Positions 1 to 64,000 of a stretch of 64,000 nt of DNA are shown here, one piece after another. Under the pieces are notes generated by a model, which was not told the origin of the DNA, made no database searches, and saw only the letters and a list, made by a program, of their open reading frames with translations. Location: positions 1 to 64,000 of the forward strand of contig NZ_CABDWS010000003.1 in assembly GCF_901447495.1 (NCBI RefSeq), written 5' to 3'. Each line of letters begins with the position of its first letter. Position 1 is the first letter of the stretch. A program made the translations under genes and the position numbers. The DNA is from Haloimpatiens lingqiaonensis. Lineage in GTDB: Bacteria > Bacillota > Clostridia > Clostridiales > Clostridiaceae.

Positions 1-30
1 CTATAATTGTATTTAAGCTAGTGTACTTTT

Positions 31-690
31 TTAATCTTCTGAAGCTTTAATATATTTTTTCCAATTTAAACTTATCTGAAACAAGCTAACTACATCCTGT
101 TCGTTGTATAGAAGTATTTTTTCTTTTTTTTCATCTGGCATTCTTTGAATATAATTACTATCTTTAACTATTTTACTGAAGGTTTTAGCTAAGTTCTGCC
201 CACCTATTACTTCTGTTTCCCTATTTATATTAAATTCTTTTTCCAAATTTTTAAGGCCTATACCAGAGCCTTTTTCCTTTTCATATTCCTTTTGCAAATC
301 TATTTCTTTAAAACTTTCCCTTATATTAAATTGGATACCACTTTTCTTAAATAAATAATCTATAACGGTAAAATCATTATTTCCTGCAAAAGTTACTATA
401 TATTTTTTATTTAAAGAGTTTTTCATTTTATTAAAATATCTCTCAGCAATATAAAGTACATCCTCTGCATCTCTTTTGTTCTCTATCATGTATTGATTTA
501 CTACTAGCTCCTCTGTGTCAGCATCATAATAGCTACATCCAAAAACTCCTACACAGATAGGCTTTTTATTTACACAATGCTCTAAATCAAAAAACAATGC
601 CTTCTTATAAAACTCTTCCCCATATCCTACAGGCAGAAGGAAACTGGTATCTTTCACGGATATCTTTTCTCTTTTTTCTCTTAAAATCAT
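31..690 (-). CDS. RNase H-fold exonuclease-like protein (YprB type)
   Basis: 219 residues. Three acidic motifs of the DEDD / YprB RNase H fold are visible: FFDLEH (D35, E37), a central NND (N105-D106) and YNEQD (Y195, D199). They would bind two metal ions for 3'-5' cleavage of nucleic acid; the substrate is unknown. There is no helicase or DNA-binding domain. The start overlaps the stop of the upstream HAD gene by 4 bases (ATGA), so the two are translationally coupled. A paralogue lies at 4303-5100. The fold is well supported, the cellular role is not. Confidence 0.72.
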   Translation of the reverse strand: MILREKREKISVKDTSFLLPVGYGEEFYKKALFFDLEHCVNKKPICVGVFGCSYYDADTEELVVNQYMIENKRDAEDVLYIAERYFNKMKNSLNKKYIVTFAGNNDFTVIDYLFKKSGIQFNIRESFKEIDLQKEYEKEKGSGIGLKNLEKEFNINRETEVIGGQNLAKTFSKIVKDSNYIQRMPDEKKEKILLYNEQDVVSLFQISLNWKKYIKASED

Positions 691-1430
691 TCTACCACTC
701 TTTCTATCAATGCTATATTTTCTCCTGTCATATTATAAACTACATCTTTTCTTTCCACTATTATGTTGGCTCTTTTCTTTATTTCATGGTTTTCTAATAC
801 CTTCGTAATAAGTTCCTTTGTGGGATTTATACATACAGGATATCCAACTAACTGAAACATGGAAAAATCTCCTGAAGTGTCTCCGTAAGCATAACTTTCA
901 TTTAAATCTATATTATATTTTTCTACGAAGTCCATTATTGCTTCCCTTTTACTTATACTATCCCACATAGGTGTAACTTCTCCTGTGTACACATCATTTT
1001 CTATAGTGTATACTGCTCCTCTATAATCATGGAATCCATGCTTTGATGCCATTTCCCTTACTAGTTCCACAGGACTTCCGGATATAGTTATAATTTTATG
1101 ACCTTTTTCTTTGTGCCATTTTATTCTATCTCTAGTGTAAGTATACACCCTATCTCCCTTTTGTTCTACTACCTTTTTTGCTATAAATTCTATTTGGGAT
1201 TTGTGCATGCCTTTTATTGCCTCTGTATATATGTTTGCCACTTTTAATAAATAATTATCATAATTTCCCTTTCTGTTATCCCACTTTAAATACTCTGGCC
1301 TTACCTCATTATACCATTTTTCTGCCTTTATTATCTCATATTTCACCAACTTCTTAAAGACCTCTGATATTAAACCTTCTCTGTATAGGGTACCATCTAT
1401 ATCAAAGAATGCTGCTATGTTTTTTTCCAT
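687..1430 (-). CDS. HAD-superfamily hydrolase, subclass IB (SerB-like)
   Basis: 247 residues from the ATG at 1430, which has GGAGAGGTGAT just upstream; the longer frame begins at a GTG inside that site. Motif I is FFDIDGT (D10 nucleophile, D12), motif II is TISGSP (S117) and motif III is YGDTSGD (D184, D188), with the lysine in SKREA. The helical cap after motif I and the overall layout fit HAD-IB phosphatases related to phosphoserine phosphatase. The substrate cannot be read from sequence. It is co-transcribed with the downstream RNase H-fold gene through a 4-base overlap. Confidence 0.82.
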   Translation of the reverse strand: MEKNIAAFFDIDGTLYREGLISEVFKKLVKYEIIKAEKWYNEVRPEYLKWDNRKGNYDNYLLKVANIYTEAIKGMHKSQIEFIAKKVVEQKGDRVYTYTRDRIKWHKEKGHKIITISGSPVELVREMASKHGFHDYRGAVYTIENDVYTGEVTPMWDSISKREAIMDFVEKYNIDLNESYAYGDTSGDFSMFQLVGYPVCINPTKELITKVLENHEIKKRANIIVERKDVVYNMTGENIALIERVVE

Positions 1431-1472
1431 ATTTATCACCTCTCCTAAATTATTTAATTGAAAACTTTAAAA

Positions 1473-1844
1473 CTATATTTTAGATACTATATAATTTTTT
1501 ATGGTATTTAATTGTGTTAAAGAAAGAGTGTAAAATTCACAACCTAGTAAAGTGTCACTTCCTTCATTTTTAACCCACTTAACTTCACATAAACACCAAA
1601 AGGATGGATTATCTCCTACCTTCATTAAAAAAGATATAAAATCACCTACATTAAGCTTAATAATGCTTTTAAAACATATTCCTGTTTCAGATATATTTAT
1701 AGCGCTTAAAATAGGTTTTTTTCCATCAAAATTTTTATATATACTCTTATTATTTACTAGTGGATAATATAAATCCTGTTTAAAATCCACTCGTATATAT
1801 TTTCTCTTTTCATAAGAATTTTTATTAATAAAATTAAAATTCAT
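1473..1844 (-). CDS. PilZ-domain protein, probable c-di-GMP receptor
   Basis: 123 residues from the ATG at 1844, which sits six bases after AGGAGGGG; the frame could extend 19 codons upstream without a ribosome site. The two PilZ signatures are present: RKYIR (RxxxR, R14 and R18) and NISETG (NxSxxG, N50, S52, G55), followed by a beta-barrel-like tract. PilZ domains bind cyclic di-GMP and relay it to motility, adhesion or envelope functions. No output domain is attached, so its partner is unknown. It is divergent from the feo operon and separated by 28 bases or more from the HAD gene. Confidence 0.82.
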   Translation of the reverse strand: MNFNFINKNSYEKRKYIRVDFKQDLYYPLVNNKSIYKNFDGKKPILSAINISETGICFKSIIKLNVGDFISFLMKVGDNPSFWCLCEVKWVKNEGSDTLLGCEFYTLSLTQLNTIKNYIVSKI

Positions 1845-1894
1845 GAATTCCCCTCCTAGTAAGTTTAATTCCCCTCTTACATTATAATATGGTA

Positions 1895-1950
1895 TTGACA
1901 AAAAATGAAGTTAATGATAATATTTCATTGAGAACTATTTTCATTCGCAT
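1895..1950 (+). promoter_or_regulatory. Candidate feoA promoter with Fur-like dyad
   Basis: A TTGACA (1895-1900) is followed 15 bases later by GATAAT (1916-1921). Directly downstream is a degenerate dyad, TGAGAA-CTA-TTTTCAT (about 1930-1945), resembling A+T-rich Fur boxes. An iron-responsive operator here fits the feo operon, but spacing and match are imperfect. Confidence 0.35.
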
Positions 1951-2070
1951 TTATTCAGTAAATATTACCATAATTTTATAGTGTATGAAAACAAATAATT
2001 ATGATTATGCTTGAATAAATACTTTAAAATATTATCTCATAATAAGAATCACTTAGAAGGAGGTTCTACT

Positions 2071-2295
2071 ATGTGTTTATGTGATTTAAAGCCTGGTAAA
2101 ATGGCTTATATTAATAATATTAATGGAAACGAAAAACTTACAAAAAGACTTTTAGCTTTAGGCTGTATCGAGGGTACTGAGGTAATGTTAAAAAGAACTG
2201 CCCCTTTAGGAGATCCTATAATAATTAATTTTAGAGGTTTTGACTTAGCCATAAGGAAAAAAGATGCTAAAAATATAATAGTTAAGGAGGGCTAA
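2071..2295 (+). CDS. feoA: FeoA, ferrous iron transport accessory protein
   Basis: 74 residues from the ATG at 2071, seven bases after AAGGAGG; an upstream in-frame ATG at 2011 lacks a ribosome site. The SH3-like FeoA fold shows LKPGKMAYI, RLLALGCIEGTEV and DPIIINFRGFDLAIRKKDA. FeoA is a small cytoplasmic protein that acts with FeoB in Fe(II) uptake. The feoB ribosome site (AAGGAGG) overlaps the end of this gene and only 7 bases separate the two reading frames. Confidence 0.92.
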   Translation: MCLCDLKPGKMAYINNINGNEKLTKRLLALGCIEGTEVMLKRTAPLGDPIIINFRGFDLAIRKKDAKNIIVKEG

Positions 2296-2302
2296 GCATC
2301 AA

Positions 2303-4066
2303 ATGTTTACTGCAGCTTTAGTAGGTAACCCAAATGTAGGTAAAACTACTCTTTTTAACACATTAACTGGCTCTAACCAATATGTGGGAAATTGGGCTGG
2401 TGTCACTGTGGATAAAAAAGAAGGTTTTTTAAATTCTAATTTTAAAATAGTAGATTTACCAGGAATATATGCCATGGATACTTTTTCAAATGAAGAAAAG
2501 GTATCAAAGGAATTTTTACTAAATGGAAATGTAGATGTTATTATAAATATAGTAGATGCTTCAAATTTAAATAGAAATTTATACTTAACTACTCAATTAA
2601 AGGAATTTAACATACCCATTATATTAGTTTTAAATATGATTGACGTAGCTGAAGCTAAGGGAATAGAAATAAATTATTCTGCCCTATCTAAAAAGCTAGG
2701 AGTTATGGTAATACCTATATCCGCTTCTAAAAATAAGGGAATAGATATTGTAAAAAATGCTCTTTTAGATTATAGCTTTAAAGATTATATCGGAAATTCA
2801 ATTTTAACTTTTAAGAGTGAAAAAGAAACCTATGAATATATAGAAGGTGTTTTAACTGAATGTACTAAAACTAAATTCAATAATACTGAAACTATATCAG
2901 AAAAAATTGATAAGGTATTACTTCATAAATTTTTATCCTATCCCATTTTTCTGATTATATTTTTTCTTATATTTAAGTTTACATTTAGTTGGGTTGGACA
3001 ACCTCTATCTGATTTGCTTGATGAAGGTTTAAACGAAGTTTTAATCCCTAAACTGGGTTCCTTATTATCTAATTCAAGCCCATGGTTTAAATCCTTGTTG
3101 TTAGATGGTATTGTATCTGGTGTAGGTTCTGTTGTAGTATTTTTACCAGTTATACTGGCTCTATTTGTAGGAATATCTTTTCTAGAAGATAGTGGCTATA
3201 TGGCAAGAGCTGCTTTTATAATGGACAAGTTCATGAGAGCCATGGGGCTTTCTGGCAAGGCCTTTATACCTCTTGTGGTAGGCTTTGGATGTTCTGTACC
3301 TGGTATAATGTCTGCTAGAACCTTAGAAAGTGAAAAGGATAGAAAATTAACGGCCCTTTTAGTTCCTTTAATGTCTTGTAATGCTAGATTGCCAGTGTAC
3401 GCACTTATATCATCAATATTTTTCCCTGGCAAACAAACAGCCGTTATATTTATACTGTATTTTATAGGTATTTTTCTTTCTTTTATAATAGGTCTTATAT
3501 TTAAAAATACTCTATTTAAGAAAGATGAAGAACCTTTTTTAATAGAATTACCTGAATATAAAATGCCTGAACCTAAAAACCTATTAATTCATACTTGGGA
3601 TAAGGGTAAGGGTTTTCTAAAAAAAGCTGGTACAATAATATTTTCAATTTCAATTATGGTTTGGCTTTTATCAAACTTTAATTTTAACGGTATGACAGAT
3701 ATAAACAATAGCTTCTTAGCTTCTATAGGAAGATTTTTGTCACCTATATTTAAACCTCTTGGTTTTGGAACTTGGGAAACCTCAGTTTCACTACTTACTG
3801 GTCTTATGGCTAAAGAAGTAATTGTAGGAAGCATGGGTGTAATATATGGCGGAGATTTAACCTCCATATTGCCTTCATACTTTACTCCACTGTCTGCATT
3901 CAGCTTTTTAGTATTTGTTCTTTTATATACCCCTTGCATTTCTACTGTAGTAATTATGCGAAAGGAATATGGAAGAAGAATGGCTGTTTTCTCAGTAGTC
4001 TACCAAATGACACTAGCATGGTTTATTTCATTTTTAGTTTTTAATGTAGGAAAACTATTTTTTTAA
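2303..4066 (+). CDS. feoB: FeoB, ferrous iron transporter with G-protein domain
   Basis: 587 residues, the short clostridial form (the E. coli protein is about 770). The N-terminal GTPase has G1 GNPNVGKT (8-15), G3 DLPG (51-54), G4 NMID (111-114) and G5 SAS (140-142). From about residue 210 come the transmembrane Gate regions, including PLVVGFGCSVPG and the LMAKEVIVG segment. It sits in the membrane and imports Fe(II), the main iron source for an anaerobe. Middle gene of feoA-feoB-Cys-rich partner; probably iron-repressed. Confidence 0.95.
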   Translation: MFTAALVGNPNVGKTTLFNTLTGSNQYVGNWAGVTVDKKEGFLNSNFKIVDLPGIYAMDTFSNEEKVSKEFLLNGNVDVIINIVDASNLNRNLYLTTQLKEFNIPIILVLNMIDVAEAKGIEINYSALSKKLGVMVIPISASKNKGIDIVKNALLDYSFKDYIGNSILTFKSEKETYEYIEGVLTECTKTKFNNTETISEKIDKVLLHKFLSYPIFLIIFFLIFKFTFSWVGQPLSDLLDEGLNEVLIPKLGSLLSNSSPWFKSLLLDGIVSGVGSVVVFLPVILALFVGISFLEDSGYMARAAFIMDKFMRAMGLSGKAFIPLVVGFGCSVPGIMSARTLESEKDRKLTALLVPLMSCNARLPVYALISSIFFPGKQTAVIFILYFIGIFLSFIIGLIFKNTLFKKDEEPFLIELPEYKMPEPKNLLIHTWDKGKGFLKKAGTIIFSISIMVWLLSNFNFNGMTDINNSFLASIGRFLSPIFKPLGFGTWETSVSLLTGLMAKEVIVGSMGVIYGGDLTSILPSYFTPLSAFSFLVFVLLYTPCISTVVIMRKEYGRRMAVFSVVYQMTLAWFISFLVFNVGKLFF

Positions 4067-4085
4067 CAGTAAACGAGGTGTTTTT

Positions 4086-4253
4086 ATGGAGATATTAATA
4101 ACATTAGCACTGATATCTATAGCTTTTTATTTCTTATATAAAAGCATAAGAAATAAAGCCAAAGGAAAATGTGACTGTAGTTCCTGCTCTTCCCATTGTC
4201 CTTATTATGATAATAAACTTAAGGAAGAACAGAAAAAAAATCATAAAGAATAG
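4086..4253 (+). CDS. FeoB-associated Cys-rich membrane protein
   Basis: 55 residues, start ATG at 4086 after a modest GAGGTG site, 19 bases after feoB. An N-terminal membrane helix (about residues 3-19, ILITLALISIAFYFLY) is followed by a basic linker and the cluster CDCSSCSSHCP, then a charged tail. This layout matches the small FeoB-associated Cys-rich proteins of Firmicutes, thought to assist FeoB at the membrane, perhaps by handling metal. Position and composition support the call. Confidence 0.85.
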   Translation: MEILITLALISIAFYFLYKSIRNKAKGKCDCSSCSSHCPYYDNKLKEEQKKNHKE

Positions 4254-4256
4254 TTT

Positions 4257-4304
4257 AAAGCCAGATCTGGTCTCTAAATAATTTTAGTAACCTTTTCTGG
4301 CTTT
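4257..4304. terminator. Inverted repeat between convergent feo operon and RNase H gene
   Basis: AAAGCCAGA (4257-4265) pairs with TCTGGCTTT (4296-4304); the long loop contains a smaller palindrome, CCAGATCTGG. No strong T-run follows on either side. It reaches the stop codon of the minus-strand gene. Probable bidirectional terminator. Confidence 0.5.
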
Positions 4305-5100
4305 AATGTATATTGTTCAATATATTTAATATATTCTTTTTATCAACTCTACCTTTATTAAGCATGTTAATTATTTTATGTGCTTGTTTTCTTTTCATTC
4401 TATGAAAATTGCATTCTATGCATATTTCATTCTTATTTAAAAGAAATTTTAAATAATCTATTTGTCTATTATTTGCCAAATTACTCCTTATCAATCTAGA
4501 ATCTTCATCTATTTTATATACTAAATTGAATAAATAAGGTAAATTTAAAACGTCCTCGTAATTATGAAGAAGTATCGTATCTCTTATTTTTTCGTCCCCT
4601 GTATTTAAAAATTTATTATACATATGAACACTTTCTTCTCCATTAATATTATCCTTTCGCTGTATGCCCACAAATCTTTCTACAGTTTTTAAATTGCACC
4701 TTTCCATGCCTAATTGCTCATAGTATGGTCTTATTATTCTATATAAATCCACATGATAAATAGGTGTGTTAAAGTTTATTAAATACCTGTCCATTCTTTT
4801 AGTAATAAAAGGTTCATCAAAAGCAATACCGTTATATGAACACCACCTTGAAAAATTCTCCACTTCTTCTTTAAATTTAATTAGTATACTATTTTCTTCA
4901 TTTAACTGTTCTGCAAAATATTGCTTTACTTTAAATCTACTATTATCTAGAAAGTAACCTATGGATATTAACATTATACTATCTCTATCCTTGTCAAAAC
5001 CTGTGGTTTCAATATCATAATAACACATATTCATCATGGAGTATTTCTCTATTATACTCTTGTCTATATGAATTTCAGCTTCATATTCCCTAATAATCAT
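4303..5100 (-). CDS. RNase H-fold exonuclease-like protein (second YprB-type copy)
   Basis: 265 residues; the start at 5100 has AAGGAG eight bases upstream. Catalytic-type motifs are YYDIETTGFD (D29, E31), YNGIAFDEPFI (N90, D95) and HNYEDV (H179, D183), the arrangement of DEDD-type 3'-5' exonucleases of the YprB family. The C-terminal 60 residues are basic and Cys/His-containing (ICIECNFHRMKRKQAHK), possibly for nucleic acid binding. It resembles the protein at 31-690 in fold but is not a close copy. Monocistronic between the feo operon and argS. The substrate is unknown. Confidence 0.75.
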   Translation of the reverse strand: MIIREYEAEIHIDKSIIEKYSMMNMCYYDIETTGFDKDRDSIMLISIGYFLDNSRFKVKQYFAEQLNEENSILIKFKEEVENFSRWCSYNGIAFDEPFITKRMDRYLINFNTPIYHVDLYRIIRPYYEQLGMERCNLKTVERFVGIQRKDNINGEESVHMYNKFLNTGDEKIRDTILLHNYEDVLNLPYLFNLVYKIDEDSRLIRSNLANNRQIDYLKFLLNKNEICIECNFHRMKRKQAHKIINMLNKGRVDKKNILNILNNIH

Positions 5101-5151
5101 AATTGACTCCTTAAAAATTTTTGTGAAATAATTTTCAAATATATTTATGCA

Positions 5152-5215
5152 GCCACTAACTACTGCTATCTCTAACCCTCTTGTGAAGTAAAGATAGCAG
5201 CAGCTAAGCCACCTT
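5152..5215. repeat. Imperfect stem-loop, related to the one at 22915-23019
   Basis: AACTACTGCTATCT (about 5158-5171) faces AGATAGCAGCAGCT (about 5192-5205) across a short loop, with two A-C mismatches. The flanks and loop resemble the larger hairpin downstream of brnQ and upstream of addB (TATCTC near the first arm, GAAG in the loop, GCAGCTA at the end). It could terminate argS transcription, although no T-run follows. Confidence 0.45.
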
Positions 5216-5247
5216 ATAATAATTTATATATTTCAGTTAAAAATCAA

Positions 5248-6939
5248 CTACATCTTTTCTACTGTAGAAATTCCTAATAAATTTAAAGCATTTCCTATAA
5301 CTGTACATGTAGCTTCAACCATTTTCAATCTAGCATTCTTAGTTTCTTCATCCTTTGCATTGGCAATGCTGTGAGAATTATAGAATTTATTGAAGGCTTT
5401 AGCCACATCCACTACATATCTAGTAACTATAGAAGGTTCTAATTTCTCTATAGAATTATCTATAGCATCCTTGAATCCACCTAAAAGCTTGATTAACTCA
5501 AATTCTTCCTTAGAATTCAACTTAGAGTAATCTACTTCTGAAGAAGCATTTCCTAATTTTCTTAATATACTCTTACCTCTTGCATAAGTGTATTGAACAT
5601 AAGGACCAGTTTCTCCATCAAAGTTAAGCATTTCTTTCCAATCGAATACTATATCCCTTTCCCTGTTGTTCTTTAAATAGGTAAATATAACTGCACCTAT
5701 TCCTATTTTTTTTGCAACCTCTTCTTTATTTTCTAGTTCAGGGTTTTTAGCATCTATTACTTCAAGAGTCTTTGTAACTGCTTCATTTAGTAAATCCTCA
5801 AGGAAAATAACTTCTCCTTTTCTTGTAGAAAGCTTTCTATCAGAAAATTTTACAAGACCGAAACCTACATGAACACAATCCTTAGCCCATTCATTTCCCA
5901 TAAGCTTTAATGTAGTGAATATTTGCTTAAAGTGAAGAGCCTGTGGTGTTCCAACTACATATATATTTTTGTAGAAATCATAAGTTTTCTTTCTATAAAT
6001 GGCAGCAGCTAAATCTCTTGTAGCATATATAGTAGCACCATCAGATTTTTTTACAATACATGGTGGCATGTTATATTCATCAAGCATTACAACTTTAGCT
6101 CCATTACTTTCTGTAAGGATTCCCTTGCTATCTATTTCCTCTACTACAGCCTCCATTTTATCATTGTAGAAGCTCTCTCCTGCATAAGAGTCAAATTCCA
6201 CTCCTAAAATGTCATAAACCTTACTAAACTCTTTTAAGCTTAAGTCTCTAAATCTTCTCCAAAGAGCTGTTTCCTCTTCTGCTCCGTCCTCAAGCTTTTT
6301 AAAATATGCTCTTCCTTCATCATCTAATGAAGGATCCTTTTCTGCCTCATGGTGGAATTTTACATAAATTCTTAAAAGCTCTTTTATTGGCTCTTTTTCC
6401 AAAGCTTCTTCATTTCCCCATCTCTTATATGCAGAAATTAATTTTCCAAATTGAGTTCCCCAGTCACCTAAGTGATTTATTCTAACCACATCATAACCTT
6501 GTGAGGATAATATTTTATAAAGTGAATTTCCTATAACTGTAGTAAATAAATGTCCTACGTGGAAAGGCTTTGCTATGTTAGGAGATGAATACTCAACTAC
6601 TACCTTTTTACCTTGTCCTTCATTTGAAACTCCATAGTTTTCTCCCTGATTTAATACTTTTTCTACAATGTCCTTAGCTACATTGCTTTTTTCTAAAAAG
6701 AAATTTAAATAAGGTCCTAAATTTTCTACCTTTTCAAATCCCTCATTATCTATTTTATCTTTAAGCTCTTCTGCTATTAAATTTGGAGCTTTCCTAAAAG
6801 TTTTTGCCAATTTGAAACATGGAAATGCATAGTCCCCCATATCTGACTTTGGTGGTATTTCAATTAAAGCCATTATATCTTCTATTTCCATATCTACATG
6901 AGCTTTTATTTTTTCTGCAACATAATTTTTATAATCCAT
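5248..6939 (-). CDS. argS: Arginyl-tRNA synthetase
   Basis: 563 residues from the ATG at 6939, eight bases after GGAGG; the frame runs on upstream into the leader but without a start signal. Class I synthetase: HVGH (127-130) is the HIGH motif, in the context [14 protein letters not shown] typical of ArgRS; the N-terminal Add-1 domain covers about residues 1-100 and the C-terminal anticodon domain contains the DALR-type region with [14 protein letters not shown]. It charges tRNA-Arg in the cytoplasm. A T-box leader controls expression. Single-gene transcript. Confidence 0.97.
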
Positions 6940-6984
6940 AGATTTTACCTCCATTTTAAAATTTATATAAATTAAACAAATATA

Positions 6985-7235
6985 AAAATCCGTCCCTACA
7001 CTACTGTAGAGACGGAATATCCGCGGTACCACTCTAGTTGACTAATAAATTAGTCCACTTAAAAATTTAACGCTTAATGCGACTTACCCTACTAAGAATA
7101 CCAATTCTTTTTAGGCAGCTTCTCCAAGGTTCTCTTCCTTTTTTATCTTCTACAGGTCTCACACCATCTCCTGCTCGCTTGAAGTTAGATTAAAAAAGTA
7201 CTCTCCTCTTCACAGAATTTATATATTGGAATTTA
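6985..7235 (-). promoter_or_regulatory. T-box leader of argS with intrinsic terminator
   Basis: On the minus strand the leader carries GAGAGTA (stem I base), a distal loop near GGAGATGGTG, the T-box core AGAGTGGTACCGCGG (7021-7035) and a terminator in which CCGTCTCTACA pairs with TGTAGGGACGG (6990-7015), followed by ATTTTTAT. Uncharged tRNA would pair with the T-box bulge and block the terminator. In the likely specifier loop the sequence GGAAGAGAACC (about 7129-7138) offers AGA, an arginine codon, which fits argS. The specifier assignment is by eye. Confidence 0.93.
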
Positions 7236-7241
7236 CACTAC

Positions 7242-7271
7242 ATTATATTACCACATATGAACTTTTGTCAA
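7242..7271 (-). promoter_or_regulatory. Consensus vegetative promoter for argS
   Basis: Minus-strand TTGACA (7266-7271), an 18-base spacer and TATAAT (7242-7247) form a perfect-hexamer sigma-A promoter. Predicted transcription start is near 7235, immediately before the T-box stem I. Confidence 0.85.
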
Positions 7272-7308
7272 GGACTATTTAGTACTTTCATTAAATGGCT
7301 ATTTAAAA

Positions 7309-7653
7309 TTATTCATTAAAGCTCTTTTTTACAAATTCCGCTAAAGAATTCATGCCTCTACTACAGCTATTATTTTTGCATACATATGTGGTAACTTTAT
7401 TGTTTATTTTATTATAATCTTTAATATAAGAAATTATATTTGAAATTTCTTCATTTCCATCATATACTATGGTACTGGTAAATGGCAAAAATCTCTTGTT
7501 AATCTCACCTAATATGTCTTTTACATCTTTATCTTCCTTCTGACCACATATAACAATCTCTCTACCGCCTTCTTTAGCATACATAATTGCCATATTAAAG
7601 AAATTATACAAACTTGGATTAGAATTTACTTTTCCTCCAAAGCATTTAAACAT
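7309..7653 (-). pseudogene. C-terminal remnant of a YyaL/DUF255 thioredoxin-domain protein
   Basis: 114 residues that resemble only the far C-terminus of the roughly 680-residue YyaL (spermatogenesis-associated 20 type) proteins: a GREIVICGQKED tract, NKRFLPF, and the closing TYVCKNNSC motif. The N-terminal thioredoxin domain and the helical barrel are missing, and no matching segment is visible upstream. The ATG at 7653 has no ribosome site. Best read as the decayed tail of a deleted gene. A free-standing small protein is less likely. Confidence 0.65.
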
Positions 7654-7883
7654 TTGATTTACTTTATTTTTAAATTAGTTTATGATGGTTTTTATGCTAC
7701 ATAAATTATGATAAACATGGCATTTTACGAATCTGGTAATTAATTATGTAGTCTACTAAAAAACTTAAAAAACAAAAAAATTTCTTCACTTATACTCATA
7801 CACTAACATATACTAATTAGTAGTGGTATCCTCATATAATTTCATTCTTCTTTTGTACTTATTATAAGTAAAGGAGGGATACT

Positions 7884-8105
7884 ATGAGCCATAAACATCA
7901 TGATTGTTGCAACTGCTGTTGCGACCCTTGCAGATGCAATAGTTGCCAATGTGATCCATGTAGATGCAGGCCTTCTTGCAACTGCGGTCCATATAGTGGT
8001 TTTCCATTTTTAGGACTAGGCGGCCAAGGATGTTTTAACAACTGTGGACGCAGCAGTGGACTATGTTGGATATTACTACTTTTAGCTTTATGTGGACGCC
8101 GCTAA
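7884..8105 (+). CDS. Cys-rich small protein, spore-coat type
   Basis: 73 residues with a strong AGGAGGG site. The first half is a run of Cys pairs and triplets spaced by Asp, Pro, Arg and Asn (CDPCRC occurs twice), followed by a Gly/Phe stretch and a short hydrophobic tail, CWILLLLALCG. Such proteins usually cross-link into spore outer layers; that role is inferred from composition and from similar genes at 42610-43346. A CATATAAT tract about 50 bases upstream could be a late sporulation -10 element, but no -35 is clear. Single gene with its own terminator. Confidence 0.7.
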   Translation: MSHKHHDCCNCCCDPCRCNSCQCDPCRCRPSCNCGPYSGFPFLGLGGQGCFNNCGRSSGLCWILLLLALCGRR

Positions 8106-8125
8106 ATTATAATGATATATAAAAG

Positions 8126-8145
8126 GGGAAGCTTCTGAGCTTCCC
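8126..8145. terminator. Hairpin between convergent genes
   Basis: GGGAAGCT (8126-8133), loop TCTG, AGCTTCCC (8138-8145): eight perfect pairs. A T-rich tract follows in the plus direction and TTTTATAT in the minus direction, so it can serve both genes. Confidence 0.85.
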
Positions 8146-8153
8146 TGATTTGA

Positions 8154-9464
8154 TTATTTATGAGTCATTATATTTAATATTAATTTATCTGTTTGGAGCA
8201 TTCCTTCTCTTCCTATTTGAGCTATATTTTTGATAGTTTTTTCCACGTCCTTTTCTATTATGCCCTCTTTTTCTGATATAACTATATTGTTCATGGCCAA
8301 AAGTGAAGATTGCACTGCGGCACTTACTCCTGTAGATACCTTTAGGGCACAGCCGGTTTTTGCTCCATCACATATCATGCCTGATATATTTCCCACCATA
8401 TTTTTAATGGAATAATTTATTTCCTTAAGCTGTCCTCCTAAAAGATATGTAATACCACAGCTTGCGCCTGCAGAAGCCACTACGCAACCACACAAAGCAG
8501 ATAATCTTCCTAAATAAGTTTTTATATGAATTGCTATCAAATTGCTTAAAACTAAAGCTCTTGCTAATTTTTCGGAGCTAGCATTTAATTTTTCTGCCAC
8601 TGCTACCACTGGGAGCATTACTGTTAAGCCTTGATTGCCACTGCCGGAATTACTCATAACAGGATACATACATCCTGCCATTCTTGCATCTGAAGCAGCA
8701 GCAGTTAATGCCATAGCATAGTTTTGAATATCATCTGATAGTACGCCTTTTTTTATATTATCTATAATGGTTTTTCCTACATTTAAGCCATAACCTTTTA
8801 AGCCTTCTTCTGCTATTTTTCTATTCATTTTTGCCCCTTCTAAAATAAACTCTATATCCTCAAAGGGACAATTTATAGCAAAATCATATATATCTTCAAC
8901 ACTTAATTTTACACAATGCTCTTTGTTTTTATCATTATCAATTGATACTTCAGCTTCTTCTTCATCCTCTACTTGAAATAAAATATCTTCATTTAGCTGA
9001 ACTAAAACTAAATTATTATGTTTATCTTTTATAATTGCCTTTGAGATATTTTTTCCGCTTACACATTGCACCTCTATATAAAGTTTATTAGGCACATCCT
9101 TTGTATTTACTGATACCCTTCCGCCCTTTAACATCTCTTTTGCATCTTCTATATTTTGTTTAGTTATATCCTTTAAAACTTCTAATTCTACATTAGGATT
9201 TCCCCCAATGGCACCTAATGCTGCAGCTATATCTAGTCCTGTCATACCTGTTCCTGGTATACCCACACCCATTCCATTTTTTAGTATATTATCACTTACA
9301 AAAACTTTTATAAATTCAGTACAAGAATTTAAAGCTTCCTTAGCTTTTGCTGCCGCTAAGGCCACTGCAATTGGTTCTGTACACCCTAAAGCTGGAACTA
9401 CCTCCGATTTAAGTATTTCTATAAAGCCTTTACATCCACACTCATCACAAGACATTGCATTCAT
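8154..9464 (-). CDS. cyuA: L-cysteine desulfidase / UPF0597 family protein
   Basis: 436 residues. The signature EVVPALGCTEPIAVALAAAKA (C28) and the later NSGSGNQG, SALCGCV and GAKTGCA tracts match the CyuA/YhaM family, Fe-S proteins related to the serine dehydratase alpha chain. Family members degrade cysteine to sulfide, ammonia and pyruvate; serine deamination is an alternative. An extra N-terminal cluster, SCDECGC, is unusual. The ATG at 9455 (codon 4) has better spacing from AAAGGA than the first ATG. A palindrome just upstream may be an operator. Confidence 0.85.
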   Translation of the reverse strand: MNAMSCDECGCKGFIEILKSEVVPALGCTEPIAVALAAAKAKEALNSCTEFIKVFVSDNILKNGMGVGIPGTGMTGLDIAAALGAIGGNPNVELEVLKDITKQNIEDAKEMLKGGRVSVNTKDVPNKLYIEVQCVSGKNISKAIIKDKHNNLVLVQLNEDILFQVEDEEEAEVSIDNDKNKEHCVKLSVEDIYDFAINCPFEDIEFILEGAKMNRKIAEEGLKGYGLNVGKTIIDNIKKGVLSDDIQNYAMALTAAASDARMAGCMYPVMSNSGSGNQGLTVMLPVVAVAEKLNASSEKLARALVLSNLIAIHIKTYLGRLSALCGCVVASAGASCGITYLLGGQLKEINYSIKNMVGNISGMICDGAKTGCALKVSTGVSAAVQSSLLAMNNIVISEKEGIIEKDVEKTIKNIAQIGREGMLQTDKLILNIMTHK

Positions 9465-9477
9465 CCTTTCTGTTTAC

Positions 9478-9504
9478 ACTTCACAATTTTCGTTAAATTG
9501 AAGT
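9478..9504 (-). promoter_or_regulatory. Palindrome upstream of the cysteine desulfidase gene
   Basis: ACTTCACAATTT and AAATTGAAGT flank TCGTT, giving an inverted repeat 14 bases before the start codon. It could be a repressor site or a hairpin in the leader. No regulator is linked, so the role is open. Confidence 0.4.
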
Positions 9505-9800
9505 ATTTTTTTCATTAATATAATAATAATGAATGAATTCCTATTTTTCAAGTTTTAAATAGTTCATTTTTAAGCTTTAACCTTATTTTTTACTAAATAT
9601 CATAGTATTTTTATTGAAATCCTCTTTCATAGGCAAACAAAAACTATTTTATGTGTTTGAGTTTATTCTTTTATAAAACATAAATTGAAATTTGCAGGTA
9701 AGTAATACTTCTTACTTTTTACCTTTTACCTATCCTACAACTTCCTATTTTCAAAGCAATATATCGTGTGTAATTTCTTTAATGCAGCAACCCCATTTTC
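9505..9800. other. Gene-free region with degenerate heptamer repeats
   Basis: Between the cysteine desulfidase promoter and the sbcC stop. At about 9690-9745 it carries TTTGCAGGTAAGTA and TTACTTTTTACC-type repeats also seen at 34869-35070 and near 60630 and 63560. No convincing open frame or strong terminator is visible. Confidence 0.5.
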
Positions 9801-12800
9801 TTAACTATATTCTACTTTTACTTCACTTCCACTTACTCCTGACACTGGAGCATTTACTATCAGCTTAACTGGAACTCTATTTTTTAATTCATCCACATGA
9901 CTTATAATTCCTACTGATAAGTTTTCACTTCTAAGTTTTTCTAGCGAAGTCATTACAACATCTAAAAGATTATTGTCTAAGGTTCCAAAACCTTCATCTA
10001 GGAAGAAAAATTGTAGTGGCGCACTGCCTTTTAACTGAATTTGAGACGAAAGGGCTAGAGCTAAAGATAGAGAGGTTAAGAAGGTTTCCCCTCCTGATAA
10101 AGTGCTTGTATGCCTTCTAGCACCTCCATTAAAGTCGTCCCTCATTATAAAGTTACCATCCACATCTATTTCTAAAGCATATCTACCCTTTGTAATACTT
10201 TTCAACCTTTTTGAAGCCTCTATAGCTATGTATTTAAGTTCATTCATAGCCACAAATTCTACAAATTTATTTCCCTTTACTAAATCATCTAGTTCTTCAC
10301 ATAAGCTGTATTTGTGTTGGTACTTTTCCCTTTTTTCTAATAGGCCCATGACTTTTTCTAAATCTCTTATGGTATCATTTAATTCCTTTTTCTTTTGAGC
10401 CTTCATCTCTATACACTCATTTAAATTCTCTTGTAATTGAAGTTTATACTCCTTTGTCTGCTGCCACTTTTCTTCAGTAATGTCACTGCCACTGAGTTTA
10501 TCTTCTAATCTTTTTATATTATCTTCTAATTTTATTTTGTCATCTTCATATTTACTTATTATTTGCTGAAGGTTCTCTATATGCTCTTTAGTTATAAAGC
10601 ACTCTAAAGCCTGTTTTTCATCTTCAAAACTATACTCCTTTAATTTAATGTATAAATTTTCTTTTTGATTCTTTAATATGCCATTTAAAGTCTCTAAGTT
10701 CTTCTCCAAGCTGGATTTTTCTTTGTCGAAATTATTTTTTTCATTCTTTTTTAATTCTAATTTATCTCTTAGAGACTTTTCAGTAGTGTTTATATAGTCT
10801 ATTTCCTTATTAACCTTTAATATAGATTCCTCAGGCTCCTCTTCTCCACATATTCTTTTTACTTCTTCTCCATATTCATCTATAAAATTCTTTTTCTCTG
10901 TTCCACTTTGAGTTATTTGTGCTCTTTCACTTTGTAAATTTGATACTTCTCTTTGTATTTCTTCCCTTTGTAAATTTAATTTATCTACTGCACTTCTTTT
11001 TTCTTTTTCTTGTTTTTTAAGTTTAACAATCTCTTCATCCCAAGATTTTATCTTATTTATTTCTAATTCTATATTTTCTACCTCTAATACTTTTATAATG
11101 TCTGTATATTCTTTAAATACATTAGAGCACTTTCCATTTGCATCTTTTAAATCCTCATTTATGCTTTTCAAATTATACTGCGCAGCACTTATTTTTTCCT
11201 CTAAAGATGTATACATTTTATCAATAGAAGCCTTTTCTTCTCTCTTATACTCTAAATCCTTCTCTAAATTATTAAGTTCTTCATTCCACTTGTTTATTTT
11301 TTCCCTCAAATTAGTGAAATGGACTTCTTTAGCCTTTACTTCTTCTTGTAACTTTTCTATACCTATTCCTTCTAATTCTTTATTTACTTTTTTAAGTTCT
11401 TCCTCTAAATACTGCTTATCTCTATCAACTGCTGCCATGTTAATATTATAATGATTAATATTTTCCTTGAGAACTTCACATTTTTCCTTTAATTCTTTAG
11501 TTAACTCTTCCATATGCTTTAATTCATTTTCACTTATAAAATTAGCTTTTTTCACATGGTGAACAGATCCACATACTGGACAAGGGTTTCCTTCTTGTAA
11601 TTCCTTTGCTAGCATTGCTGCAATGTTTTCATTGTACTTTTCCTTAAATAATTTTTCACTATTTTTAAGCTCATTTATCTCATGGTCATACTCTAAATTT
11701 AAAGAATTAATTTTTTCTTGAAGTTCCTTCTTTTTTAACAAAATATCTTCATATTTTTTATCCAATGTTCCCTTAGTATCTAAACATATCAATATCTTTT
11801 CTGTTCTTTCTCTTACTGAGGTCACTTCCTGCTGAGCTTTTAATAAAGTTTCCCCATCTCCTGGACAATTCTTTTGAATAGCTTCTCTATTTTCTATTAA
11901 AGCATTTATTGAACCATCTAAATTTATCTTTTTATTCTTTATTTCTATAAACTGTTTTTCATTATTCTTTATGTTCTCGCTAAAGGTATTATATTTTTCA
12001 TTTAATAAAATTATATTTGCATTTAGTTCTTTATATTTGCAATACTTATCATAGGCACTATATATGGAATTTCTGTACTCTGGTGATATAGTCTTATTAG
12101 TTAAACTTTTTTCTAATTCATCTAAATCATTAATTAAAGCTTCTCGTTTTGTAGTTATATCTAATAAAATTGCCTCTAAAGATTTTATCTTTTTATTTAA
12201 ATTGTCGTACTTACTTCTTAATTCCTGTCTTTCCTTTTCAACTTCCTTTACTCTTTTATTTATATCCACTGCTCTAGCTAGCTCTGTAGCCTTTTTAACT
12301 AACTTTGGAGTTTTTTCTCTTTGATTTTCTAATGCAACTTCATATTCCCTTTGAAGCAATAAAAGCTTTTGATTTATATCTATTAAAAGTTCTTCTTTTT
12401 CTTTTAATTTAGTTTTATTTATCTTTACACTATCCTCAGTGTTTTTAACTTCATCTATAAAAGGCTTAATATTGAAAGCATTTTTTCCATATTCTAATTT
12501 TACCTTTTTATTCTCAATGTCTTCTGCTCTTTTCACCAATTCACTTTGCTGCTGAATATAGTTTTGAAGTTCTTTTTTGGTATTCCACAAAGTAGTGTAC
12601 TCTTCATATAACTTATCTATTTTTTCTTTTTCCTTCTTTAATGTTTCTTCTTTTTCCTCTAAAACTTTTAATTCTTCTTTTAAAATATCTACTTTTTCTT
12701 TAGATACATCATTATATCTGTTTAATTCTCCATTTAGCTCTATTAATTTTTTTTCTTCCTGTTCCTTTAGTTTTTTAATTTTATCCCTAAGTCCTCTTCC

Positions 12801-13331
12801 ATAACGTTCTAGTTTAAATATTCTTTCTAACATACTTCTTCTATCTAGACCAGTTAGTTTTAAAAATTCACTAAATTTACCTTGAGGAAGCACTACGGAT
12901 CTAGTAAAATCATCTACAGAAAGTCCTATTATGCTTTCCACTGCATTTCTGACATTTACCGCACCCTCTGCTATTACTTCATTGTTTTCTCCATTTAATT
13001 TATATATTCTAGCTAAAGTGGTTTTGTATCCACCATTTTTGTCCACTTTTATACATCTATCACATTGATACTCTTTAATATTGTCACCTAATCCAATGGA
13101 AAAAGTATAGCTTACTTCTAATCTATCACTTTCTGAGTTTATAAATCCTTTATTATCCCTAGTAATTTTTCCATATAAAGCCATAGTTATGCCATCTAAT
13201 ATGGTAGATTTCCCACTGCCTGTAGGTCCAAATATGCCAAAAAAACCTTTTTCCGTTAGCTTATCAAAAGGTATCTTTTGTTCCTGAACGAAGCTATTTA
13301 AGCCTTTAATTTTCAGAAGTATAGGTTTCAT
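9801..13331 (-). CDS. sbcC: SbcC, Rad50-like exonuclease ATPase subunit
   Basis: 1176 residues. Walker A GPTGSGKS lies at 35-42, long coiled coils occupy about 170-1050 with the zinc hook CPVC at 584-587 near the middle, and the ABC signature LSGGETF plus Walker B FFFLDEGFGTLD close the C-terminus. With SbcD it forms a nuclease complex that opens hairpins and protein-blocked DNA ends. It overlaps sbcD by 26 bases. Last gene of the addB-addA-yhaM-sbcD-sbcC run, all minus strand. Confidence 0.96.
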   Translation of the reverse strand: MKPILLKIKGLNSFVQEQKIPFDKLTEKGFFGIFGPTGSGKSTILDGITMALYGKITRDNKGFINSESDRLEVSYTFSIGLGDNIKEYQCDRCIKVDKNGGYKTTLARIYKLNGENNEVIAEGAVNVRNAVESIIGLSVDDFTRSVVLPQGKFSEFLKLTGLDRRSMLERIFKLERYGRGLRDKIKKLKEQEEKKLIELNGELNRYNDVSKEKVDILKEELKVLEEKEETLKKEKEKIDKLYEEYTTLWNTKKELQNYIQQQSELVKRAEDIENKKVKLEYGKNAFNIKPFIDEVKNTEDSVKINKTKLKEKEELLIDINQKLLLLQREYEVALENQREKTPKLVKKATELARAVDINKRVKEVEKERQELRSKYDNLNKKIKSLEAILLDITTKREALINDLDELEKSLTNKTISPEYRNSIYSAYDKYCKYKELNANIILLNEKYNTFSENIKNNEKQFIEIKNKKINLDGSINALIENREAIQKNCPGDGETLLKAQQEVTSVRERTEKILICLDTKGTLDKKYEDILLKKKELQEKINSLNLEYDHEINELKNSEKLFKEKYNENIAAMLAKELQEGNPCPVCGSVHHVKKANFISENELKHMEELTKELKEKCEVLKENINHYNINMAAVDRDKQYLEEELKKVNKELEGIGIEKLQEEVKAKEVHFTNLREKINKWNEELNNLEKDLEYKREEKASIDKMYTSLEEKISAAQYNLKSINEDLKDANGKCSNVFKEYTDIIKVLEVENIELEINKIKSWDEEIVKLKKQEKEKRSAVDKLNLQREEIQREVSNLQSERAQITQSGTEKKNFIDEYGEEVKRICGEEEPEESILKVNKEIDYINTTEKSLRDKLELKKNEKNNFDKEKSSLEKNLETLNGILKNQKENLYIKLKEYSFEDEKQALECFITKEHIENLQQIISKYEDDKIKLEDNIKRLEDKLSGSDITEEKWQQTKEYKLQLQENLNECIEMKAQKKKELNDTIRDLEKVMGLLEKREKYQHKYSLCEELDDLVKGNKFVEFVAMNELKYIAIEASKRLKSITKGRYALEIDVDGNFIMRDDFNGGARRHTSTLSGGETFLTSLSLALALSSQIQLKGSAPLQFFFLDEGFGTLDNNLLDVVMTSLEKLRSENLSVGIISHVDELKNRVPVKLIVNAPVSGVSGSEVKVEYS

Positions 13332-14544
13332 TTTCCATCACCTCTTCTTCATGCTCATTGACTATACTTAAAAACAACTCCAATAAGTCCTTATCCGGTT
13401 CTACTTTTCTTTCATATTTATAAAATTCCTTAAAAACTTCTTCCATACTTTTTTCCGTTAAATTTTCATATACCTCTTCCTCATCTTCTCCTTGAATTTT
13501 AGGAAGTATTTGAACTATATCATCTTTATAACTCTTCATTTCTTTTATTTCTTCTTGAAGAATTACTCTATCCGTGTATATTTCTATATAAGCCCAAACA
13601 TCTCTATCACTGTTTTCTTTACACATATTTATCGCTTCTTCTACCCCATGGCATTTCCAAACTTCTATAGGCTTGTAATTTTTAAAATAAACTTCCCTTA
13701 TTTCCGCTTCTTTACCTTTGGATACTTCCACTATATAAGCACAATTAGCATTATTTCTTTCACTTTTACTATACTGAATAGGTGCTCCTGAATATCTTAT
13801 TCTTCCATCGGTGCCCTTTACCTTTTGAGGTTTATGTAGATGTCCTAGTGCTATATATTGAGCCTTTTGAGGTAATTTATTGGCATCTACTGTAAGGCTC
13901 CCCCCTAATTGAATAGGTCTTTCAGAATCAGAACTTTCTCCACCTAAAACAAATAAGTGAGATGCCACTAAATTTATAGTATCTTCTCTAAATTTTTCTG
14001 ACAACTTTAAAAATATATCTCCTATTTTTTCTGAGTAATCCTTTTGCCTTTCCTCCTCAGATAGTTTGTCTGATATAATTTCATTTAATCTCTTTTCACT
14101 AGGATATGGCATTGCAATAATAACAGCTTTTTCTCCCTTTATCTCTATCTCAAAATAACCCTCATCTGCATCTATTATATTAGCCTCCCCACACTTGCCA
14201 GTGCTGGCTACACTTCTAGGTGTTCCTAAAAGTACTATTCCCTGCTGGTGGGCAATAGGAGATGCTGCTTCCAGTCTGTCTGGATTGTCGTGGTTTCCTG
14301 AAATAACCAAAACCACTCTTTTACCATTACAGCTTATCTCCCTAAGTGCTTTATAAAACAAACCCTCCGCTCTTGCTGGAGGATTGCTATTATCGTATAT
14401 GTCCCCAGATATTACTATCATATCTGGGTCCTCATGGTTTACTATATCTACAAATTCTTCTATAAATTTCTCTTGTTCATCTAACCTACTGTATCCCTCT
14501 AACATTTTTCCCAAATGCCAATCGGAAGTATGAATAAACTTCAC
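13306..14544 (-). CDS. sbcD: SbcD, Mre11-like nuclease subunit
   Basis: 412 residues from the GTG at 14544, seven bases after AGGGGTGA; the longer frame overlaps yhaM and has no signal. Calcineurin-type metallophosphoesterase motifs are TSDWHLG (D8, H10), SGDIYD, SGNHDN and GHLHKP, which bind two Mn ions. SbcD is the 3'-5' exonuclease and endonuclease of the SbcCD complex. Starts 13 bases after yhaM and overlaps sbcC. Confidence 0.95.
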   Translation of the reverse strand: MKFIHTSDWHLGKMLEGYSRLDEQEKFIEEFVDIVNHEDPDMIVISGDIYDNSNPPARAEGLFYKALREISCNGKRVVLVISGNHDNPDRLEAASPIAHQQGIVLLGTPRSVASTGKCGEANIIDADEGYFEIEIKGEKAVIIAMPYPSEKRLNEIISDKLSEEERQKDYSEKIGDIFLKLSEKFREDTINLVASHLFVLGGESSDSERPIQLGGSLTVDANKLPQKAQYIALGHLHKPQKVKGTDGRIRYSGAPIQYSKSERNNANCAYIVEVSKGKEAEIREVYFKNYKPIEVWKCHGVEEAINMCKENSDRDVWAYIEIYTDRVILQEEIKEMKSYKDDIVQILPKIQGEDEEEVYENLTEKSMEEVFKEFYKYERKVEPDKDLLELFLSIVNEHEEEVMENETYTSEN

Positions 14545-14557
14545 AAAATCACCCCTT

Positions 14558-15514
14558 TTAAAATTCCCTAGCCTTATAGATAACTCTCTTTTCCAAAGAC
14601 CAAACTCTATCAGACATACTGCCTGGCTCCACATCCTCTAATGCCTTTTTCATGTCATACATTTTAGCGTCCATGTCATCTAATCTATGAAGCATTTCAG
14701 CTTCTGGAATCATAGGCTTTTTAGGACTACCATAGTCTGGCTCGTAGTGATGTGAAAGTACCATATGCTCTAAAAGCATTTTTATTTCTGGGTTTATATT
14801 TAATTTTTCTGCAACAGTTTCTATTTTCTTTACTCCCATTACTATATGCCCTAAAAGCTGTCCCTCTATGGTGTATTCACTTACTATTCCCAGCTCACTA
14901 GAAGCCATCTCTTCCATCTTTGATATATCATGAAGTATTATTCCTGAATAAAGCAGATCTTTATTTAAAAATGTGTATACCTCACATAACCTTTCCCCAG
15001 CTTTAAGCATTGTTGTTATATGATATAAAAGGCCTCCCCTTACAGAATGGTGGTTACTTTTAGCTGCTGGATAATACATTAAAGTTTCCTTGTATTCCTC
15101 TAAAATATAGTTAACCAATTTTTTTATTTCTTCGCTATTTATTTTATTAATATATTCTAATACATCATTATACATATCTTCTGAAGTATATGGTGCCACT
15201 GGTACAAAATCCGTTATATTCACACCATCTTCATCCATTACTTCTCTTATTTTTTCTATTTTAAATTGAAGAGCATTTTGCCACTCAGTAACCATCCCCC
15301 TAACTTTTACAAGCCTATTAGCACTGTACGCTTCGTCTTCTTCAGTAACATTCCAAAGCTTTGCATTTATTTCTCCAGTTCTATCTGCAAGAGTAAAATC
15401 TAAATATTTTTTATTGTTACTGGATGATTTACACTCCACTGATTTTATTAAGAAAAATCCATCCACTCTGCTTCCTGCCTTAAACTGATTTATGGTCATA
15501 ATTTCTATATTCAT
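14558..15514 (-). CDS. yhaM: YhaM-type 3'-5' exoribonuclease
   Basis: 318 residues. The N-terminal third is an OB-fold nucleic-acid-binding domain (DFTLADRTGEINAKLWN) and the rest an HD domain with NHHSVRGGLLYH, ILHDISKM and LEHMVLSHH metal ligands. This is the YhaM architecture: a processive exoribonuclease and DNase. B. subtilis also keeps yhaM beside an SbcC-like/SbcD-like pair (yhaN, yhaO), which supports the name. AAGGAG lies 11 bases before the start; 32 bases separate it from addA. Confidence 0.9.
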   Translation of the reverse strand: MNIEIMTINQFKAGSRVDGFFLIKSVECKSSSNNKKYLDFTLADRTGEINAKLWNVTEEDEAYSANRLVKVRGMVTEWQNALQFKIEKIREVMDEDGVNITDFVPVAPYTSEDMYNDVLEYINKINSEEIKKLVNYILEEYKETLMYYPAAKSNHHSVRGGLLYHITTMLKAGERLCEVYTFLNKDLLYSGIILHDISKMEEMASSELGIVSEYTIEGQLLGHIVMGVKKIETVAEKLNINPEIKMLLEHMVLSHHYEPDYGSPKKPMIPEAEMLHRLDDMDAKMYDMKKALEDVEPGSMSDRVWSLEKRVIYKAREF

Positions 15515-15546
15515 TAAAAAATCGCTCCTTACTATTAGTTAATATA

Positions 15547-18500
15547 TTATATTGCCACTATGCTATTATTATAAAACAAATATAGATATTTTTCACTTAC
15601 TCTCCTGCCTGTTACACTTTGAAGAGCCTTAGCGTAATATTCTATTTGTACTTTATACCTTTCCTTTATCTCTTCTATATTTTCTACATAATCAGTTTTG
15701 TAGTCAAGAAGTATTATATTTCCATCCTCTTCAAAATAACAATCAATTATACCTTGAAGCATTATCTTTTCCTGCTCATATAACTCTTTAGGTAATTCTT
15801 TGTAAATTTCAGTACTTTTTATATCCATATGAAATGGCACTTCCCTGTACACCCTTTGAGCATTTTGCATTCTTTTACCTATTGGGGAATTGAAAAATTC
15901 TATTATCTTGTTTATATTTACGGATTTTCCCTCTTCCTCTGTAATAAATTCCTTTTGAACCATAGTATTTATTTGACTTTCTATGTCCTCATAGTTTTCT
16001 ACTCTATCAAAAGAAATTCTCTGCATAACAGCATGCATAGCAGTACCTTTTTCCGCCGGTGTTAAGCCCTTCTTATCTAGTAAAAATAATGGCTTTTTCA
16101 CCAATTTAGGAATAAACGTACTAGAGCCATAATCCTCCTCTAAAACCTCTTGAAATTTTCTTTTAAGCTCTGTAACTGTTATTACCGTTGGCATTTCCTG
16201 TGATTCTTCATATGCATATTTATAATTTAATTTCTTATTTACCTGATCGTAGATGCTTTCTTCAAGTTTTATACTATTGTCATCTTCATAAGTAGTTTTA
16301 AATTCTTCCAAGTTTGTTTCCTCTACATTCAACAACTGACCTCTTGACCAAACCTTCACTCTCCAGTTGGATTCATTCTTCAAGGTTTTTATATTTTTTA
16401 TGTCTCCCTTTATCAAAAGCTGCTCCCCTTGTTCATGTCGCATTACACATGGAACTATCCAATCTAAATAATTATCTGCATTAGCTCTATGGTGTGCTGA
16501 TAATTTTATACTGTCTTTTTCTATACTGAAATGCCATTTATTTATAGCTTTTTCTAAATCTTTTACCATTCCAGTTATTATTAGTTTTTCCTTTGCCCTA
16601 GTAAGTGCCACATATAAAACCCTCATCTCTTCTGAAAGATTCTCTATTTTTATTTTTTTCTTTATTATTCCCTTCATTAAGGAAGGATATATTATTCTTT
16701 TTTCTAAATTTATGCAGTCAGGACCAAATCCTAATTCTTGATGAAGTAACAATCTTTTATTAATATCCATCATATTAAACTTTTTACCCATGCCAGCTAC
16801 AATAACCACTGGAAATTCAAGTCCCTTACTTTTGTGTATACTCATTATTCTAACTACATTTTCATTTTCCCCAATGATTTTAGCACTGCCCATATCTCCA
16901 CTGCTTTCTTTTAGTCTATTTATAAAGCTTATAAAATTAAATAGACCCTTGTAGCTGGTGCTTTCATACTGTTTAGCCCTTTGAAATAACATCTTTAAAT
17001 TTGCCTGTCTTTGCTCTCCACCAGGCATAGCCCCTACATATCCATAATATCCCGTACTTTTATATAAAAACCATATAAATTCATCTAAAGGCATGTGAAT
17101 GGACTTTTCCCTCCACATCTCCATATTTATTAAAAATTCTTTTATCTTATTTAATAAATTGATATCTACTTTTATTGAACTATCATTACATATATAGATT
17201 TGTTTCTCTTGTTCTTCAAATATATCTTCTACTAGTTGTTCTTCACTATAGCTTATTTCTGTAGAAGTAGTTTTAAAATCCTTCACTATATCCATCATTT
17301 TTTCATAGTAACTATCTTCTTTACTATTTATTTTTATTTCTATTAATTCCTCTTGAGTAAAGCCGCCTATTGGTGAATTCATTAAAGCCAATAAAGGTAT
17401 ATCCTGTATTGGATTATCTATTACTTGAAGTAAACTTAGCATAGTTTTTATCTCTATAGTTTGAAAATATCCAGTACCTGTATCTGCATAAACCGGTATT
17501 CCCTTTTCCTTAAATTCCTCCATAAACACTGGTGCCCATTTTTGTGTGCTTCTAAGCAAAACCACTATATCTCTATAGGTTACATCCCTGTATTCTCCAC
17601 TATCCTTATGAAAAACCTTAAACTTTTCATTTTTATTATCTATAAGCTCATTGATCCTTTTTGCTACCATTCTAGCCTCAATTTGTATATTTGAAGGATT
17701 ATCCTCTTCCACACCTTCTTCTAGTACTTCCTCTGAAATTTCCCTTTCATTGTTATTTTCTGTTACACTATTTTCTATTAAATGTAGTTCTACTGGTCCA
17801 CCTACTTTAAAATCTTCACTTTCTTCTTTATAATCCGCTCCTAAATTTAATTCTTCTTTCTGATCATATTCAAGTTCGCCAATGCTTTCACTCATTATTT
17901 GATTAAATATAAAATTTATCCCCTTTATAACTTCTTTTCTACTTCTAAAGTTTTTATACAAAAGCACCTTTCTATAAAGATTCCCCTCCTCCTCTGAATA
18001 GCTATTATACTTATCTAAAAATATTTCTGGTTTTGCCTGTCTAAACCTATAGATACTTTGTTTTATATCACCTACCATAAAAACATTAGGATTTTCCCTT
18101 CTGCTTACAATGTTTATTATGGCTTCCTGTATAGTATTTGTATCTTGATACTCATCTACTAATATTTCTTCATATTTATTTTGTAATTCTTTTGCTACTT
18201 CTGATGGAACTACTTCTCCATCCTCATCTTTAGTTAATATTTTAAGACACATATGCTCAAAATCATTAAAATCTATGAGCCCTCTTTCTCTTTTACTCCT
18301 TGAAAATTCTTCTGAAAACTCAATGGTCAAATTACAAAGACTATATATTATAGGATACAAGCATTTAAAATCCTCTAATACATCCTCATAGCTGAAAGGT
18401 GACATCTCTTCCTTTATAGAATTAATCCCTTTTTTAACTTCTTCCCTTAATTTTTTAATATTATCCTGCTTAACTTTATCCGCACCCTTTTTACACCTTT

Positions 18501-19356
18501 TTAAACTGCTGAAGTTAACCTTTTTTATTTCTTTAACAAAACTATCCCAGTCTTTTTCTGATACATCTATTAAGTTATTCAATATAGATAAATCCTCATT
18601 GATATTTTCTTTGTATGGTTGTAGAGATTCTTCTTCCCCTATTATTTCTATGCATATATATAAATTTTTTTCCAGTGCTCTTATTTCCTCAGATATATAT
18701 TTTAGATAGCTTTTAATACCAGATAATGCTTTCAGATCTATATTATCTACATTAAATTTTTCTGCAGCTTCCATTAACCATTTTTCCTGCCAAGGAAAGG
18801 ATGTGGAAAAATTATATAAATCTAGCACCATATCTTGAAGATTTCTATCATCTCTGTCACCGCAATAAATCTGTACAAGATTTAAAAACTCCTCATTGTT
18901 TTCCATTTCATATTTTTTTTCAAATAAATCCTCCAAGGTTTCCTGTTTTAAAAGAACATTCTCTGTGGCATCACTAATCCTAAAATCAGGATTTAAGCCT
19001 ATAATATGGAAATTATTCCTTATTATATCTAAACAAAAGGAGTGCAAGGTAGTTATATTTGCCTTAGGTAAAAGAGTCAATTGCCTTTGAAGTTTTTGAG
19101 AATTAGGCTCTTTTTCTAATCTATCAATAATAGCTGCTGCTATTCTTTCCCTCATTTCTGATGCTGCTGCATTAGTAAAAGTTACTACTAAAAGTTTATC
19201 TATATCCACAGGATTATTTAAATCCGTAATTATATTTATTATTCTCTGAACTAATACCGCAGTTTTACCTGAGCCAGCTGCAGCTGCTACTAGGAGATTA
19301 CAGTTTCTTGTATAAATAGCCTGTTGTTGTTCTTTAGTCCATTTTACCCCTGCCAT
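15547..19356 (-). CDS. addA: AddA, helicase-nuclease subunit A
   Basis: 1269 residues. UvrD-type Walker A AAAAGSGKT is at about 24-32, followed by DEYQDTN (motif II), GDIKQSIYRFR (motif III) and SIHKSKGLEFPVV / VALTRAKEKL near the C-terminal helicase half. The C-terminal PD-(D/E)XK nuclease shows LLDYKTDYV and QIEYYAKAL. AddAB resects double-strand breaks for RecA loading. Start and addB stop share one base (TAATG), with GAGAGGGTG upstream. Confidence 0.97.
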   Translation of the reverse strand: MAGVKWTKEQQQAIYTRNCNLLVAAAAGSGKTAVLVQRIINIITDLNNPVDIDKLLVVTFTNAAASEMRERIAAAIIDRLEKEPNSQKLQRQLTLLPKANITTLHSFCLDIIRNNFHIIGLNPDFRISDATENVLLKQETLEDLFEKKYEMENNEEFLNLVQIYCGDRDDRNLQDMVLDLYNFSTSFPWQEKWLMEAAEKFNVDNIDLKALSGIKSYLKYISEEIRALEKNLYICIEIIGEEESLQPYKENINEDLSILNNLIDVSEKDWDSFVKEIKKVNFSSLKRCKKGADKVKQDNIKKLREEVKKGINSIKEEMSPFSYEDVLEDFKCLYPIIYSLCNLTIEFSEEFSRSKRERGLIDFNDFEHMCLKILTKDEDGEVVPSEVAKELQNKYEEILVDEYQDTNTIQEAIINIVSRRENPNVFMVGDIKQSIYRFRQAKPEIFLDKYNSYSEEEGNLYRKVLLYKNFRSRKEVIKGINFIFNQIMSESIGELEYDQKEELNLGADYKEESEDFKVGGPVELHLIENSVTENNNEREISEEVLEEGVEEDNPSNIQIEARMVAKRINELIDNKNEKFKVFHKDSGEYRDVTYRDIVVLLRSTQKWAPVFMEEFKEKGIPVYADTGTGYFQTIEIKTMLSLLQVIDNPIQDIPLLALMNSPIGGFTQEELIEIKINSKEDSYYEKMMDIVKDFKTTSTEISYSEEQLVEDIFEEQEKQIYICNDSSIKVDINLLNKIKEFLINMEMWREKSIHMPLDEFIWFLYKSTGYYGYVGAMPGGEQRQANLKMLFQRAKQYESTSYKGLFNFISFINRLKESSGDMGSAKIIGENENVVRIMSIHKSKGLEFPVVIVAGMGKKFNMMDINKRLLLHQELGFGPDCINLEKRIIYPSLMKGIIKKKIKIENLSEEMRVLYVALTRAKEKLIITGMVKDLEKAINKWHFSIEKDSIKLSAHHRANADNYLDWIVPCVMRHEQGEQLLIKGDIKNIKTLKNESNWRVKVWSRGQLLNVEETNLEEFKTTYEDDNSIKLEESIYDQVNKKLNYKYAYEESQEMPTVITVTELKRKFQEVLEEDYGSSTFIPKLVKKPLFLLDKKGLTPAEKGTAMHAVMQRISFDRVENYEDIESQINTMVQKEFITEEEGKSVNINKIIEFFNSPIGKRMQNAQRVYREVPFHMDIKSTEIYKELPKELYEQEKIMLQGIIDCYFEEDGNIILLDYKTDYVENIEEIKERYKVQIEYYAKALQSVTGRRVSEKYLYLFYNNSIVAI

Positions 19357-22300
19357 TAATTATCACCCTCTCTTGAAGCTTTTGTCCCTAACTCTTCATC
19401 TAATTTGTCCCATACTTCCTGATCTTTTAATTCCTTTAACACATTGTATTTATTGCTTTCTATAGAATTATCAAATTGACATATGGCTGAGAAAAGGCAG
19501 AATTTACAAGGTACGCTTTCCTTCTTTCTATAAGGTTTTATTCCTATTTCCCCATCTAACATCTCTTTACAAGTGTTAATTAAATTATTTCTTACATGTT
19601 CCCTAAGCTCTTCAAATTGTTCTCTAGTTGCTGTGGAAGATCTGCTGCTTAAGTTACCGTCCTTCTTGATTTCTGCTGGTATTATAAGAGAAATACCCTC
19701 CAAATCCCTGTCCATCTCTTTTACTATTTCAGTATTCTGTAATATTAATCCTTTCATTCTAAGTTCTTTCATAATAGCCTTTTCTATTTCTTCTTCTGTT
19801 AAATTTTTATTTCCCTTTATAATTGGATCTTGCAATTTAAAGTATAAAATTCCCGCTGGCAGTGATGGAAGTTCTTTTTCACTGTTACCTGCATTTATTA
19901 TTGCATCCAAATAGGTTATAAGCTGTATTTGAAGTCCATAATACACATCTGAAAGTTTAAAATCCTTATTGCCTGATTTATAATCTATAATTCTATAAAA
20001 TACTCCTTCATCTGCAATTAATTTATCAACCCTATCTATTCTTCCTATTAAGCTTACCTTTTGACCATCAGAAAGTGTTATTTCCATAGGTGGAAAATCC
20101 CCATCTTCTCCAAATACCATTTCATATCCTAAAGGCTCAAATCCACTTTTTTTCATGTGGTTTACTATAAGCCAAACCGCTCTAAGTAAAACTTTTTTAA
20201 GTCTTTCCATAAGATATCTATATCTAGCTGAACTATTTAAGATAGATCCAGAGGTTTCATTTACAATTTTATCTACAGAAATATTTATATTTTTTTCACA
20301 CCATTCTTTAGATAAATCCCCCCAATGCATTCCACTTTTCTCTACTTCTTCTGAAAAATCATCTATAACTTTATGCATAAATGTACCTATATCTGGAGAA
20401 CTAAGTTTAAATATCTTTCTTTCTTTAGCTTTTAGTCCATATTGAACATAATATGCAAAGGGACACTCTACATATCTTTCTAATCTAGACACAGAAAGTC
20501 TAATATTTTTACCGTACAATTTTTCCACACTGTCCTTATTTAATTTTTTCATTTGATTATCATATTTAAAACCTAAAATAACCCTTTTATAGTTTTCTCT
20601 CCAATGTTCATTATTTTTATACCAAAGATGCACCTGCTTCCAAACAGGATCTGCAGTATTTAAGCTGCTATCTTTCCTCATAAGAGTTATTAATTTATTA
20701 AAAGTAGGCACTGGTCTATATATGTTTTCTATGCTGTTTTCTCTTTCTTCTGTTTCCTCTCCTTCTTCTATTTTTGAATAAATTCTTTTTAGTCTAGATA
20801 TTATCATGGATGGTCTCAAGGCTTTGCCTTCATGATCTGCAACAGAATAACTTATTCTTAAATAATCTGATGCTATAGTCAAAGATGAATATATTAAAAA
20901 TTGTTCTTCCAAAGCTTTTGTTTTGGTATCACTAGCTAGCTCTATACCTGAATTTCTTAATGCAATTCTATCTAAATCCGTAAATACACCCTCTTCCCAG
21001 TTACCTCTAGGAAATACTCCATCATTTACGCCTATTATATACAAAGCTTTTATATTATGACTTTTGATTCTATCTACGCTGCTTATCAAAACCTGATCCA
21101 AAGCTGGTGGAATGAGTCCCATTTTGTTTTGATTAAACCCTATGGTTATAATGTCCACAAATTCTTCTAAAGATAATTCTTCTTCCCCTACTACTTCTAC
21201 CACTTCATCTAAAAGTTCCATTACTAAATTCCATATACTGCTATATTCCCTGCTTAATTGTTGATTACCTTCTTTTTTGAACTTCTCTACCCAGCTCTCT
21301 ATTTTCTCAGGAACTCCTATATTGCATAAAAATTCAAAAGCAGCAGTGCATATATGAACCCCTTTATGTTTTCCGTGAATGTTTTTCCAAAATTCATAAA
21401 GTGGTTTAGATACTTTATATCTTATTTCATTAATCCTTTCTAAAACCTTTTCCTTTTCCTCATCATCTACTTCTTTCTCAAAATTATAATTTATAAAATT
21501 ATCCCATTTTTTATCTCCAGTCCATTTAGTCTTTCCCTTTATTCCACAAGCTAAAACATAATTTTCAAGTAAAAATATCTCTTCTTCATCTATATCCAAT
21601 AATCCTGTTTTTAAATATCTAAACATAGATTGATAAGACCAATTTTTTGTAAATATTTCTATAGATGCTTTTATTAATACTATTAAAGGATTGTCGTCAA
21701 TTTCTTTCCTCTTATCTATAAAATTAGGTATCTCATACTCTGAAAAAATAGCTTTTACAGTATTCTCATAAATGGACAGATCTCTACTGACCACCGCTAT
21801 GTCCTTAAATCTAAATCCTCTATCTCTACAAAGTCTAACTATGTCTTTGGCCACTTGCTCCACTTCACTATATAAATTGCTACCTCTTAATATTTTTATA
21901 TCCCTTGTGTCATTCTTGTAAACTTCACAGTTATAGTTAAAAAAGTTACTCTCTAAATAGGAAATCTCCCTACTATTTTTAAATCTTGGATAAGGCTTTT
22001 TCCAAAGTTCTACTGGTTTATCTAAGGCTATATTGTTATTCATAGCTATTTCTATAAGTCTTTTTTCTGTTTTTTCTACTAAATTAAATACTCCTCCATC
22101 CATGCCCTTATCTTTACTGGTGTTCATGCATAAGGTTATATTTACCCTCTTAGCTAGTTTTAAAATTTTTTCCATTATTCTATATTGCTGCGGTGTAAAA
22201 TAGTTAAATTCATCTATCCATATTTCACTATTTTTAATAGGGCTATAATCATCTATTTTATTATAGAGTATTGTAAGATAATCTTCTGGGTCTATATATC

Positions 22301-22817
22301 CTTTATTTATTAAGCTTTCAAATTTGCTATATATAATTCCTATATCCCTTGTTTTTTTCCTTAAAAATTCATCCCCTTCTATGGAATTTGCAGTTTCCAT
22401 AAGTACCTCTGGAGTTACATTATAATTTTTAAACTCTGTTATTAAATCTGCAATTACTGCTGCAAATCCCTGCTGTTTAGCCGCAGTATTAAATACCTGT
22501 AATTCTTCTTTCATATCCATCATAATCTTGTATATAAGCATACATTTACCGGAGTCATCCATGTTTTTATGAATTAATCCGCCTACTTCATTAAATACTC
22601 TATGGGCAAGTCTTTTAAAGCTCAAAACTTCAACATTTAAAATACCGGTAGCACCTACCTTTTGGATTAAATTCTTTTCTGCTTGAAAAGAAAATTGCTC
22701 TGGTACTAATAATATTATTTTATTATCATTTCCTTTATCTAAAGCTTTTTTTATACTTTCCGTGCAAAAGTAACTTTTTCCACTACCACTTCTACCATAT
22801 ATAAATTTTAAACTCAT
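19356..22817 (-). CDS. addB: AddB, helicase-nuclease subunit B
   Basis: 1153 residues from the ATG at 22817 (MSLKFIYGRSGSGKS); an in-frame ATG at 22850 has a ribosome site only two bases away and seems unused. Walker A GRSGSGKS is at the N-terminus. The C-terminal nuclease has IIDYKSGNKD and GLQIQLITYLDA, and the Fe-S cluster ligands are ECPFAYYV plus CKFCLFSAIC near residue 1100. It scans for Chi and cuts the 5' strand with AddA. First gene of the five-gene cluster. Confidence 0.96.
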   Translation of the reverse strand: MSLKFIYGRSGSGKSYFCTESIKKALDKGNDNKIILLVPEQFSFQAEKNLIQKVGATGILNVEVLSFKRLAHRVFNEVGGLIHKNMDDSGKCMLIYKIMMDMKEELQVFNTAAKQQGFAAVIADLITEFKNYNVTPEVLMETANSIEGDEFLRKKTRDIGIIYSKFESLINKGYIDPEDYLTILYNKIDDYSPIKNSEIWIDEFNYFTPQQYRIMEKILKLAKRVNITLCMNTSKDKGMDGGVFNLVEKTEKRLIEIAMNNNIALDKPVELWKKPYPRFKNSREISYLESNFFNYNCEVYKNDTRDIKILRGSNLYSEVEQVAKDIVRLCRDRGFRFKDIAVVSRDLSIYENTVKAIFSEYEIPNFIDKRKEIDDNPLIVLIKASIEIFTKNWSYQSMFRYLKTGLLDIDEEEIFLLENYVLACGIKGKTKWTGDKKWDNFINYNFEKEVDDEEKEKVLERINEIRYKVSKPLYEFWKNIHGKHKGVHICTAAFEFLCNIGVPEKIESWVEKFKKEGNQQLSREYSSIWNLVMELLDEVVEVVGEEELSLEEFVDIITIGFNQNKMGLIPPALDQVLISSVDRIKSHNIKALYIIGVNDGVFPRGNWEEGVFTDLDRIALRNSGIELASDTKTKALEEQFLIYSSLTIASDYLRISYSVADHEGKALRPSMIISRLKRIYSKIEEGEETEERENSIENIYRPVPTFNKLITLMRKDSSLNTADPVWKQVHLWYKNNEHWRENYKRVILGFKYDNQMKKLNKDSVEKLYGKNIRLSVSRLERYVECPFAYYVQYGLKAKERKIFKLSSPDIGTFMHKVIDDFSEEVEKSGMHWGDLSKEWCEKNINISVDKIVNETSGSILNSSARYRYLMERLKKVLLRAVWLIVNHMKKSGFEPLGYEMVFGEDGDFPPMEITLSDGQKVSLIGRIDRVDKLIADEGVFYRIIDYKSGNKDFKLSDVYYGLQIQLITYLDAIINAGNSEKELPSLPAGILYFKLQDPIIKGNKNLTEEEIEKAIMKELRMKGLILQNTEIVKEMDRDLEGISLIIPAEIKKDGNLSSRSSTATREQFEELREHVRNNLINTCKEMLDGEIGIKPYRKKESVPCKFCLFSAICQFDNSIESNKYNVLKELKDQEVWDKLDEELGTKASREGDN

Positions 22818-22876
22818 ATCTTCACCATCCACATTTTTTATATATTCCATTTTCCTTGCTTATTTCATTTAATACT

Positions 22877-22885
22877 ATTATATCA
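22877..22885 (-). promoter_or_regulatory. Extended -10 promoter for addB
   Basis: TGATATAAT on the minus strand is a perfect TGnTATAAT, about 55 bases before the chosen addB start. The -35 region (TGTTTA) is weak, as usual with extended -10 elements. Confidence 0.55.
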
Positions 22886-22914
22886 AATTTCCATTATATA
22901 AACAGAGCTCTAAC

Positions 22915-23019
22915 CTTCAGATGGAGTTTTCACTCCATCTGAAGCTAAGAGATCGTTATCCAGGGACGTAGCTGCCGTTATCTCCCACTTTGTTAGAAGT
23001 GGGAGTGTTACGGCAGCTA
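22915..23019. repeat. Double hairpin element between addB and the brnQ terminator
   Basis: Hairpin one: CTTCAGATGGAGT (22915-22927) with ACTCCATCTGAAG (22932-22944), 13 pairs and a 4-base loop. Hairpin two: TAGCTGCCGT (22969-22978) with ACGGCAGCTA (23010-23019), enclosing CTCCCACTT (22982-22990) with AAGTGGGAG (22997-23005). No T-run follows. The second hairpin resembles the stem-loop at 5152-5215. Candidate structured RNA or mobile-element end. The rest of 22886-23066 holds no gene. Confidence 0.75.
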
Positions 23020-23066
23020 GTCATCGGATAAATTATATAATCACATAATGCAAATTTCTTTCCCAG

Positions 23067-23109
23067 TAAAAAAAGTCTACCATGGTATTATTTCACCACA
23101 GCAGACTTT
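23067..23109 (-). terminator. Terminator of the brnQ operon
   Basis: Read on the minus strand, AAAGTCT and AGACTTT close a stem that also pairs TGGT with ACCA, and it runs into TTTTTTTAC. Placed 90 bases downstream of the small membrane protein gene. Confidence 0.75.
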
Positions 23110-23197
23110 CTATTACCTAAATATTAATCCTCAACACCTTCCTATTTGCTAAAATGCACCAAGTACTTAGTATCTAAATATAATACTAAATTAAGAA

Positions 23198-23461
23198 TTA
23201 CGGTATAGAAACACTTCCATTATACATATCCATACCCACTCCTAATAATCCTCCAATTAATATAAGTGTAAAGATAATTATCATTATTACTCTGTCATAT
23301 TCCTTCATTTTTATATCTAATATAACAGCCCTTAAAAGTGCTATTAAAATAACTCCTACAAATATAGTTACATAACAAAACATTCCGAACTTATCTATAT
23401 ACCATCTTATCATATATTTAAAGACTATAAATCTAGGAGCCAAACAATCCCAAGTATACAT
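23198..23461 (-). CDS. Small two-helix membrane protein downstream of brnQ
   Basis: 87 residues with a GGGGA ribosome site. Two hydrophobic segments are clear (about 29-48 and 58-78), with a basic connecting loop KMKEYDR. No known domain recognised. It follows brnQ by 19 bases and shares its terminator, so it is probably co-expressed with the branched-chain amino acid carrier; any functional link is unproven. Confidence 0.6.
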   Translation of the reverse strand: MYTWDCLAPRFIVFKYMIRWYIDKFGMFCYVTIFVGVILIALLRAVILDIKMKEYDRVIMIIIFTLILIGGLLGVGMDMYNGSVSIP

Positions 23462-23480
23462 ATTTTATTCCCCACTTTAA

Positions 23481-24776
23481 TTATTCTTCCACTAACCCCT
23501 CTTCTTTCTTTTTAATTAAGCTGAACAGCACTCCTCCAATTATAGATGGAACTATCCAAGCAAAACCTTGATTTGATAATGGAATTATATTCATAAATCT
23601 GCCTATAAAGGATGTATTAAATCCTAATGCAGACATTGCATCAAATAAACTTACAAATAAAGCTCCATAAACAGCTCCAATATATGCACCTTTATTATGT
23701 ATTAAGTTATCAAACATATTCATTATTATTAAAACTATAGTTATTGGATATACTGCCACAAGTACAGGCATTGATAATCTAACTATTTTTTCTACCCCTA
23801 CATTAGCTAACACAGCACTTATAACAGTAGTTATTATAACTATTTTTTCGTAACTAACTTTACCTTTTGTAAGTTCATTAAAATAGTTTCCTGTAGTAGC
23901 TGTAAGTCCTATGGATGTGGTTAAACATGCTAATGTAACACATATAGCTAGTGCTATTGAACCAAACCCACCTAATGTTCTCTCAGCAATATTCATAACT
24001 AATTGAGTTTTAGTTATATCCTGTGGGAAAACTGTATTTCCTGTAGCACCAAGGTATAATAAGCCTCCATATACAAAAGCCAAACCTACTGCAGCTATTA
24101 AAGATGCTCTAAAAGCTAACTTCATTTGAACCTTTTGCTCCTTATATCCCTTATCTATAAGGCTTTTCAAAACTATACTAGCCATAAGTATAGACCCCAT
24201 AGCGTCCATAGTTTGATATCCGCCTACAAATCCACTAGAAAAAGCATTTTTCAAAACCGGAGTTCCAGGTACTGCCATAGGAGACGTTACTCCTTTAAAT
24301 ATTATAATTGCTAATACTGCCAATAACGCTGGTGTTAATATTTTACCAATCTTATCTACTATCTGTGATGGTTTTATAACAAAGAATAAAGTTACTGAAA
24401 AGTAAATTATAGAAAATATAATAGAATTTACTCCTGAGAAAATTGGTTTTATACCCATTTCAAAGGTTGTGGCACCGGTTCTTGGAATAGCTAGAAAAGG
24501 TCCAATGCAAAGAACTATTATAGTTCCTAGTATTTTACTAAAGGTTGGACTTACTTTACTGCAAAGTTTATCAATACTACCTCCAGCCCTAGATACAGCC
24601 ATTATTCCTAAAAGCGGCATTCCTATTCCTGTTAAGAAAAATCCTATAGCAGATAATATCCATTTGGATCCAGATTGCATACCTAACTCTGGTGGAAATA
24701 TTAAATTTCCCGCTCCAAAGAACATTGCAAACAGGGCTAGCCCTACTACCAAAGCGTCCTTATTTTTTTTACTCAT
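23481..24776 (-). CDS. brnQ: Branched-chain amino acid carrier BrnQ
   Basis: 431 residues. The N-terminus VVGLALFAMFFGAGNLIFPPELG is the family signature of the LIVCS cation symporters, and about twelve hydrophobic segments follow to the end. It imports leucine, isoleucine and valine with a cation. The start has GGGGGTG upstream. A CodY-like box lies about 75 bases before the start, which would tie uptake to branched-chain amino acid and GTP levels, as known for brnQ in other Firmicutes. Confidence 0.94.
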   Translation of the reverse strand: MSKKNKDALVVGLALFAMFFGAGNLIFPPELGMQSGSKWILSAIGFFLTGIGMPLLGIMAVSRAGGSIDKLCSKVSPTFSKILGTIIVLCIGPFLAIPRTGATTFEMGIKPIFSGVNSIIFSIIYFSVTLFFVIKPSQIVDKIGKILTPALLAVLAIIIFKGVTSPMAVPGTPVLKNAFSSGFVGGYQTMDAMGSILMASIVLKSLIDKGYKEQKVQMKLAFRASLIAAVGLAFVYGGLLYLGATGNTVFPQDITKTQLVMNIAERTLGGFGSIALAICVTLACLTTSIGLTATTGNYFNELTKGKVSYEKIVIITTVISAVLANVGVEKIVRLSMPVLVAVYPITIVLIIMNMFDNLIHNKGAYIGAVYGALFVSLFDAMSALGFNTSFIGRFMNIIPLSNQGFAWIVPSIIGGVLFSLIKKKEEGLVEE

Positions 24777-24848
24777 GATAAATACACCCCCAAAGATAAT
24801 AAACTTTCAGGCATTGAATTAACCTGTTAATTTTTTATCCATTTTTAA

Positions 24849-24863
24849 AATTTTCTGTATATT
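24849..24863 (-). promoter_or_regulatory. CodY-like box upstream of brnQ
   Basis: AATTTTCTGTATATT matches the CodY consensus AATTTTCWGAAAATT at 13 of 15 positions. Location upstream of a typical CodY target supports it. The rest of 24777-25198 is A+T-rich with no gene; a TATAAT near 25137 may belong to the next gene. Confidence 0.6.
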
Positions 24864-25198
24864 AGTTACTTAAGTTTTTCACATTCAATCAATGAATAAC
24901 ACTGTCTTTAAAGAAGTTATATTATATTTATACCAAAATATATGAATTTATTCAAGTTGTTTCTTTCAATTTTTACAAAATATATTTGGTAAATATGTTA
25001 ATCTTAAATAATTCAATTTTCACAATTATAAAATAGAAATTCAAAAATAATGTAGCGCTTAAAATCCATGTACCAAAGTTAAATAAATAACTTATAATTA
25101 TTTTAAAACTCAGCTACTATTTTTTCGCTTATTAGTGTATAATGTATGCTAGATTCAATTTGTTTTCTATACCATTTCATATATTGGGAGGGAACTTT

Positions 25199-25666
25199 AT
25201 GGAATTATCTGAACCTAAAATAGTGGAATTAGATACTTTTAAAATAATAGGAACTAAATATTTTGGTAAAAACCAACACGATGAATTAAAAAAACTTTGG
25301 AATAGCTTTTATCCTAGAATGGAAGAAATTAAAAATAGAATAGATGAACAAAAGAGCTACGGTATATGCAAATTGTTTCCAGGCAGCTCTAAATTTTCTT
25401 ATATATCTTCTGTAAAGGTTGCTAATTCTGAAGAAGTTCCTGAAAATATGATTTGCAAGATAATACCTTTTTCTAAATACGCCATATTTACTCACAAAGG
25501 ATCTCTTAACAGTTTAGGACAAACTTACGAATATATATATGGTATATGGCTACCAAATTCATCTTATGAACATTCTACATTACCTGATATAGAAGAATAT
25601 GATAATGCTTATTGTGACCCTAACCTGGATGAATATGTCATTAATATATACATACCTATTAAATAA
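25199..25666 (+). CDS. GyrI-like / AraC effector-binding domain protein
   Basis: 155 residues from the ATG at 25199, which follows GGGAGGG; an upstream ATG at 25142 lacks a site. PKIVELDTFKIIGTKYFGKN at the start, the central YGICKLFPG and the closing DEYVINIYIPIK are typical of the GyrI-like small-molecule-binding (SHS2) fold. There is no DNA-binding domain, so it is a stand-alone member that may bind or hydrolyse a small ligand. Monocistronic, with a terminator 130 bases downstream. Confidence 0.75.
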   Translation: MELSEPKIVELDTFKIIGTKYFGKNQHDELKKLWNSFYPRMEEIKNRIDEQKSYGICKLFPGSSKFSYISSVKVANSEEVPENMICKIIPFSKYAIFTHKGSLNSLGQTYEYIYGIWLPNSSYEHSTLPDIEEYDNAYCDPNLDEYVINIYIPIK

Positions 25667-25679
25667 GTATACCAAAATT

Positions 25680-25749
25680 CCAACTTTCGCAGTGATAAAA
25701 TAAGACTTTCCAATATAAAATTTAAATTTTATATGCAAAAGTTCATTTA
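25680..25749. repeat. Short intergenic element with inverted ends
   Basis: Begins CCAACTTTCGCAGTGATAAA and ends TTTTATATGCAAAAGTTCA; the ends are imperfect inverted repeats (AACTTTYGCA). It is the shortest copy of a family also at 34869-35070 and partly at 60549 onward. It holds no gene. Confidence 0.6.
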
Positions 25750-25794
25750 AACTAAAAAAGTTTATGTCATAAAATATATAAGATTACTATATAA

Positions 25795-25837
25795 AAAAAC
25801 CATGTATAAAATAAATCTATTTATATGCATGGTTTTT
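25795..25837. terminator. Bidirectional terminator between GyrI-like gene and helicase
   Basis: AAAAACCATG (25795-25804) pairs with CATGGTTTTT (25828-25837), with an inner TATAAA/TTTATA stem. A/T runs flank both sides, suitable for the converging genes. Confidence 0.8.
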
Positions 25838-25883
25838 ATTTATGAAAATTTATATATTTCTTTTGCCAAAGTCATAATTTTAT

Positions 25884-28220
25884 CTATTTGGAATCCCAAA
25901 ACTCCTTTAATGATTTTATAATATCCTCCTGATTACTTTTGAATTTAGCATGCCAATGCTTAGGAAATAAGCTTTTATAGGCACCTGTGCCGAATCTAGT
26001 ATCTATTAAGAGTACAGCACCCTTATCAGTTTCCTTTCTTATTACTCTTCCTGATGCTTGCATAACTTTATTCATTCCTGGATATATATATGAATATTGA
26101 AACCCTTTTGAATTTTTTTCATCATAGTAATTTCTTATTAAATCTCTTTCTACACAAATTTGAGGCATGCCAACTCCTACTACCACTGCTCCTATTAGTT
26201 TGTCTCCAGTTAAATCTATTCCTTCTCCAAACATTCCTCCCATTACAACAAACCCTACTAAAGTCTCATCCTTCCCTTCAGTAAAATTCCCCAAAAACTT
26301 CTCTTTTTCTTCCTCTTCCATGCTATATTCTTGCTTTATGCATTGAACTTCCAAATTTAAATCCATAAACTTTTGGTATAGTATTTCCATGTATTCGTAG
26401 GAAGGCGCAAAAATTAAATAATTTCCTTTTTTAGATTTAATCACTTGGTATATATCCTGTACTACTTGGTCATATGTAAATTTTCTTTGAGAATATTTAG
26501 TTGAAATTTTATTATCTATTATTAAACATAAATTTTTCTCTGGAAAGGGAGATTTAAGCCTTAATTTATAACTTTCCCCATCACCATTAAGTACATTCAT
26601 ATAATAATCCATTGGAGCTAAGGTGGCAGAAAAAAATATAGTGGATTTAACTACTTTGCCAAAGGATTCTATAAATTTAGATGGATCTAAACAAAATAAC
26701 TTCAATACAATATCATCCTTTTGCTTTTTAAAATAGCTTACATACTGTTCTCCATACCATTCGCAAACCTTACAAAATCTATTTACATTAAAATACACCT
26801 CTAAAAGCTCATCTTTAAATTCCCAATCCTCCTCCCTACTGAGCCATTTATCACATATGTTTAAAAACTTCCTAGTTAAAGAATGAATACCTTCTGGTAG
26901 ACTTTTATTTATATAATATTCTCCCTCTATCTCTTTTTTATTTTTAAGAAAAAATGAGTTTATTTTATTTAAATTTTTATATAAATCTGGTATTTTTTCT
27001 TTTACTATTTTTTTTAAATTCATCATATCCCTTTTACTCAATTCAGCAGAATACATTTCTCTGCTTCTATCTACTAGGTTATGCGCTTCATCTACTAAAA
27101 TTACATAGTCATTATACGAATCAAAAAATCTTCTCAAATAAACTCTAGGATCAAACACATAATTATAATCACAAATTATACAATCAGCCCAATTGCATAA
27201 ATCAAGAGAAAACTCAAAAGGACATACTTGGTATTTTTCAGCATATATTTTAATTTTCTCATCATTTATTAAATTTTCCTTTTGAAAAATTTCTTCTAAG
27301 GCATCTGCCACTCTATCATAATGCCCTTTAGCATAGGGACATACATCGGGATCACAATTTTTATCTTTAAAGCATATCTTTTCTTTAGAAGTTAATGAAA
27401 CCGTCTTTATTTTAAGACCATGCTCCAGCATATAATCCATAGTATTTTCAGCAGCTATCTTACCCATATTTTTAGCTGTTAAATAAAATATCTTGGAACA
27501 AATCCCCTCTCCCATGCCCTTTATACTAGGAAATAAGGTAGCCAAGGTTTTTCCTGTACCTGTTGGTGCCTCAGCAAATAGCTTTTTACCCTTTTGTAAA
27601 GTTTTATATACCCCTATAGCAAATTCCCTCTGACCCTTTCTATAATTACCAAATGGGAATTTAAAATCCCTTATGGAATTATCTCTAACGCTTTCCCAAT
27701 CTTGCCTCATTTTTGCATATTTTAAATATCTATTTAGCATTTCATGAAAAAAATCTTTTAACTCTTCAAAAGAAAATTCCTTTATAAATGTCTTTATATC
27801 CTCATCTATAAAAGAATAATATGTAAGTTGAATCTTTAAACTGCTTAGAGAATTTTCATCAGCGTATATAAACCCATAACACTTAGCCTGAGCCCAATGA
27901 GCTAAATTATAATCTTCATATATTTCATCTATGGGTCTTGTAGTAGTTTTTATTTCATCTATTATAACTTCATTTTCTAAAATTATTACACCATCTGCTC
28001 TTCCACTTATCTCTATTTTTATACCATCTATATCCGAAGTATGGCATAAATAAAATTCTTTGTTATAATTTTCTCCGCCCTTTTTCTGAATTTTTTGATG
28101 AATTTTTATTGCATCTAAATTTCTAGACGCTCCTTTAAAACTAGATACCAAATCCCCTGTTCTATATAAAAATTCTACCAAATCTCTTACTGAAACTTTT
28201 ATTATATCACTACCAGCCAT
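25884..28220 (-). CDS. DinG/XPD-type superfamily 2 DNA helicase with nuclease-like N-terminus
   Basis: 778 residues from the ATG at 28220 (MAGSDIIKVS), nine bases after GGAGG; a further ATG at 28238 overlaps that site. The first 200 residues look PD-(D/E)XK-like (ISGRADGVI, VIIDEIKTTT). Then come Walker A EAPTGTGKT (about 217-225), cysteines of an XPD-type Fe-S cluster (CFKDKNCDPDVCPY and CNWADC), VDEAHN, and ASGRVIRKETDKG (motif VI). It is a likely 5'-3' helicase for DNA repair. Alternative name: CRISPR-Cas4-like DinG; no CRISPR is present. Confidence 0.9.
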   Translation of the reverse strand: MAGSDIIKVSVRDLVEFLYRTGDLVSSFKGASRNLDAIKIHQKIQKKGGENYNKEFYLCHTSDIDGIKIEISGRADGVIILENEVIIDEIKTTTRPIDEIYEDYNLAHWAQAKCYGFIYADENSLSSLKIQLTYYSFIDEDIKTFIKEFSFEELKDFFHEMLNRYLKYAKMRQDWESVRDNSIRDFKFPFGNYRKGQREFAIGVYKTLQKGKKLFAEAPTGTGKTLATLFPSIKGMGEGICSKIFYLTAKNMGKIAAENTMDYMLEHGLKIKTVSLTSKEKICFKDKNCDPDVCPYAKGHYDRVADALEEIFQKENLINDEKIKIYAEKYQVCPFEFSLDLCNWADCIICDYNYVFDPRVYLRRFFDSYNDYVILVDEAHNLVDRSREMYSAELSKRDMMNLKKIVKEKIPDLYKNLNKINSFFLKNKKEIEGEYYINKSLPEGIHSLTRKFLNICDKWLSREEDWEFKDELLEVYFNVNRFCKVCEWYGEQYVSYFKKQKDDIVLKLFCLDPSKFIESFGKVVKSTIFFSATLAPMDYYMNVLNGDGESYKLRLKSPFPEKNLCLIIDNKISTKYSQRKFTYDQVVQDIYQVIKSKKGNYLIFAPSYEYMEILYQKFMDLNLEVQCIKQEYSMEEEEKEKFLGNFTEGKDETLVGFVVMGGMFGEGIDLTGDKLIGAVVVGVGMPQICVERDLIRNYYDEKNSKGFQYSYIYPGMNKVMQASGRVIRKETDKGAVLLIDTRFGTGAYKSLFPKHWHAKFKSNQEDIIKSLKEFWDSK

Positions 28221-28253
28221 GTAATAATTCCTCCACATTTAAAATATAAGCAA

Positions 28254-28297
28254 AATATAAAAAGCGGTAAGTACTACTTAAACCCGCATTTTATATT
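28254..28297 (-). terminator. Terminator after the small membrane gene of the cob cluster
   Basis: On the minus strand AATATAAAATGCGG pairs with CCGCTTTTTATATT across a loop of about 16 bases and ends in TTTTTATATTTT. It lies just before the helicase start and closes the cob-containing transcript. Confidence 0.65.
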
Positions 28298-28325
28298 CTT
28301 TATCCTTATTTAATTAAATTAAAAT

Positions 28326-28538
28326 CTATTTTTTAGCAAAATAATATACTATTGCTATTATGAGAATAGCTATTAAAAAAGGTACTCCCAATACAAATTT
28401 AAACACTGCAGAAATTATAGCTATAGTTATACCAATTACAAATACCACCACAGCTATTGGTAAAACTATAGCCCCCAATATAGCGGCCACAAGTAATAAT
28501 ACTATTAAAGTTAAAATTATACCTACTAATACCCACAT
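28326..28538 (-). CDS. Small hydrophobic membrane protein
   Basis: 70 residues from the ATG at 28538, preceded by GGGGGG; the longer frame overlaps the SDR gene. Nearly the whole chain is Ile/Leu/Val, forming two or three membrane helices, ending in AKK. No family recognised. It follows the SDR gene by 55 bases and ends the cob cluster transcript. Confidence 0.55.
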   Translation of the reverse strand: MWVLVGIILTLIVLLLVAAILGAIVLPIAVVVFVIGITIAIISAVFKFVLGVPFLIAILIIAIVYYFAKK

Positions 28539-28593
28539 AAATAATCCCCCCTTAAGCTTTTCTAAATATATTTTACCACTTTTTTCATATATT

Positions 28594-29334
28594 TTATAGA
28601 AAGCCTCCATCTACCGTTATTATTTGTCCCGTTATATATCTTGAAGATTCATCACATAAAAATCCAACTACTTCTCCTATGTCTTCTCCTTGACCCATTC
28701 TCATCATAGGTATTTCTTCAATCAAAGCTTCCTTTTCCTCAATAGAAAAACATTTATTCATTTGGGTATCTATAACTCCTGGCGACACAGCATTAACTCT
28801 AATGCCCGATGGTGCTAATTCCTTTGCTAAAGCCTTTGTAAAAGAGTTTACCGCTCCCTTGGATGCTGAATATATAACTTCGCAAGAAGCCCCTGCATTG
28901 CCCCATATGGATGAAATATTCACAATGGTACCTTGCTTTCTACTTATCATATGCTCCACCACTGCATGACAACAGTTAAATACTCCCTTAAAGTTTACAT
29001 TCATTATTTCATCAAACTCTTCCTCTGTTAAATCCATGAACAAGCCTACTTTTGATATACCTGCATTGTTAACCAATATATCTAATTTAGAAAATCTTTT
29101 TATTATATCTTCAATCATATTTTTGCAAAATGAATAGCTACTCACGTCACCCTTATATAAAAAACCTCTTCCACCATTTTCATTAATCAATTCTATTGTT
29201 TTTTCTGCTCCCTCTTGGTCTTTTTTATAATTTACTATAACATTTGCCCCTCTTTTAGCAAGTTCTATAGCAATACTTCTACCTATGCCTCTAGAAGCTC
29301 CTGTAACTAATGCTATTTTACCACCTAAACTCAC
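28594..29334 (-). CDS. Short-chain dehydrogenase/reductase (FabG- or YmfI-like)
   Basis: 246 residues from a GTG start with GGGAG upstream. Rossmann motif TGASRGIG (about 11-18), NNAG, the catalytic SSIWG...YSASK triad region and the C-terminal ITVDGGFL are all present. The tract SIWGNAGASCEVIYSASKG is typical of YmfI, the EF-P 5-aminopentanone reductase, more than of fatty-acid FabG, so that role is a good candidate. It starts 25 bases after cobO, so it is co-transcribed with cobalamin genes for no obvious reason. Confidence 0.85.
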   Translation of the reverse strand: MSLGGKIALVTGASRGIGRSIAIELAKRGANVIVNYKKDQEGAEKTIELINENGGRGFLYKGDVSSYSFCKNMIEDIIKRFSKLDILVNNAGISKVGLFMDLTEEEFDEIMNVNFKGVFNCCHAVVEHMISRKQGTIVNISSIWGNAGASCEVIYSASKGAVNSFTKALAKELAPSGIRVNAVSPGVIDTQMNKCFSIEEKEALIEEIPMMRMGQGEDIGEVVGFLCDESSRYITGQIITVDGGFL

Positions 29335-29359
29335 TTTATCAGCTCCCTTTTTTTCTAAA

Positions 29360-29875
29360 TCATTTATCTATGCCGTCTCTAGAAAGTACTCCTTGGGTAT
29401 AATAATGTTTTATTTCTTTCATTTCCGTAACTAAATCTGCCATTTCTATAATTTCTTTTGGTGCATATCTACCTGTTATAACTACTTCTATTTGATCATT
29501 TCTATTTTTTATTGCATCTATTACATCCTTTAAGTCAATTAGTTTATAGTAAAATGCTATGGTTATTTCATCTAATATAACCACGGAATATTCTTTGGAA
29601 TTAAGAATATGCTTGCATTTTTCCCAAGCATTTTTTGCAGCTAGTATGTCCTCTTCCTCTGGATCTCTATTTATAAAACAATCCCTACCCAGCTGCTCTA
29701 TAGTTATATTGGGTATGTATTCTACTACCTTGCACTCATTATATTTCATTCCCTTTATAAATTGTCCTATATAAACTTTTTTTCCAGCCATAGCTGCTCT
29801 AACTGCAAGCCCTATAGCCGCTGTAGTTTTGCCCTTGCCATTTCCTGTATATACATGAACATATGAATTTTTCAT
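29360..29875 (-). CDS. cobO: Cob(I)yrinic acid a,c-diamide adenosyltransferase
   Basis: 171 residues from the ATG at 29875; AGGGGTG lies six bases upstream and an in-frame GTG falls inside that site. The P-loop TGNGKGKTT (10-18) and VVILDEI match the CobA/CobO/BtuR family, which adds the 5'-deoxyadenosyl group to corrinoids. It belongs to the same minus-strand cluster as cobS, cobU, cobC and cobT, so it completes the route from corrinoid to adenosylcobalamin. Confidence 0.93.
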   Translation of the reverse strand: MKNSYVHVYTGNGKGKTTAAIGLAVRAAMAGKKVYIGQFIKGMKYNECKVVEYIPNITIEQLGRDCFINRDPEEEDILAAKNAWEKCKHILNSKEYSVVILDEITIAFYYKLIDLKDVIDAIKNRNDQIEVVITGRYAPKEIIEMADLVTEMKEIKHYYTQGVLSRDGIDK

Positions 29876-29941
29876 TAAAAACACCCCTAGTATAATAAGT
29901 TTATAGCAGTTAATTATCTGCTTTTAATAATTATAACTCAG

Positions 29942-30706
29942 CTAAAAAGTAATAGCAGACATAATTATTAAAGTGACTATTTCCACAGCTTCACTGGTAA
30001 AACCTAAAGTATCTCCAGTATGTCCCCCTATATAATGTTTACAAAACATATTTATCAATAAAGTTAAAAATATATCCACTATAGCAATTATTAAAAAGTT
30101 TAATGCTCCTACTATAGGCAATATTATAAGGGCTCCTATTAAAGAGGATATTATTACCCCCTTAATATCTACATTCCCTATGAACACATTGCCAGAACCA
30201 GTTTTTTTTGCAGTATTTCCTATATAGCATATGATTACTACGCAACACTTTGCCATTACAGGCACTGCTATTATCCATAAACTAAAACCACCAGAAATTA
30301 AATTTGATATCCCCGCATACTTCAAAATAAAATTACAAATTATGGCTATACATGAATAAGTTCCAATTCTGCTGTCCTTCATTATCTCTATTATTTTTTC
30401 TCTCCCACCTTTAAAGGAAAAAAATCCATCAAACACATCTCCCCATCCATCTACATGAAGAGCACCTGTTATGAGAAGTGCTGCTATTATTGCAAAAACT
30501 GCAACTATATTTACAGGTAAAATTCTACTTAAAGCATATACCGCTATCCATTGAACCTCACCAATTATAACTCCAATTACAGGGAAAAATATAATTCCCC
30601 TTTTAAAATTCTCCATTTCACAAGGCAAGCTTTTATTTATAGGTATTCTAGTTAAAAACTGTACAAAAAGTAAAAAGTTATTAAAAAATTCTTTCACTGC
30701 ACTCAT
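29942..30706 (-). CDS. cobS: Adenosylcobinamide-GDP ribazoletransferase (cobalamin synthase)
   Basis: About 254 residues of integral membrane protein with FLTRIPI, GALHVDGWGDVFDGFF, KDSRIGTYS and GGHTGDTLG, the conserved Mg-binding and substrate motifs of CobS. It joins adenosylcobinamide-GDP with alpha-ribazole. The start is uncertain: GGAG abuts the ATG at 30706, while a GTG at 30697 has ideal nine-base spacing and may be the true start. It lies between cobU and cobO. Confidence 0.93.
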   Translation of the reverse strand: MSAVKEFFNNFLLFVQFLTRIPINKSLPCEMENFKRGIIFFPVIGVIIGEVQWIAVYALSRILPVNIVAVFAIIAALLITGALHVDGWGDVFDGFFSFKGGREKIIEIMKDSRIGTYSCIAIICNFILKYAGISNLISGGFSLWIIAVPVMAKCCVVIICYIGNTAKKTGSGNVFIGNVDIKGVIISSLIGALIILPIVGALNFLIIAIVDIFLTLLINMFCKHYIGGHTGDTLGFTSEAVEIVTLIIMSAITF

Positions 30707-30710
30707 CTCC

Positions 30711-30797
30711 AATTACTTTAGTTTTAAAAAATCTCTAGTGAATTCCCTACTAACGCTGCATTCGTTACATTAGTATTTTATAATTACTTTAGTTTTA
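30711..30797. repeat. Pair of 16-base direct repeats flanking the cobU-cobS gap
   Basis: AATTACTTTAGTTTTA occurs at 30711-30726 and again at 30782-30797, where it forms the last codons of cobU. The 55 bases between hold no feature. It looks like a small tandem duplication that copied the end of cobU. Confidence 0.7.
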
Positions 30798-31332
30798 GCG
30801 GTAATCCACAAGCTGTAAAATAAACTTCAGTGCTTTTTTTAGCTATAAATTGATTGGTAAATCCTGCAATATCTCTAAAAATCCTGCTCAATTTATATTC
30901 TGGCACCAATCCACTTCCCACTTCATTAGTTACCATAACTAGATTTATATTCTTTTCCTTTGCTTTATTTATAAACTTATTAAACTGATCTTTTATATAT
31001 ATTAATAACTCATCCACTTCTTCCATAGACATATTGTCAAAGTCTTTATTTTCCTCAAACATCAAATTAGTTATCATAACCGTAACACAATCTAGCATTA
31101 TGTTTTTATGGCTACATTTTTCTACAACCTTGTCTAAATCCTTAAATCCCTCATAGGTTTCCCATTTTGCATTTCTACTTTCCCTATGTTTTTTTATTCT
31201 GTCTTTCATTTCCCCATCTGTAACTATAGCAGTAGCTATATAAAGTACATCATCTGTATCCTTTAACAAATTTTCTGCAAAGCTACTTTTACCACTTCTA
31301 CTTCCACCAGTAACTAAAACCACTTTACTCAC
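30784..31332 (-). CDS. cobU: Adenosylcobinamide kinase / guanylyltransferase
   Basis: 182 residues from a GTG start nine bases after AGGGGAG. P-loop TGGSRSGKSSFAE at the N-terminus, HRESRNAKWETYE (with the GMP-accepting histidine), LDCVT and VTNEVGSGLVPE are the CobU motifs. It phosphorylates adenosylcobinamide and transfers GMP to it, making the substrate of CobS. The C-terminal codons carry a sequence duplicated downstream. Confidence 0.95.
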   Translation of the reverse strand: MSKVVLVTGGSRSGKSSFAENLLKDTDDVLYIATAIVTDGEMKDRIKKHRESRNAKWETYEGFKDLDKVVEKCSHKNIMLDCVTVMITNLMFEENKDFDNMSMEEVDELLIYIKDQFNKFINKAKEKNINLVMVTNEVGSGLVPEYKLSRIFRDIAGFTNQFIAKKSTEVYFTACGLPLKLK

Positions 31333-31482
31333 TTTAAAAATCTCCCCTTCCTATATGCTATAATTCTAGTACTAAATCATTTCTCACATAATCACTAATA
31401 TAGTAACTGAATTTTCCCTACAAAAGCTTCAAAATATTTTCTACTCAATTTTAAATTGTACTTCTTCTATTCCACTAGCAAA

Positions 31483-32082
31483 CTAGTCAACTAATAAAGC
31501 GTGTGTTATAGAATCCAAATAAAGATTTCCATATTCATATTTAATTAAAACTCTATCTCCATTTGAACAAGCAAACTTCCAAAATAAATCTATATTTCCA
31601 TCCATTACATAGCATAAAATACCTTTAATAACTCCTGAATGAGTTACAATAAGTACATTATCACAGTTCATTTTTTTTAATTCATCCATAAAATCAGAAA
31701 CTCTTTTGTACATTTCCACATAAGTTTCTCCATTTGGCGGTCTAAAGTTTTTCCAATCCTTTGACCATACTTGGCACTCCTTTGGATACCTTTTAGAAAT
31801 CTCTTCAAAGGTTTTCCCCTCAAAATCTCCAAAATTAGTTTCCTTCAATCTATCATCCTTGATTATCTCCATTGGATTTTCTCTTAATATAATTTTTGCT
31901 GTTTCATGTGCCCTTTTTGTATCACTTATATAAACCTTATCTATATTTACCTTTTTAAAAAAATTTGCCAAAGTTTCTATTTGGGCAATTCCCCTTGCAT
32001 TTAACCCTACATCCATACTACCGTAATAAGTTCCCTTTGCATTTTCACCTGTTTCCCCATGCCGAACTAAGTATATATTCAT
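31483..32082 (-). CDS. cobC: Alpha-ribazole phosphatase (histidine phosphatase family)
   Basis: 199 residues from the ATG at 32082; an ATG six codons upstream is possible because the ribosome site is ambiguous. LVRHGET carries the catalytic histidine, and VTHSGVIKGI carries the second one. This is the phosphoglycerate-mutase-like fold. The general family has many substrates; placement between cobT and cobU supports alpha-ribazole-5'-phosphate dephosphorylation. The 31333-31482 gap shows nothing. Confidence 0.85.
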   Translation of the reverse strand: MNIYLVRHGETGENAKGTYYGSMDVGLNARGIAQIETLANFFKKVNIDKVYISDTKRAHETAKIILRENPMEIIKDDRLKETNFGDFEGKTFEEISKRYPKECQVWSKDWKNFRPPNGETYVEMYKRVSDFMDELKKMNCDNVLIVTHSGVIKGILCYVMDGNIDLFWKFACSNGDRVLIKYEYGNLYLDSITHALLVD

Positions 32083-32164
32083 TTCCTTGTAAAACCTCAT
32101 CTCTTTTTAAATCTTCAGCAATTATAATAGTTCTTACTTTTTCACTTTACCTCTTCCCTTGTGT

Positions 32165-33238
32165 TTATTTTTCTCTTATATCTATATATTCATTAACATC
32201 TAAAGAAGCATCCTCAAAGGTTCCCATGTTTTCCATAGTATAAATAGCAGCTTCAATTATGTTAAAAGCTAATGGACATCCAGATCCTTCACCTAATCTC
32301 ATTTTCAAATTAAGCAGAGGCTCTACACCTATTTCTTTTAACATGTGTATAGCAGCAGGTTCCGCTGATAAATGTGATGAGAATATATAATTTTTGCACA
32401 GAGGTTTTAACCTACAAGCACATAGTGCTGCTGCTGACGCTATAAATCCATCTATAACAATAGGTACTCTATTTTTTGCTGCTGCTAAAAAACATCCACA
32501 GAGCCCTGCTATATCATATCCTCCAACTTTAGATAATACATCTATTACATCATTTTTATCTGGCTTATTTACTTCTATAGCTTTTTTTATAGCTTCTCTC
32601 TTACACATTAATTGTGTGTCTGTTATTCCAGAACCCTTACCTGCAGTTATTTCAGGTTCTAAATCGCAAAGCACGCTCAAAACCGCTGCACTGGTAGTAG
32701 TATTTCCCACTCCCATTTCCCCTGTACCAAATAAATTTACTCCTTGTTCTACTAGGTTATCTACCATTTCTATACCTATTTCTACAGCTCTTATAGCTTG
32801 TTCTCTTGTCATGGCCGGTTCCTTAGCCATATTTTTTGTGCCATAAGAAATTTTTTTATCTATTATTAAATTATTATGGAAATCGCAATTTACACCTATA
32901 TCCACTACAGTCATGTCTGTGTTGGTAAATTTAGAAAGAACATGCACTCCTGTTATATCCCTCGTAAAATTATTTGTAACTATACTAGTTATCTTTTGAG
33001 AGTTATTGCTTACGTTTTCCTCTACAACTCCATTATCTGAACACATTATTATTATATTTTTATTTTTTATCTTAGGAAAAACTTCTCCCGTAATACCTGC
33101 CATTTGAGCAGCTATTTCCTCAAGTCTTCCCAAACTGCCAATAGGTTTAGTTAAATTATCTATTCTATTCCATGCTTTTTTTATTGCATCTTCATTTAAA
33201 GGCTTAATTTCTTTTAATGTACTTTCTAATAATGACAT
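32165..33238 (-). CDS. cobT: Nicotinate-nucleotide-dimethylbenzimidazole phosphoribosyltransferase
   Basis: 357 residues. LTKPIGSLGRLE, GTGEMGVGNTT, GKGSGI and the C-terminal MRLGEGSGC with the catalytic glutamate are the CobT signatures. It activates the lower-ligand base as alpha-ribazole phosphate. First gene of the cluster; GGGGGAA is upstream. I see no cobalamin riboswitch in the 187 bases before it. Confidence 0.95.
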   Translation of the reverse strand: MSLLESTLKEIKPLNEDAIKKAWNRIDNLTKPIGSLGRLEEIAAQMAGITGEVFPKIKNKNIIIMCSDNGVVEENVSNNSQKITSIVTNNFTRDITGVHVLSKFTNTDMTVVDIGVNCDFHNNLIIDKKISYGTKNMAKEPAMTREQAIRAVEIGIEMVDNLVEQGVNLFGTGEMGVGNTTTSAAVLSVLCDLEPEITAGKGSGITDTQLMCKREAIKKAIEVNKPDKNDVIDVLSKVGGYDIAGLCGCFLAAAKNRVPIVIDGFIASAAALCACRLKPLCKNYIFSSHLSAEPAAIHMLKEIGVEPLLNLKMRLGEGSGCPLAFNIIEAAIYTMENMGTFEDASLDVNEYIDIREK

Positions 33239-33374
33239 GCTTATTCCCCCATCCTTATGAGCCTTTTTAGTTTTAAATTCCTATGTATTTATAATAAATT
33301 ACATAATAATACTAACATATTTCTTTTATTTCAGTAAGTAGTTCGTAAATTTTAATTCTAATATTAAAAATAAA

Positions 33375-33409
33375 AAAAACAAGGCCTTACCTTTTCAAGT
33401 ACAGCCTTG
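33375..33409 (-). terminator. Terminator of trmB
   Basis: On the minus strand CAAGGCTGTACTTG and the return arm GCCTTG form a stem followed by eight T residues. It ends the trmB transcript before cobT. Confidence 0.8.
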
Positions 33410-33425
33410 CATATATAACTTTTAT

Positions 33426-34061
33426 TTAATTTAATTCAGCTATTAAAAACTTTATCTTTATTCCCATTTGTACGAATTTAGTTTCATATTCAGTGGCTAT
33501 ATTATCTTTAAAATCTTCACTGTGCAAATCTCTAGTTAAATATTTAAAACTAAATCCACTTTCTTTAAAATACTCTAAAGATTCCTCAAACAATTCATCA
33601 TCGTCAGTTTTAAACCATATTTGGCATCCTTTTTCTATGAACTGCTTGTAGTATTCCAAAAATTTTGTATGGGTAAGCCTTCTTTTTTTATGTCTTTCTT
33701 TAGGCCATGGGTTACAAAAGTTTATAAATATCCTTTTAACCTCACCCTTTTGAAATACATCAGATATACCCATTATATTCATAGCTGTTATTCTTACATT
33801 TCCAATTTCCTCTTCTTGAAGCCTTTTAAGCACATATATTAAAACTTCATCTTTAAGATCCACCGCTACAAAATTTTTATCTGGATATTTTGTGGCTGCT
33901 TTAGATATAAATCCACCTCTTCCACATCCTAATTCTAAATATATGTCATTATTATTTTTAAATTCTTCATGCCATTTTCCTTTTAATTCTTTAGCATCCG
34001 GAATAAACAATTCACTTTTTTCTAGTTCGGGCCTTGCCCACCATTTTTTCCTTAATCTCAT
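33426..34061 (-). CDS. trmB: tRNA (guanine-N7-)-methyltransferase
   Basis: 211 residues with AGGAGG five bases before the [13 protein letters not shown] binds [19 protein letters not shown] is the TrmB active-site stretch, and [14 protein letters not shown] and ATEYETKF follow. It methylates G46 of tRNAs. Single gene with its own promoter and terminator. Confidence 0.96.
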
Positions 34062-34094
34062 ATTTTCCTCCTATATACGTAACATTCGCTTATC

Positions 34095-34124
34095 ATTTTA
34101 ACATACAAAAGTTATAGAAAACAA
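34095..34124 (-). promoter_or_regulatory. Promoter of trmB
   Basis: Minus-strand TTGTTT (34119-34124), 18-base spacer, TAAAAT (34095-34100), with TGT before the -10. Position is 34 bases before the start codon. Confidence 0.55.
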
Positions 34125-34162
34125 TAATAATCCAAAATAAGAAACTGCAAATCAAGCTACAA

Positions 34163-34834
34163 CTAAATTAAACTTGCTATTTTAAAGAATAAGCTTGCTA
34201 TAGCCATGGATGGTCTATGTACTATGAAAGAAATTATAGATGTTCCAAAACCTGGCAATGGCACTATTAATAAAACTAATATAACCATTTGATATCCATA
34301 AATTACATCCGAAAACTTATAGAAAAATTTAGGAAATAAATCTCTTAAAACATGGAAGCCATCTAAGCTTGGTATAGGTAATAAGTTAAATAAAAACAAC
34401 ATTGCATTTATGGTAACCACACTTTGAATTATGTATAGTATTAAAAACATTATGTTATTAATTTTAATTCCATAATCCCCTACAAAAATATGATTTGCAA
34501 TAATTCCATAAATCAAAGCAAAAATAAAGGCTGTTATAAGATTTGATAATGGTCCTGCTACGGACACCTTTAAATCATCTTTATAATAGTTTTTGAAAGC
34601 TCTAGGATTAGTTTCTACTGGTCTTGCCCATCCAAACCCAAATATTAATATCATAACAAAGCCTATTGGATCTATATGAGTAATAGGATTCAATGTGAGC
34701 CTTCCTTGAAATCTAGGCGTCTTATCACCTAATTTATCCGCCATTTTAGCATGAGCATATTCATGCACTGTAAATGCTATCAATATAGCCGGAATAAATA
34801 ATATCTTTTGTAATATATATTCTTTACTGAACAA
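34163..34834 (-). CDS. Site-2 protease family membrane metallopeptidase (M50)
   Basis: 223 residues from a TTG start seven bases after GGGGAG. HEYAH is the zinc-binding HExxH motif in an N-terminal membrane helix, NPITHIDP and NLLPIPSLDG supply the conserved NPxxxxD-like and third-ligand regions. Four to five hydrophobic segments are visible. It is the short M50 type without PDZ domain; the substrate is unknown. Flanked by a repeat element upstream. Confidence 0.88.
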   Translation of the reverse strand: MFSKEYILQKILFIPAILIAFTVHEYAHAKMADKLGDKTPRFQGRLTLNPITHIDPIGFVMILIFGFGWARPVETNPRAFKNYYKDDLKVSVAGPLSNLITAFIFALIYGIIANHIFVGDYGIKINNIMFLILYIIQSVVTINAMLFLFNLLPIPSLDGFHVLRDLFPKFFYKFSDVIYGYQMVILVLLIVPLPGFGTSIISFIVHRPSMAIASLFFKIASLI

Positions 34835-34868
34835 AATTTTCTCCCCCCAACTGTTAATAGTTAATAAT

Positions 34869-35070
34869 TCAACTTTTGCAGTTATAAAACTAAAAATTTG
34901 CAGGCAATTACTGCTTAGTTAGGTACTAAGTGCTAGGTACTAGGTTATAAAATTTGCAGGTAAGTAGTACTCATTACTTATTACCTCTTACTTTTTACTT
35001 CTTACTTCTTACTTCTTACTTCTTACCTTGCATAGTGTAGAACTTAAAATTTATATGCGAAAGTTGAGTT
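34869..35070. repeat. Intergenic repeat element with inverted ends and a heptamer array
   Basis: Starts CAACTTTTGCAGTTATAAA, ends TTTATATGCGAAAGTTGAG; the ends are inverted repeats. Inside are two copies of AATTTGCAGG, a GCTAGGTACTAGG stretch, and four to five tandem ACTTCTT-type heptamers at about 34996-35026. No gene. Longest copy of the family seen at 25680-25749 and 60549 onward. Confidence 0.7.
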
Positions 35071-35091
35071 ATTTAATTTATTTATTTTAAT

Positions 35092-36132
35092 TTATTTTAT
35101 TTCCAAAATTTTAATGTGCCCTTTAATATCTTTATAAAGAAAACCATATTTATAAAATCCAATGAAATCTCCTTCGTATTTAAACACCTTATGAGAGTTA
35201 CACCCTTTAATTATATCAGTTTCCTGATCTTTTACATAAACCTCCCCATTGTCTTTTAAATAAATACTGTTTAAATTATATTCCTTATCCAAGGATATCC
35301 TTTTAAAATTTCTATTCTTTATATTATTTAATCTACTTATATTATCAATATATAATATATCACTAACTTTTGAATTTTTCATTTCATATAAGTAAATATT
35401 TTCTTTCTTATCCAAGGCCCATAACCTTGTCCCTTTTAATTTAGATATTTCTTTAATTTCCCCTTTATTATATTGCATTAAAGAGGAATCTTCTAAGTTT
35501 TCATATAAAAGTACATTTTCTTTAGTTACAAGCATATTTCCTACGGAAGTTTTTCCCAAGTTTATTTCTTTTACATTTTTCATTAAATCCACACTATATA
35601 CTCTGGATTTATCTTTTTCTGTGATATTTATATATATCATTTCTATAACTGGAGATATAACTATATGACCAGTGGTATCTTCTATATTAGCCCATGCTAA
35701 ATGAGCTATTTCTTCCTTTAAATGTTTTTTGGCATCATAATATGATATTTTAACCCTGCTGGAATTCTTCTCTTTTTCACCTTCTAATATTAATAATCTA
35801 CTTCTATTTTCCACCCATTCATAATCCAATATAGTACTCTTTTCAGTTACAGGAAAGCTTTCAGTTGTTCCTTTTTCTATATCTATTATATTTAATTTTT
35901 TCCCACTAAAATAAGAAATATATTCAGCTTCAGATGATATTTTTATATTTTTTGCCTCTAGTGGTATCTTAACTTTAGTATTATATACTTTATCCTTTTT
36001 TTCATAGGGTATTTTTGTTATTTGTATGTTTATGTCTTTACCTAAAATATATTTATCCAAATACCAAAGTAACAACGTTTGTAAAAGTAATCCTATTATA
36101 ACCCACAACAACAATTTTTTAAATCTTTTCAT
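35092..36132 (-). CDS. Membrane-anchored extracellular protein of unknown function
   Basis: 346 residues from the ATG at 36132 (AAGGTG upstream; an in-frame GTG overlaps it). One N-terminal membrane helix (about 8-26) follows basic residues KRFKK, leaving a large outside domain rich in short beta strands and repeated patterns such as DNISRL, KKENIYLYE and KDNGEVYVKD, suggestive of a beta-propeller. No family recognised. It follows the phosphodiester glycosidase-domain gene by 47 bases and is likely co-transcribed with it. Confidence 0.65.
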   Translation of the reverse strand: MKRFKKLLLWVIIGLLLQTLLLWYLDKYILGKDINIQITKIPYEKKDKVYNTKVKIPLEAKNIKISSEAEYISYFSGKKLNIIDIEKGTTESFPVTEKSTILDYEWVENRSRLLILEGEKEKNSSRVKISYYDAKKHLKEEIAHLAWANIEDTTGHIVISPVIEMIYINITEKDKSRVYSVDLMKNVKEINLGKTSVGNMLVTKENVLLYENLEDSSLMQYNKGEIKEISKLKGTRLWALDKKENIYLYEMKNSKVSDILYIDNISRLNNIKNRNFKRISLDKEYNLNSIYLKDNGEVYVKDQETDIIKGCNSHKVFKYEGDFIGFYKYGFLYKDIKGHIKILEIK

Positions 36133-36179
36133 AAAGTTCACCTTGCCAATTATTTAAACATTTTTAAAATCATGCTATT

Positions 36180-37163
36180 TTATTGTTCTACATATACAAT
36201 AGAAGGTACTGTTCTTTCACCTAAAGGATCAGAAGGATTATTTAATATTTCTCCTTGATAATACATAGTAGAGGATGAGCCTCCATCTAAATTAGTAGCA
36301 TTATAAGCACCTAATTGGAGCATTATTTGTTGTAAATCCTTTAAACTAGCCCCATAACTACTAGGTTGTCTTCCATCTATAACTAATAAAATTATACTTC
36401 CGTCTTTTTTCTGTCCTATAACAGTTCTAGGTGCTATGCCCCAACCTCCATCTCCTTTAATTATGGTACCCTTACCATCAATAATTAATGGTGGACCAAA
36501 AGATATGGCATCCCTTATTTTTAACTCTTTTAATTCTTTTAAAGTATATTCTCCTACTAACAATACTCCCTCTTCTGTAAAAGCCATAATATGCATTTTT
36601 AAATTTTCATTAACATCTTCACATATATTTTTACCATGGCTTATTAAAATTCCCATTGGATTCGCACCTGTGCTAATCCATGATTCATCTTTTTTATTGT
36701 ATCCAAAGGCTCCTCCATTAATAGCAGCTATAGCATTATTCTCCTTTGCTATATGGCTTGTGGTTTCTCCTTCTATCCCTAGTTTACTACTATATCCCAC
36801 TTTCACTTTATTTGGGTCATCTATTATTAACGCATATCCTTTAAATCTTTTACTTTTAACAATATATTTATCTATATAGTTTTTTTTATTTCTGTTTTTT
36901 ATATTAATTTTTATTTGTTCTAAATTCTCTTGTTTTTTTATATTAAATTTATTTTCACTTAAAATATCTTTTATATAATTCTCCGGCAGAAAAGCTTTTG
37001 CTATGTATTGATGACTTAAAGTGGTCATTGATGCCCCTACCATGGCCTTTTTAACATTTTCAAAGGGACCATAAAATACAAAGAAAGGTACTGTTATAAG
37101 CATAAACACCACTTGAAACCCTAGGAAAACCAAAATTTTAGATATTTTTTTATCTTTTTTCAA
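36180..37163 (-). CDS. Membrane-anchored phosphodiester glycosidase-domain protein (NAGPA/DUF2233)
   Basis: 327 residues from a TTG at 37163 preceded by AAAGGTGAT; the longer frame has no signal. A membrane helix lies at about 9-31. The outer domain has AAINGGAFG, SFGPPLIIDGKG, APRTVIGQKKDG, LLVIDGRQPSSYGASL and NLDGGSSSTMYY, the core of the NAGPA family. Such proteins cleave phosphodiester-linked sugars or remodel the envelope; the substrate is unknown. The upstream 37164-37419 holds a large inverted repeat. Confidence 0.88.
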   Translation of the reverse strand: MKKDKKISKILVFLGFQVVFMLITVPFFVFYGPFENVKKAMVGASMTTLSHQYIAKAFLPENYIKDILSENKFNIKKQENLEQIKINIKNRNKKNYIDKYIVKSKRFKGYALIIDDPNKVKVGYSSKLGIEGETTSHIAKENNAIAAINGGAFGYNKKDESWISTGANPMGILISHGKNICEDVNENLKMHIMAFTEEGVLLVGEYTLKELKELKIRDAISFGPPLIIDGKGTIIKGDGGWGIAPRTVIGQKKDGSIILLVIDGRQPSSYGASLKDLQQIMLQLGAYNATNLDGGSSSTMYYQGEILNNPSDPLGERTVPSIVYVEQ

Positions 37164-37265
37164 CTTTATCACCTTTCTCAAACTACACAAGTATAAAGTA
37201 AAATATATCACAAGTATGTATTCATTACAATATATTAACAATGATCAATACTCAATGATTAATGT

Positions 37266-37382
37266 ATTAATGAGCAATGATTCATTAATGGTAAAATTCA
37301 AAAGGAGTTTTTAAATCTTATTTTAATGAAAACATATTTAAAAACTCCCTTGAATTTATATCATTAATTGCTCATTGATAAT
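37266..37382. repeat. Large imperfect inverted repeat after the phoH-type gene
   Basis: A left arm (37266-37315) with ATTAATGAGCAATGA and AAAAGGAGTTTTTAAAT pairs with a right arm (37336-37382) with ATTTAAAAACTCCCTTG and AATTGCTCATTGATAAT. About 45 positions could pair with a few bulges. It may act as terminator in either direction, but is far longer than needed. Confidence 0.75.
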
Positions 37383-37419
37383 TCGTACATTTCATTATCA
37401 TTGCAATAAATAATATATT

Positions 37420-38796
37420 TTATAATCTTTTGGATCCTTCGTAAGCTAAAGGGGATCTTTCACATTCTTCATAATTTAAAGTCAACTGATAACAAAGTGG
37501 GCTACCCTTCATTTTTTCTGAAGCATAGCACAATCCATTGTATTTAAAATCTAAAGATGGTTGATCTATTTGTTCTGGATCACCTATAAGTATTAATTTA
37601 GTTCCATTTCCTATTCGAGTAACTATAGCTTTAATTTGTTTTGGGGAAAGATTTTGCGCCTCATCTATAATTACCCAGTTCTTGTATATGGATCTTCCTC
37701 TTAAATAAGCCACTGCCTCCGTAGTTACAATCCTTCTATCAAAGAATTCTCTAATTTTGCAATTAAGTTCTTCTTCATCTTTGTATTTACACTTGTAATA
37801 TGAATTCATTAAAACCTCTAAGTTATCATACACTGGTCTCATAAAAGGCAATATTTTATCCTGTTCAGAACCTGGTAAAAATCCTATCTCCTCATCCATC
37901 GTCACATTAGCTCTGCAAACTAAAATCCTTCTGTATTCCTTAGGATCCGTTTCTAGTACTTTATACAACCCTATTGCCAGTGAAAATAATGTTTTAGCAG
38001 TGCCTGCAGGTCCTTTTATTATAACTAAAGGAGCCTTATCACACTCCATAAAAAGGGCTTCCTGCATAAATTTTTGTCCTATATTTCTAGGCATTATATT
38101 CAAAGGTCGTATATCGCCATATATCAATGGCACAACTTCTTTTCCATTATATCTTCCTAATGCAGTTTTTCTAGGGTTATTTGTAGCCCTAATTAATACA
38201 AATTCATTTACTATTAACTCTGGTTTAATATAACTTTGCTTTTCTTGGCAGTAATAAGACAATTCTTTCAAATCTATATACTTTTTTATATAAAAATTAT
38301 CTATATCTTCTTCAGAAGCATATAATTCTGTTCTCCCCGTATAGTTTGTACTATAATCACTAGAAAAATTCTCTGAAAAATCATAAACTGAAATTCCTAA
38401 TGAATCTGCCTTTATCTTTTCCATGGCATCCATAGTAACTAAATGTACATCTTCCCCTTTTTCCATTAATCCCTTACAAATTTGAATTATTCTATTATCA
38501 GGTTTATGCTTCTCCCAAGCTTTTGGAATTTCTACTTCACAATAACCTGTTTCTACCCTTAATTTGGTTCCACTAGATAATTTAATTCCTTTAACCAAAT
38601 TTCCTTTTATTCTAATTTCATCTATTATTCTAATTGCACGCCTAGCTTTATATCCTAGTTCTCCACTGTTTCCCTTAAAATTATCTAACTCCTCAAGAAC
38701 CACTTCGGGTATTATCAAATCTCCATCTTGAAAATTTAATATACTTTCTGGGGAATATAAAAAGACATTTGTATCTATAATATATGTGTTATTCAA
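37420..38796 (-). CDS. PIN-PhoH ATPase (YlaK-type)
   Basis: 458 residues starting at a TTG. The N-terminal PIN nuclease domain has IIDTNVFL (D8) and LEELD (E35/E36); the C-terminal PhoH ATPase has IKGPAGTAKT (about 260-269), VIIDEAQNLSP and LIGDPEQID. PIN-PhoH proteins are RNA-dependent ATPases with ribonuclease activity. The PIN aspartate at residue 8 forces the start here, although the ribosome site (GGAGG, 38833-38837) is 36 bases away; a hairpin in between may bridge the gap. Confidence 0.92.
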   Translation of the reverse strand: MNNTYIIDTNVFLYSPESILNFQDGDLIIPEVVLEELDNFKGNSGELGYKARRAIRIIDEIRIKGNLVKGIKLSSGTKLRVETGYCEVEIPKAWEKHKPDNRIIQICKGLMEKGEDVHLVTMDAMEKIKADSLGISVYDFSENFSSDYSTNYTGRTELYASEEDIDNFYIKKYIDLKELSYYCQEKQSYIKPELIVNEFVLIRATNNPRKTALGRYNGKEVVPLIYGDIRPLNIMPRNIGQKFMQEALFMECDKAPLVIIKGPAGTAKTLFSLAIGLYKVLETDPKEYRRILVCRANVTMDEEIGFLPGSEQDKILPFMRPVYDNLEVLMNSYYKCKYKDEEELNCKIREFFDRRIVTTEAVAYLRGRSIYKNWVIIDEAQNLSPKQIKAIVTRIGNGTKLILIGDPEQIDQPSLDFKYNGLCYASEKMKGSPLCYQLTLNYEECERSPLAYEGSKRL

Positions 38797-38801
38797 TATA
38801 T

Positions 38802-38848
38802 AATTGTTGACATATTATATAAGTCAACAAATCCTCCTTTCAACAATT
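38802..38848 (-). promoter_or_regulatory. Alternative hairpins around the phoH ribosome site
   Basis: TTGTTGAC and GTCAACAA (38804-38811 with 38823-38830) form an 8-pair hairpin between GGAGG (38833-38837) and the TTG start (38796); when folded it leaves about 9 unpaired bases between them. Alternatively AATTGTTGA and TCAACAATT (38802-38810 with 38840-38848) pair and put the ribosome site in the loop. The two folds exclude each other. Candidate translation switch. Confidence 0.6.
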
Positions 38849-39034
38849 GTTAAACTATAAAATTATACTTACTATATTAATATTTATTTGTAACACATAG
38901 TATAACAATATTAGAAAGCTTTATAAAAAGATTTCGTATATATTTTGAATATTTTTGCAATTCAATAGCCATAGATTATATTTAACTGTATACTAAAAAA
39001 AGATTCTATATACATTTTAAATTATTTTACGTTC

Positions 39035-39063
39035 TTTACAGATAATAATTTTTATTATATAAT
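39035..39063 (+). promoter_or_regulatory. perR promoter with built-in Per/Fur-like operator
   Basis: TTTACA (39035-39040), 17-base spacer, TATAAT (39058-39063). The spacer carries ATAATAATTTTTATTAT, a near-perfect dyad like the Per box (TTATAATNATTATAA). It suggests autoregulation. The rest of 38849-39034 has no gene. Confidence 0.65.
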
Positions 39064-39094
39064 ATAACTAATTAAAAAATAAGGAATGGTGATT

Positions 39095-39508
39095 ATGAAT
39101 AATATTACATCTGTATTTAAGGAAAAAGGGCTTAAATTGACCCCCCAAAGAATAGCAGTTTATAAATATCTAAAAAGTACTAAAGAACACCCTTCTGCTG
39201 AAACTGTTTATAAGGCTTTACAAGAAGACTATCCTACCATGAGTCTTGCAACGGTTTATAAAGCCTTAAAAACTTTAGTTGAAGTAAATCTAGTACAAGA
39301 AATAAATGTAGGCGAAGGAAGTTTTAGATACGATGGAAATATACATCCTCACCCACACATACAATGCTTAAACTGCGGCAGAGTTGATGACATTGAAAAT
39401 TTATCTTTTTCTAAATTAAATGAAGAAGTTAAAGAGTATACAGATTATTCGGTACTTTCTAATAAAATTTACTTTTATGGATTATGTCCTAGCTGTAAGC
39501 ATGAGTAG
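39095..39508 (+). CDS. perR: PerR, peroxide-sensing Fur-family repressor
   Basis: 137 residues from the ATG at 39095, nine bases after AAGGA; an ATG at 39086 overlaps the site. The winged helix (LTPQRIAVYKYL, MSLATVYKALKTL) is followed by the metal domain. All five PerR regulatory ligands align with B. subtilis PerR: H32, D80, H86, H88 and D99, with aspartate in RYDGN where Fur has glutamate. Structural zinc cysteines are C91/C94 and C131/C134. It would repress oxidative stress genes and sense peroxide by histidine oxidation. Confidence 0.9.
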   Translation: MNNITSVFKEKGLKLTPQRIAVYKYLKSTKEHPSAETVYKALQEDYPTMSLATVYKALKTLVEVNLVQEINVGEGSFRYDGNIHPHPHIQCLNCGRVDDIENLSFSKLNEEVKEYTDYSVLSNKIYFYGLCPSCKHE

Positions 39509-39525
39509 CTTCCCTACTTATGCTT
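39497..39525. terminator. Bidirectional terminator overlapping the perR stop
   Basis: AAGCATGAGTAG (39497-39508) pairs with CTACTTATGCTT (39514-39525) with one mismatch, then TTTATTTAT. The TAG in the left arm is the perR stop codon, and the converging lipoprotein gene ends at 39526, so one hairpin serves both. Confidence 0.8.
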
Positions 39526-40767
39526 TTATTTATATGTACTCTTTATTACTTCTTTCCACTCTTCGCCGGTGTATTGTCCCTTAAGAATCTTAGTTACTAT
39601 TTTTTCTATGCTCCTATTGATTTCTTCTGGAATGCTATGATTTATCATCATATTCCTTTTATTACCATAATTAATATGATCTATAAATACTTTTTCGTTT
39701 TTCTCCGTAGTTTTGTTGTTTACCGCCTTACTTGCTGTTTTAAATCCTTGTTGTGATAAATTTTGTTGAAAATCTTCACTGTATATAAATTTTATAAACT
39801 TTTTTACTTCTTCCTTATCCATACTATCAGTGTTTACGCAAACCACAGGTTCTACTATTATAATGTTTTTAAAACTATTTTTATTTAAATCTAATAATTG
39901 GTACTTATACAACTCTTCAAATTTATTAAGCCCTCTACCATTATAAGCTGCTATGAACAATGGATATTCTTTTTCTTGCAGTTCTTTCAAATTATCAAAT
40001 CCCATTTTTTTAAAAGTCTTGTTAGTAATTATATTGTTTTTATATAAATAATTTATGTATTCAAAAACCTTTTGTATATCCTTTGAATCTTTGTAGTATT
40101 TATCAGAGCTTCCATAAAACTCATCTATATTATTTTCAAAAGTAATATTGTTAAATATAATAGAAAATAATAATTCATTTATTTCAATATTTTCAGGCAT
40201 AGTCACTGGTATTTCTATATCTTTTTCATTTAACTTCTTAAATACATTAAATAACTCATGAATATCTTTAGGATAAGCAATATTGATCTTATCCGCAACA
40301 TTTTTATTATATAGTATTTCCATTGAAAATGGTAGTATACCCACTCCATATATCCCATTACGGTGTTTACCATAATTAATTACTATGTCATAATATCTTT
40401 CATTTAATTTTTCTTCTTTTACAATCGGAGTCATCTCTCCAATTAATCCCTTGCTCTCTAGTTGTATCATACTATTTCTATCTGTAAATAATAAATTAGC
40501 CTTTTTCTCATTTAACATATATGTAGCTTCTTTCAAATCACTAAAATTAATAATATTAACTCTATTTTTATCATTCATGCTTTCATATTGATTTTTAATA
40601 TAATTTATTAAGTATAAGTCGTCCTTACTATCTAAATTTGTACATATATTCACTTCTTTTAATCCACTTGCTTCTTCTTTTTTATCTTTTTTATTTGTAC
40701 ATCCAATAAAATTTAAGCATATTAAACTTATTAAAAATATACCCAATACTTTTTTTATGTTTTTCAT
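39526..40767 (-). CDS. Extracellular solute-binding lipoprotein (family 1-like)
   Basis: 413 residues from the ATG at 40767 with AAGGAG upstream. A signal peptide with lipobox FIGC (lipidated C23) is followed by a charged linker and a periplasmic-binding-protein-like body with YGVGILPFSMEILYNKNV and KKFIKFIYSEDFQQNL, both typical of family 1 solute-binding proteins. No ABC permease or ATPase is adjacent, so the ligand and partners are unknown. Divergent from 40867. Confidence 0.75.
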   Translation of the reverse strand: MKNIKKVLGIFLISLICLNFIGCTNKKDKKEEASGLKEVNICTNLDSKDDLYLINYIKNQYESMNDKNRVNIINFSDLKEATYMLNEKKANLLFTDRNSMIQLESKGLIGEMTPIVKEEKLNERYYDIVINYGKHRNGIYGVGILPFSMEILYNKNVADKINIAYPKDIHELFNVFKKLNEKDIEIPVTMPENIEINELLFSIIFNNITFENNIDEFYGSSDKYYKDSKDIQKVFEYINYLYKNNIITNKTFKKMGFDNLKELQEKEYPLFIAAYNGRGLNKFEELYKYQLLDLNKNSFKNIIIVEPVVCVNTDSMDKEEVKKFIKFIYSEDFQQNLSQQGFKTASKAVNNKTTEKNEKVFIDHINYGNKRNMMINHSIPEEINRSIEKIVTKILKGQYTGEEWKEVIKSTYK

Positions 40768-40866
40768 AAGACATATCACTCCTTTTTAAAGGATTTTATT
40801 TAAAATTAGTTTATGTAATTAATTAATTATACTATTCATGCATATACTTTAATGGGGGTGAATTAC

Positions 40867-41835
40867 ATGAAGTTAAAAGTAATATTTTTAAAGAAAAAAC
40901 ATATATACATGATAGTTAGTGTATTAATAGTCCTTTTAATTTGTATTTTTTTTATAACCTTAGGGAAGAAAAAAAATTCCCTGTCTACTTTCAATATTAT
41001 GTCCAAAGATAAAATATTTAAAACAGATTTAACTGGAGATGGCGAAGAGGATTTACTATATGTTAAAACAAAAAAAGATAAGTATTATGTTCAAGTAAAT
41101 ACAAAAGATAAAAAAAGTATCTTTTTAGAACCTGAAAAGAAATTGGATACTCTAGGAGATTATTATGAACACTGGCCAATGCGCCTTACCTTAAAAGATA
41201 TTAATAGAGATAATACACCAGAAATATTTATTCAGTCATGCAAAAATGATAAGGCTATACAGCATGTTTTCCTTTGGAACAAAGAAACCTTTGAAGATAT
41301 ATTTTGTAGTTATAATAATATCTTGGGTTTTGTAGATTACTCAACTAATAGGACACCAAAATTTATGTCTGGAAATTATAAAGATGGCAAAATAACCTTT
41401 GATAGTTATATGATAGTTGGAAGGGAACTTAGGAATTTTAATTATAAATATGAAGAAAACTTTTTTGGAAAAGATACTATAGGGCAGTTTATAAATTTAA
41501 TGTGCTCTATGTCTGAAGCTAAGGATTCCTTTGCCGATTCATTAAAGGATATTACCCTTAATGACTCCTCACTACAAAAGGTTGATGAATTTATACGTGA
41601 AATTAATTCAAAAACTTCTAAACTTTCCTTCCAAGATGGTTTTTTTAAAGATTCTAAATATATAAAAGATGGGCAACCATCAGAAATATATTGGACTTTA
41701 AATTTTAAAGGAGCTTCGAAGGATTCTAAAGATATGAAAAATTATACTTTAGCTTTAACCTTAAAGCCTTGTGAAAATAAAACAGAACAAATTTCATATA
41801 AAATTGCTAAAGTATCCTTTTCTCCCTTGAAATAA
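40867..41835 (+). CDS. Membrane-anchored protein with VCBS-like calcium loops
   Basis: 322 residues from the ATG at 40867, six bases after GGGGGTG. One N-terminal membrane helix (about 12-32) leads to an outside domain. DLTGDGEEDLL (54-64) and DINRDNTPEIF (111-121) resemble the Asp-rich calcium loops of VCBS/FG-GAP-type repeats. The C-terminal half has no recognisable domain. Unknown function; single gene with its own terminator. Confidence 0.65.
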   Translation: MKLKVIFLKKKHIYMIVSVLIVLLICIFFITLGKKKNSLSTFNIMSKDKIFKTDLTGDGEEDLLYVKTKKDKYYVQVNTKDKKSIFLEPEKKLDTLGDYYEHWPMRLTLKDINRDNTPEIFIQSCKNDKAIQHVFLWNKETFEDIFCSYNNILGFVDYSTNRTPKFMSGNYKDGKITFDSYMIVGRELRNFNYKYEENFFGKDTIGQFINLMCSMSEAKDSFADSLKDITLNDSSLQKVDEFIREINSKTSKLSFQDGFFKDSKYIKDGQPSEIYWTLNFKGASKDSKDMKNYTLALTLKPCENKTEQISYKIAKVSFSPLK

Positions 41836-41838
41836 AAT

Positions 41839-41857
41839 GGACCGCTAAATGCGGTCC
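41839..41857 (+). terminator. Hairpin downstream of the VCBS-like gene
   Basis: GGACCGC (41839-41845), loop TAAAT, GCGGTCC (41851-41857). It is strong but followed by G-runs rather than T-runs, which is unusual for an intrinsic terminator. Confidence 0.6.
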
Positions 41858-41859
41858 AA

Positions 41860-41879
41860 GGGGGATGGGGGGTTTGGGG
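41860..41879 (+). other. Isolated G-run cluster
   Basis: GGGGG (41860-41864), GGGGGG (41867-41872) and GGGG (41876-41879) follow the hairpin directly, in DNA that is otherwise very A+T-rich. A two-layer quadruplex is possible; four runs of three are not available. Confidence 0.75.
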
Positions 41880-41897
41880 CATAAAACAACTTAAAAT

Positions 41898-41938
41898 TTA
41901 TTAATGTAAATCAAATATTAATTTGTTTACATTAATAA
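41898..41938. terminator. Long near-perfect stem-loop downstream of 42009-42554
   Basis: TTATTAATGTAAA (41898-41910) pairs with TTTACATTAATAA (41926-41938), and inside it CAAAT pairs with ATTTG around ATTA: 18 pairs with one unpaired T. Probably ends the minus-strand operon; it lacks a clear T-run. Confidence 0.65.
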
Positions 41939-42008
41939 TATTTCCATATATAATAAAATTTATACATGTTATAAGTAAAATTTATTTAATTTATGTTATT
42001 TATAAAAA

Positions 42009-42554
42009 TTAATTACTAGAATATATTTCTATGAGTCTATTTATTTCTTCTTTTATCTTTTCATCGCATAAATTTCTCAAACAAATTAGTAATCTTACCA
42101 CTTTTTCCCTCTTATCTATATCGTATTCATTATAGTCTTCTATATCTGTGATTTTAACATCATCCATGTTTTCTATATTATCTATTATTTCATTATGGAT
42201 ATTTTCATTTCCTTCTTTTGTTCTATCTTCAGTTCTATCTACTGTATTATAATCTCTATTTATTTTTTCCCCTGAAATTTTATCTTTAACCTGTTTTTCT
42301 TTATATTGAATTTTTTCTTTTTTATCCCCAGTACTCTCTATTTCGTCCTGGTCATACTCATTACCTTGTATGTTAAAATTAGCTAATAACTGCGCTAATG
42401 TATTCATATCTATATTACCTATCATTTTTGATATCTGTCCTAATGGAGAATTATCAAAGTTATTATATGGATTAGGATTGTCATATGGATTATTATTAAA
42501 ATTGTTATCTTCCCTTATTTCTTGCTGTCTTTTTTTATGTTTCTTCTTAGACAC
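42009..42554 (-). CDS. Asn-rich hydrophilic protein, unknown
   Basis: 181 residues from a GTG with AGGGGTGG upstream. A basic N-terminus (KKKHKKRQQE) leads into an Asn/Pro/Tyr-rich low-complexity tract, then LGQISKMIGNIDMNTLAQLLANFNIQG, an acidic middle and a helical C-terminus with LLICLRNLCDEKIKEEINRL. No domain recognised. Third gene of a set whose first two are Cys-rich and probably spore-surface proteins; similar composition occurs in clostridial spore proteins. Function inferred only from context. Confidence 0.55.
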   Translation of the reverse strand: MSKKKHKKRQQEIREDNNFNNNPYDNPNPYNNFDNSPLGQISKMIGNIDMNTLAQLLANFNIQGNEYDQDEIESTGDKKEKIQYKEKQVKDKISGEKINRDYNTVDRTEDRTKEGNENIHNEIIDNIENMDDVKITDIEDYNEYDIDKREKVVRLLICLRNLCDEKIKEEINRLIEIYSSN

Positions 42555-42609
42555 TATACCACCCCTTTTTTTACACTAGGGAGGGACGTACTCCCTCCCA
42601 TTACTTTTA

Positions 42610-42858
42610 CTAGCAGCAGCAATTACATCTTTGGGCATTAAAACCTGCAAAGTTACCTCTATTGCAGCAGCAGCATAAAAGTAAGAATAAGAAGAATAGA
42701 GCTTCAATTGTGGATTGGGATTGTATTACCTCTCCTTTTTTAAGGGCTATTAATAGCACTACTAAACAGAAAGGATTACATATATTCCCAAAACATGTTT
42801 GTGTTCCACAACCACAGCCATATGCTGGTGAATTACAGCAACAGTTTTTTCTTGACAT
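42610..42858 (-). CDS. Cys-rich hydrophobic small protein, spore-coat type
   Basis: 82 residues from the ATG at 42858, seven bases after GGGGGG. CCCNSPAYGCGCGTQTCF opens it, a hydrophobic stretch CLVVLLIALKKG follows, then ALFFLFLLLCCCC and a closing CNCCC. The mix of membrane-like and Cys-cluster segments resembles the gene at 7884 and the next one upstream. Likely cross-linked into spore layers; inferred from composition. Confidence 0.65.
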   Translation of the reverse strand: MSRKNCCCNSPAYGCGCGTQTCFGNICNPFCLVVLLIALKKGEVIQSQSTIEALFFLFLLLCCCCNRGNFAGFNAQRCNCCC

Positions 42859-42902
42859 AATCAACCCCCCTTTCCTGGGCAATGGTATTTTGTTAATTAT
42901 TT

Positions 42903-43346
42903 TTATTCTGCTGTATCTACATTGATCACATTATTAGCGCATGATCTATTGCCTTTTCCTGTTCTACCTCCAAGACAACATATTATTACTATAAAGATTA
43001 TTACACATATCCAACTATATCCACAGCCATAACTACCATAACTACCATAACTACAACTACAAGGATCTAAATAACATTCGTATTTCTTATATTTTTTACG
43101 ACAGTGTTTTTTACGTCTACAGCATAAATCAAAGCATCTATTGTTGCATTGTCCATAGCCTCCAAGGTTACCAAATCCCGAATTACCACAGCAGCATAAT
43201 AACAATAATAGCAATATTAATAACCACCTACTATTGCCACCACCGCTACCTAAGCCACCTAGCAAATCCGCATAATTCATTGGATTGAAACCTTTGTTAT
43301 CCCCACTTCCGCTAAACATTTGCTCAAATACCTTATTAAAGTCCAA
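42903..43346 (-). CDS. Gly- and Cys-rich protein, spore-coat type
   Basis: 147 residues from a TTG at 43346, seven bases after AGGAGG; an ATG at 43364 overlaps the site. FNKVFEQMFSGSGDNKGF is followed by a Gly/Leu tract (LLILLLLLLCCCG), a basic Cys part (CCRRKKHCRKKYKKYECY), the repeat SYGSYGSYGCGY and a second hydrophobic run, CVIIFIVIICC. First gene of the Cys-rich set. No known domain. Confidence 0.65.
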   Translation of the reverse strand: MDFNKVFEQMFSGSGDNKGFNPMNYADLLGGLGSGGGNSRWLLILLLLLLCCCGNSGFGNLGGYGQCNNRCFDLCCRRKKHCRKKYKKYECYLDPCSCSYGSYGSYGCGYSWICVIIFIVIICCLGGRTGKGNRSCANNVINVDTAE

Positions 43347-43497
43347 GCATACTCCTCCTTTCACTATAAATTTATTACTTTACATCTTTTGTTTCATACT
43401 ATATACTATTCAATTCATTTTAATATGACACTAAATATCTTACTTAAAATAATAAATATAAATTTATGACTTTAAAAAATTCCAATTTTAAATAAAA

Positions 43498-43534
43498 AAA
43501 CATACAGCAAATATAATTCATTTACTGTATGTTT
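43498..43534 (-). terminator. Terminator of the lon-engB run
   Basis: On the minus strand AAACATACAG (43525-43534 side) pairs with CTGTATGTTT (43498-43507 side), extended by AAAT/ATTT, then TTTTTTTATTT. It ends transcription after engB. Confidence 0.85.
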
Positions 43535-43552
43535 TAAAATTAATTTATTTAA

Positions 43553-44128
43553 TTATTCATATATAGCATTTATAAGTTCCTGGACACCAACTTTTTTCAA
43601 TGATGAAAATTTAATTATTTGTTCTTCCTTAGACATTCCTAGTGTTTCTCTTATAACCTTTAAATTTTTAAATAATTCGTTGTTACTAATTTTATCAGCT
43701 TTGGTTGCCACTACTATCGGTTTATAATTATAATGTTTAATCCAATTATACATCATAACATCATCTTCCGTAGGTTTATGTCTGCAATCTACTAATAAAA
43801 CAACTTTTTCTAAAGGTTCTCTATCTACTAAATATGTCTCTATTACCTTTACCCAGCTTTCCTTTTCCTTTTTAGAAACCTTGGCATATCCATAACCAGG
43901 CAAATCCACAAAGTACATATCATCATTAATTAAAAAGAAATTTACTAACCTTGTTTTCCCTGGTGTACCACTAGTTTTAGCTAATTTTCTTCTATTTGTT
44001 AAGGTATTTATAAGTGATGATTTTCCAGCATTAGATCTTCCTACAAAAGCCACTTCAGCCAATTTATTCTGTGGATATTGTTCTTTTTTTACTGCTGATA
44101 TTATAAATTCTGCTTTTTTAATTTCCAT
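43553..44128 (-). CDS. engB: EngB/YsxC, ribosome-assembly GTPase
   Basis: 191 residues. G1 GRSNAGKSS (30-38), the TPGKT switch [11 protein letters not shown] (G3), TKADK (G4) and SSL (G5) are all present. It helps assemble the 50S subunit. The start overlaps the lon stop by 11 bases with GGAG upstream, the conserved lon-engB arrangement of Firmicutes. Confidence 0.96.
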
Positions 44129-46448
44129 TATTCATCTCTCCAACTAAAGCATTTTCCAGAACCTGCTGTATTTTGTCCACTGCAATAAATTTCAATTTTT
44201 TTTGCACGCTCTTAGGAATTTTATTTATATCTTTTTCATTTTCTTTAGGTATTATTACCGTATTAATTCCTGCTCTATAAGCTGCTAAGCTTTTTTCTTT
44301 TAAGCCTCCAATAGGTAAAACTCTTCCTGTCAAAGTTATTTCACCAGTCATAGCCACATTGTGTTTTACCTTTTTCCCACTTAGTGCTGATACAATAGCT
44401 GTAGCCATAGTTACACCTGCAGATGGTCCATCCTTAGGCACTGCTCCTTCTGGAACATGTATATGTAAATCCTTATCTTTATAAAAGCTTCCATCTATAT
44501 GATATAAAGCTGCATTAGCTCTTACATAACTATATGCTGTTTTAGCTGATTCTACCATAACATCTCCCAGTTGTCCTGTTAATTGGAGTTTTCCGTTTCC
44601 CTCCATAACACTTACTTCTACAGGCAGTGTGTCTCCACCATAACCAGTCCATGCCAATCCTTTAACAACACCTATTTTATCTTCTTTTTCAGCGGTATCA
44701 TATGTATATATTTGGGGTCCTAGATATTTGCTTACGATTGTAGATGTTATATTTATTTTTTCTTTATTCTTTTCTAACATTTCAGTTATAGCTTTTCTAA
44801 CCATAGCCGAAATTTTTCTTTCCAATTCCCTTACTCCAGATTCCCTAGTGTAATTTTCTATAATTGTATATATAGCTGAATCAGAAAAAGTTATGGTTTT
44901 ATCCTTTATATTATGTTCCTCTAATGCTTTCTTTATAAGGTGATTGGTAGCTATATGATATTTTTCTTCAGAAGTATATCCTGAAACCTCAATTATCTCC
45001 ATTCTATCTAGTAGTGGTCTTGGTATAGTGTCTAGTCTATTAGCGGTAGTTATAAATAATACATTGGATAAGTCAAAATCCAATTCCAAATAGTGATCTC
45101 TAAAAGTACTATTTTGTTCATCATCTAAAACTTCCAAAAGAGCATCTGCAGGGTCACCTCTAAAATCATTACTCATTTTGTCTATCTCATCTAATAAAAA
45201 TAATGGATTCTTTGATTTAGCTTTCTTCATGCCATATATTATTCTCCCTGGTATGGCACCTACATAAGTCCTTCTATGCCCTCTTATTTCAGCCTCATCA
45301 CGTACTCCACCTAATGACATTCTTACAAAATTTCTATTCACTGCATGTGCTACAGACTTAGCTATAGATGTTTTTCCAACACCTGGTGGTCCAACTAAAC
45401 ACAATATAGGTCCTTTTATAGAGTTACTAACTTTTTTAACTGCCAAATATTCTATTATTCTATCTTTAACTTCATTTAAACCATAATGCTCTTTATCTAA
45501 AATTTCTCTTGCCTTTTTAATATCTATAGTATCATTAGTTTTTTTATTCCAAGGCAAATCCAATACCCAATCTAAATATGTTCTTACTACATTGCTCTCA
45601 GGAGAATAGTTTCCGTTTCTTTCTAATTTTTTCAGCTCATACATTACCTTTTCTTTTGCTTCCTTAGGTAACTTCATTTTGGTAATCTTTCTTTTATAAG
45701 CTTCTATGTCTTTATTTATATCATCTTCTTCTCCTAATTCCTCTTGAATTGCCTTTAATTGTTCCTTTAAATAGTATTCCTTTTGAACTTTGTCTATATT
45801 ATTTTTAACCTTAGTGCCTATTTTATTTTCTATTTTAGCTATCTCTAATTCATTGTTTAGCACATACAATAATTTTTCTAGCCTTTTAGTTAACTCATAG
45901 GTTTCAAGTAATTCCTGCTTTTTATTTTGTTTAAGCGGTACATATGAAAGTATTATATCTGCTAACTCACCAGAATTCTCCATATCCTCTAAGTTTATTA
46001 TAGCTTCCATTGGAATAATCTCTGAAAGTCTAACATATTCACTAAATACCTTTTTAACTTTTCTAGTTAAAGCTTGTATTTTTTTATCTTCCATATTCTC
46101 TTCTTCTAATACTTCTATATCTACTTCAAAATAAGGTTCTTCCTTATTATATTTTATTATTTTAGCCCTGTTTTCCCCTTCAACAAGAACTCTCACAGTA
46201 TCTCCTGGCAATCTTAAAATTTGCTTTATATTACAAACAGTACCTACTAAATTTATATCCTCTCTATCTGGCTCCTCTATTTTCGCCTCTTTTTGTGCTA
46301 CCAAGAATACCTTCTGTTCCTTTAGCATAGCCTCTTCTAATGCTAAAATGGACTTGCTTCTTCCTACATCAAAATGGATTATCATTTCGGGAAAAATAAC
46401 AATTCCCCTTAAAGGGATTAAAGGAAGAGTTTTTATATTATCTGTCAT
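44118..46448 (-). CDS. lon: LonA ATP-dependent protease
   Basis: 776 residues. The N-terminal LON substrate domain ([15 protein letters not shown]) is followed by AAA Walker A GPPGVGKT (about 352-359), LLDEIDKM, and the serine-lysine protease domain with KDGPSAGV (S676) and the catalytic lysine in GLKEKSLAA. It degrades damaged and regulatory proteins in the cytoplasm. Starts after AGGGGAG. Upstream lonB has its own terminator, so lon may have its own promoter in the 133-base gap. Confidence 0.97.
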
Positions 46449-46566
46449 TCTTTCTCCCCTCTTTCTATCTTCATTTTTAACAGTAAATACATACCTAGAC
46501 TAATATATTATAACCATAAAAATATAATTTTTCAATTTTTATATTTTATATTTTCCATAAAAACTA

Positions 46567-46604
46567 CAAATATCCCTCATACTAAACTTCTTGAGGGATA
46601 TTTG
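46567..46604 (-). terminator. Terminator overlapping the end of lonB
   Basis: CAAATATCCCTCA and TGAGGGATATTTG (46592-46604 with 46567-46579) form 13 perfect pairs; the upstream arm and loop encode the last residues and stop of lonB. TAGTTTTTATGG follows on the minus strand. Confidence 0.8.
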
Positions 46605-48279
46605 AATCCTTTAATGCTATAGCAGATAGTATAACCTTATTATCTTGCTCATAATTTCTACACTCCTTATCACTCAACAGAGCTATTTTTATTATTTTCT
46701 GTAAATTATCTACTGGAATTATTTCTATTCCTCTTATAAATTTGAAGTTCTCCTGCCAATTTTCTTTAGGTATTATTACTATATCTGCACCAGCCTTCTT
46801 TGCTGCTGCTATTTTTGCTGTAATGCCTCCAATAGGCTTTACCTTTCCATTTAAAGACACTTCTCCTGTCATAGCAACCTTATTGTTTACTGGTATACCC
46901 TTTATAGCACTATATATGGCAGTAGCTATACTTACCCCTGCTGAAGGTCCATCTACTGGTATTCCACTAGGGAAATTTACATGAATATTATAGTTTTTTA
47001 TATTAATATGAAATATGTTAGATAAGACTGTGATTACATTTTCTACCGAACACTTAGCTGTGCTACTTTTTATAAGTTTTTTATTGCTAGTGGTTATTTC
47101 TTCTTTTTCAATTATACCAGTAACCTTTACTTCTCCTTCTCCTGTATTATTCTTTATAGCTGTAGCTTCTATTTCCATAACAATTCCCATATTTGCTCCA
47201 TAAACAGCTAATCCGTTAACACATCCTATTTCTGGCTTTTCTAAAACTTTTTTCTCCGGTCTTTGAGTATATTGACCATTTTCTATAATCCACTCTACAT
47301 GGTTTACTTTTATTCCATCTCTCTCTTCATTTATAGCTATTCCAGCACTTAATTGCACTAAATTAACCGCTTCTCTTCCATTTTCAGCATATTTACTTAT
47401 TAACTTCAAAGCTTTTTCTTCAATTTTAATAGGTATTTTATTAGCACAATTGCTAGCTACTATCTCTATTTCTTCTGGACATAGTCCTTTAAAAAATATT
47501 TCAACACATCTAGATCTTAAGGCTGGACATATCTCTTCTGGGCTTTTAGTAGTAGCTCCTATTAGTCTAAAGTCTGCTGGAAGCCCATTTTCAAATATTT
47601 CTTTTATATACTCTGGTAAATTAGTGTCTTCTGAATTATAGTAAGCACTATCCAAAAATACTCTTCTATCTTCTAAAACTTTTAATAGTTTATTCATTTC
47701 CGTAGGATGTAGTTCCCCTATCTCGTCTATAAATAATATTCCTCCATGTGCCTTGGTAACCGCTCCTGGCTTAGGTTGTGGAATACCTGAAACACCTAAA
47801 GCACCTGCCCCTTGATATATTGGATCGTGTACAGAACCTATAAGCGGATCTGCAATACCCCTCTCATCAAATCTCACAGTTGTAGCATCAATTTCTATAA
47901 ATTTTGCATCTTTCTTAAAAGGAGAATATATTTTAGTCTTAGCATACTCTAGCACCAATCTAGCTGCTGCAGTTTTTCCAACTCCAGGGGGTCCATATAT
48001 AATTACATTTTGTGGGTTCGAGCCACATATAGCAGCTTTTAAAGCTTTTATAGGTTGCTCTTGCCCTATAATTTCCGAAAAATCATTAGGACGGCTTTTT
48101 TCTGTTAAGGGTATTGTTAAACTAATACTTTTTAGTTTATTTAAATTCTCTAATTCTTTAGTATAATTCTTTTGAACAAAGCCCTTATTATATTGGTTAT
48201 TTTTAAAACTATTTAATATATATAACCCAATTATAGTAGTAATAGAAATTTCTAACAGTATTAATATATTAGTTTTCAT
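46582..48279 (-). CDS. lonB: LonB, membrane-linked sporulation-type Lon protease
   Basis: 565 residues. An N-terminal membrane helix (about 4-22) replaces the LON domain, followed by AAA Walker [11 protein letters not shown] (near residue 95), GILFIDEIGEL and the protease domain with VDGPSAGVS (S446) and GGITAKIAAAKK. In B. subtilis LonB is the forespore Lon that works with sigma-F; that supports a spore-former. AAGGAGAATAAAGT precedes the ATG. Confidence 0.93.
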   Translation of the reverse strand: MKTNILILLEISITTIIGLYILNSFKNNQYNKGFVQKNYTKELENLNKLKSISLTIPLTEKSRPNDFSEIIGQEQPIKALKAAICGSNPQNVIIYGPPGVGKTAAARLVLEYAKTKIYSPFKKDAKFIEIDATTVRFDERGIADPLIGSVHDPIYQGAGALGVSGIPQPKPGAVTKAHGGILFIDEIGELHPTEMNKLLKVLEDRRVFLDSAYYNSEDTNLPEYIKEIFENGLPADFRLIGATTKSPEEICPALRSRCVEIFFKGLCPEEIEIVASNCANKIPIKIEEKALKLISKYAENGREAVNLVQLSAGIAINEERDGIKVNHVEWIIENGQYTQRPEKKVLEKPEIGCVNGLAVYGANMGIVMEIEATAIKNNTGEGEVKVTGIIEKEEITTSNKKLIKSSTAKCSVENVITVLSNIFHINIKNYNIHVNFPSGIPVDGPSAGVSIATAIYSAIKGIPVNNKVAMTGEVSLNGKVKPIGGITAKIAAAKKAGADIVIIPKENWQENFKFIRGIEIIPVDNLQKIIKIALLSDKECRNYEQDNKVILSAIALKDSNIPQEV

Positions 48280-48388
48280 ACTTTATTCTCCTTTACCTTA
48301 ATTCTTATATGGTTACCTTAATATAACTTTTATTTATATTATTAACTTACCGTTAGAAATATATTCCTATAAATATTGCTATATAAAA

Positions 48389-48414
48389 AAAATTGGCATA
48401 TATATGCCAATTTT
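48389..48414 (-). terminator. Terminator of clpX
   Basis: AAAATTGGCATAT and ATATGCCAATTTT form a perfect 26-base palindrome that reaches the clpX stop codon (48413-48415) and runs into TTTTTTTTATA on the minus strand. Confidence 0.85.
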
Positions 48415-49711
48415 ATGCTGTTTCATTATTATTTTTTTGCTTTTCTAAGCTTCTTTTAGGAGTTTTTATTACTTTTCTTTTACCATCCTTAGAATTTATA
48501 ATATCAGGTATTTTATTTTTCATAGTTTCCTTTGTAATTATAACCTTTTCTATTGATTCATCTGAAGGAACATCAAACATTATATTCCTCATTACATCTT
48601 CTATTATAGACCTAAGTCCTCTAGCTCCAGTTTTTCTTTCTACAGCTTCCTGTGCTATTTCCTCTAAAGCTTCATCTAAAAATTCTAGTTCTACATTATC
48701 AAGCTCAAATAGTTTTGTATACTGTTTTACTAGAGAATTTTTAGGTTCATTTAATATTCTGATTAAAGCCTCTTTGCCTAAGGATTCTAATGTTACTACT
48801 ATAGGTAATCTACCTACAAACTCAGGAATTAATCCAAATTTCAATAAATCTCCTGGCATTATCTGCTTAAGTAATTCTCCTACATCCTTTTCCTTTTTAG
48901 ATTGAATTTCAGCTCCAAAGCCTAAAGAACTCTTTCTGGTTCTTCTTTCAATAATTTTATCTATTCCATCAAAAGCTCCACCACATATAAATAATATATT
49001 GGCTGTATCTATTTGAATAAATTCCTGATGAGGATGTTTTCTACCACCTTGTGGTGGAACTGAAGCCACAGTTCCTTCTAATATTTTAAGTAAGGCCTGT
49101 TGAACTCCTTCCCCAGATACATCTCTAGTTATAGATGGATTTTCTGATTTCCTAGCTATTTTGTCGATTTCATCTATATATATTATTCCTTTTTCTGCTC
49201 TTTCAATGTCATAATCTGCATTTTGGATTAGTTTAAGAAGAATGTTTTCTACATCCTCTCCCACATATCCAGCTTCTGTAAGTGTAGTTGCATCAGCTAT
49301 AGCAAAAGGTACATTTAATAACTTTGCAAGAGTTTGAGCTAACAAAGTTTTTCCTGAACCTGTAGGTCCTAAAAGTAATATATTACTCTTTTGCAATTCC
49401 ACATCAGAAGTATTAACACTAGAATTTATTCTTTTATAATGATTGTATACAGCTACTGCCAAAGCTTTTTTAGCTTCTTCCTGTCCCACTACATATTCAT
49501 CTAGATGTTCTTTTATTTCCTTAGGTTTTGGTAGATTTGTCATATCTACTTCTACTTCATCATCAAATTCATCTGTAATTATTTCAGAACAAAGCTCTAT
49601 ACATTCATCACAAATATAAACTCCAGGTCCAGCTATTAGTCTTCTTACCTGTTCTTGATTCTTTCCACAGAAGGAGCACTTTAATTGTTTCTTGTCATCA
49701 AATTTAGCCAT
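48413..49711 (-). CDS. clpX: ClpX, unfoldase of the ClpXP protease
   Basis: 432 residues. The N-terminal zinc finger has CSFC (C12, C15) and CDEC (C34, C37), Walker A is GPTGSGKT (115-122), Walker [12 protein letters not shown], and the GYVGEDVE pore loop and ARGLRSI sensor follow. It unfolds tagged proteins and feeds ClpP. GAGAGGTG lies before the ATG. Follows clpP by 32 bases in the tig-clpP-clpX transcript. Confidence 0.98.
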
Positions 49712-49743
49712 ATTTACACCTCTCTAAGGTTATATTTAAATTT

Positions 49744-50331
49744 CTATTTACTATTCTTTACTATAACTTGATCTATTAAACCATAATTTTTAGCTTCTTC
49801 TGATGTCATAAAATAATCTCTCTCCACATCTTTCTTAATCTGTTCTAAAGATTGACCTGTTCTTTCACTTAAAATTTTGTTTAATTTCTCCTTTATTTGA
49901 AGAATTCTTTTTGCATGTATATCAATATCTGTGGCTTGACCTTGAAAACCACCAAGTGGCTGATGTATCATTATTTCACTATTTGGAAGAGCAAATCTTT
50001 TGCCCTTAGCTCCAGCAGTTAATAAAAATGCTCCCATAGAAGCTGCCATGCCTATACATATAGTGCTTACATCCGGCTTTATATACTGCATTGTATCATA
50101 AATAGCCATACCTGAAGTTATTGATCCACCTGGACTATTTATGTATAAAAATATATCCTTATCTGGATCTTCTGCTTCTAAAAATAATAATTGAGCCACT
50201 ACTAAACTTGCAGTAGTGTCATTAACCTCTTCACCTAAGAATACTATTCTATCCTTTAACAATCTGGAGTAGATATCATAAGATCTCTCTCCTCTTCCTG
50301 TTTGTTCTACAACTACTGGTACTAAACTCAT
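49744..50331 (-). CDS. clpP: ClpP protease subunit
   Basis: 195 residues. The catalytic triad is S98 in [10 protein letters not shown]123 in MIHQP and D172 in VERDYFM, exactly at family positions. It forms the double-ring peptidase with ClpX. AAGGAGGG precedes the ATG. Lies between tig and clpX. Confidence 0.98.
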
Positions 50332-50360
50332 AATATTCCCTCCTTAAAACCCTAAAATTA

Positions 50361-50383
50361 ATTGCCAGAAAAATTCTGGCAAT
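50361..50383 (-). terminator. Hairpin between tig and clpP
   Basis: TTGCCAGAA and TTCTGGCAA pair around AAA or TTT, followed by TAATTTTAGG. The T-run is short, so partial readthrough into clpP is likely. Confidence 0.6.
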
Positions 50384-50399
50384 TATGGTATACATTATA

Positions 50400-51692
50400 T
50401 TATGCTACAGTTTTGCTATTTTTAACCAACATATCTATAACTTTTTCTGTAACTATCTCAGTTTTTAATAAACTCTTTTGTGCGTCCATTATTAATTTAG
50501 CAGTTTTTTCAATATCTTTTCCGCCATATTGTTTTGCCATTTCAATAGCTTTTGCTGATAATTCTTCTTCTGTTACTTCTACTTCTTCAACCTTTGCTAT
50601 TTCATCTATTACTAAATTTGTTTTTACTCTCTTCTCAGCTGTTTCTTTCATGTAATCTCTAACTTTTTCCTCTGTGTTATCAGTATATTGATAATAAGTT
50701 TCTAAATCTAATCCTTGATATCTTAATCTCATCTCAAGATCTTGTAACATAACATCTGTTTCTTTATCTATCATAACTGATGGTATATCTATTTTAGCAT
50801 TATCACATACTGCATTTATAACCGCTTCTTCAAATTCTCTTTTTGCTCTTAAATCATTAGCTTCTTCCATTTTCTTTCTTAAATCAGCCTTTAATTCTTC
50901 TAATGTATCAAATTCAGAAACTTCTTTTGCAAATTCATCATCTAATGCTGGTAGTTCTTTCTTTTGTATTTCATTTACTGTAACTTTGAAAGTAGCATCC
51001 TTACCATTTAATTCTTCTTTACCGTATTCTTCTGGGAATTTAACATTTACATCTTTTTCTTCGCCTTTTTTAGCTCCAATTAATTGTTCTTCAAAGTTAT
51101 CTATAAATGTTCCTGAACCTATTTCTAGTTTATAATCTTTTCCTTCTCCACCTTCAAAAGCTTCCTCTCCTATGAAACCTTTAAAGTCTATAACAGCTAT
51201 ATCGCCTTTTTCAACTTCTCCATCTTCTTTTGTTTCGATTCTTGCATTTTTTTCTTGCATTGATTTTAATTCATTTTCAACTTCTTCATCTTTTACTTCA
51301 TATTTAACTTCTTTAACTTCTACACCTTTATATTCTCCAAGTTCAACTTCTGGAGTTACTGTTACTGTAGCAGTGTATACAAAATCTTTTCCTGAACCTA
51401 TTTCAACTATATCTACATTTGGATAGTCAACTGGTTTGATGTTGTTTTCTCCTATAGCCTTTGGATATGTATCATCACAACAGAAATTTATTGCATCTTC
51501 GTAAAGAACTCCTTCTCCATAATATTGTTTAACTATATGCATAGGCACTTTACCTTTTCTAAATCCAGGTACGTTGAATTTTTTAACATTCTTCTTATAT
51601 GCTTTCTCTAGAGCTTTATTAAATTCTGTAGCTTCTACAGTTATCTCCAGTTTAACAACATTTTTTTCTATTTTTTCTACTTTAGTGTTCAT
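50400..51692 (-). CDS. tig: Trigger factor
   Basis: 430 residues from the ATG at 51692, nine bases after GGAGG; upstream in-frame codons lack a site. The ribosome-docking loop [11 protein letters not shown] is at about 33-43, the FKBP-type PPIase middle domain has [11 protein letters not shown] and FPEEYG, and the C-terminal chaperone domain follows. It binds nascent chains at the ribosome exit. First gene before clpP-clpX. Confidence 0.97.
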
Positions 51693-51737
51693 TATTATAT
51701 TCCTCCTACTCACCGTCAATGCTTATTTAACTTTAAC

Positions 51738-51767
51738 ATTATAACACACAATGTATAATTTTATCAA
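51738..51767 (-). promoter_or_regulatory. Promoter of tig
   Basis: Minus-strand TTGATA (51762-51767), 18-base spacer, TGTTATAAT extended -10 (TATAAT at 51738-51743). It lies 46 bases before the start codon and is a strong match. Confidence 0.75.
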
Positions 51768-51881
51768 ATTTTAAATTACTTATGGTAGATTTCTTACTAA
51801 TATTCATTATATACTAAACTGTATATTTTTTTCAATTAAAATTCATTTATTTTCTATTTACTTTTTTAAATTCCTATATAA

Positions 51882-52679
51882 TTACTCAATAATCTTGCCA
51901 TCCGCTGTAATATAATAAACTTTGTCATCTATTTTTACTGCCAAACCTTTTTCATTTATATTTTCAAACTGTATATCACTTCCTTGCTTATTTTTAATAT
52001 ACCTATATTTATTTTCCCCAACCTTTCCATACCATATAAATTTATTGCCATTTGATTTTAGCCAAGGAAGTCTACTTATAAAAACAATATTCTCCTCATC
52101 CACAAATCTAGGGGAAGAACACCATAAATAATTTTCATCATTTTTTATTTTATTTTCTCTTGAAAAAACAGTTCCGTTTTTAGATACATACTGCTCCTTA
52201 GATATGTCCAATTCTTTTCCTTCGTCATTTACATAAAATATCTTTTGCGTTTTTTCATCATACACTAATAAAGATGTTTTAGATGGATTTAAATCACAAT
52301 ATATCTTACTATTATCTTTTTCATTAATTACATCTTTGTATATTTTTCTATTTCCATTTTCTTCATAGGAAATCTTCACATTTAAATTTTCATTTAAATT
52401 AACAGTTATATATTTTATTTTTTCTTCTTTTACTTGTGCCTTACTGCTATTATCTTTGCTTTTCTCTTCATTATTTATGGAAGTCTTATTGTTTGTATTT
52501 TGTGTTTCAGTTTTCTTATTTATCTTATTAACTATATTTAATTTTTTATTTTTAAATATAGTTATATACACTACTAATCCTATTACAAAAACTACAGCCA
52601 CAATTATTACTAATAATTTCATTCTGCGCTTTTTAACAGCTTTTTCATAATTCTTACTAAATATACTTGGTTTCGCCAC
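51882..52679 (-). CDS. Membrane-anchored protein of unknown function
   Basis: 265 residues from a GTG nine bases after GGAGGG. A basic N-terminus (KKRRMK) precedes one membrane helix (about 21-41), then an Asn/Lys/Ser-rich linker and an outer domain with repeated short strands such as KTSLLVYDEKTQKIFYV and DDKVYYITADGKIIE. No family recognised. Single gene between tig and pflB. The outside location is inferred from the helix and basic flank. Confidence 0.65.
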   Translation of the reverse strand: MAKPSIFSKNYEKAVKKRRMKLLVIIVAVVFVIGLVVYITIFKNKKLNIVNKINKKTETQNTNNKTSINNEEKSKDNSSKAQVKEEKIKYITVNLNENLNVKISYEENGNRKIYKDVINEKDNSKIYCDLNPSKTSLLVYDEKTQKIFYVNDEGKELDISKEQYVSKNGTVFSRENKIKNDENYLWCSSPRFVDEENIVFISRLPWLKSNGNKFIWYGKVGENKYRYIKNKQGSDIQFENINEKGLAVKIDDKVYYITADGKIIE

Positions 52680-52828
52680 AACAAGTTTCCCTCCTTATTA
52701 TAATTTGCACTATATATTATAACTCAAATTATAACTAATTAGTATTTCTTTTGCTAAATATTTAATAATTATTAATTATTTATGCTACTTTAAACCTCTG
52801 ATTTTTATGCTGTTATATGTGTTTTTAC

Positions 52829-52908
52829 ATTCTGTTTTATAATCAATTTCATGATACATAACTGTTTTGAAACTTTAAAACAGAAGACAAAGCTTTATAA
52901 AACAGAAT
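52829..52908 (+). promoter_or_regulatory. Nested dyads upstream of pflB
   Basis: ATTCTGTTTTATAA (52829-52842) and TTATAAAACAGAAT (52895-52908) are a perfect 14-base inverted repeat 52 bases apart; between them CTGTTTT (52862-52868) and AAAACAG (52877-52883) form a second dyad. All share a CTGTTTT/AAAACAG core, as expected for repeated binding sites of one regulator. They lie just upstream of the -35. The other parts of 52680-53085 hold no gene. Confidence 0.65.
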
Positions 52909-52929
52909 ATATAAAATTACAAAATTATA

Positions 52930-52959
52930 TTGATTTAATATATATAACTGTGATATAAT
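52930..52959 (+). promoter_or_regulatory. Promoter of pflB
   Basis: TTGATT (52930-52935), 18-base spacer, TATAAT (52954-52959). The predicted leader is about 120 bases and ends with AAGGAGG before the ATG. Confidence 0.7.
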
Positions 52960-53085
52960 CATGACATCAAGTTGGTTTCAATTAAAAAATATTAATAATA
53001 CAGTTTGAATTTAAAAATTAACACACCGCAAAAATATTTTCTGTATTATAAAATAAATATTTCTGTTATATAAGGAGGAAACATT

Positions 53086-55332
53086 ATGTTTAAACAATGG
53101 GAAGGATTTAATTTAGGCAACTGGGCTGAAGAAATAGACGTAAGGGACTTTATACAAAAAAATTATAAATGCTATGATGGAACTAAAGGGTTTTTAGTTG
53201 CTCCAACAGATAAAACTAAGAATGTTTGGGGAAAAGCATATGATCTTATATTAGAAGAAATAAAAAAAGGAATAATTGATGTGGAAACTTCAAAATTCTC
53301 AGGTATAGACAATTTTGAAGCTGGCTATTTAGATAAAGAAAATGAAGTTATTGTTGGTTTTCAAACAGATGCTCCATTAAAAAGAATAATGAACCCTTAT
53401 GGCGGTATGAGAATGGTAGAACAATCCCTAACTCAATATGGATTTAAAATGCAAGAGGGTTTAGAAGAAAAATTTACTGAATATAGAAAAACTCATAACC
53501 AAGGGGTTTTCGATGCATACACTGATGAGACTAGAACTGCTAGATCTGTTGGTCTTTTAACTGGACTTCCTGATGCATATGGTAGAGGAAGAATAATAGG
53601 CGACTACAGAAGAATAGCTTTATATGGTATTGATTTTCTAGCAGAACAAAAGAAAAATGATTTAAAAGCTTTAAAAGGACCTGCTACAGAAGAATTTATA
53701 AGATCTAGAGAAGATATATCTGAACAAATAAGAGCTTTAGCTAAAATTAAAAACATGGCTTCTAAATACGGTATAGATATATCAAAACCTGCAAAAAATG
53801 CTAAAGAAGCAGTTCAATTCCTATACATTGGTTACTTAGCTGCTGTTAAAGAAAATAATGGTGCTGCTATGTCCCTTGGAAGAAACACAGCTTTCCTAGA
53901 CATATATATAGAAAGAGACCTTCAAAATGGAATTATTACAGAAGCTGAAGCTCAAGAGCTTATAGACCAATTAGTTATTAAATTAAGATTGGTAAGACAT
54001 TTAAGAACACCAGAATACAACGAGTTATTTGCAGGAGACCCTAACTGGATCACTGAATCTATTGGTGGTTTATCTTTAAACGGCCAGCACATGGTTACAA
54101 AAACTGCATATAGATTTTTACACACATTAACTAATTTAGGACCTGCACCAGAACCAAATATGACAATACTTTGGTCAGAAAAATTACCAGAAAACTTCAA
54201 AAAATATTGTGCAGAAATGTCTATAAAAACTGACTCTATTCAATATGAAAATGATGACCTTATGAGACTTATATATGGAGATGATTATGCTATAGCTTGC
54301 TGCGTATCTGCTATGCAAGTAGGTAAGCAAATGCAGTTCTTTGGTGCTAGAGCAAACCTTGCTAAATCACTTTTATATGCACTAAACGGTGGTAACGATG
54401 AAATTAAAAAAGCTAAAGATGGAAGTCTTATAAAAGTTGTTCCTGGTATAGAAACAATTACTGATGAAGTTTTAGACTATAAAAAAGTAAAAGAAAATTA
54501 TTGGAAAGTTATAGAATATGTTGCTGAACTTTATGTAAATACTATGAATACTATTCACTTCATGCATGATAAATATGCTTATGAAGCTGGTCAAATGGCA
54601 TTACATGATTCTAAAGTTCACAGATTTATGGCCTTTGGAGTAGCTGGATTATCTGTAGCAGCGGATTCATTAAGTGCTATAAAATATGCTAAAGTTAAAC
54701 CTATAAGAAATGAAGATGGAATAACAGTTGATTTCCAAATTGAAGGTGACTTCCCTAAATACGGAAATGACGACGATAGAGTTGACGATATAGCTGTAGA
54801 ATTAATCAAGAAGTTCTCTTCTGAACTTAAAAAGCATGAGACTTATAGAAATGCAGAGCATACTCTATCAGCTCTAACAATTACATCAAACGTAGTTTAT
54901 GGTAAAAAGACAGGTTCTACTCCTGATGGAAGAAAAGCTGGAGAGCCTCTAGCACCTGGAGCTAACCCAATGCACGGAAGAGATGAGAATGGTGCTCTTG
55001 CTTCATTAAACTCAGTGGCAAAAATACCATACAGAGAATGGTGTCAAGATGGAATATCAAATACTTTCTCTATAATTCCAGATGCTTTAGGAAAAGATGA
55101 AGATTCAAGAATAAGCAATTTAGCCGCTTTACTTGATGGATATTTTGCAAGACATGCGTTCCACTTAAACGTAAATGTATTTAGAAGAGAAACTTTAATT
55201 GATGCTATGGAAAATCCAGAAAAATACCCAACACTTACAATAAGAGTTTCTGGATATGCTGTACACTTCAATAGATTAACTAAAGAGCAACAAAAGGAAG
55301 TTATAAGCAGAACTTTCCACGAAAGAATGTAA
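53086..55332 (+). CDS. pflB: Pyruvate formate-lyase
   Basis: 748 residues. The active-site cysteine pair is C405-C406 in [10 protein letters not shown], and the glycyl radical is G723 in [10 protein letters not shown] near the C-terminus. It splits pyruvate to acetyl-CoA and formate without oxygen. AAGGAGG precedes the ATG by six bases. pflA follows 102 bases downstream; a GCACCA/TGGTGC hairpin near 55375-55403 in the gap may tune expression. Highly expressed genes of this type often have upstream redox control, consistent with the dyads. Confidence 0.98.
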
Positions 55333-55434
55333 TTTAAATAAATTATATCAATAATTAAAAATAAATTGTCTCCGGCACCATATATATTATTACCCTTTGG
55401 TGCTTGGGACATTTTTTATAATATGGAGGTCATT

Positions 55435-56157
55435 ATGGTTAATGGAAAAATTCACTCTATAGAAAGCATGGGCTTAGTTGATGGCCCTGGTATTAGAACA
55501 GTAGTATTTCTACAAGGTTGCTGCCTTAGATGCTCTTTCTGTCATAACCCAGATACTTGGTGTATATCTGGTGGAACTGAAACTTCTTCTAGTGAGCTTA
55601 TAGATAAACTAATAAGATTTAAATCCTACTACGATAAATCCAATGGAGGTGTTACATTTTCAGGTGGAGAACCTCTTTTGCAACCAAAGTTTTTATTAGA
55701 AATGCTAAAACTGTGCAAAGAAAGAGGAATTCACACTGCTATAGATACTGCCGGCCACGGATTAGGCAATTATGAAGAAATCCTTAAGTATACAGATTTA
55801 GTGCTACTAGATGTGAAACATATAGGAGAAAATAACTATATTAATTTAACTGGTCAAAACAATCATAAATTTTTAGAATTTCTAAAGGCTCTAAATAATT
55901 CTAATACAAAGGTATGGATTAGACACGTAGTAGTTCCTGGTATCACTGATTCCAAAGAGCATATACTTGAATTAGCTGAATTTATAAATAAAAATGTAAA
56001 AAACGTAGAAAAAATAGAGCTTCTTCCTTACCACAGTCTAGGAGCCGAAAAATATCATAAATTATCCATTGAATATCCTTTAGAACTTGTAGACGACATG
56101 GATAAGGATGTTTGTAATGAACTTCAAGACTTAATAAGAAGCAAATGCAGCCTGTAA
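55435..56157 (+). CDS. pflA: Pyruvate formate-lyase activating enzyme
   Basis: 240 residues from the ATG at 55435, five bases after GGAGG; the longer frame reads through the pflB-pflA gap. The radical SAM motif is C29, C33, C36 (GCCLRCSFC), with VTFSGGEPLLQ and LLDVKHI next. It installs the glycyl radical on PflB. Terminator follows at 56191. Confidence 0.96.
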   Translation: MVNGKIHSIESMGLVDGPGIRTVVFLQGCCLRCSFCHNPDTWCISGGTETSSSELIDKLIRFKSYYDKSNGGVTFSGGEPLLQPKFLLEMLKLCKERGIHTAIDTAGHGLGNYEEILKYTDLVLLDVKHIGENNYINLTGQNNHKFLEFLKALNNSNTKVWIRHVVVPGITDSKEHILELAEFINKNVKNVEKIELLPYHSLGAEKYHKLSIEYPLELVDDMDKDVCNELQDLIRSKCSL

Positions 56158-56190
56158 AGATCATAAAATACATGGCAAGTTCTATAAGAA

Positions 56191-56226
56191 AAATCACACT
56201 TGAAATACATGAAAGTGTGATTTTTT
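56191..56226 (+). terminator. Terminator of pflB-pflA
   Basis: AAATCACACTT (56191-56201) pairs with AAGTGTGATTT (56213-56223), then TTTGTTTC. It sits between pflA and the converging 56246 gene. Confidence 0.88.
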
Positions 56227-56245
56227 GTTTCATTCATAAACTATT

Positions 56246-56701
56246 CTATTCTTTTAATCTCCACATTTTATTAGCCCTAGAAATTAACGCCTCTACACCA
56301 ACTTTATGCTCTTCTATCATTTCAATAGCATGAGGATCATCCTTATTTATGTCTATAGGCTTCATATTCTTATCCACATAAATATTATATCCACCCTCAT
56401 TTTCCTGTAATATTAGTCCATACTCATATCCGCCAGTTATACGTGGCCATATAATTAAAAGATCATTATTTTTATTATTAGTAACTGCTAAATTTCCTGT
56501 GTAATGTAGATAATCTGGTTTTTTTACACTATACGTATACCCATCCTCTTTTGTCATAGCATAAAAACCATATTCATTTTTAGGTACAGCTTTTACAAAT
56601 TTATTATATTTTATAGTTGTTATTAAAAACCAACTAATATTTAAGGCTGCAAATATGGCTATAATAAATAAAATAATTTTTTTCCCATTTATTCTCTTCA
56701 T
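56246..56701 (-). CDS. Membrane-anchored protein of an ABC/bacteriocin-type operon
   Basis: 151 residues. One N-terminal membrane helix (about 9-28) follows basic MKRINGKK; the outside part has WPRITGGYEYGLILQENEGGYNIYVD. No known domain. Its start overlaps the ATPase stop by 4 bases (ATGA), so it belongs to the same operon. Possibly an immunity or accessory protein; that is only context. Confidence 0.6.
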   Translation of the reverse strand: MKRINGKKIILFIIAIFAALNISWFLITTIKYNKFVKAVPKNEYGFYAMTKEDGYTYSVKKPDYLHYTGNLAVTNNKNNDLLIIWPRITGGYEYGLILQENEGGYNIYVDKNMKPIDINKDDPHAIEMIEEHKVGVEALISRANKMWRLKE

Positions 56702-57306
56702 AAATTCACCACTCTTTTTCCTTGTTTTTTTATATACTCATCATGTGTAACCAATACAATTGTTTTTCCTTGTGTATTTAATTCTTTTAAAATATTAATT
56801 ACAGCTTCTGCATTTTTCCTATCAAGGGAACCCGTAGGCTCATCTGCCAGTATTACATCACATTTTTTAAGCATTAATCTAGCTATAGCTACCCTTTGCT
56901 GCTCTCCACCTGATAATGTATACACCTTTTTATTTAATTTATCTTCAAGACCAACAATTCTCAATGCCTCTTCCATTGATAAATTTGTCTTACAATCCTT
57001 ACGAATAATTTTTAAATTTTCTTTAACAGTCTTATTATCAACCAATGCAAAATTTTGAAAAAGAAAACCTATTTTTTTCCTAAAATAATTTAAATGATTT
57101 CTTTTATTTTTAATATCAATACCATCAACAATTATTTCTCCACTATCAAATTTTTCAATTGCTCCAATCATGTTTAATAAAGTGGTCTTACCACAACCAC
57201 TTGGTCCTCCTAATATAATAAATTCTCCATTCTCTATCTCTAAATTAAAATTCGAAAATACTATTTTATCATCAAATTTTTTATTTAAGTTTTTTATTTT
57301 AATCAT
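56698..57306 (-). CDS. ABC transporter ATPase, lactococcin-972 export type
   Basis: 202 residues. Walker A GGPSGCGKTT (about 33-42), Q-loop FLFQNFALV, signature LSGGEQQR, Walker B VILADEPTGSLD and H-loop THD are complete. The Q-loop region FRKKIGFLFQNFALVDNKTV closely resembles the lactococcin-972-group bacteriocin exporters (MacB/LolD-like). It overlaps the permease stop by 4 bases. Confidence 0.9.
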   Translation of the reverse strand: MIKIKNLNKKFDDKIVFSNFNLEIENGEFIILGGPSGCGKTTLLNMIGAIEKFDSGEIIVDGIDIKNKRNHLNYFRKKIGFLFQNFALVDNKTVKENLKIIRKDCKTNLSMEEALRIVGLEDKLNKKVYTLSGGEQQRVAIARLMLKKCDVILADEPTGSLDRKNAEAVINILKELNTQGKTIVLVTHDEYIKKQGKRVVNL

Positions 57307-59293
57307 AGATTCCCTCCTTTCAATATCTTTTGAATTTCACAATTTTCTACTTTCTGTATATTAAATATAATAATCAAAACTTCAAATATTAATATTACAA
57401 CTCCACCCAAAGCTAAATAATAAGCTTTCTGAGTTTTCATTATTATATTTAAAATAATAGCTGTTAATATACTCATCGTAGTAGTTATAACCGTCATAAT
57501 AATAATTTTTCTATTTTTTTCTAAAATACTGTATCCAACAATTTTCTTAATAGAAAGCTCAATAGCATTAATTTTATACTCCATTTTAATAATCCAGTTA
57601 ATCACTATAATTTCTAAAAGTAAAACCAAAATGCTAAATACTAAATTAATATATAAAATTCTTTTAGCTATCTTCCACATATTTTCATACTTTTCTAATG
57701 CATTTATTTTATAGATATTTTGACCTACTAGATTATATTTCTCTAAAAATTTATTAAATTTATATATATCATCATTAGATGATATTTTATATATAACATC
57801 ATCTAATTCATTTAGTGGTTCTCTATATTCATCATCATTTTCACTTTTGATTCTATGAACTTCCATATTATTGTAAATAATAACAGGATTTTTAATTAAA
57901 TCACTTCCGTATACATTATCCTCATCTATTCCAACTATATGGATATTATCATCATAATATATAACTTCATACTTGTAATAAAAATCAGCATCTCCACCTG
58001 AATAATTTATACTCCCTTTTATTTTATCAATAATACGAGGATCATCTTTCATTTTACTAGGTAATATAAAATAGTATTCTTTATCTAAATTTAAATTATT
58101 AAGTTCAGTTATTTTTTTTTTAAATAATTTAAAGCATTTCTATTTGCATAAATAGATTTCATTTCAAAAAAATCAGAAATATCCTTTAAGGCAATTGAAT
58201 TAAATTGGTTAAAAAATTCCGTATAAAATTTCCATTGTACAGCCATAGATTCATCTAATCTATCATCTATAGTTCCATCACTATTTCTAACTGGTTTATA
58301 CAAAAATTCTATGTGGTAGTAATCCTTATGGTTTGTAAAAAAGTTTTTTTGTTTACAAAAACTATAAGACTCAAAAATAAACGCTATATTACTGGATATT
58401 ATAAAAATTGTAACAATGGTTGTTATTAATTTTAAACCATAATTAATTGATAATAAATTTCTAGAGCTTTTTCCATTAGAGAAAGCCCCCTTTACATCAT
58501 AAAAATATAAATTTAAATATAACAATCCATTGATAATAAGTAATGCACCAAATAATATAATTGAATTTTTGAAATTAAAAAAAACATAAGTATATCTAGA
58601 TAAAATAAATACTATTAATAAAAAAGAAGCTATAAATACAAAAGAGTCTAAGAGGATATTTTGAATTATGATTTTACTTATTCTTTCACCCATAGTTATT
58701 TTAATGACATCTTCTTTTTTTTGTGAAATAGTATCATAAAAAGATAGTAATAAAATAATGCTAATGGAAAGTATCCATATAAAAATGGTATTCTTTTTTG
58801 ACTCTTTATCCAGATAACCCTTTTTAGGATGATTTCCTGCATACTTATTAATTAAATCCATTTTAAATTTATGAACTTTTTCACCACTACCTATAACATA
58901 ATATTCATTTTGATTTTTAATATCAGCTATATCTTGAATATTGCTAAACTTAAAATCAATACTTCCTAAAAAGAAGCTTGTATACTTCTTTTCAAATATA
59001 TTCGAATTTTTATTTATAGATTTTTCTACTCCTGGAGTTCCATAAATATTATATTGAACAGAAGAGGTATTTACCCCTGAATTTATAAAAGTAAATACCT
59101 CAACTTCATTACAAGCTGCCGAATCAACTATATCCTTAATCATTTCTTCACTTTTTATACCATCTTGTAAATATAATGTAGTACTCCAATATTGAGTATA
59201 AAAATTGTCTAAATAAAAAATATGGCTTTCTCCTATAATTAAAAGAGCTATAAATATAATACAAAAACTAATAATATACTTAATCTTTTTCAA
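57303..59293 (-). pseudogene. ABC permease of the bacteriocin-associated type, split by a frameshift at a 10-A tract
   Basis: Two frames, 58109-59293 (TTG start, GGAGG seven bases upstream) and 57303-58052, join into one protein of about 660 residues if the A10 tract at 58112-58121 (minus strand) had one more A: the reading then continues ...YLKKKITELNNLNLDK and on into the second part without loss. Helices lie near the N-terminus, in a central group and in a C-terminal group, as in bacteriocin-associated FtsX-like permeases. It may be a true mutation, phase variation, or rescued by slippage on the A-run. Confidence 0.8.
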
Positions 59294-59396
59294 AAAAATT
59301 CCTCCATATTGTTAATTCTATAGATACACTAACATTCTTAACAGCTTCTTAATTACATTTCTATTTAAATAAAAATTAGTAAACAAAAAATTTTTA

Positions 59397-59465
59397 CTAT
59401 ATCCTAACAGTTGTAGCTAAACCTAACATTATTAAAATAGTTAAAATGCTTATTACTTTTTTCAT
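59397..59465 (-). CDS. 22-residue hydrophobic peptide upstream of the ABC operon
   Basis: Start ATG at 59465, seven bases after GAGGTG; the peptide is MKKVISILTILIMLGLATT-VRI, then TAG. Two lysines and a hydrophobic core look like a signal peptide alone or a small membrane peptide. It lies 100 bases before the permease, the place where lactococcin-972-type loci keep the bacteriocin gene. It could be the substrate, a truncated precursor or a leader peptide. Strong ribosome site; product unproven. Confidence 0.55.
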   Translation of the reverse strand: MKKVISILTILIMLGLATTVRI

Positions 59466-59495
59466 ATTTCATCACCTCACTTTTAATATTTTCTT

Positions 59496-59526
59496 TAAAT
59501 TTATAGTTCTATTAACCATAAATTTA
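59496..59526 (-). promoter_or_regulatory. Dyad upstream of the 22-residue peptide gene
   Basis: TAAATTTAT (59496-59504) and ATAAATTTA (59518-59526) are a perfect 9-base inverted repeat with a 13-base centre, 31 bases before the peptide start. Possible operator or leader hairpin. The rest of 59294-59722 shows no other gene. Confidence 0.45.
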
Positions 59527-59722
59527 AATAAGTTTATTTATATTTATATCTTAGCATTTTAATATCAATTATTCAACTATTATTGATATTTTTTCCAAAA
59601 ACTCACTCACCAAACACACACTCCTATCTATTTTAGTAGTTTATTAGCTCAAATTTTAATTCATAAGTAACATTAGAACATTAAAATTAGGAATTAAAAA
59701 AATTTTAAAGTATAAAAAACTA

Positions 59723-59763
59723 AAAGCTTGAATGATTTCATTAAATAAAATCATTCAAGCTTT
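59723..59763. terminator. Strong hairpin between the tenI-like gene and the ABC operon
   Basis: AAAGCTTGAATGATTT (59723-59738) pairs with AAATCATTCAAGCTTT (59748-59763), 16 perfect pairs. A/T-rich flanks on both sides. Likely the tenI terminator. Confidence 0.75.
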
Positions 59764-59798
59764 ATGCATCTATTCATATTTTCTTCGTACAAATAAAA

Positions 59799-59869
59799 GG
59801 TTTTCCATAGCATAGTGAAGGAAAATCCACCACACCTAGCACTCTAGCCCACTGGCACACTAGCCCACT
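59799..59869. repeat. Short palindromic repeat plus CTAGCCCACT repeats
   Basis: GGTTTTCC (59799-59806) and GGAAAATCC (59820-59828) flank ATAGCATAGTG; almost the same sequence recurs at 63757-63785. After it CTAGCCCACT occurs twice (59844-59853, 59860-59869) with CACCTAGCACT before them, a decayed short tandem array. Confidence 0.6.
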
Positions 59870-59877
59870 AAAAATTG

Positions 59878-60483
59878 TTACCCCGTAACAATTTTTATGT
59901 TCTCTTTTAATTTTTTCGCACTTATAAAGGGTTCTTCCGATGCCATTATATAAGACATTACCGCCACCCCATCAGCACCATTTTCTATTGCTTCTCTTGC
60001 ATTTTCCGGATTTATGCCACCTAATGCTATTATGGGCATAGATACTTTACTTCTAACTTCTTTAATAAAATTAACCCCTTTAGGTTGTAGCCCCTTCTTG
60101 CAATCCGTTGGATAGATGTGGCTAACTAAAATATAATCTGCACCCTTTTCCTCACAAATCATAGCTTCTTCTACACTATGTACTGAAACACCTACAGAAA
60201 TATTTTTAGGTTTTTTATCTAAGAAATCTTTAAATTTCATATGGTATCCATCTGCCTTTACTGCTTTTACTACACTGAGGTTCCCATTTATCATAAGTTT
60301 AACTTTTCTATAACCTATTACTTCTTTTATTTTTTTACCATAACTTATAAGCTCTTGCTCATTTAAATCTTTTTCCCTTAATATTATAGTATCAACTCCG
60401 CCTTTAATGCTCTCACTTATTACATGAAAGAAATTATGATTTTTTACAAGTTTTCTATTAGTTATTAAATATAATTTAGACAT
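59878..60483 (-). CDS. tenI: TenI-like thiazole tautomerase (ThiE superfamily)
   Basis: 201 residues from the ATG at 60483, nine bases after AAGGGG. A (beta/alpha)8 barrel of the ThiE family (LREKDL, ALGGINPENA, GADGVAVMS). The segment SHIYPTDCKKGL matches B. subtilis TenI, including its catalytic histidine at the same number, H122, whereas ThiE has a different phosphate-binding stretch here. TenI aromatises the thiazole intermediate of thiamine synthesis. The ThiF fusion next door fits this. A ThiE role is the alternative. Confidence 0.75.
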   Translation of the reverse strand: MSKLYLITNRKLVKNHNFFHVISESIKGGVDTIILREKDLNEQELISYGKKIKEVIGYRKVKLMINGNLSVVKAVKADGYHMKFKDFLDKKPKNISVGVSVHSVEEAMICEEKGADYILVSHIYPTDCKKGLQPKGVNFIKEVRSKVSMPIIALGGINPENAREAIENGADGVAVMSYIMASEEPFISAKKLKENIKIVTG

Positions 60484-60548
60484 ATGAAACAACCCCTTTC
60501 CCCAGTTACAACAAATAGCCTACTTTCTAATTTTAATCCTTATATAAC

Positions 60549-60650
60549 TCAACTTTCGCAGTTATAAAATAAAAAATAAAGTTCTTTAAAGATTAGCTAT
60601 AATTTGAAATTTGTAAGTTAAACCAAGCAAAAGGCAAAAAGTAAGAAGTA
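60549..60650. repeat. Partial intergenic repeat element
   Basis: Starts CTCAACTTTCGCAGTTATAAAA, like the left end of 34869-35070 (longer match not shown), and later carries AAAAAGTAAGAAGTAAGAG, the reverse of the TTACTTCTTACT arrays. The far inverted end is missing. Confidence 0.5.
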
Positions 60651-60655
60651 AGAGT

Positions 60656-60686
60656 AAAGGATAAAACTCAAGGAGTTTCATCCTTT
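60656..60686 (-). terminator. Terminator overlapping the thiF stop
   Basis: AAAGGATGAAACTC and GAGTTTTATCCTTT pair with one mismatch around CTT; the first arm includes part of the thiF stop codon (60685-60687). The following T-run is short. Confidence 0.6.
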
Positions 60687-61488
60687 AGCAATCCTTTTCA
60701 CCTAATAAAATTCTAATTATCATATTTGCTTGATGATTTGCCGCAATGGCAGTTCTTGGCGCCATAAGTCCACAGCCTATCTTTGCTTCAGATTCCAAAT
60801 CTCCTACCATGTAGAAATTTTTCATAACTTTTTTTGTCTTTATTAAATTGGAACTAAAATAACCTGCCATGCCTGAGGCTGCCACAACAGTTTTTCCACC
60901 GTGCAAAAGCATAGTATTAACTATTTCTGCCTTACTAATGGGATTATCCAACGCTTCTGCTACAATGCTTACATCGTCAAAGCATTTAACTACATTATCC
61001 TTATTTAAATATAACTCCTTGGTTACAACTTCTACAAAGGGATTTATATGGCTTATTATATCTTTTATGGCTTGAGTTTTCTTCATCCCAATGTGTTCTA
61101 TAAAATACTGCTGCCTGTTTAAATTACTAGGTTCCACCACATCAAAATCCACTAAGGTAAGCTTTCCAATACCCATTCTTGCTAAGGATACCGCTATGTT
61201 AGATCCTAATCCACCAAGCCCAGCTATACCAACAGATGCTTTTTTAATTTTTTCATGCACTCCAGGAGTATGTCTGGAAGTTAATAAATATTCAATTTCT
61301 TCTTTATCTGGCATATGACCTTTATTTATAAAAAACAGATTATCTCCTTCTTTTAGCTCATGATCCTTCTCTAAGGGGAAACCATTTAAAATACATATAT
61401 CTCCCTTATAATTAAATATCTTTTTTGCTTCAAAAGCTGTAATCTTCTCATGAACTTCAAATTTCTTTCCATTAAAAAAAATTTTCAT
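60685..61488 (-). CDS. thiF: ThiS-ThiF fusion, sulfur-carrier adenylyltransferase
   Basis: 267 residues from the ATG at 61488 after GGTGGGGG. Residues 1-60 look like a ubiquitin-fold ThiS (KIFFNGKKFEVHEKITAFEA, FINKGHMP) lacking the C-terminal GG. Residues 75-267 are ThiF: GIAGLGGLGSN binds ATP, DFDVVEPSNLNRQQY is the E1 signature. No paired CxxC zinc motif is present. It activates a sulfur carrier for thiazole synthesis. It lies 200 bases before tenI. Confidence 0.88.
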   Translation of the reverse strand: MKIFFNGKKFEVHEKITAFEAKKIFNYKGDICILNGFPLEKDHELKEGDNLFFINKGHMPDKEEIEYLLTSRHTPGVHEKIKKASVGIAGLGGLGSNIAVSLARMGIGKLTLVDFDVVEPSNLNRQQYFIEHIGMKKTQAIKDIISHINPFVEVVTKELYLNKDNVVKCFDDVSIVAEALDNPISKAEIVNTMLLHGGKTVVAASGMAGYFSSNLIKTKKVMKNFYMVGDLESEAKIGCGLMAPRTAIAANHQANMIIRILLGEKDC

Positions 61489-61639
61489 TTTAACCCCCAC
61501 CTACAAAAGCTAGAATTTTACATATATATCATAACACTTTTCTTTATTTATATAAATAAAATCATGGTAAATGTTGAATTATAATAGATAGCTTTGATAT
61601 AATTGCATTTGCATATATTATATGAAAAGGGATGATATA

Positions 61640-62860
61640 ATGAATAAATCAAGTATAAATAAATTAAAACTTTTCTTCATGGGATTAGAAAGTAGATTTG
61701 AAGAAAATTCTTCTATATTTAAAGAAATAAATACAAAATTCAAAACCGGTTTAAAAGAATTTAAGGGCCTAGGAATTTATAAAGACAATAAAATTCAATA
61801 TAATTTTAACGGAATAACAAAACTTGAAAGTTTAAATGAAATTTTGCAAAACATATGTATAGATGCTGAAAGCTATGAAACTTTAGAATTTATATATAGT
61901 GAAAGAGGCACAAATATACTTATATCTGCTGACAATAAAAATGTAACCATGAAAAATATAGAAGTTAAGGAATCTTCTAAAGAAGCAGATGCTAAATCTA
62001 AGACTTCTAAAAAAGAAGCCTGCTTAGAGCATCATGGTTTCGAAGGCACCTCAACACTTTTAAATAGGGATTATTATATAAAAGTTGGAAAAGCAGACAG
62101 CCTATTAAAAGAAATAAATATAATGACAAAAGACGGAAAAATTAAAAATGACAAAATAAGAAAATACAATCAAATAGATCACTATGTTGAACTTTTAGAT
62201 AATATATTTGATAAACTAGATAAAAATAATAAAAAAGGTATTACTATACTGGATTGTGGCTGCGGTAAATCTTATTTATCCTTTGTATTAAATTATTATT
62301 TAACTGAAGTAAAAAAATTCAAATGCCATTTCATAGGCCTTGATTATTCTAAAAATGTAATAGAATCTTCTAAAAAAATGGCTGATAATTTAGGCTATAG
62401 AAATATGGAATTCCATGCTATTGATATAAAAGACTATGTACCAGATAAAAAAATAAATGTAGTACTATCTCTTCATGCTTGTGACACCGCTACAGACATG
62501 GCATTAGCTTTAGGCATTAGGGTAAATTCGGATGTAATAATAGCTGTACCTTGCTGTCACAGGGAGCTTTTAAATCAATATTCCTATGAGCCTTTTAAAA
62601 ACATAACTAAATATGGAGTTTTAAAAGCTAGAATGGCAGACATATTAACCGACGGCATGAGAGGCACCATGCTGGAAGCCAAAGGCTATGATGTTTCTAT
62701 AGTAGAATACATATCACCTCTGGAAACTCCTAAAAATTTGATGATAAGAGCTATAAAAACAAAAGAGGAAAATCCTAAAGCCATGGATGAGTATTTAAAA
62801 TTAATGGCTGATTTAAATGTATACCCTGCACTTTATAAATTTCTTAGCCAATGGGAATAA
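61640..62860 (+). CDS. SAM-dependent methyltransferase with PCCH motif
   Basis: 406 residues from the ATG at 61640, about eight bases after AAGGGATG; an ATG at 61622 overlaps the site. An N-terminal 140-residue region is unassigned and ends in a Lys/Ser/Glu linker. The SAM motif ILDCGCGKSYLS is at about 203-214, IGLDYS follows, LHACDTATD is near 279-287 and AVPCCHREL is at 302-310. The PCC motif occurs in METTL25/GSTCD-like methyltransferases, which act on RNA or protein. Substrate unknown. It is the last gene in the window. Confidence 0.82.
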   Translation: MNKSSINKLKLFFMGLESRFEENSSIFKEINTKFKTGLKEFKGLGIYKDNKIQYNFNGITKLESLNEILQNICIDAESYETLEFIYSERGTNILISADNKNVTMKNIEVKESSKEADAKSKTSKKEACLEHHGFEGTSTLLNRDYYIKVGKADSLLKEINIMTKDGKIKNDKIRKYNQIDHYVELLDNIFDKLDKNNKKGITILDCGCGKSYLSFVLNYYLTEVKKFKCHFIGLDYSKNVIESSKKMADNLGYRNMEFHAIDIKDYVPDKKINVVLSLHACDTATDMALALGIRVNSDVIIAVPCCHRELLNQYSYEPFKNITKYGVLKARMADILTDGMRGTMLEAKGYDVSIVEYISPLETPKNLMIRAIKTKEENPKAMDEYLKLMADLNVYPALYKFLSQWE

Positions 62861-62892
62861 GTAAATATATATTGTTAAGTAAGTGCCCTAGG

Positions 62893-63125
62893 AAAAAGCT
62901 GCATTTAATTCCGTGATAAAATTGAAATTTTCGACTGTGAACAGTACGCTAAGAACTTCTAAATGTTTTGAAATTTAAATCCCCTAAAGCCTTCAAACTT
63001 GCTCGTACCTCACTCAAACAATGAAGGCTTCTTAACGGAGCTTTAAATTTCAAAACAAAGAAGTTCTAAAGCTAATTCAATAGTCGAAAATTTCAATTTT
63101 ATCACTCCATTAAATGCAGCTTTTT
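62893..63125. ncRNA. Structured element, copy I (candidate RNA)
   Basis: Outer arms 62893-62936 and 63082-63125 pair at 41 of 44 positions; the three exceptions are a TCC facing TCC. An inner helix (62965-62979 with 63042-63056) has 15 perfect pairs, and a core stem AAGCCTTCA / TGAAGGCTT (62987-62995 with 63022-63030) has nine. Copy II at 63866 onward shares the loops but differs by paired changes in the helices. No open frame. Strand of transcription is unknown. Confidence 0.75.
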
Positions 63126-63378
63126 CAGTTACAGAATACTTTAATTAAATAAATGTATTAGTAAAACAAGCTATAATTATTTAAGTAAATGGAGTAGTTG
63201 TAGTTTTTCTTTTTAGGGGCTTAAAAATTTTTTTATTGGCGGCAGCCAGTCTAAATACGTAGATATGATTAGTATTTATATATAAGAATATATATTTTTA
63301 ATTGTTGGGTGAATAGGAACTTGTAGATAAGTAATAGTGAAAAAGTAAGAACTACTAGGTAAAAAGTCAAACGTTTAG
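63126..63378. other. Gene-free spacer with decayed repeats
   Basis: A+T-rich. Contains GTAGATAAGTAATAGTGAAA and AAAAAGTAAGAACTAC, akin to the TTACTTCTT arrays. No gene, terminator or promoter is convincing. Confidence 0.4.
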
Positions 63379-63492
63379 CACTTAAAAAGTGTTTTGGGCG
63401 TAAGCCCGCTGAGTGTAGGTGAAAGTGTAGCTATTTTGCGCCCTATCGTTATGCGGGTTTACCAGCCCTTTAAGCAAGAGCTCTTGAGAAAA
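63379..63492. ncRNA. G+C-richer compact structured segment (candidate RNA)
   Basis: Starts with CACTTAAAAAGTG, then GGGCGTAAGCCC (63396-63407) as a 4-base-loop hairpin. GGGCG (63396-63400) can also pair with CGCCC (63439-63443), and CCCGC (63405-63409) with GCGGG (63453-63457), so alternative or pseudoknotted folds are possible. It ends with CAAGAGCTCTTG, a perfect palindrome. Base composition differs sharply from its surroundings. No coding frame. A relic of a transposon-linked guide RNA is one idea. Confidence 0.5.
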
Positions 63493-63756
63493 TTAAGCTT
63501 TGCTGATACTTTTTACTTTTCACAAATTAATTATAAAAAACTCTTTGAGTTTTATTCTTAACTCTTACTTCTTACTTTTTACCTCTTACTTATTTTTCAC
63601 CTTTTCTCCCCTACAAACTAAGATTTATACAAACAACTGCCTTACGGCAAACTGAATTGAATTTTAGTTATTATTTTATTTTGATAAGTATCATATAACT
63701 TTTCGAAAGGCTACGCCTAAAAAATATTATGAGCCCTTTGCTATTTATAAATCAAA

Positions 63757-63785
63757 GATTTTCCATAGCAAAGTGGCGGAAAATC
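63757..63785. repeat. Short palindromic repeat, second copy
   Basis: GATTTTCC (63757-63764) and GGAAAATC (63778-63785) pair around ATAGCAAAGTGGC. The same unit occurs at 59799-59828 with three or four differences. Other small hairpins nearby include TGCCTTACGGCA and AGGCTACGCCT. Confidence 0.65.
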
Positions 63786-63865
63786 ATCCTTTAGTAAACC
63801 GTCCTCTCTCCATAACGATATATGCATGACCTGAAAAATCTGATTTTAAGGAAACAATAAATATA

Positions 63866-64000
63866 TTTTTTTAGACTATTGAGCTAGCTTTAGAAATTCT
63901 TTGTTTTCAAAATTGAATACCCGTTAAGAAGCTTTCATTGTTTGAATGAGGAACGAGTGAGTTTGAAAGCTTTAGGGTATTCAATTTTGAAAACATTAGA
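63866..64000. ncRNA. Structured element, copy II, cut by the window end
   Basis: Inverse orientation to copy I. Inner helix 63903-63921 with 63976-63994 has 19 perfect pairs; core stem AAGCTTTCA / TGAAAGCTT (63929-63937 with 63964-63972). The loop TTGTTTGAATGAGGAACGAG is nearly the same as in copy I, and the flank around 63871-63900 matches the copy I right side. The remaining right arm lies beyond 64000. Confidence 0.7.

Follow-up and report, generated by a model that had tools for sequence, protein, structure and literature searches.

The closest described counterparts of the element reported here are the REP, BIME and REPIN sequences with their RAYT (TnpA-REP) proteins of the Y1 HUH type, which are dispersed, high-copy, intergenic imperfect palindromes with a bulge (PMC3116915, PMC3733652, PMC6006769, PMC8266576). 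Like the present family, they occur as inverted dimers and are patchily distributed over phyla, their single copies are reported to derive from pairs, and they show the same preference for placement at gene ends (PMC3733652). For Y1 subclasses 2.1 and 2.3 no REP-like partner has been reported, subclass 2.1 comprising long proteins with an extra C-terminal domain, and subclass 2.6 is accompanied by atypical structures (PMC6006769). The TIR repeats of TIRYTs (PMC3733652) and the "atypical secondary structures" beside subclass 2.6 Y1 of Bacteroidota (PMC6006769) bear a likeness, compared by description only, in being near Y1 genes, lacking a GTAG foot and having genomic copies; in the few Y1 loci of Bacteroidota inspected here, the repeats are different from the hairpin. 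Integron attC sites form a direct array beside an integron integrase, whereas hairpin copies are dispersed and arranged in inverted pairs.

The window analysed here, positions 1-64,000 of contig NZ_CABDWS010000003.1 of Haloimpatiens lingqiaonensis (GCF_901447495.1), carries two copies of a hairpin unit of 150-300 nt, as compared to 20-65 nt in REPs, which usually measure 20-40 bp. Unlike REPs and REPINs, the hairpin family has several conserved internal loops and forms composites of ~0.5-1.7 kb with mosaic interiors. Two defining features of REP/REPIN systems are absent from it: the GTAG or CGTC foot, no foot tag being conserved across genera, and, in the ~100 Y1/RAYT-centred loci searched, a RAYT gene flanked by the repeats.

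Results

Both copies in the window fold (Table 1), as the sequence-only reading had described for a structured element present twice. When the full hairpins of copies I and II are aligned, they have 84 pairs in common, with 62 identical, 20 changed on both sides, two changed on one side, each gaining or losing a G-T pair, and none broken; five of the 20 two-sided changes are fully within the window. The four two-sided changes without a broken pair counted earlier thus underestimate the real total, and the pair types then named (G-C to C-G, T-A to A-T, A-T to G-C and C-G to T-A) are all present among the 20. The element holds no reading frame, as had been stated, and the failure to recognise its family is matched by Rfam, where no family matches the hairpin at the gathering threshold. 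Rfam hits obtained with a relaxed threshold, far below the gathering score, are nearly all plant or animal miRNA precursors, such as any long hairpin is expected to give, and assignment to a known RNA family was rejected. The sole Rfam match in the window is a T-box leader (7005-7222, minus strand, 140 bits). The description as two copies proved too narrow: the hairpin belongs to a dispersed family, in which neighbouring inverted pairs bracket larger elements.

Table 1. Features of the hairpin pair and its surroundings in the window
Feature	Position	Strand	Basis
Left terminal repeat of composite, ATTGTTAAGTAAGTGCCCTAGG	62871-62892	+	Left-end alignment; 22-site pattern match
Copy I, full hairpin	62880-63140	-	Loop-bearing reference strand (strand A) on minus; fold -102 kcal/mol, z -15
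Copy I core	62933-63085	-	Covariance model R1 match, 167.9 bits
Interior mosaic of smaller palindromic modules, without long reading frame	63141-63768	.	Repeats; modules recur in other composites
Conserved module GCGGAAAATCATCCTTTAGT, 5' of copy II strand A	63769-63797	+	Common to G170 (another genus) and copies of the same genome
Copy II	63831-64000	+	Cut by window end, extends on contig G000:C3 to ~64,080; portion inside window folds with z -7.9
Copy II core	63874-64000	+	R1 match 173.4 bits, reaching contig position 64025

Each unit is an imperfect palindrome with internal loops C-GTTAA-G / A and TGTTTGAGCG...GCGAGTTT. In a structure-blind alignment of 18 diverse copies, 96.2% of cells pair and two-sided changes are found at 27 of 49 pairs. 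With 123 distinct clostridial copies aligned to covariance model R1, which represents the hairpin core (152 positions, 49 pairs), 95.0% of cells pair, two-sided changes extend to 45 of 49 pairs, and the covariation reaches 0.688 as compared to 0.163 for shuffled data and at most 0.124 for slid structures. Across phyla the inner hairpin behaves in the same way (93.2% of cells paired, 19 of 22 pairs with two-sided changes, covariation 0.892 against 0.207 shuffled). The stems vary freely, while CGTTAAGAA, TGTTTGAGCG/GCGAGTTT and TTTAG are constant across phyla, and near-invariant positions in the alignments are CGTTAAGAA, TGTTTGAG, GCGAGTTT and TTTAG; this invariance is partly imposed by the loop pattern used in searching (TGAGCG, GCGAGTTT, TTTAG), of which CGTTAAGAA and stem pairing were not part. 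At least nine of ten inner-stem pairs are formed in 115 of 123 pattern matches, with the best offset allowed, and the bulge is exactly GTTAA in 62 of the 123. Since the loops stay fixed across phyla as the stems change, and with them an asymmetric bulge and a single G-T pair, selection acts on a folded form. This part of the earlier conclusion, that selection on folding implies RNA or single-stranded DNA, holds; its RNA side is weakened by the rarity of G-T pairs and the switching of stem subfamilies.

In six Bacteroidota and Nitrospirota loci (L120, L122, L160, L187, L192, L180) a second hairpin follows the first, and the loop of this second hairpin complements a segment immediately upstream (CTTGAT...ATCAAG; GCGGCC...GGCCGC; GTCC...GGAC), which may form a covarying pseudoknot. 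The strand A loop CTGTTTGAGCGTAGCGAGTTT translates as LFERSEF in one frame, and many genome annotations therefore probably list hairpins as small proteins.

The family is abundant and widely distributed. A BLAST search of the H. lingqiaonensis genome with copy I returned 53 matches at ~38 distinct sites, including the self match at 100%; the sister genome G002 has at least 20 copies, and tens of copies are present also in C. pascui and C. peptidivorans. The search of clostridial genomes that the sequence-only reading had proposed, here with R1 at E<=1e-5, gave matches in 77 of the 207 genomes from the host family, spread over 21 of 46 genera, with at least 14 copies per genome in many of the positive genomes, and fuller searches of eight genomes gave 3-29 copies each. 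Further copies and highly significant covariation, the two outcomes on which that reading had staked its proposal, were thus both found. The loop pattern matched more than 116 stretches in named genomes, in clostridia including Clostridium tagluense, bowmanii, frigoris, pascui, peptidivorans and others, and in addition in Sporomusa, Alkalibaculum, Flavobacterium, Sphingobacterium, Elizabethkingia, Bacteroides, Saprospiraceae and Nitrospirota; the majority of these matches were confirmed by R1, which detects 24 copies in one Bacteroides genome, 19 in one Saprospiraceae genome and 11 in Sporomusa ovata. Matches in Thermotogaceae and deltaproteobacteria are doubtful because they pair poorly. A phage or plasmid origin was rejected, with zero matches in phage and plasmid collections and poor pairing in two of three viral-contig pattern matches. 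The literature was searched for the loop sequence, its peptide or such clostridial repeats and none was found; the family is real, very widespread and, as far as the literature was searched, undescribed. Model-found copies are concentrated in one chromosomal region in genomes G110 (mostly 2.7-4.7 Mb) and G112 (mostly 2.7-3.6 Mb), and replication-strand bias looked weak as judged from coordinates in three complete genomes, origins not located. Tandem arrays of three to six hairpins were seen at G201:C1:418419-419035, with a RusA-like gene directly downstream, and at G001:C1:2421906-2423357.

Inverted pairs of hairpins have a single orientation. Among clostridial loci, all 21 inverted pairs closer than 2.6 kb are divergent and none is convergent, besides eight same-strand pairs, and 12 further inverted pairs in Bacteroides, Saprospiraceae and Nitrospirota are again all divergent; for the combined 33/33, p = 2e-10 under an assumption of independent pairs that related copies violate. 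The pair in the window brackets a noncoding mosaic of ~1.2 kb with terminal inverted repeats, the matching right end CCTATGCCATTACGTTACAA lying past the window at contig ~64066-64085, and between other pairs of the same genome lie 0.9-1.7 kb of noncoding mosaic, composed of smaller palindromic modules. The outer-end inverted repeat ATTGTGAAGTAAGTGCCATAGG occurs at 22 sites of this genome with no more than three mismatches, as compared to none for the reversed control pattern. Nested palindromic families in mirrored order (GATTTTCC..GGAAAATC, TTTTATTGGCGATAGCCAG, GGCGTAGCC and GCCGTAAGGC) were observed in the interiors (63141-63830 in the window; loci L005, L023, L030 and L384-L389). Composite interiors in other species contain gene fragments, and divergent pairs were noted around fragments of host genes, serine-hydrolase-like and nadB-like (G120:C2:73274-74416, G119:C115:1557-3972). 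Genome G170 contains near-identical single units, whose 5' module is common with that of H. lingqiaonensis, a different genus.

Comparison of orthologous sites revealed exchange between copies. At L003/L038 the full stem set differs between sister species, with the flank beyond ~97% identical, and copies are therefore replaced or converted as blocks. Part of the covariation accordingly arises when one copy converts another or a palindrome is replaced and, as copies exchange whole stem subfamilies, two-sided differences between paralogues should not be read as independent compensatory mutations. At other sites a composite in one species stands opposite a single hairpin in its sister, or the left and the right copy are retained in different species, which shows that single hairpins often descend from pairs. 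No empty site was found among the four orthologous sites compared, all of which are occupied.

An enzyme was sought beside the hairpins and by genome content. Clustering of flanking proteins found no recurrent family beside hairpins, the clusters being only orthologous neighbours from related species, and an adjacent enzyme was hence rejected. Most of the hairpin genomes examined encode PF01797 (Y1), and a 307-aa Y1 protein of H. lingqiaonensis lies at G000:C19:21477-22388. With a long (307 aa) and a short (196 aa) Y1 protein as queries in the 207 genomes, full-length RAYT-like proteins were found in 34/77 hairpin-positive as compared to 31/130 negative genomes (odds ratio 2.5, p 0.003, kinship ignored), short Y1 in 30/77 as compared to 30/130, and any Y1 type in 49/77 as compared to 50/130 (odds ratio 2.8, p 0.0005, kinship ignored); these presence counts were made by hand from tables, and the statistics ignore phylogeny. 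Around ~100 Y1/RAYT-centred loci only two strong nearby hairpin matches were seen and RAYT genes are not flanked, and PF01797 was absent at E<=1e-5 from two genomes, both MAGs, with 19 and 24 hairpin copies. RAYT was thus rejected as a REPtron partner, Y1 being modestly associated, not required and almost never adjacent. The cognate enzyme of the hairpin family was not found among these candidates, and the association with Y1 RAYT is only modest. Two 196-aa Y1 copies of H. lingqiaonensis are flanked by a different, unrelated hairpin repeat, CATAGATAAAGTAAACTAAACTTTAATCTATG (G000:C26:31965-37172, L270), and these genes and their repeat are likely a REPtron of their own.

Discussion

The family is probably, although far from certainly, a non-autonomous mobile DNA hairpin of the REP/REPIN kind, several times longer, and would serve as the target of a single-strand nuclease or transposase supplied in trans. 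This reading draws on the observed structure, covariation, copy number, phylogenetic spread, strict divergent pairing, inter-copy exchange and erosion of composites to single hairpins, and is favoured since terminal repeats, captured gene fragments and preference for gene ends are typical of REPs and mobile repeats (PMC3733652). A unit of 150-300 nt in single-stranded form would fold into an interrupted hairpin with fixed internal loops. Two divergent units make up a composite with inverted ends, between which the DNA varies and includes captured fragments of genes. The enzyme that would copy or move single units and pairs, acting in trans, is most likely a HUH-type nuclease or transposase specific for single strands; what it would recognise are the loops, the bulge and the paired state of the stem, not the order of bases within it. 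Single-stranded DNA as the active form, mobilisation in trans and the class of the enzyme are what we infer from this arrangement. The family is classed here as a non-autonomous palindromic mobile repeat, neither a member of the REP family nor a proven RNA.

Such a mobile DNA hairpin is more likely than an RNA gene. According to the latter explanation, the element would be a structured noncoding RNA or a cis-acting mRNA element, repeated by chance and acting as RNA read on strand A. The covariation-supported fold is shared with the structured RNAs of Rfam and the covariation is very strong, both within clostridia and across phyla; the bulge and one G-U pair are conserved, and tandem G-A-like motifs (TTGAAC/RTGAAC, TTTGAGC/GCGAGTTT) recur in the alignments. 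At pairs with a Watson-Crick majority, G-T slightly exceeds A-C on strand A (102 vs 58 in ~5,900 cells), which suggests that strand A is the folding strand. However, G-T thereby makes up only ~2% of these cells, and structured RNAs usually show far more G-U than this hairpin family, which differs from Rfam RNAs also in having no family match at the gathering threshold. Among co-directional neighbours, moreover, strand A is antisense in 39/50 (p 9e-5, loci not fully independent), so that read-through from the neighbouring gene would yield strand B. Entire stem subfamilies are exchanged in blocks, and the always-divergent pairing has no obvious RNA reason. Rare G-T and subfamily switching point to DNA-level processes, and action as RNA is considered unlikely.

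A different division of roles would make the composite a MITE, i.e. a double-stranded TIR element that an ordinary DDE transposase moves by its ATTGTGAAGTAAGTGCCATAGG ends and in which the hairpins are passengers. Like MITEs, the composites are noncoding, present in high copy number and carry a terminal inverted repeat at their ends, and some copies retain the TIR without the big hairpin and are followed directly by other modules, by a truncated hairpin or by an ISLre2-like transposase insertion. Unlike in MITEs, each end contains a conserved looped hairpin, and it is the TIR sequence that differs from genus to genus, whereas the hairpin loops are conserved across phyla. No target duplication was recognised by eye at composite ends, and neither a parent transposon nor an autonomous element with these ends was seen at the TIR sites inspected in the H. 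lingqiaonensis genome, where only modules or the ISLre2-like insertion were encountered; the ISLre2-like transposase adjoins one TIR copy and seems to have inserted there afterwards. The MITE explanation is thus regarded as distinctly improbable.

Intergenic copies with both neighbours identified (n=153, loci not fully independent) are in 69 convergent, 65 co-directional and 19 divergent gene contexts, and this strong downstream-of-gene preference would suit a bidirectional terminator or mRNA 3'-end stabiliser that spreads as useful between convergent genes, but termination requires neither fixed loops nor divergent pairing nor gene-fragment capture, and REPs share the same placement preference (PMC3733652), so that this role appears very improbable.

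Beyond the mobile DNA hairpin as such, a broader proposal, rather doubtful at present, is a cross-phylum mobile class, whose long looped DNA hairpin ends would be recognised by fold and loop sequence alone and whose divergent pairs would carry captured host DNA, with an enzyme that is maybe Y1 HUH subclass 2.1 or a new one.

The family carries a warning for the reading of repeats, as two-sided changes between copies of a palindromic repeat can spread by conversion and are alone no proof of a functional RNA. The covariance model is ready for annotating many unexplained intergenic repeats, and annotation of the hairpin would remove spurious small ORFs with the LFERSEF frame. Loops that are unchanged from clostridia to Bacteroidota, together with the abundance of the family, probably reflect a conserved cellular partner. 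Its discovery would put a name to a new nuclease or transposase that recognises hairpins, and could reveal what orphan Y1 proteins without REPs act on.
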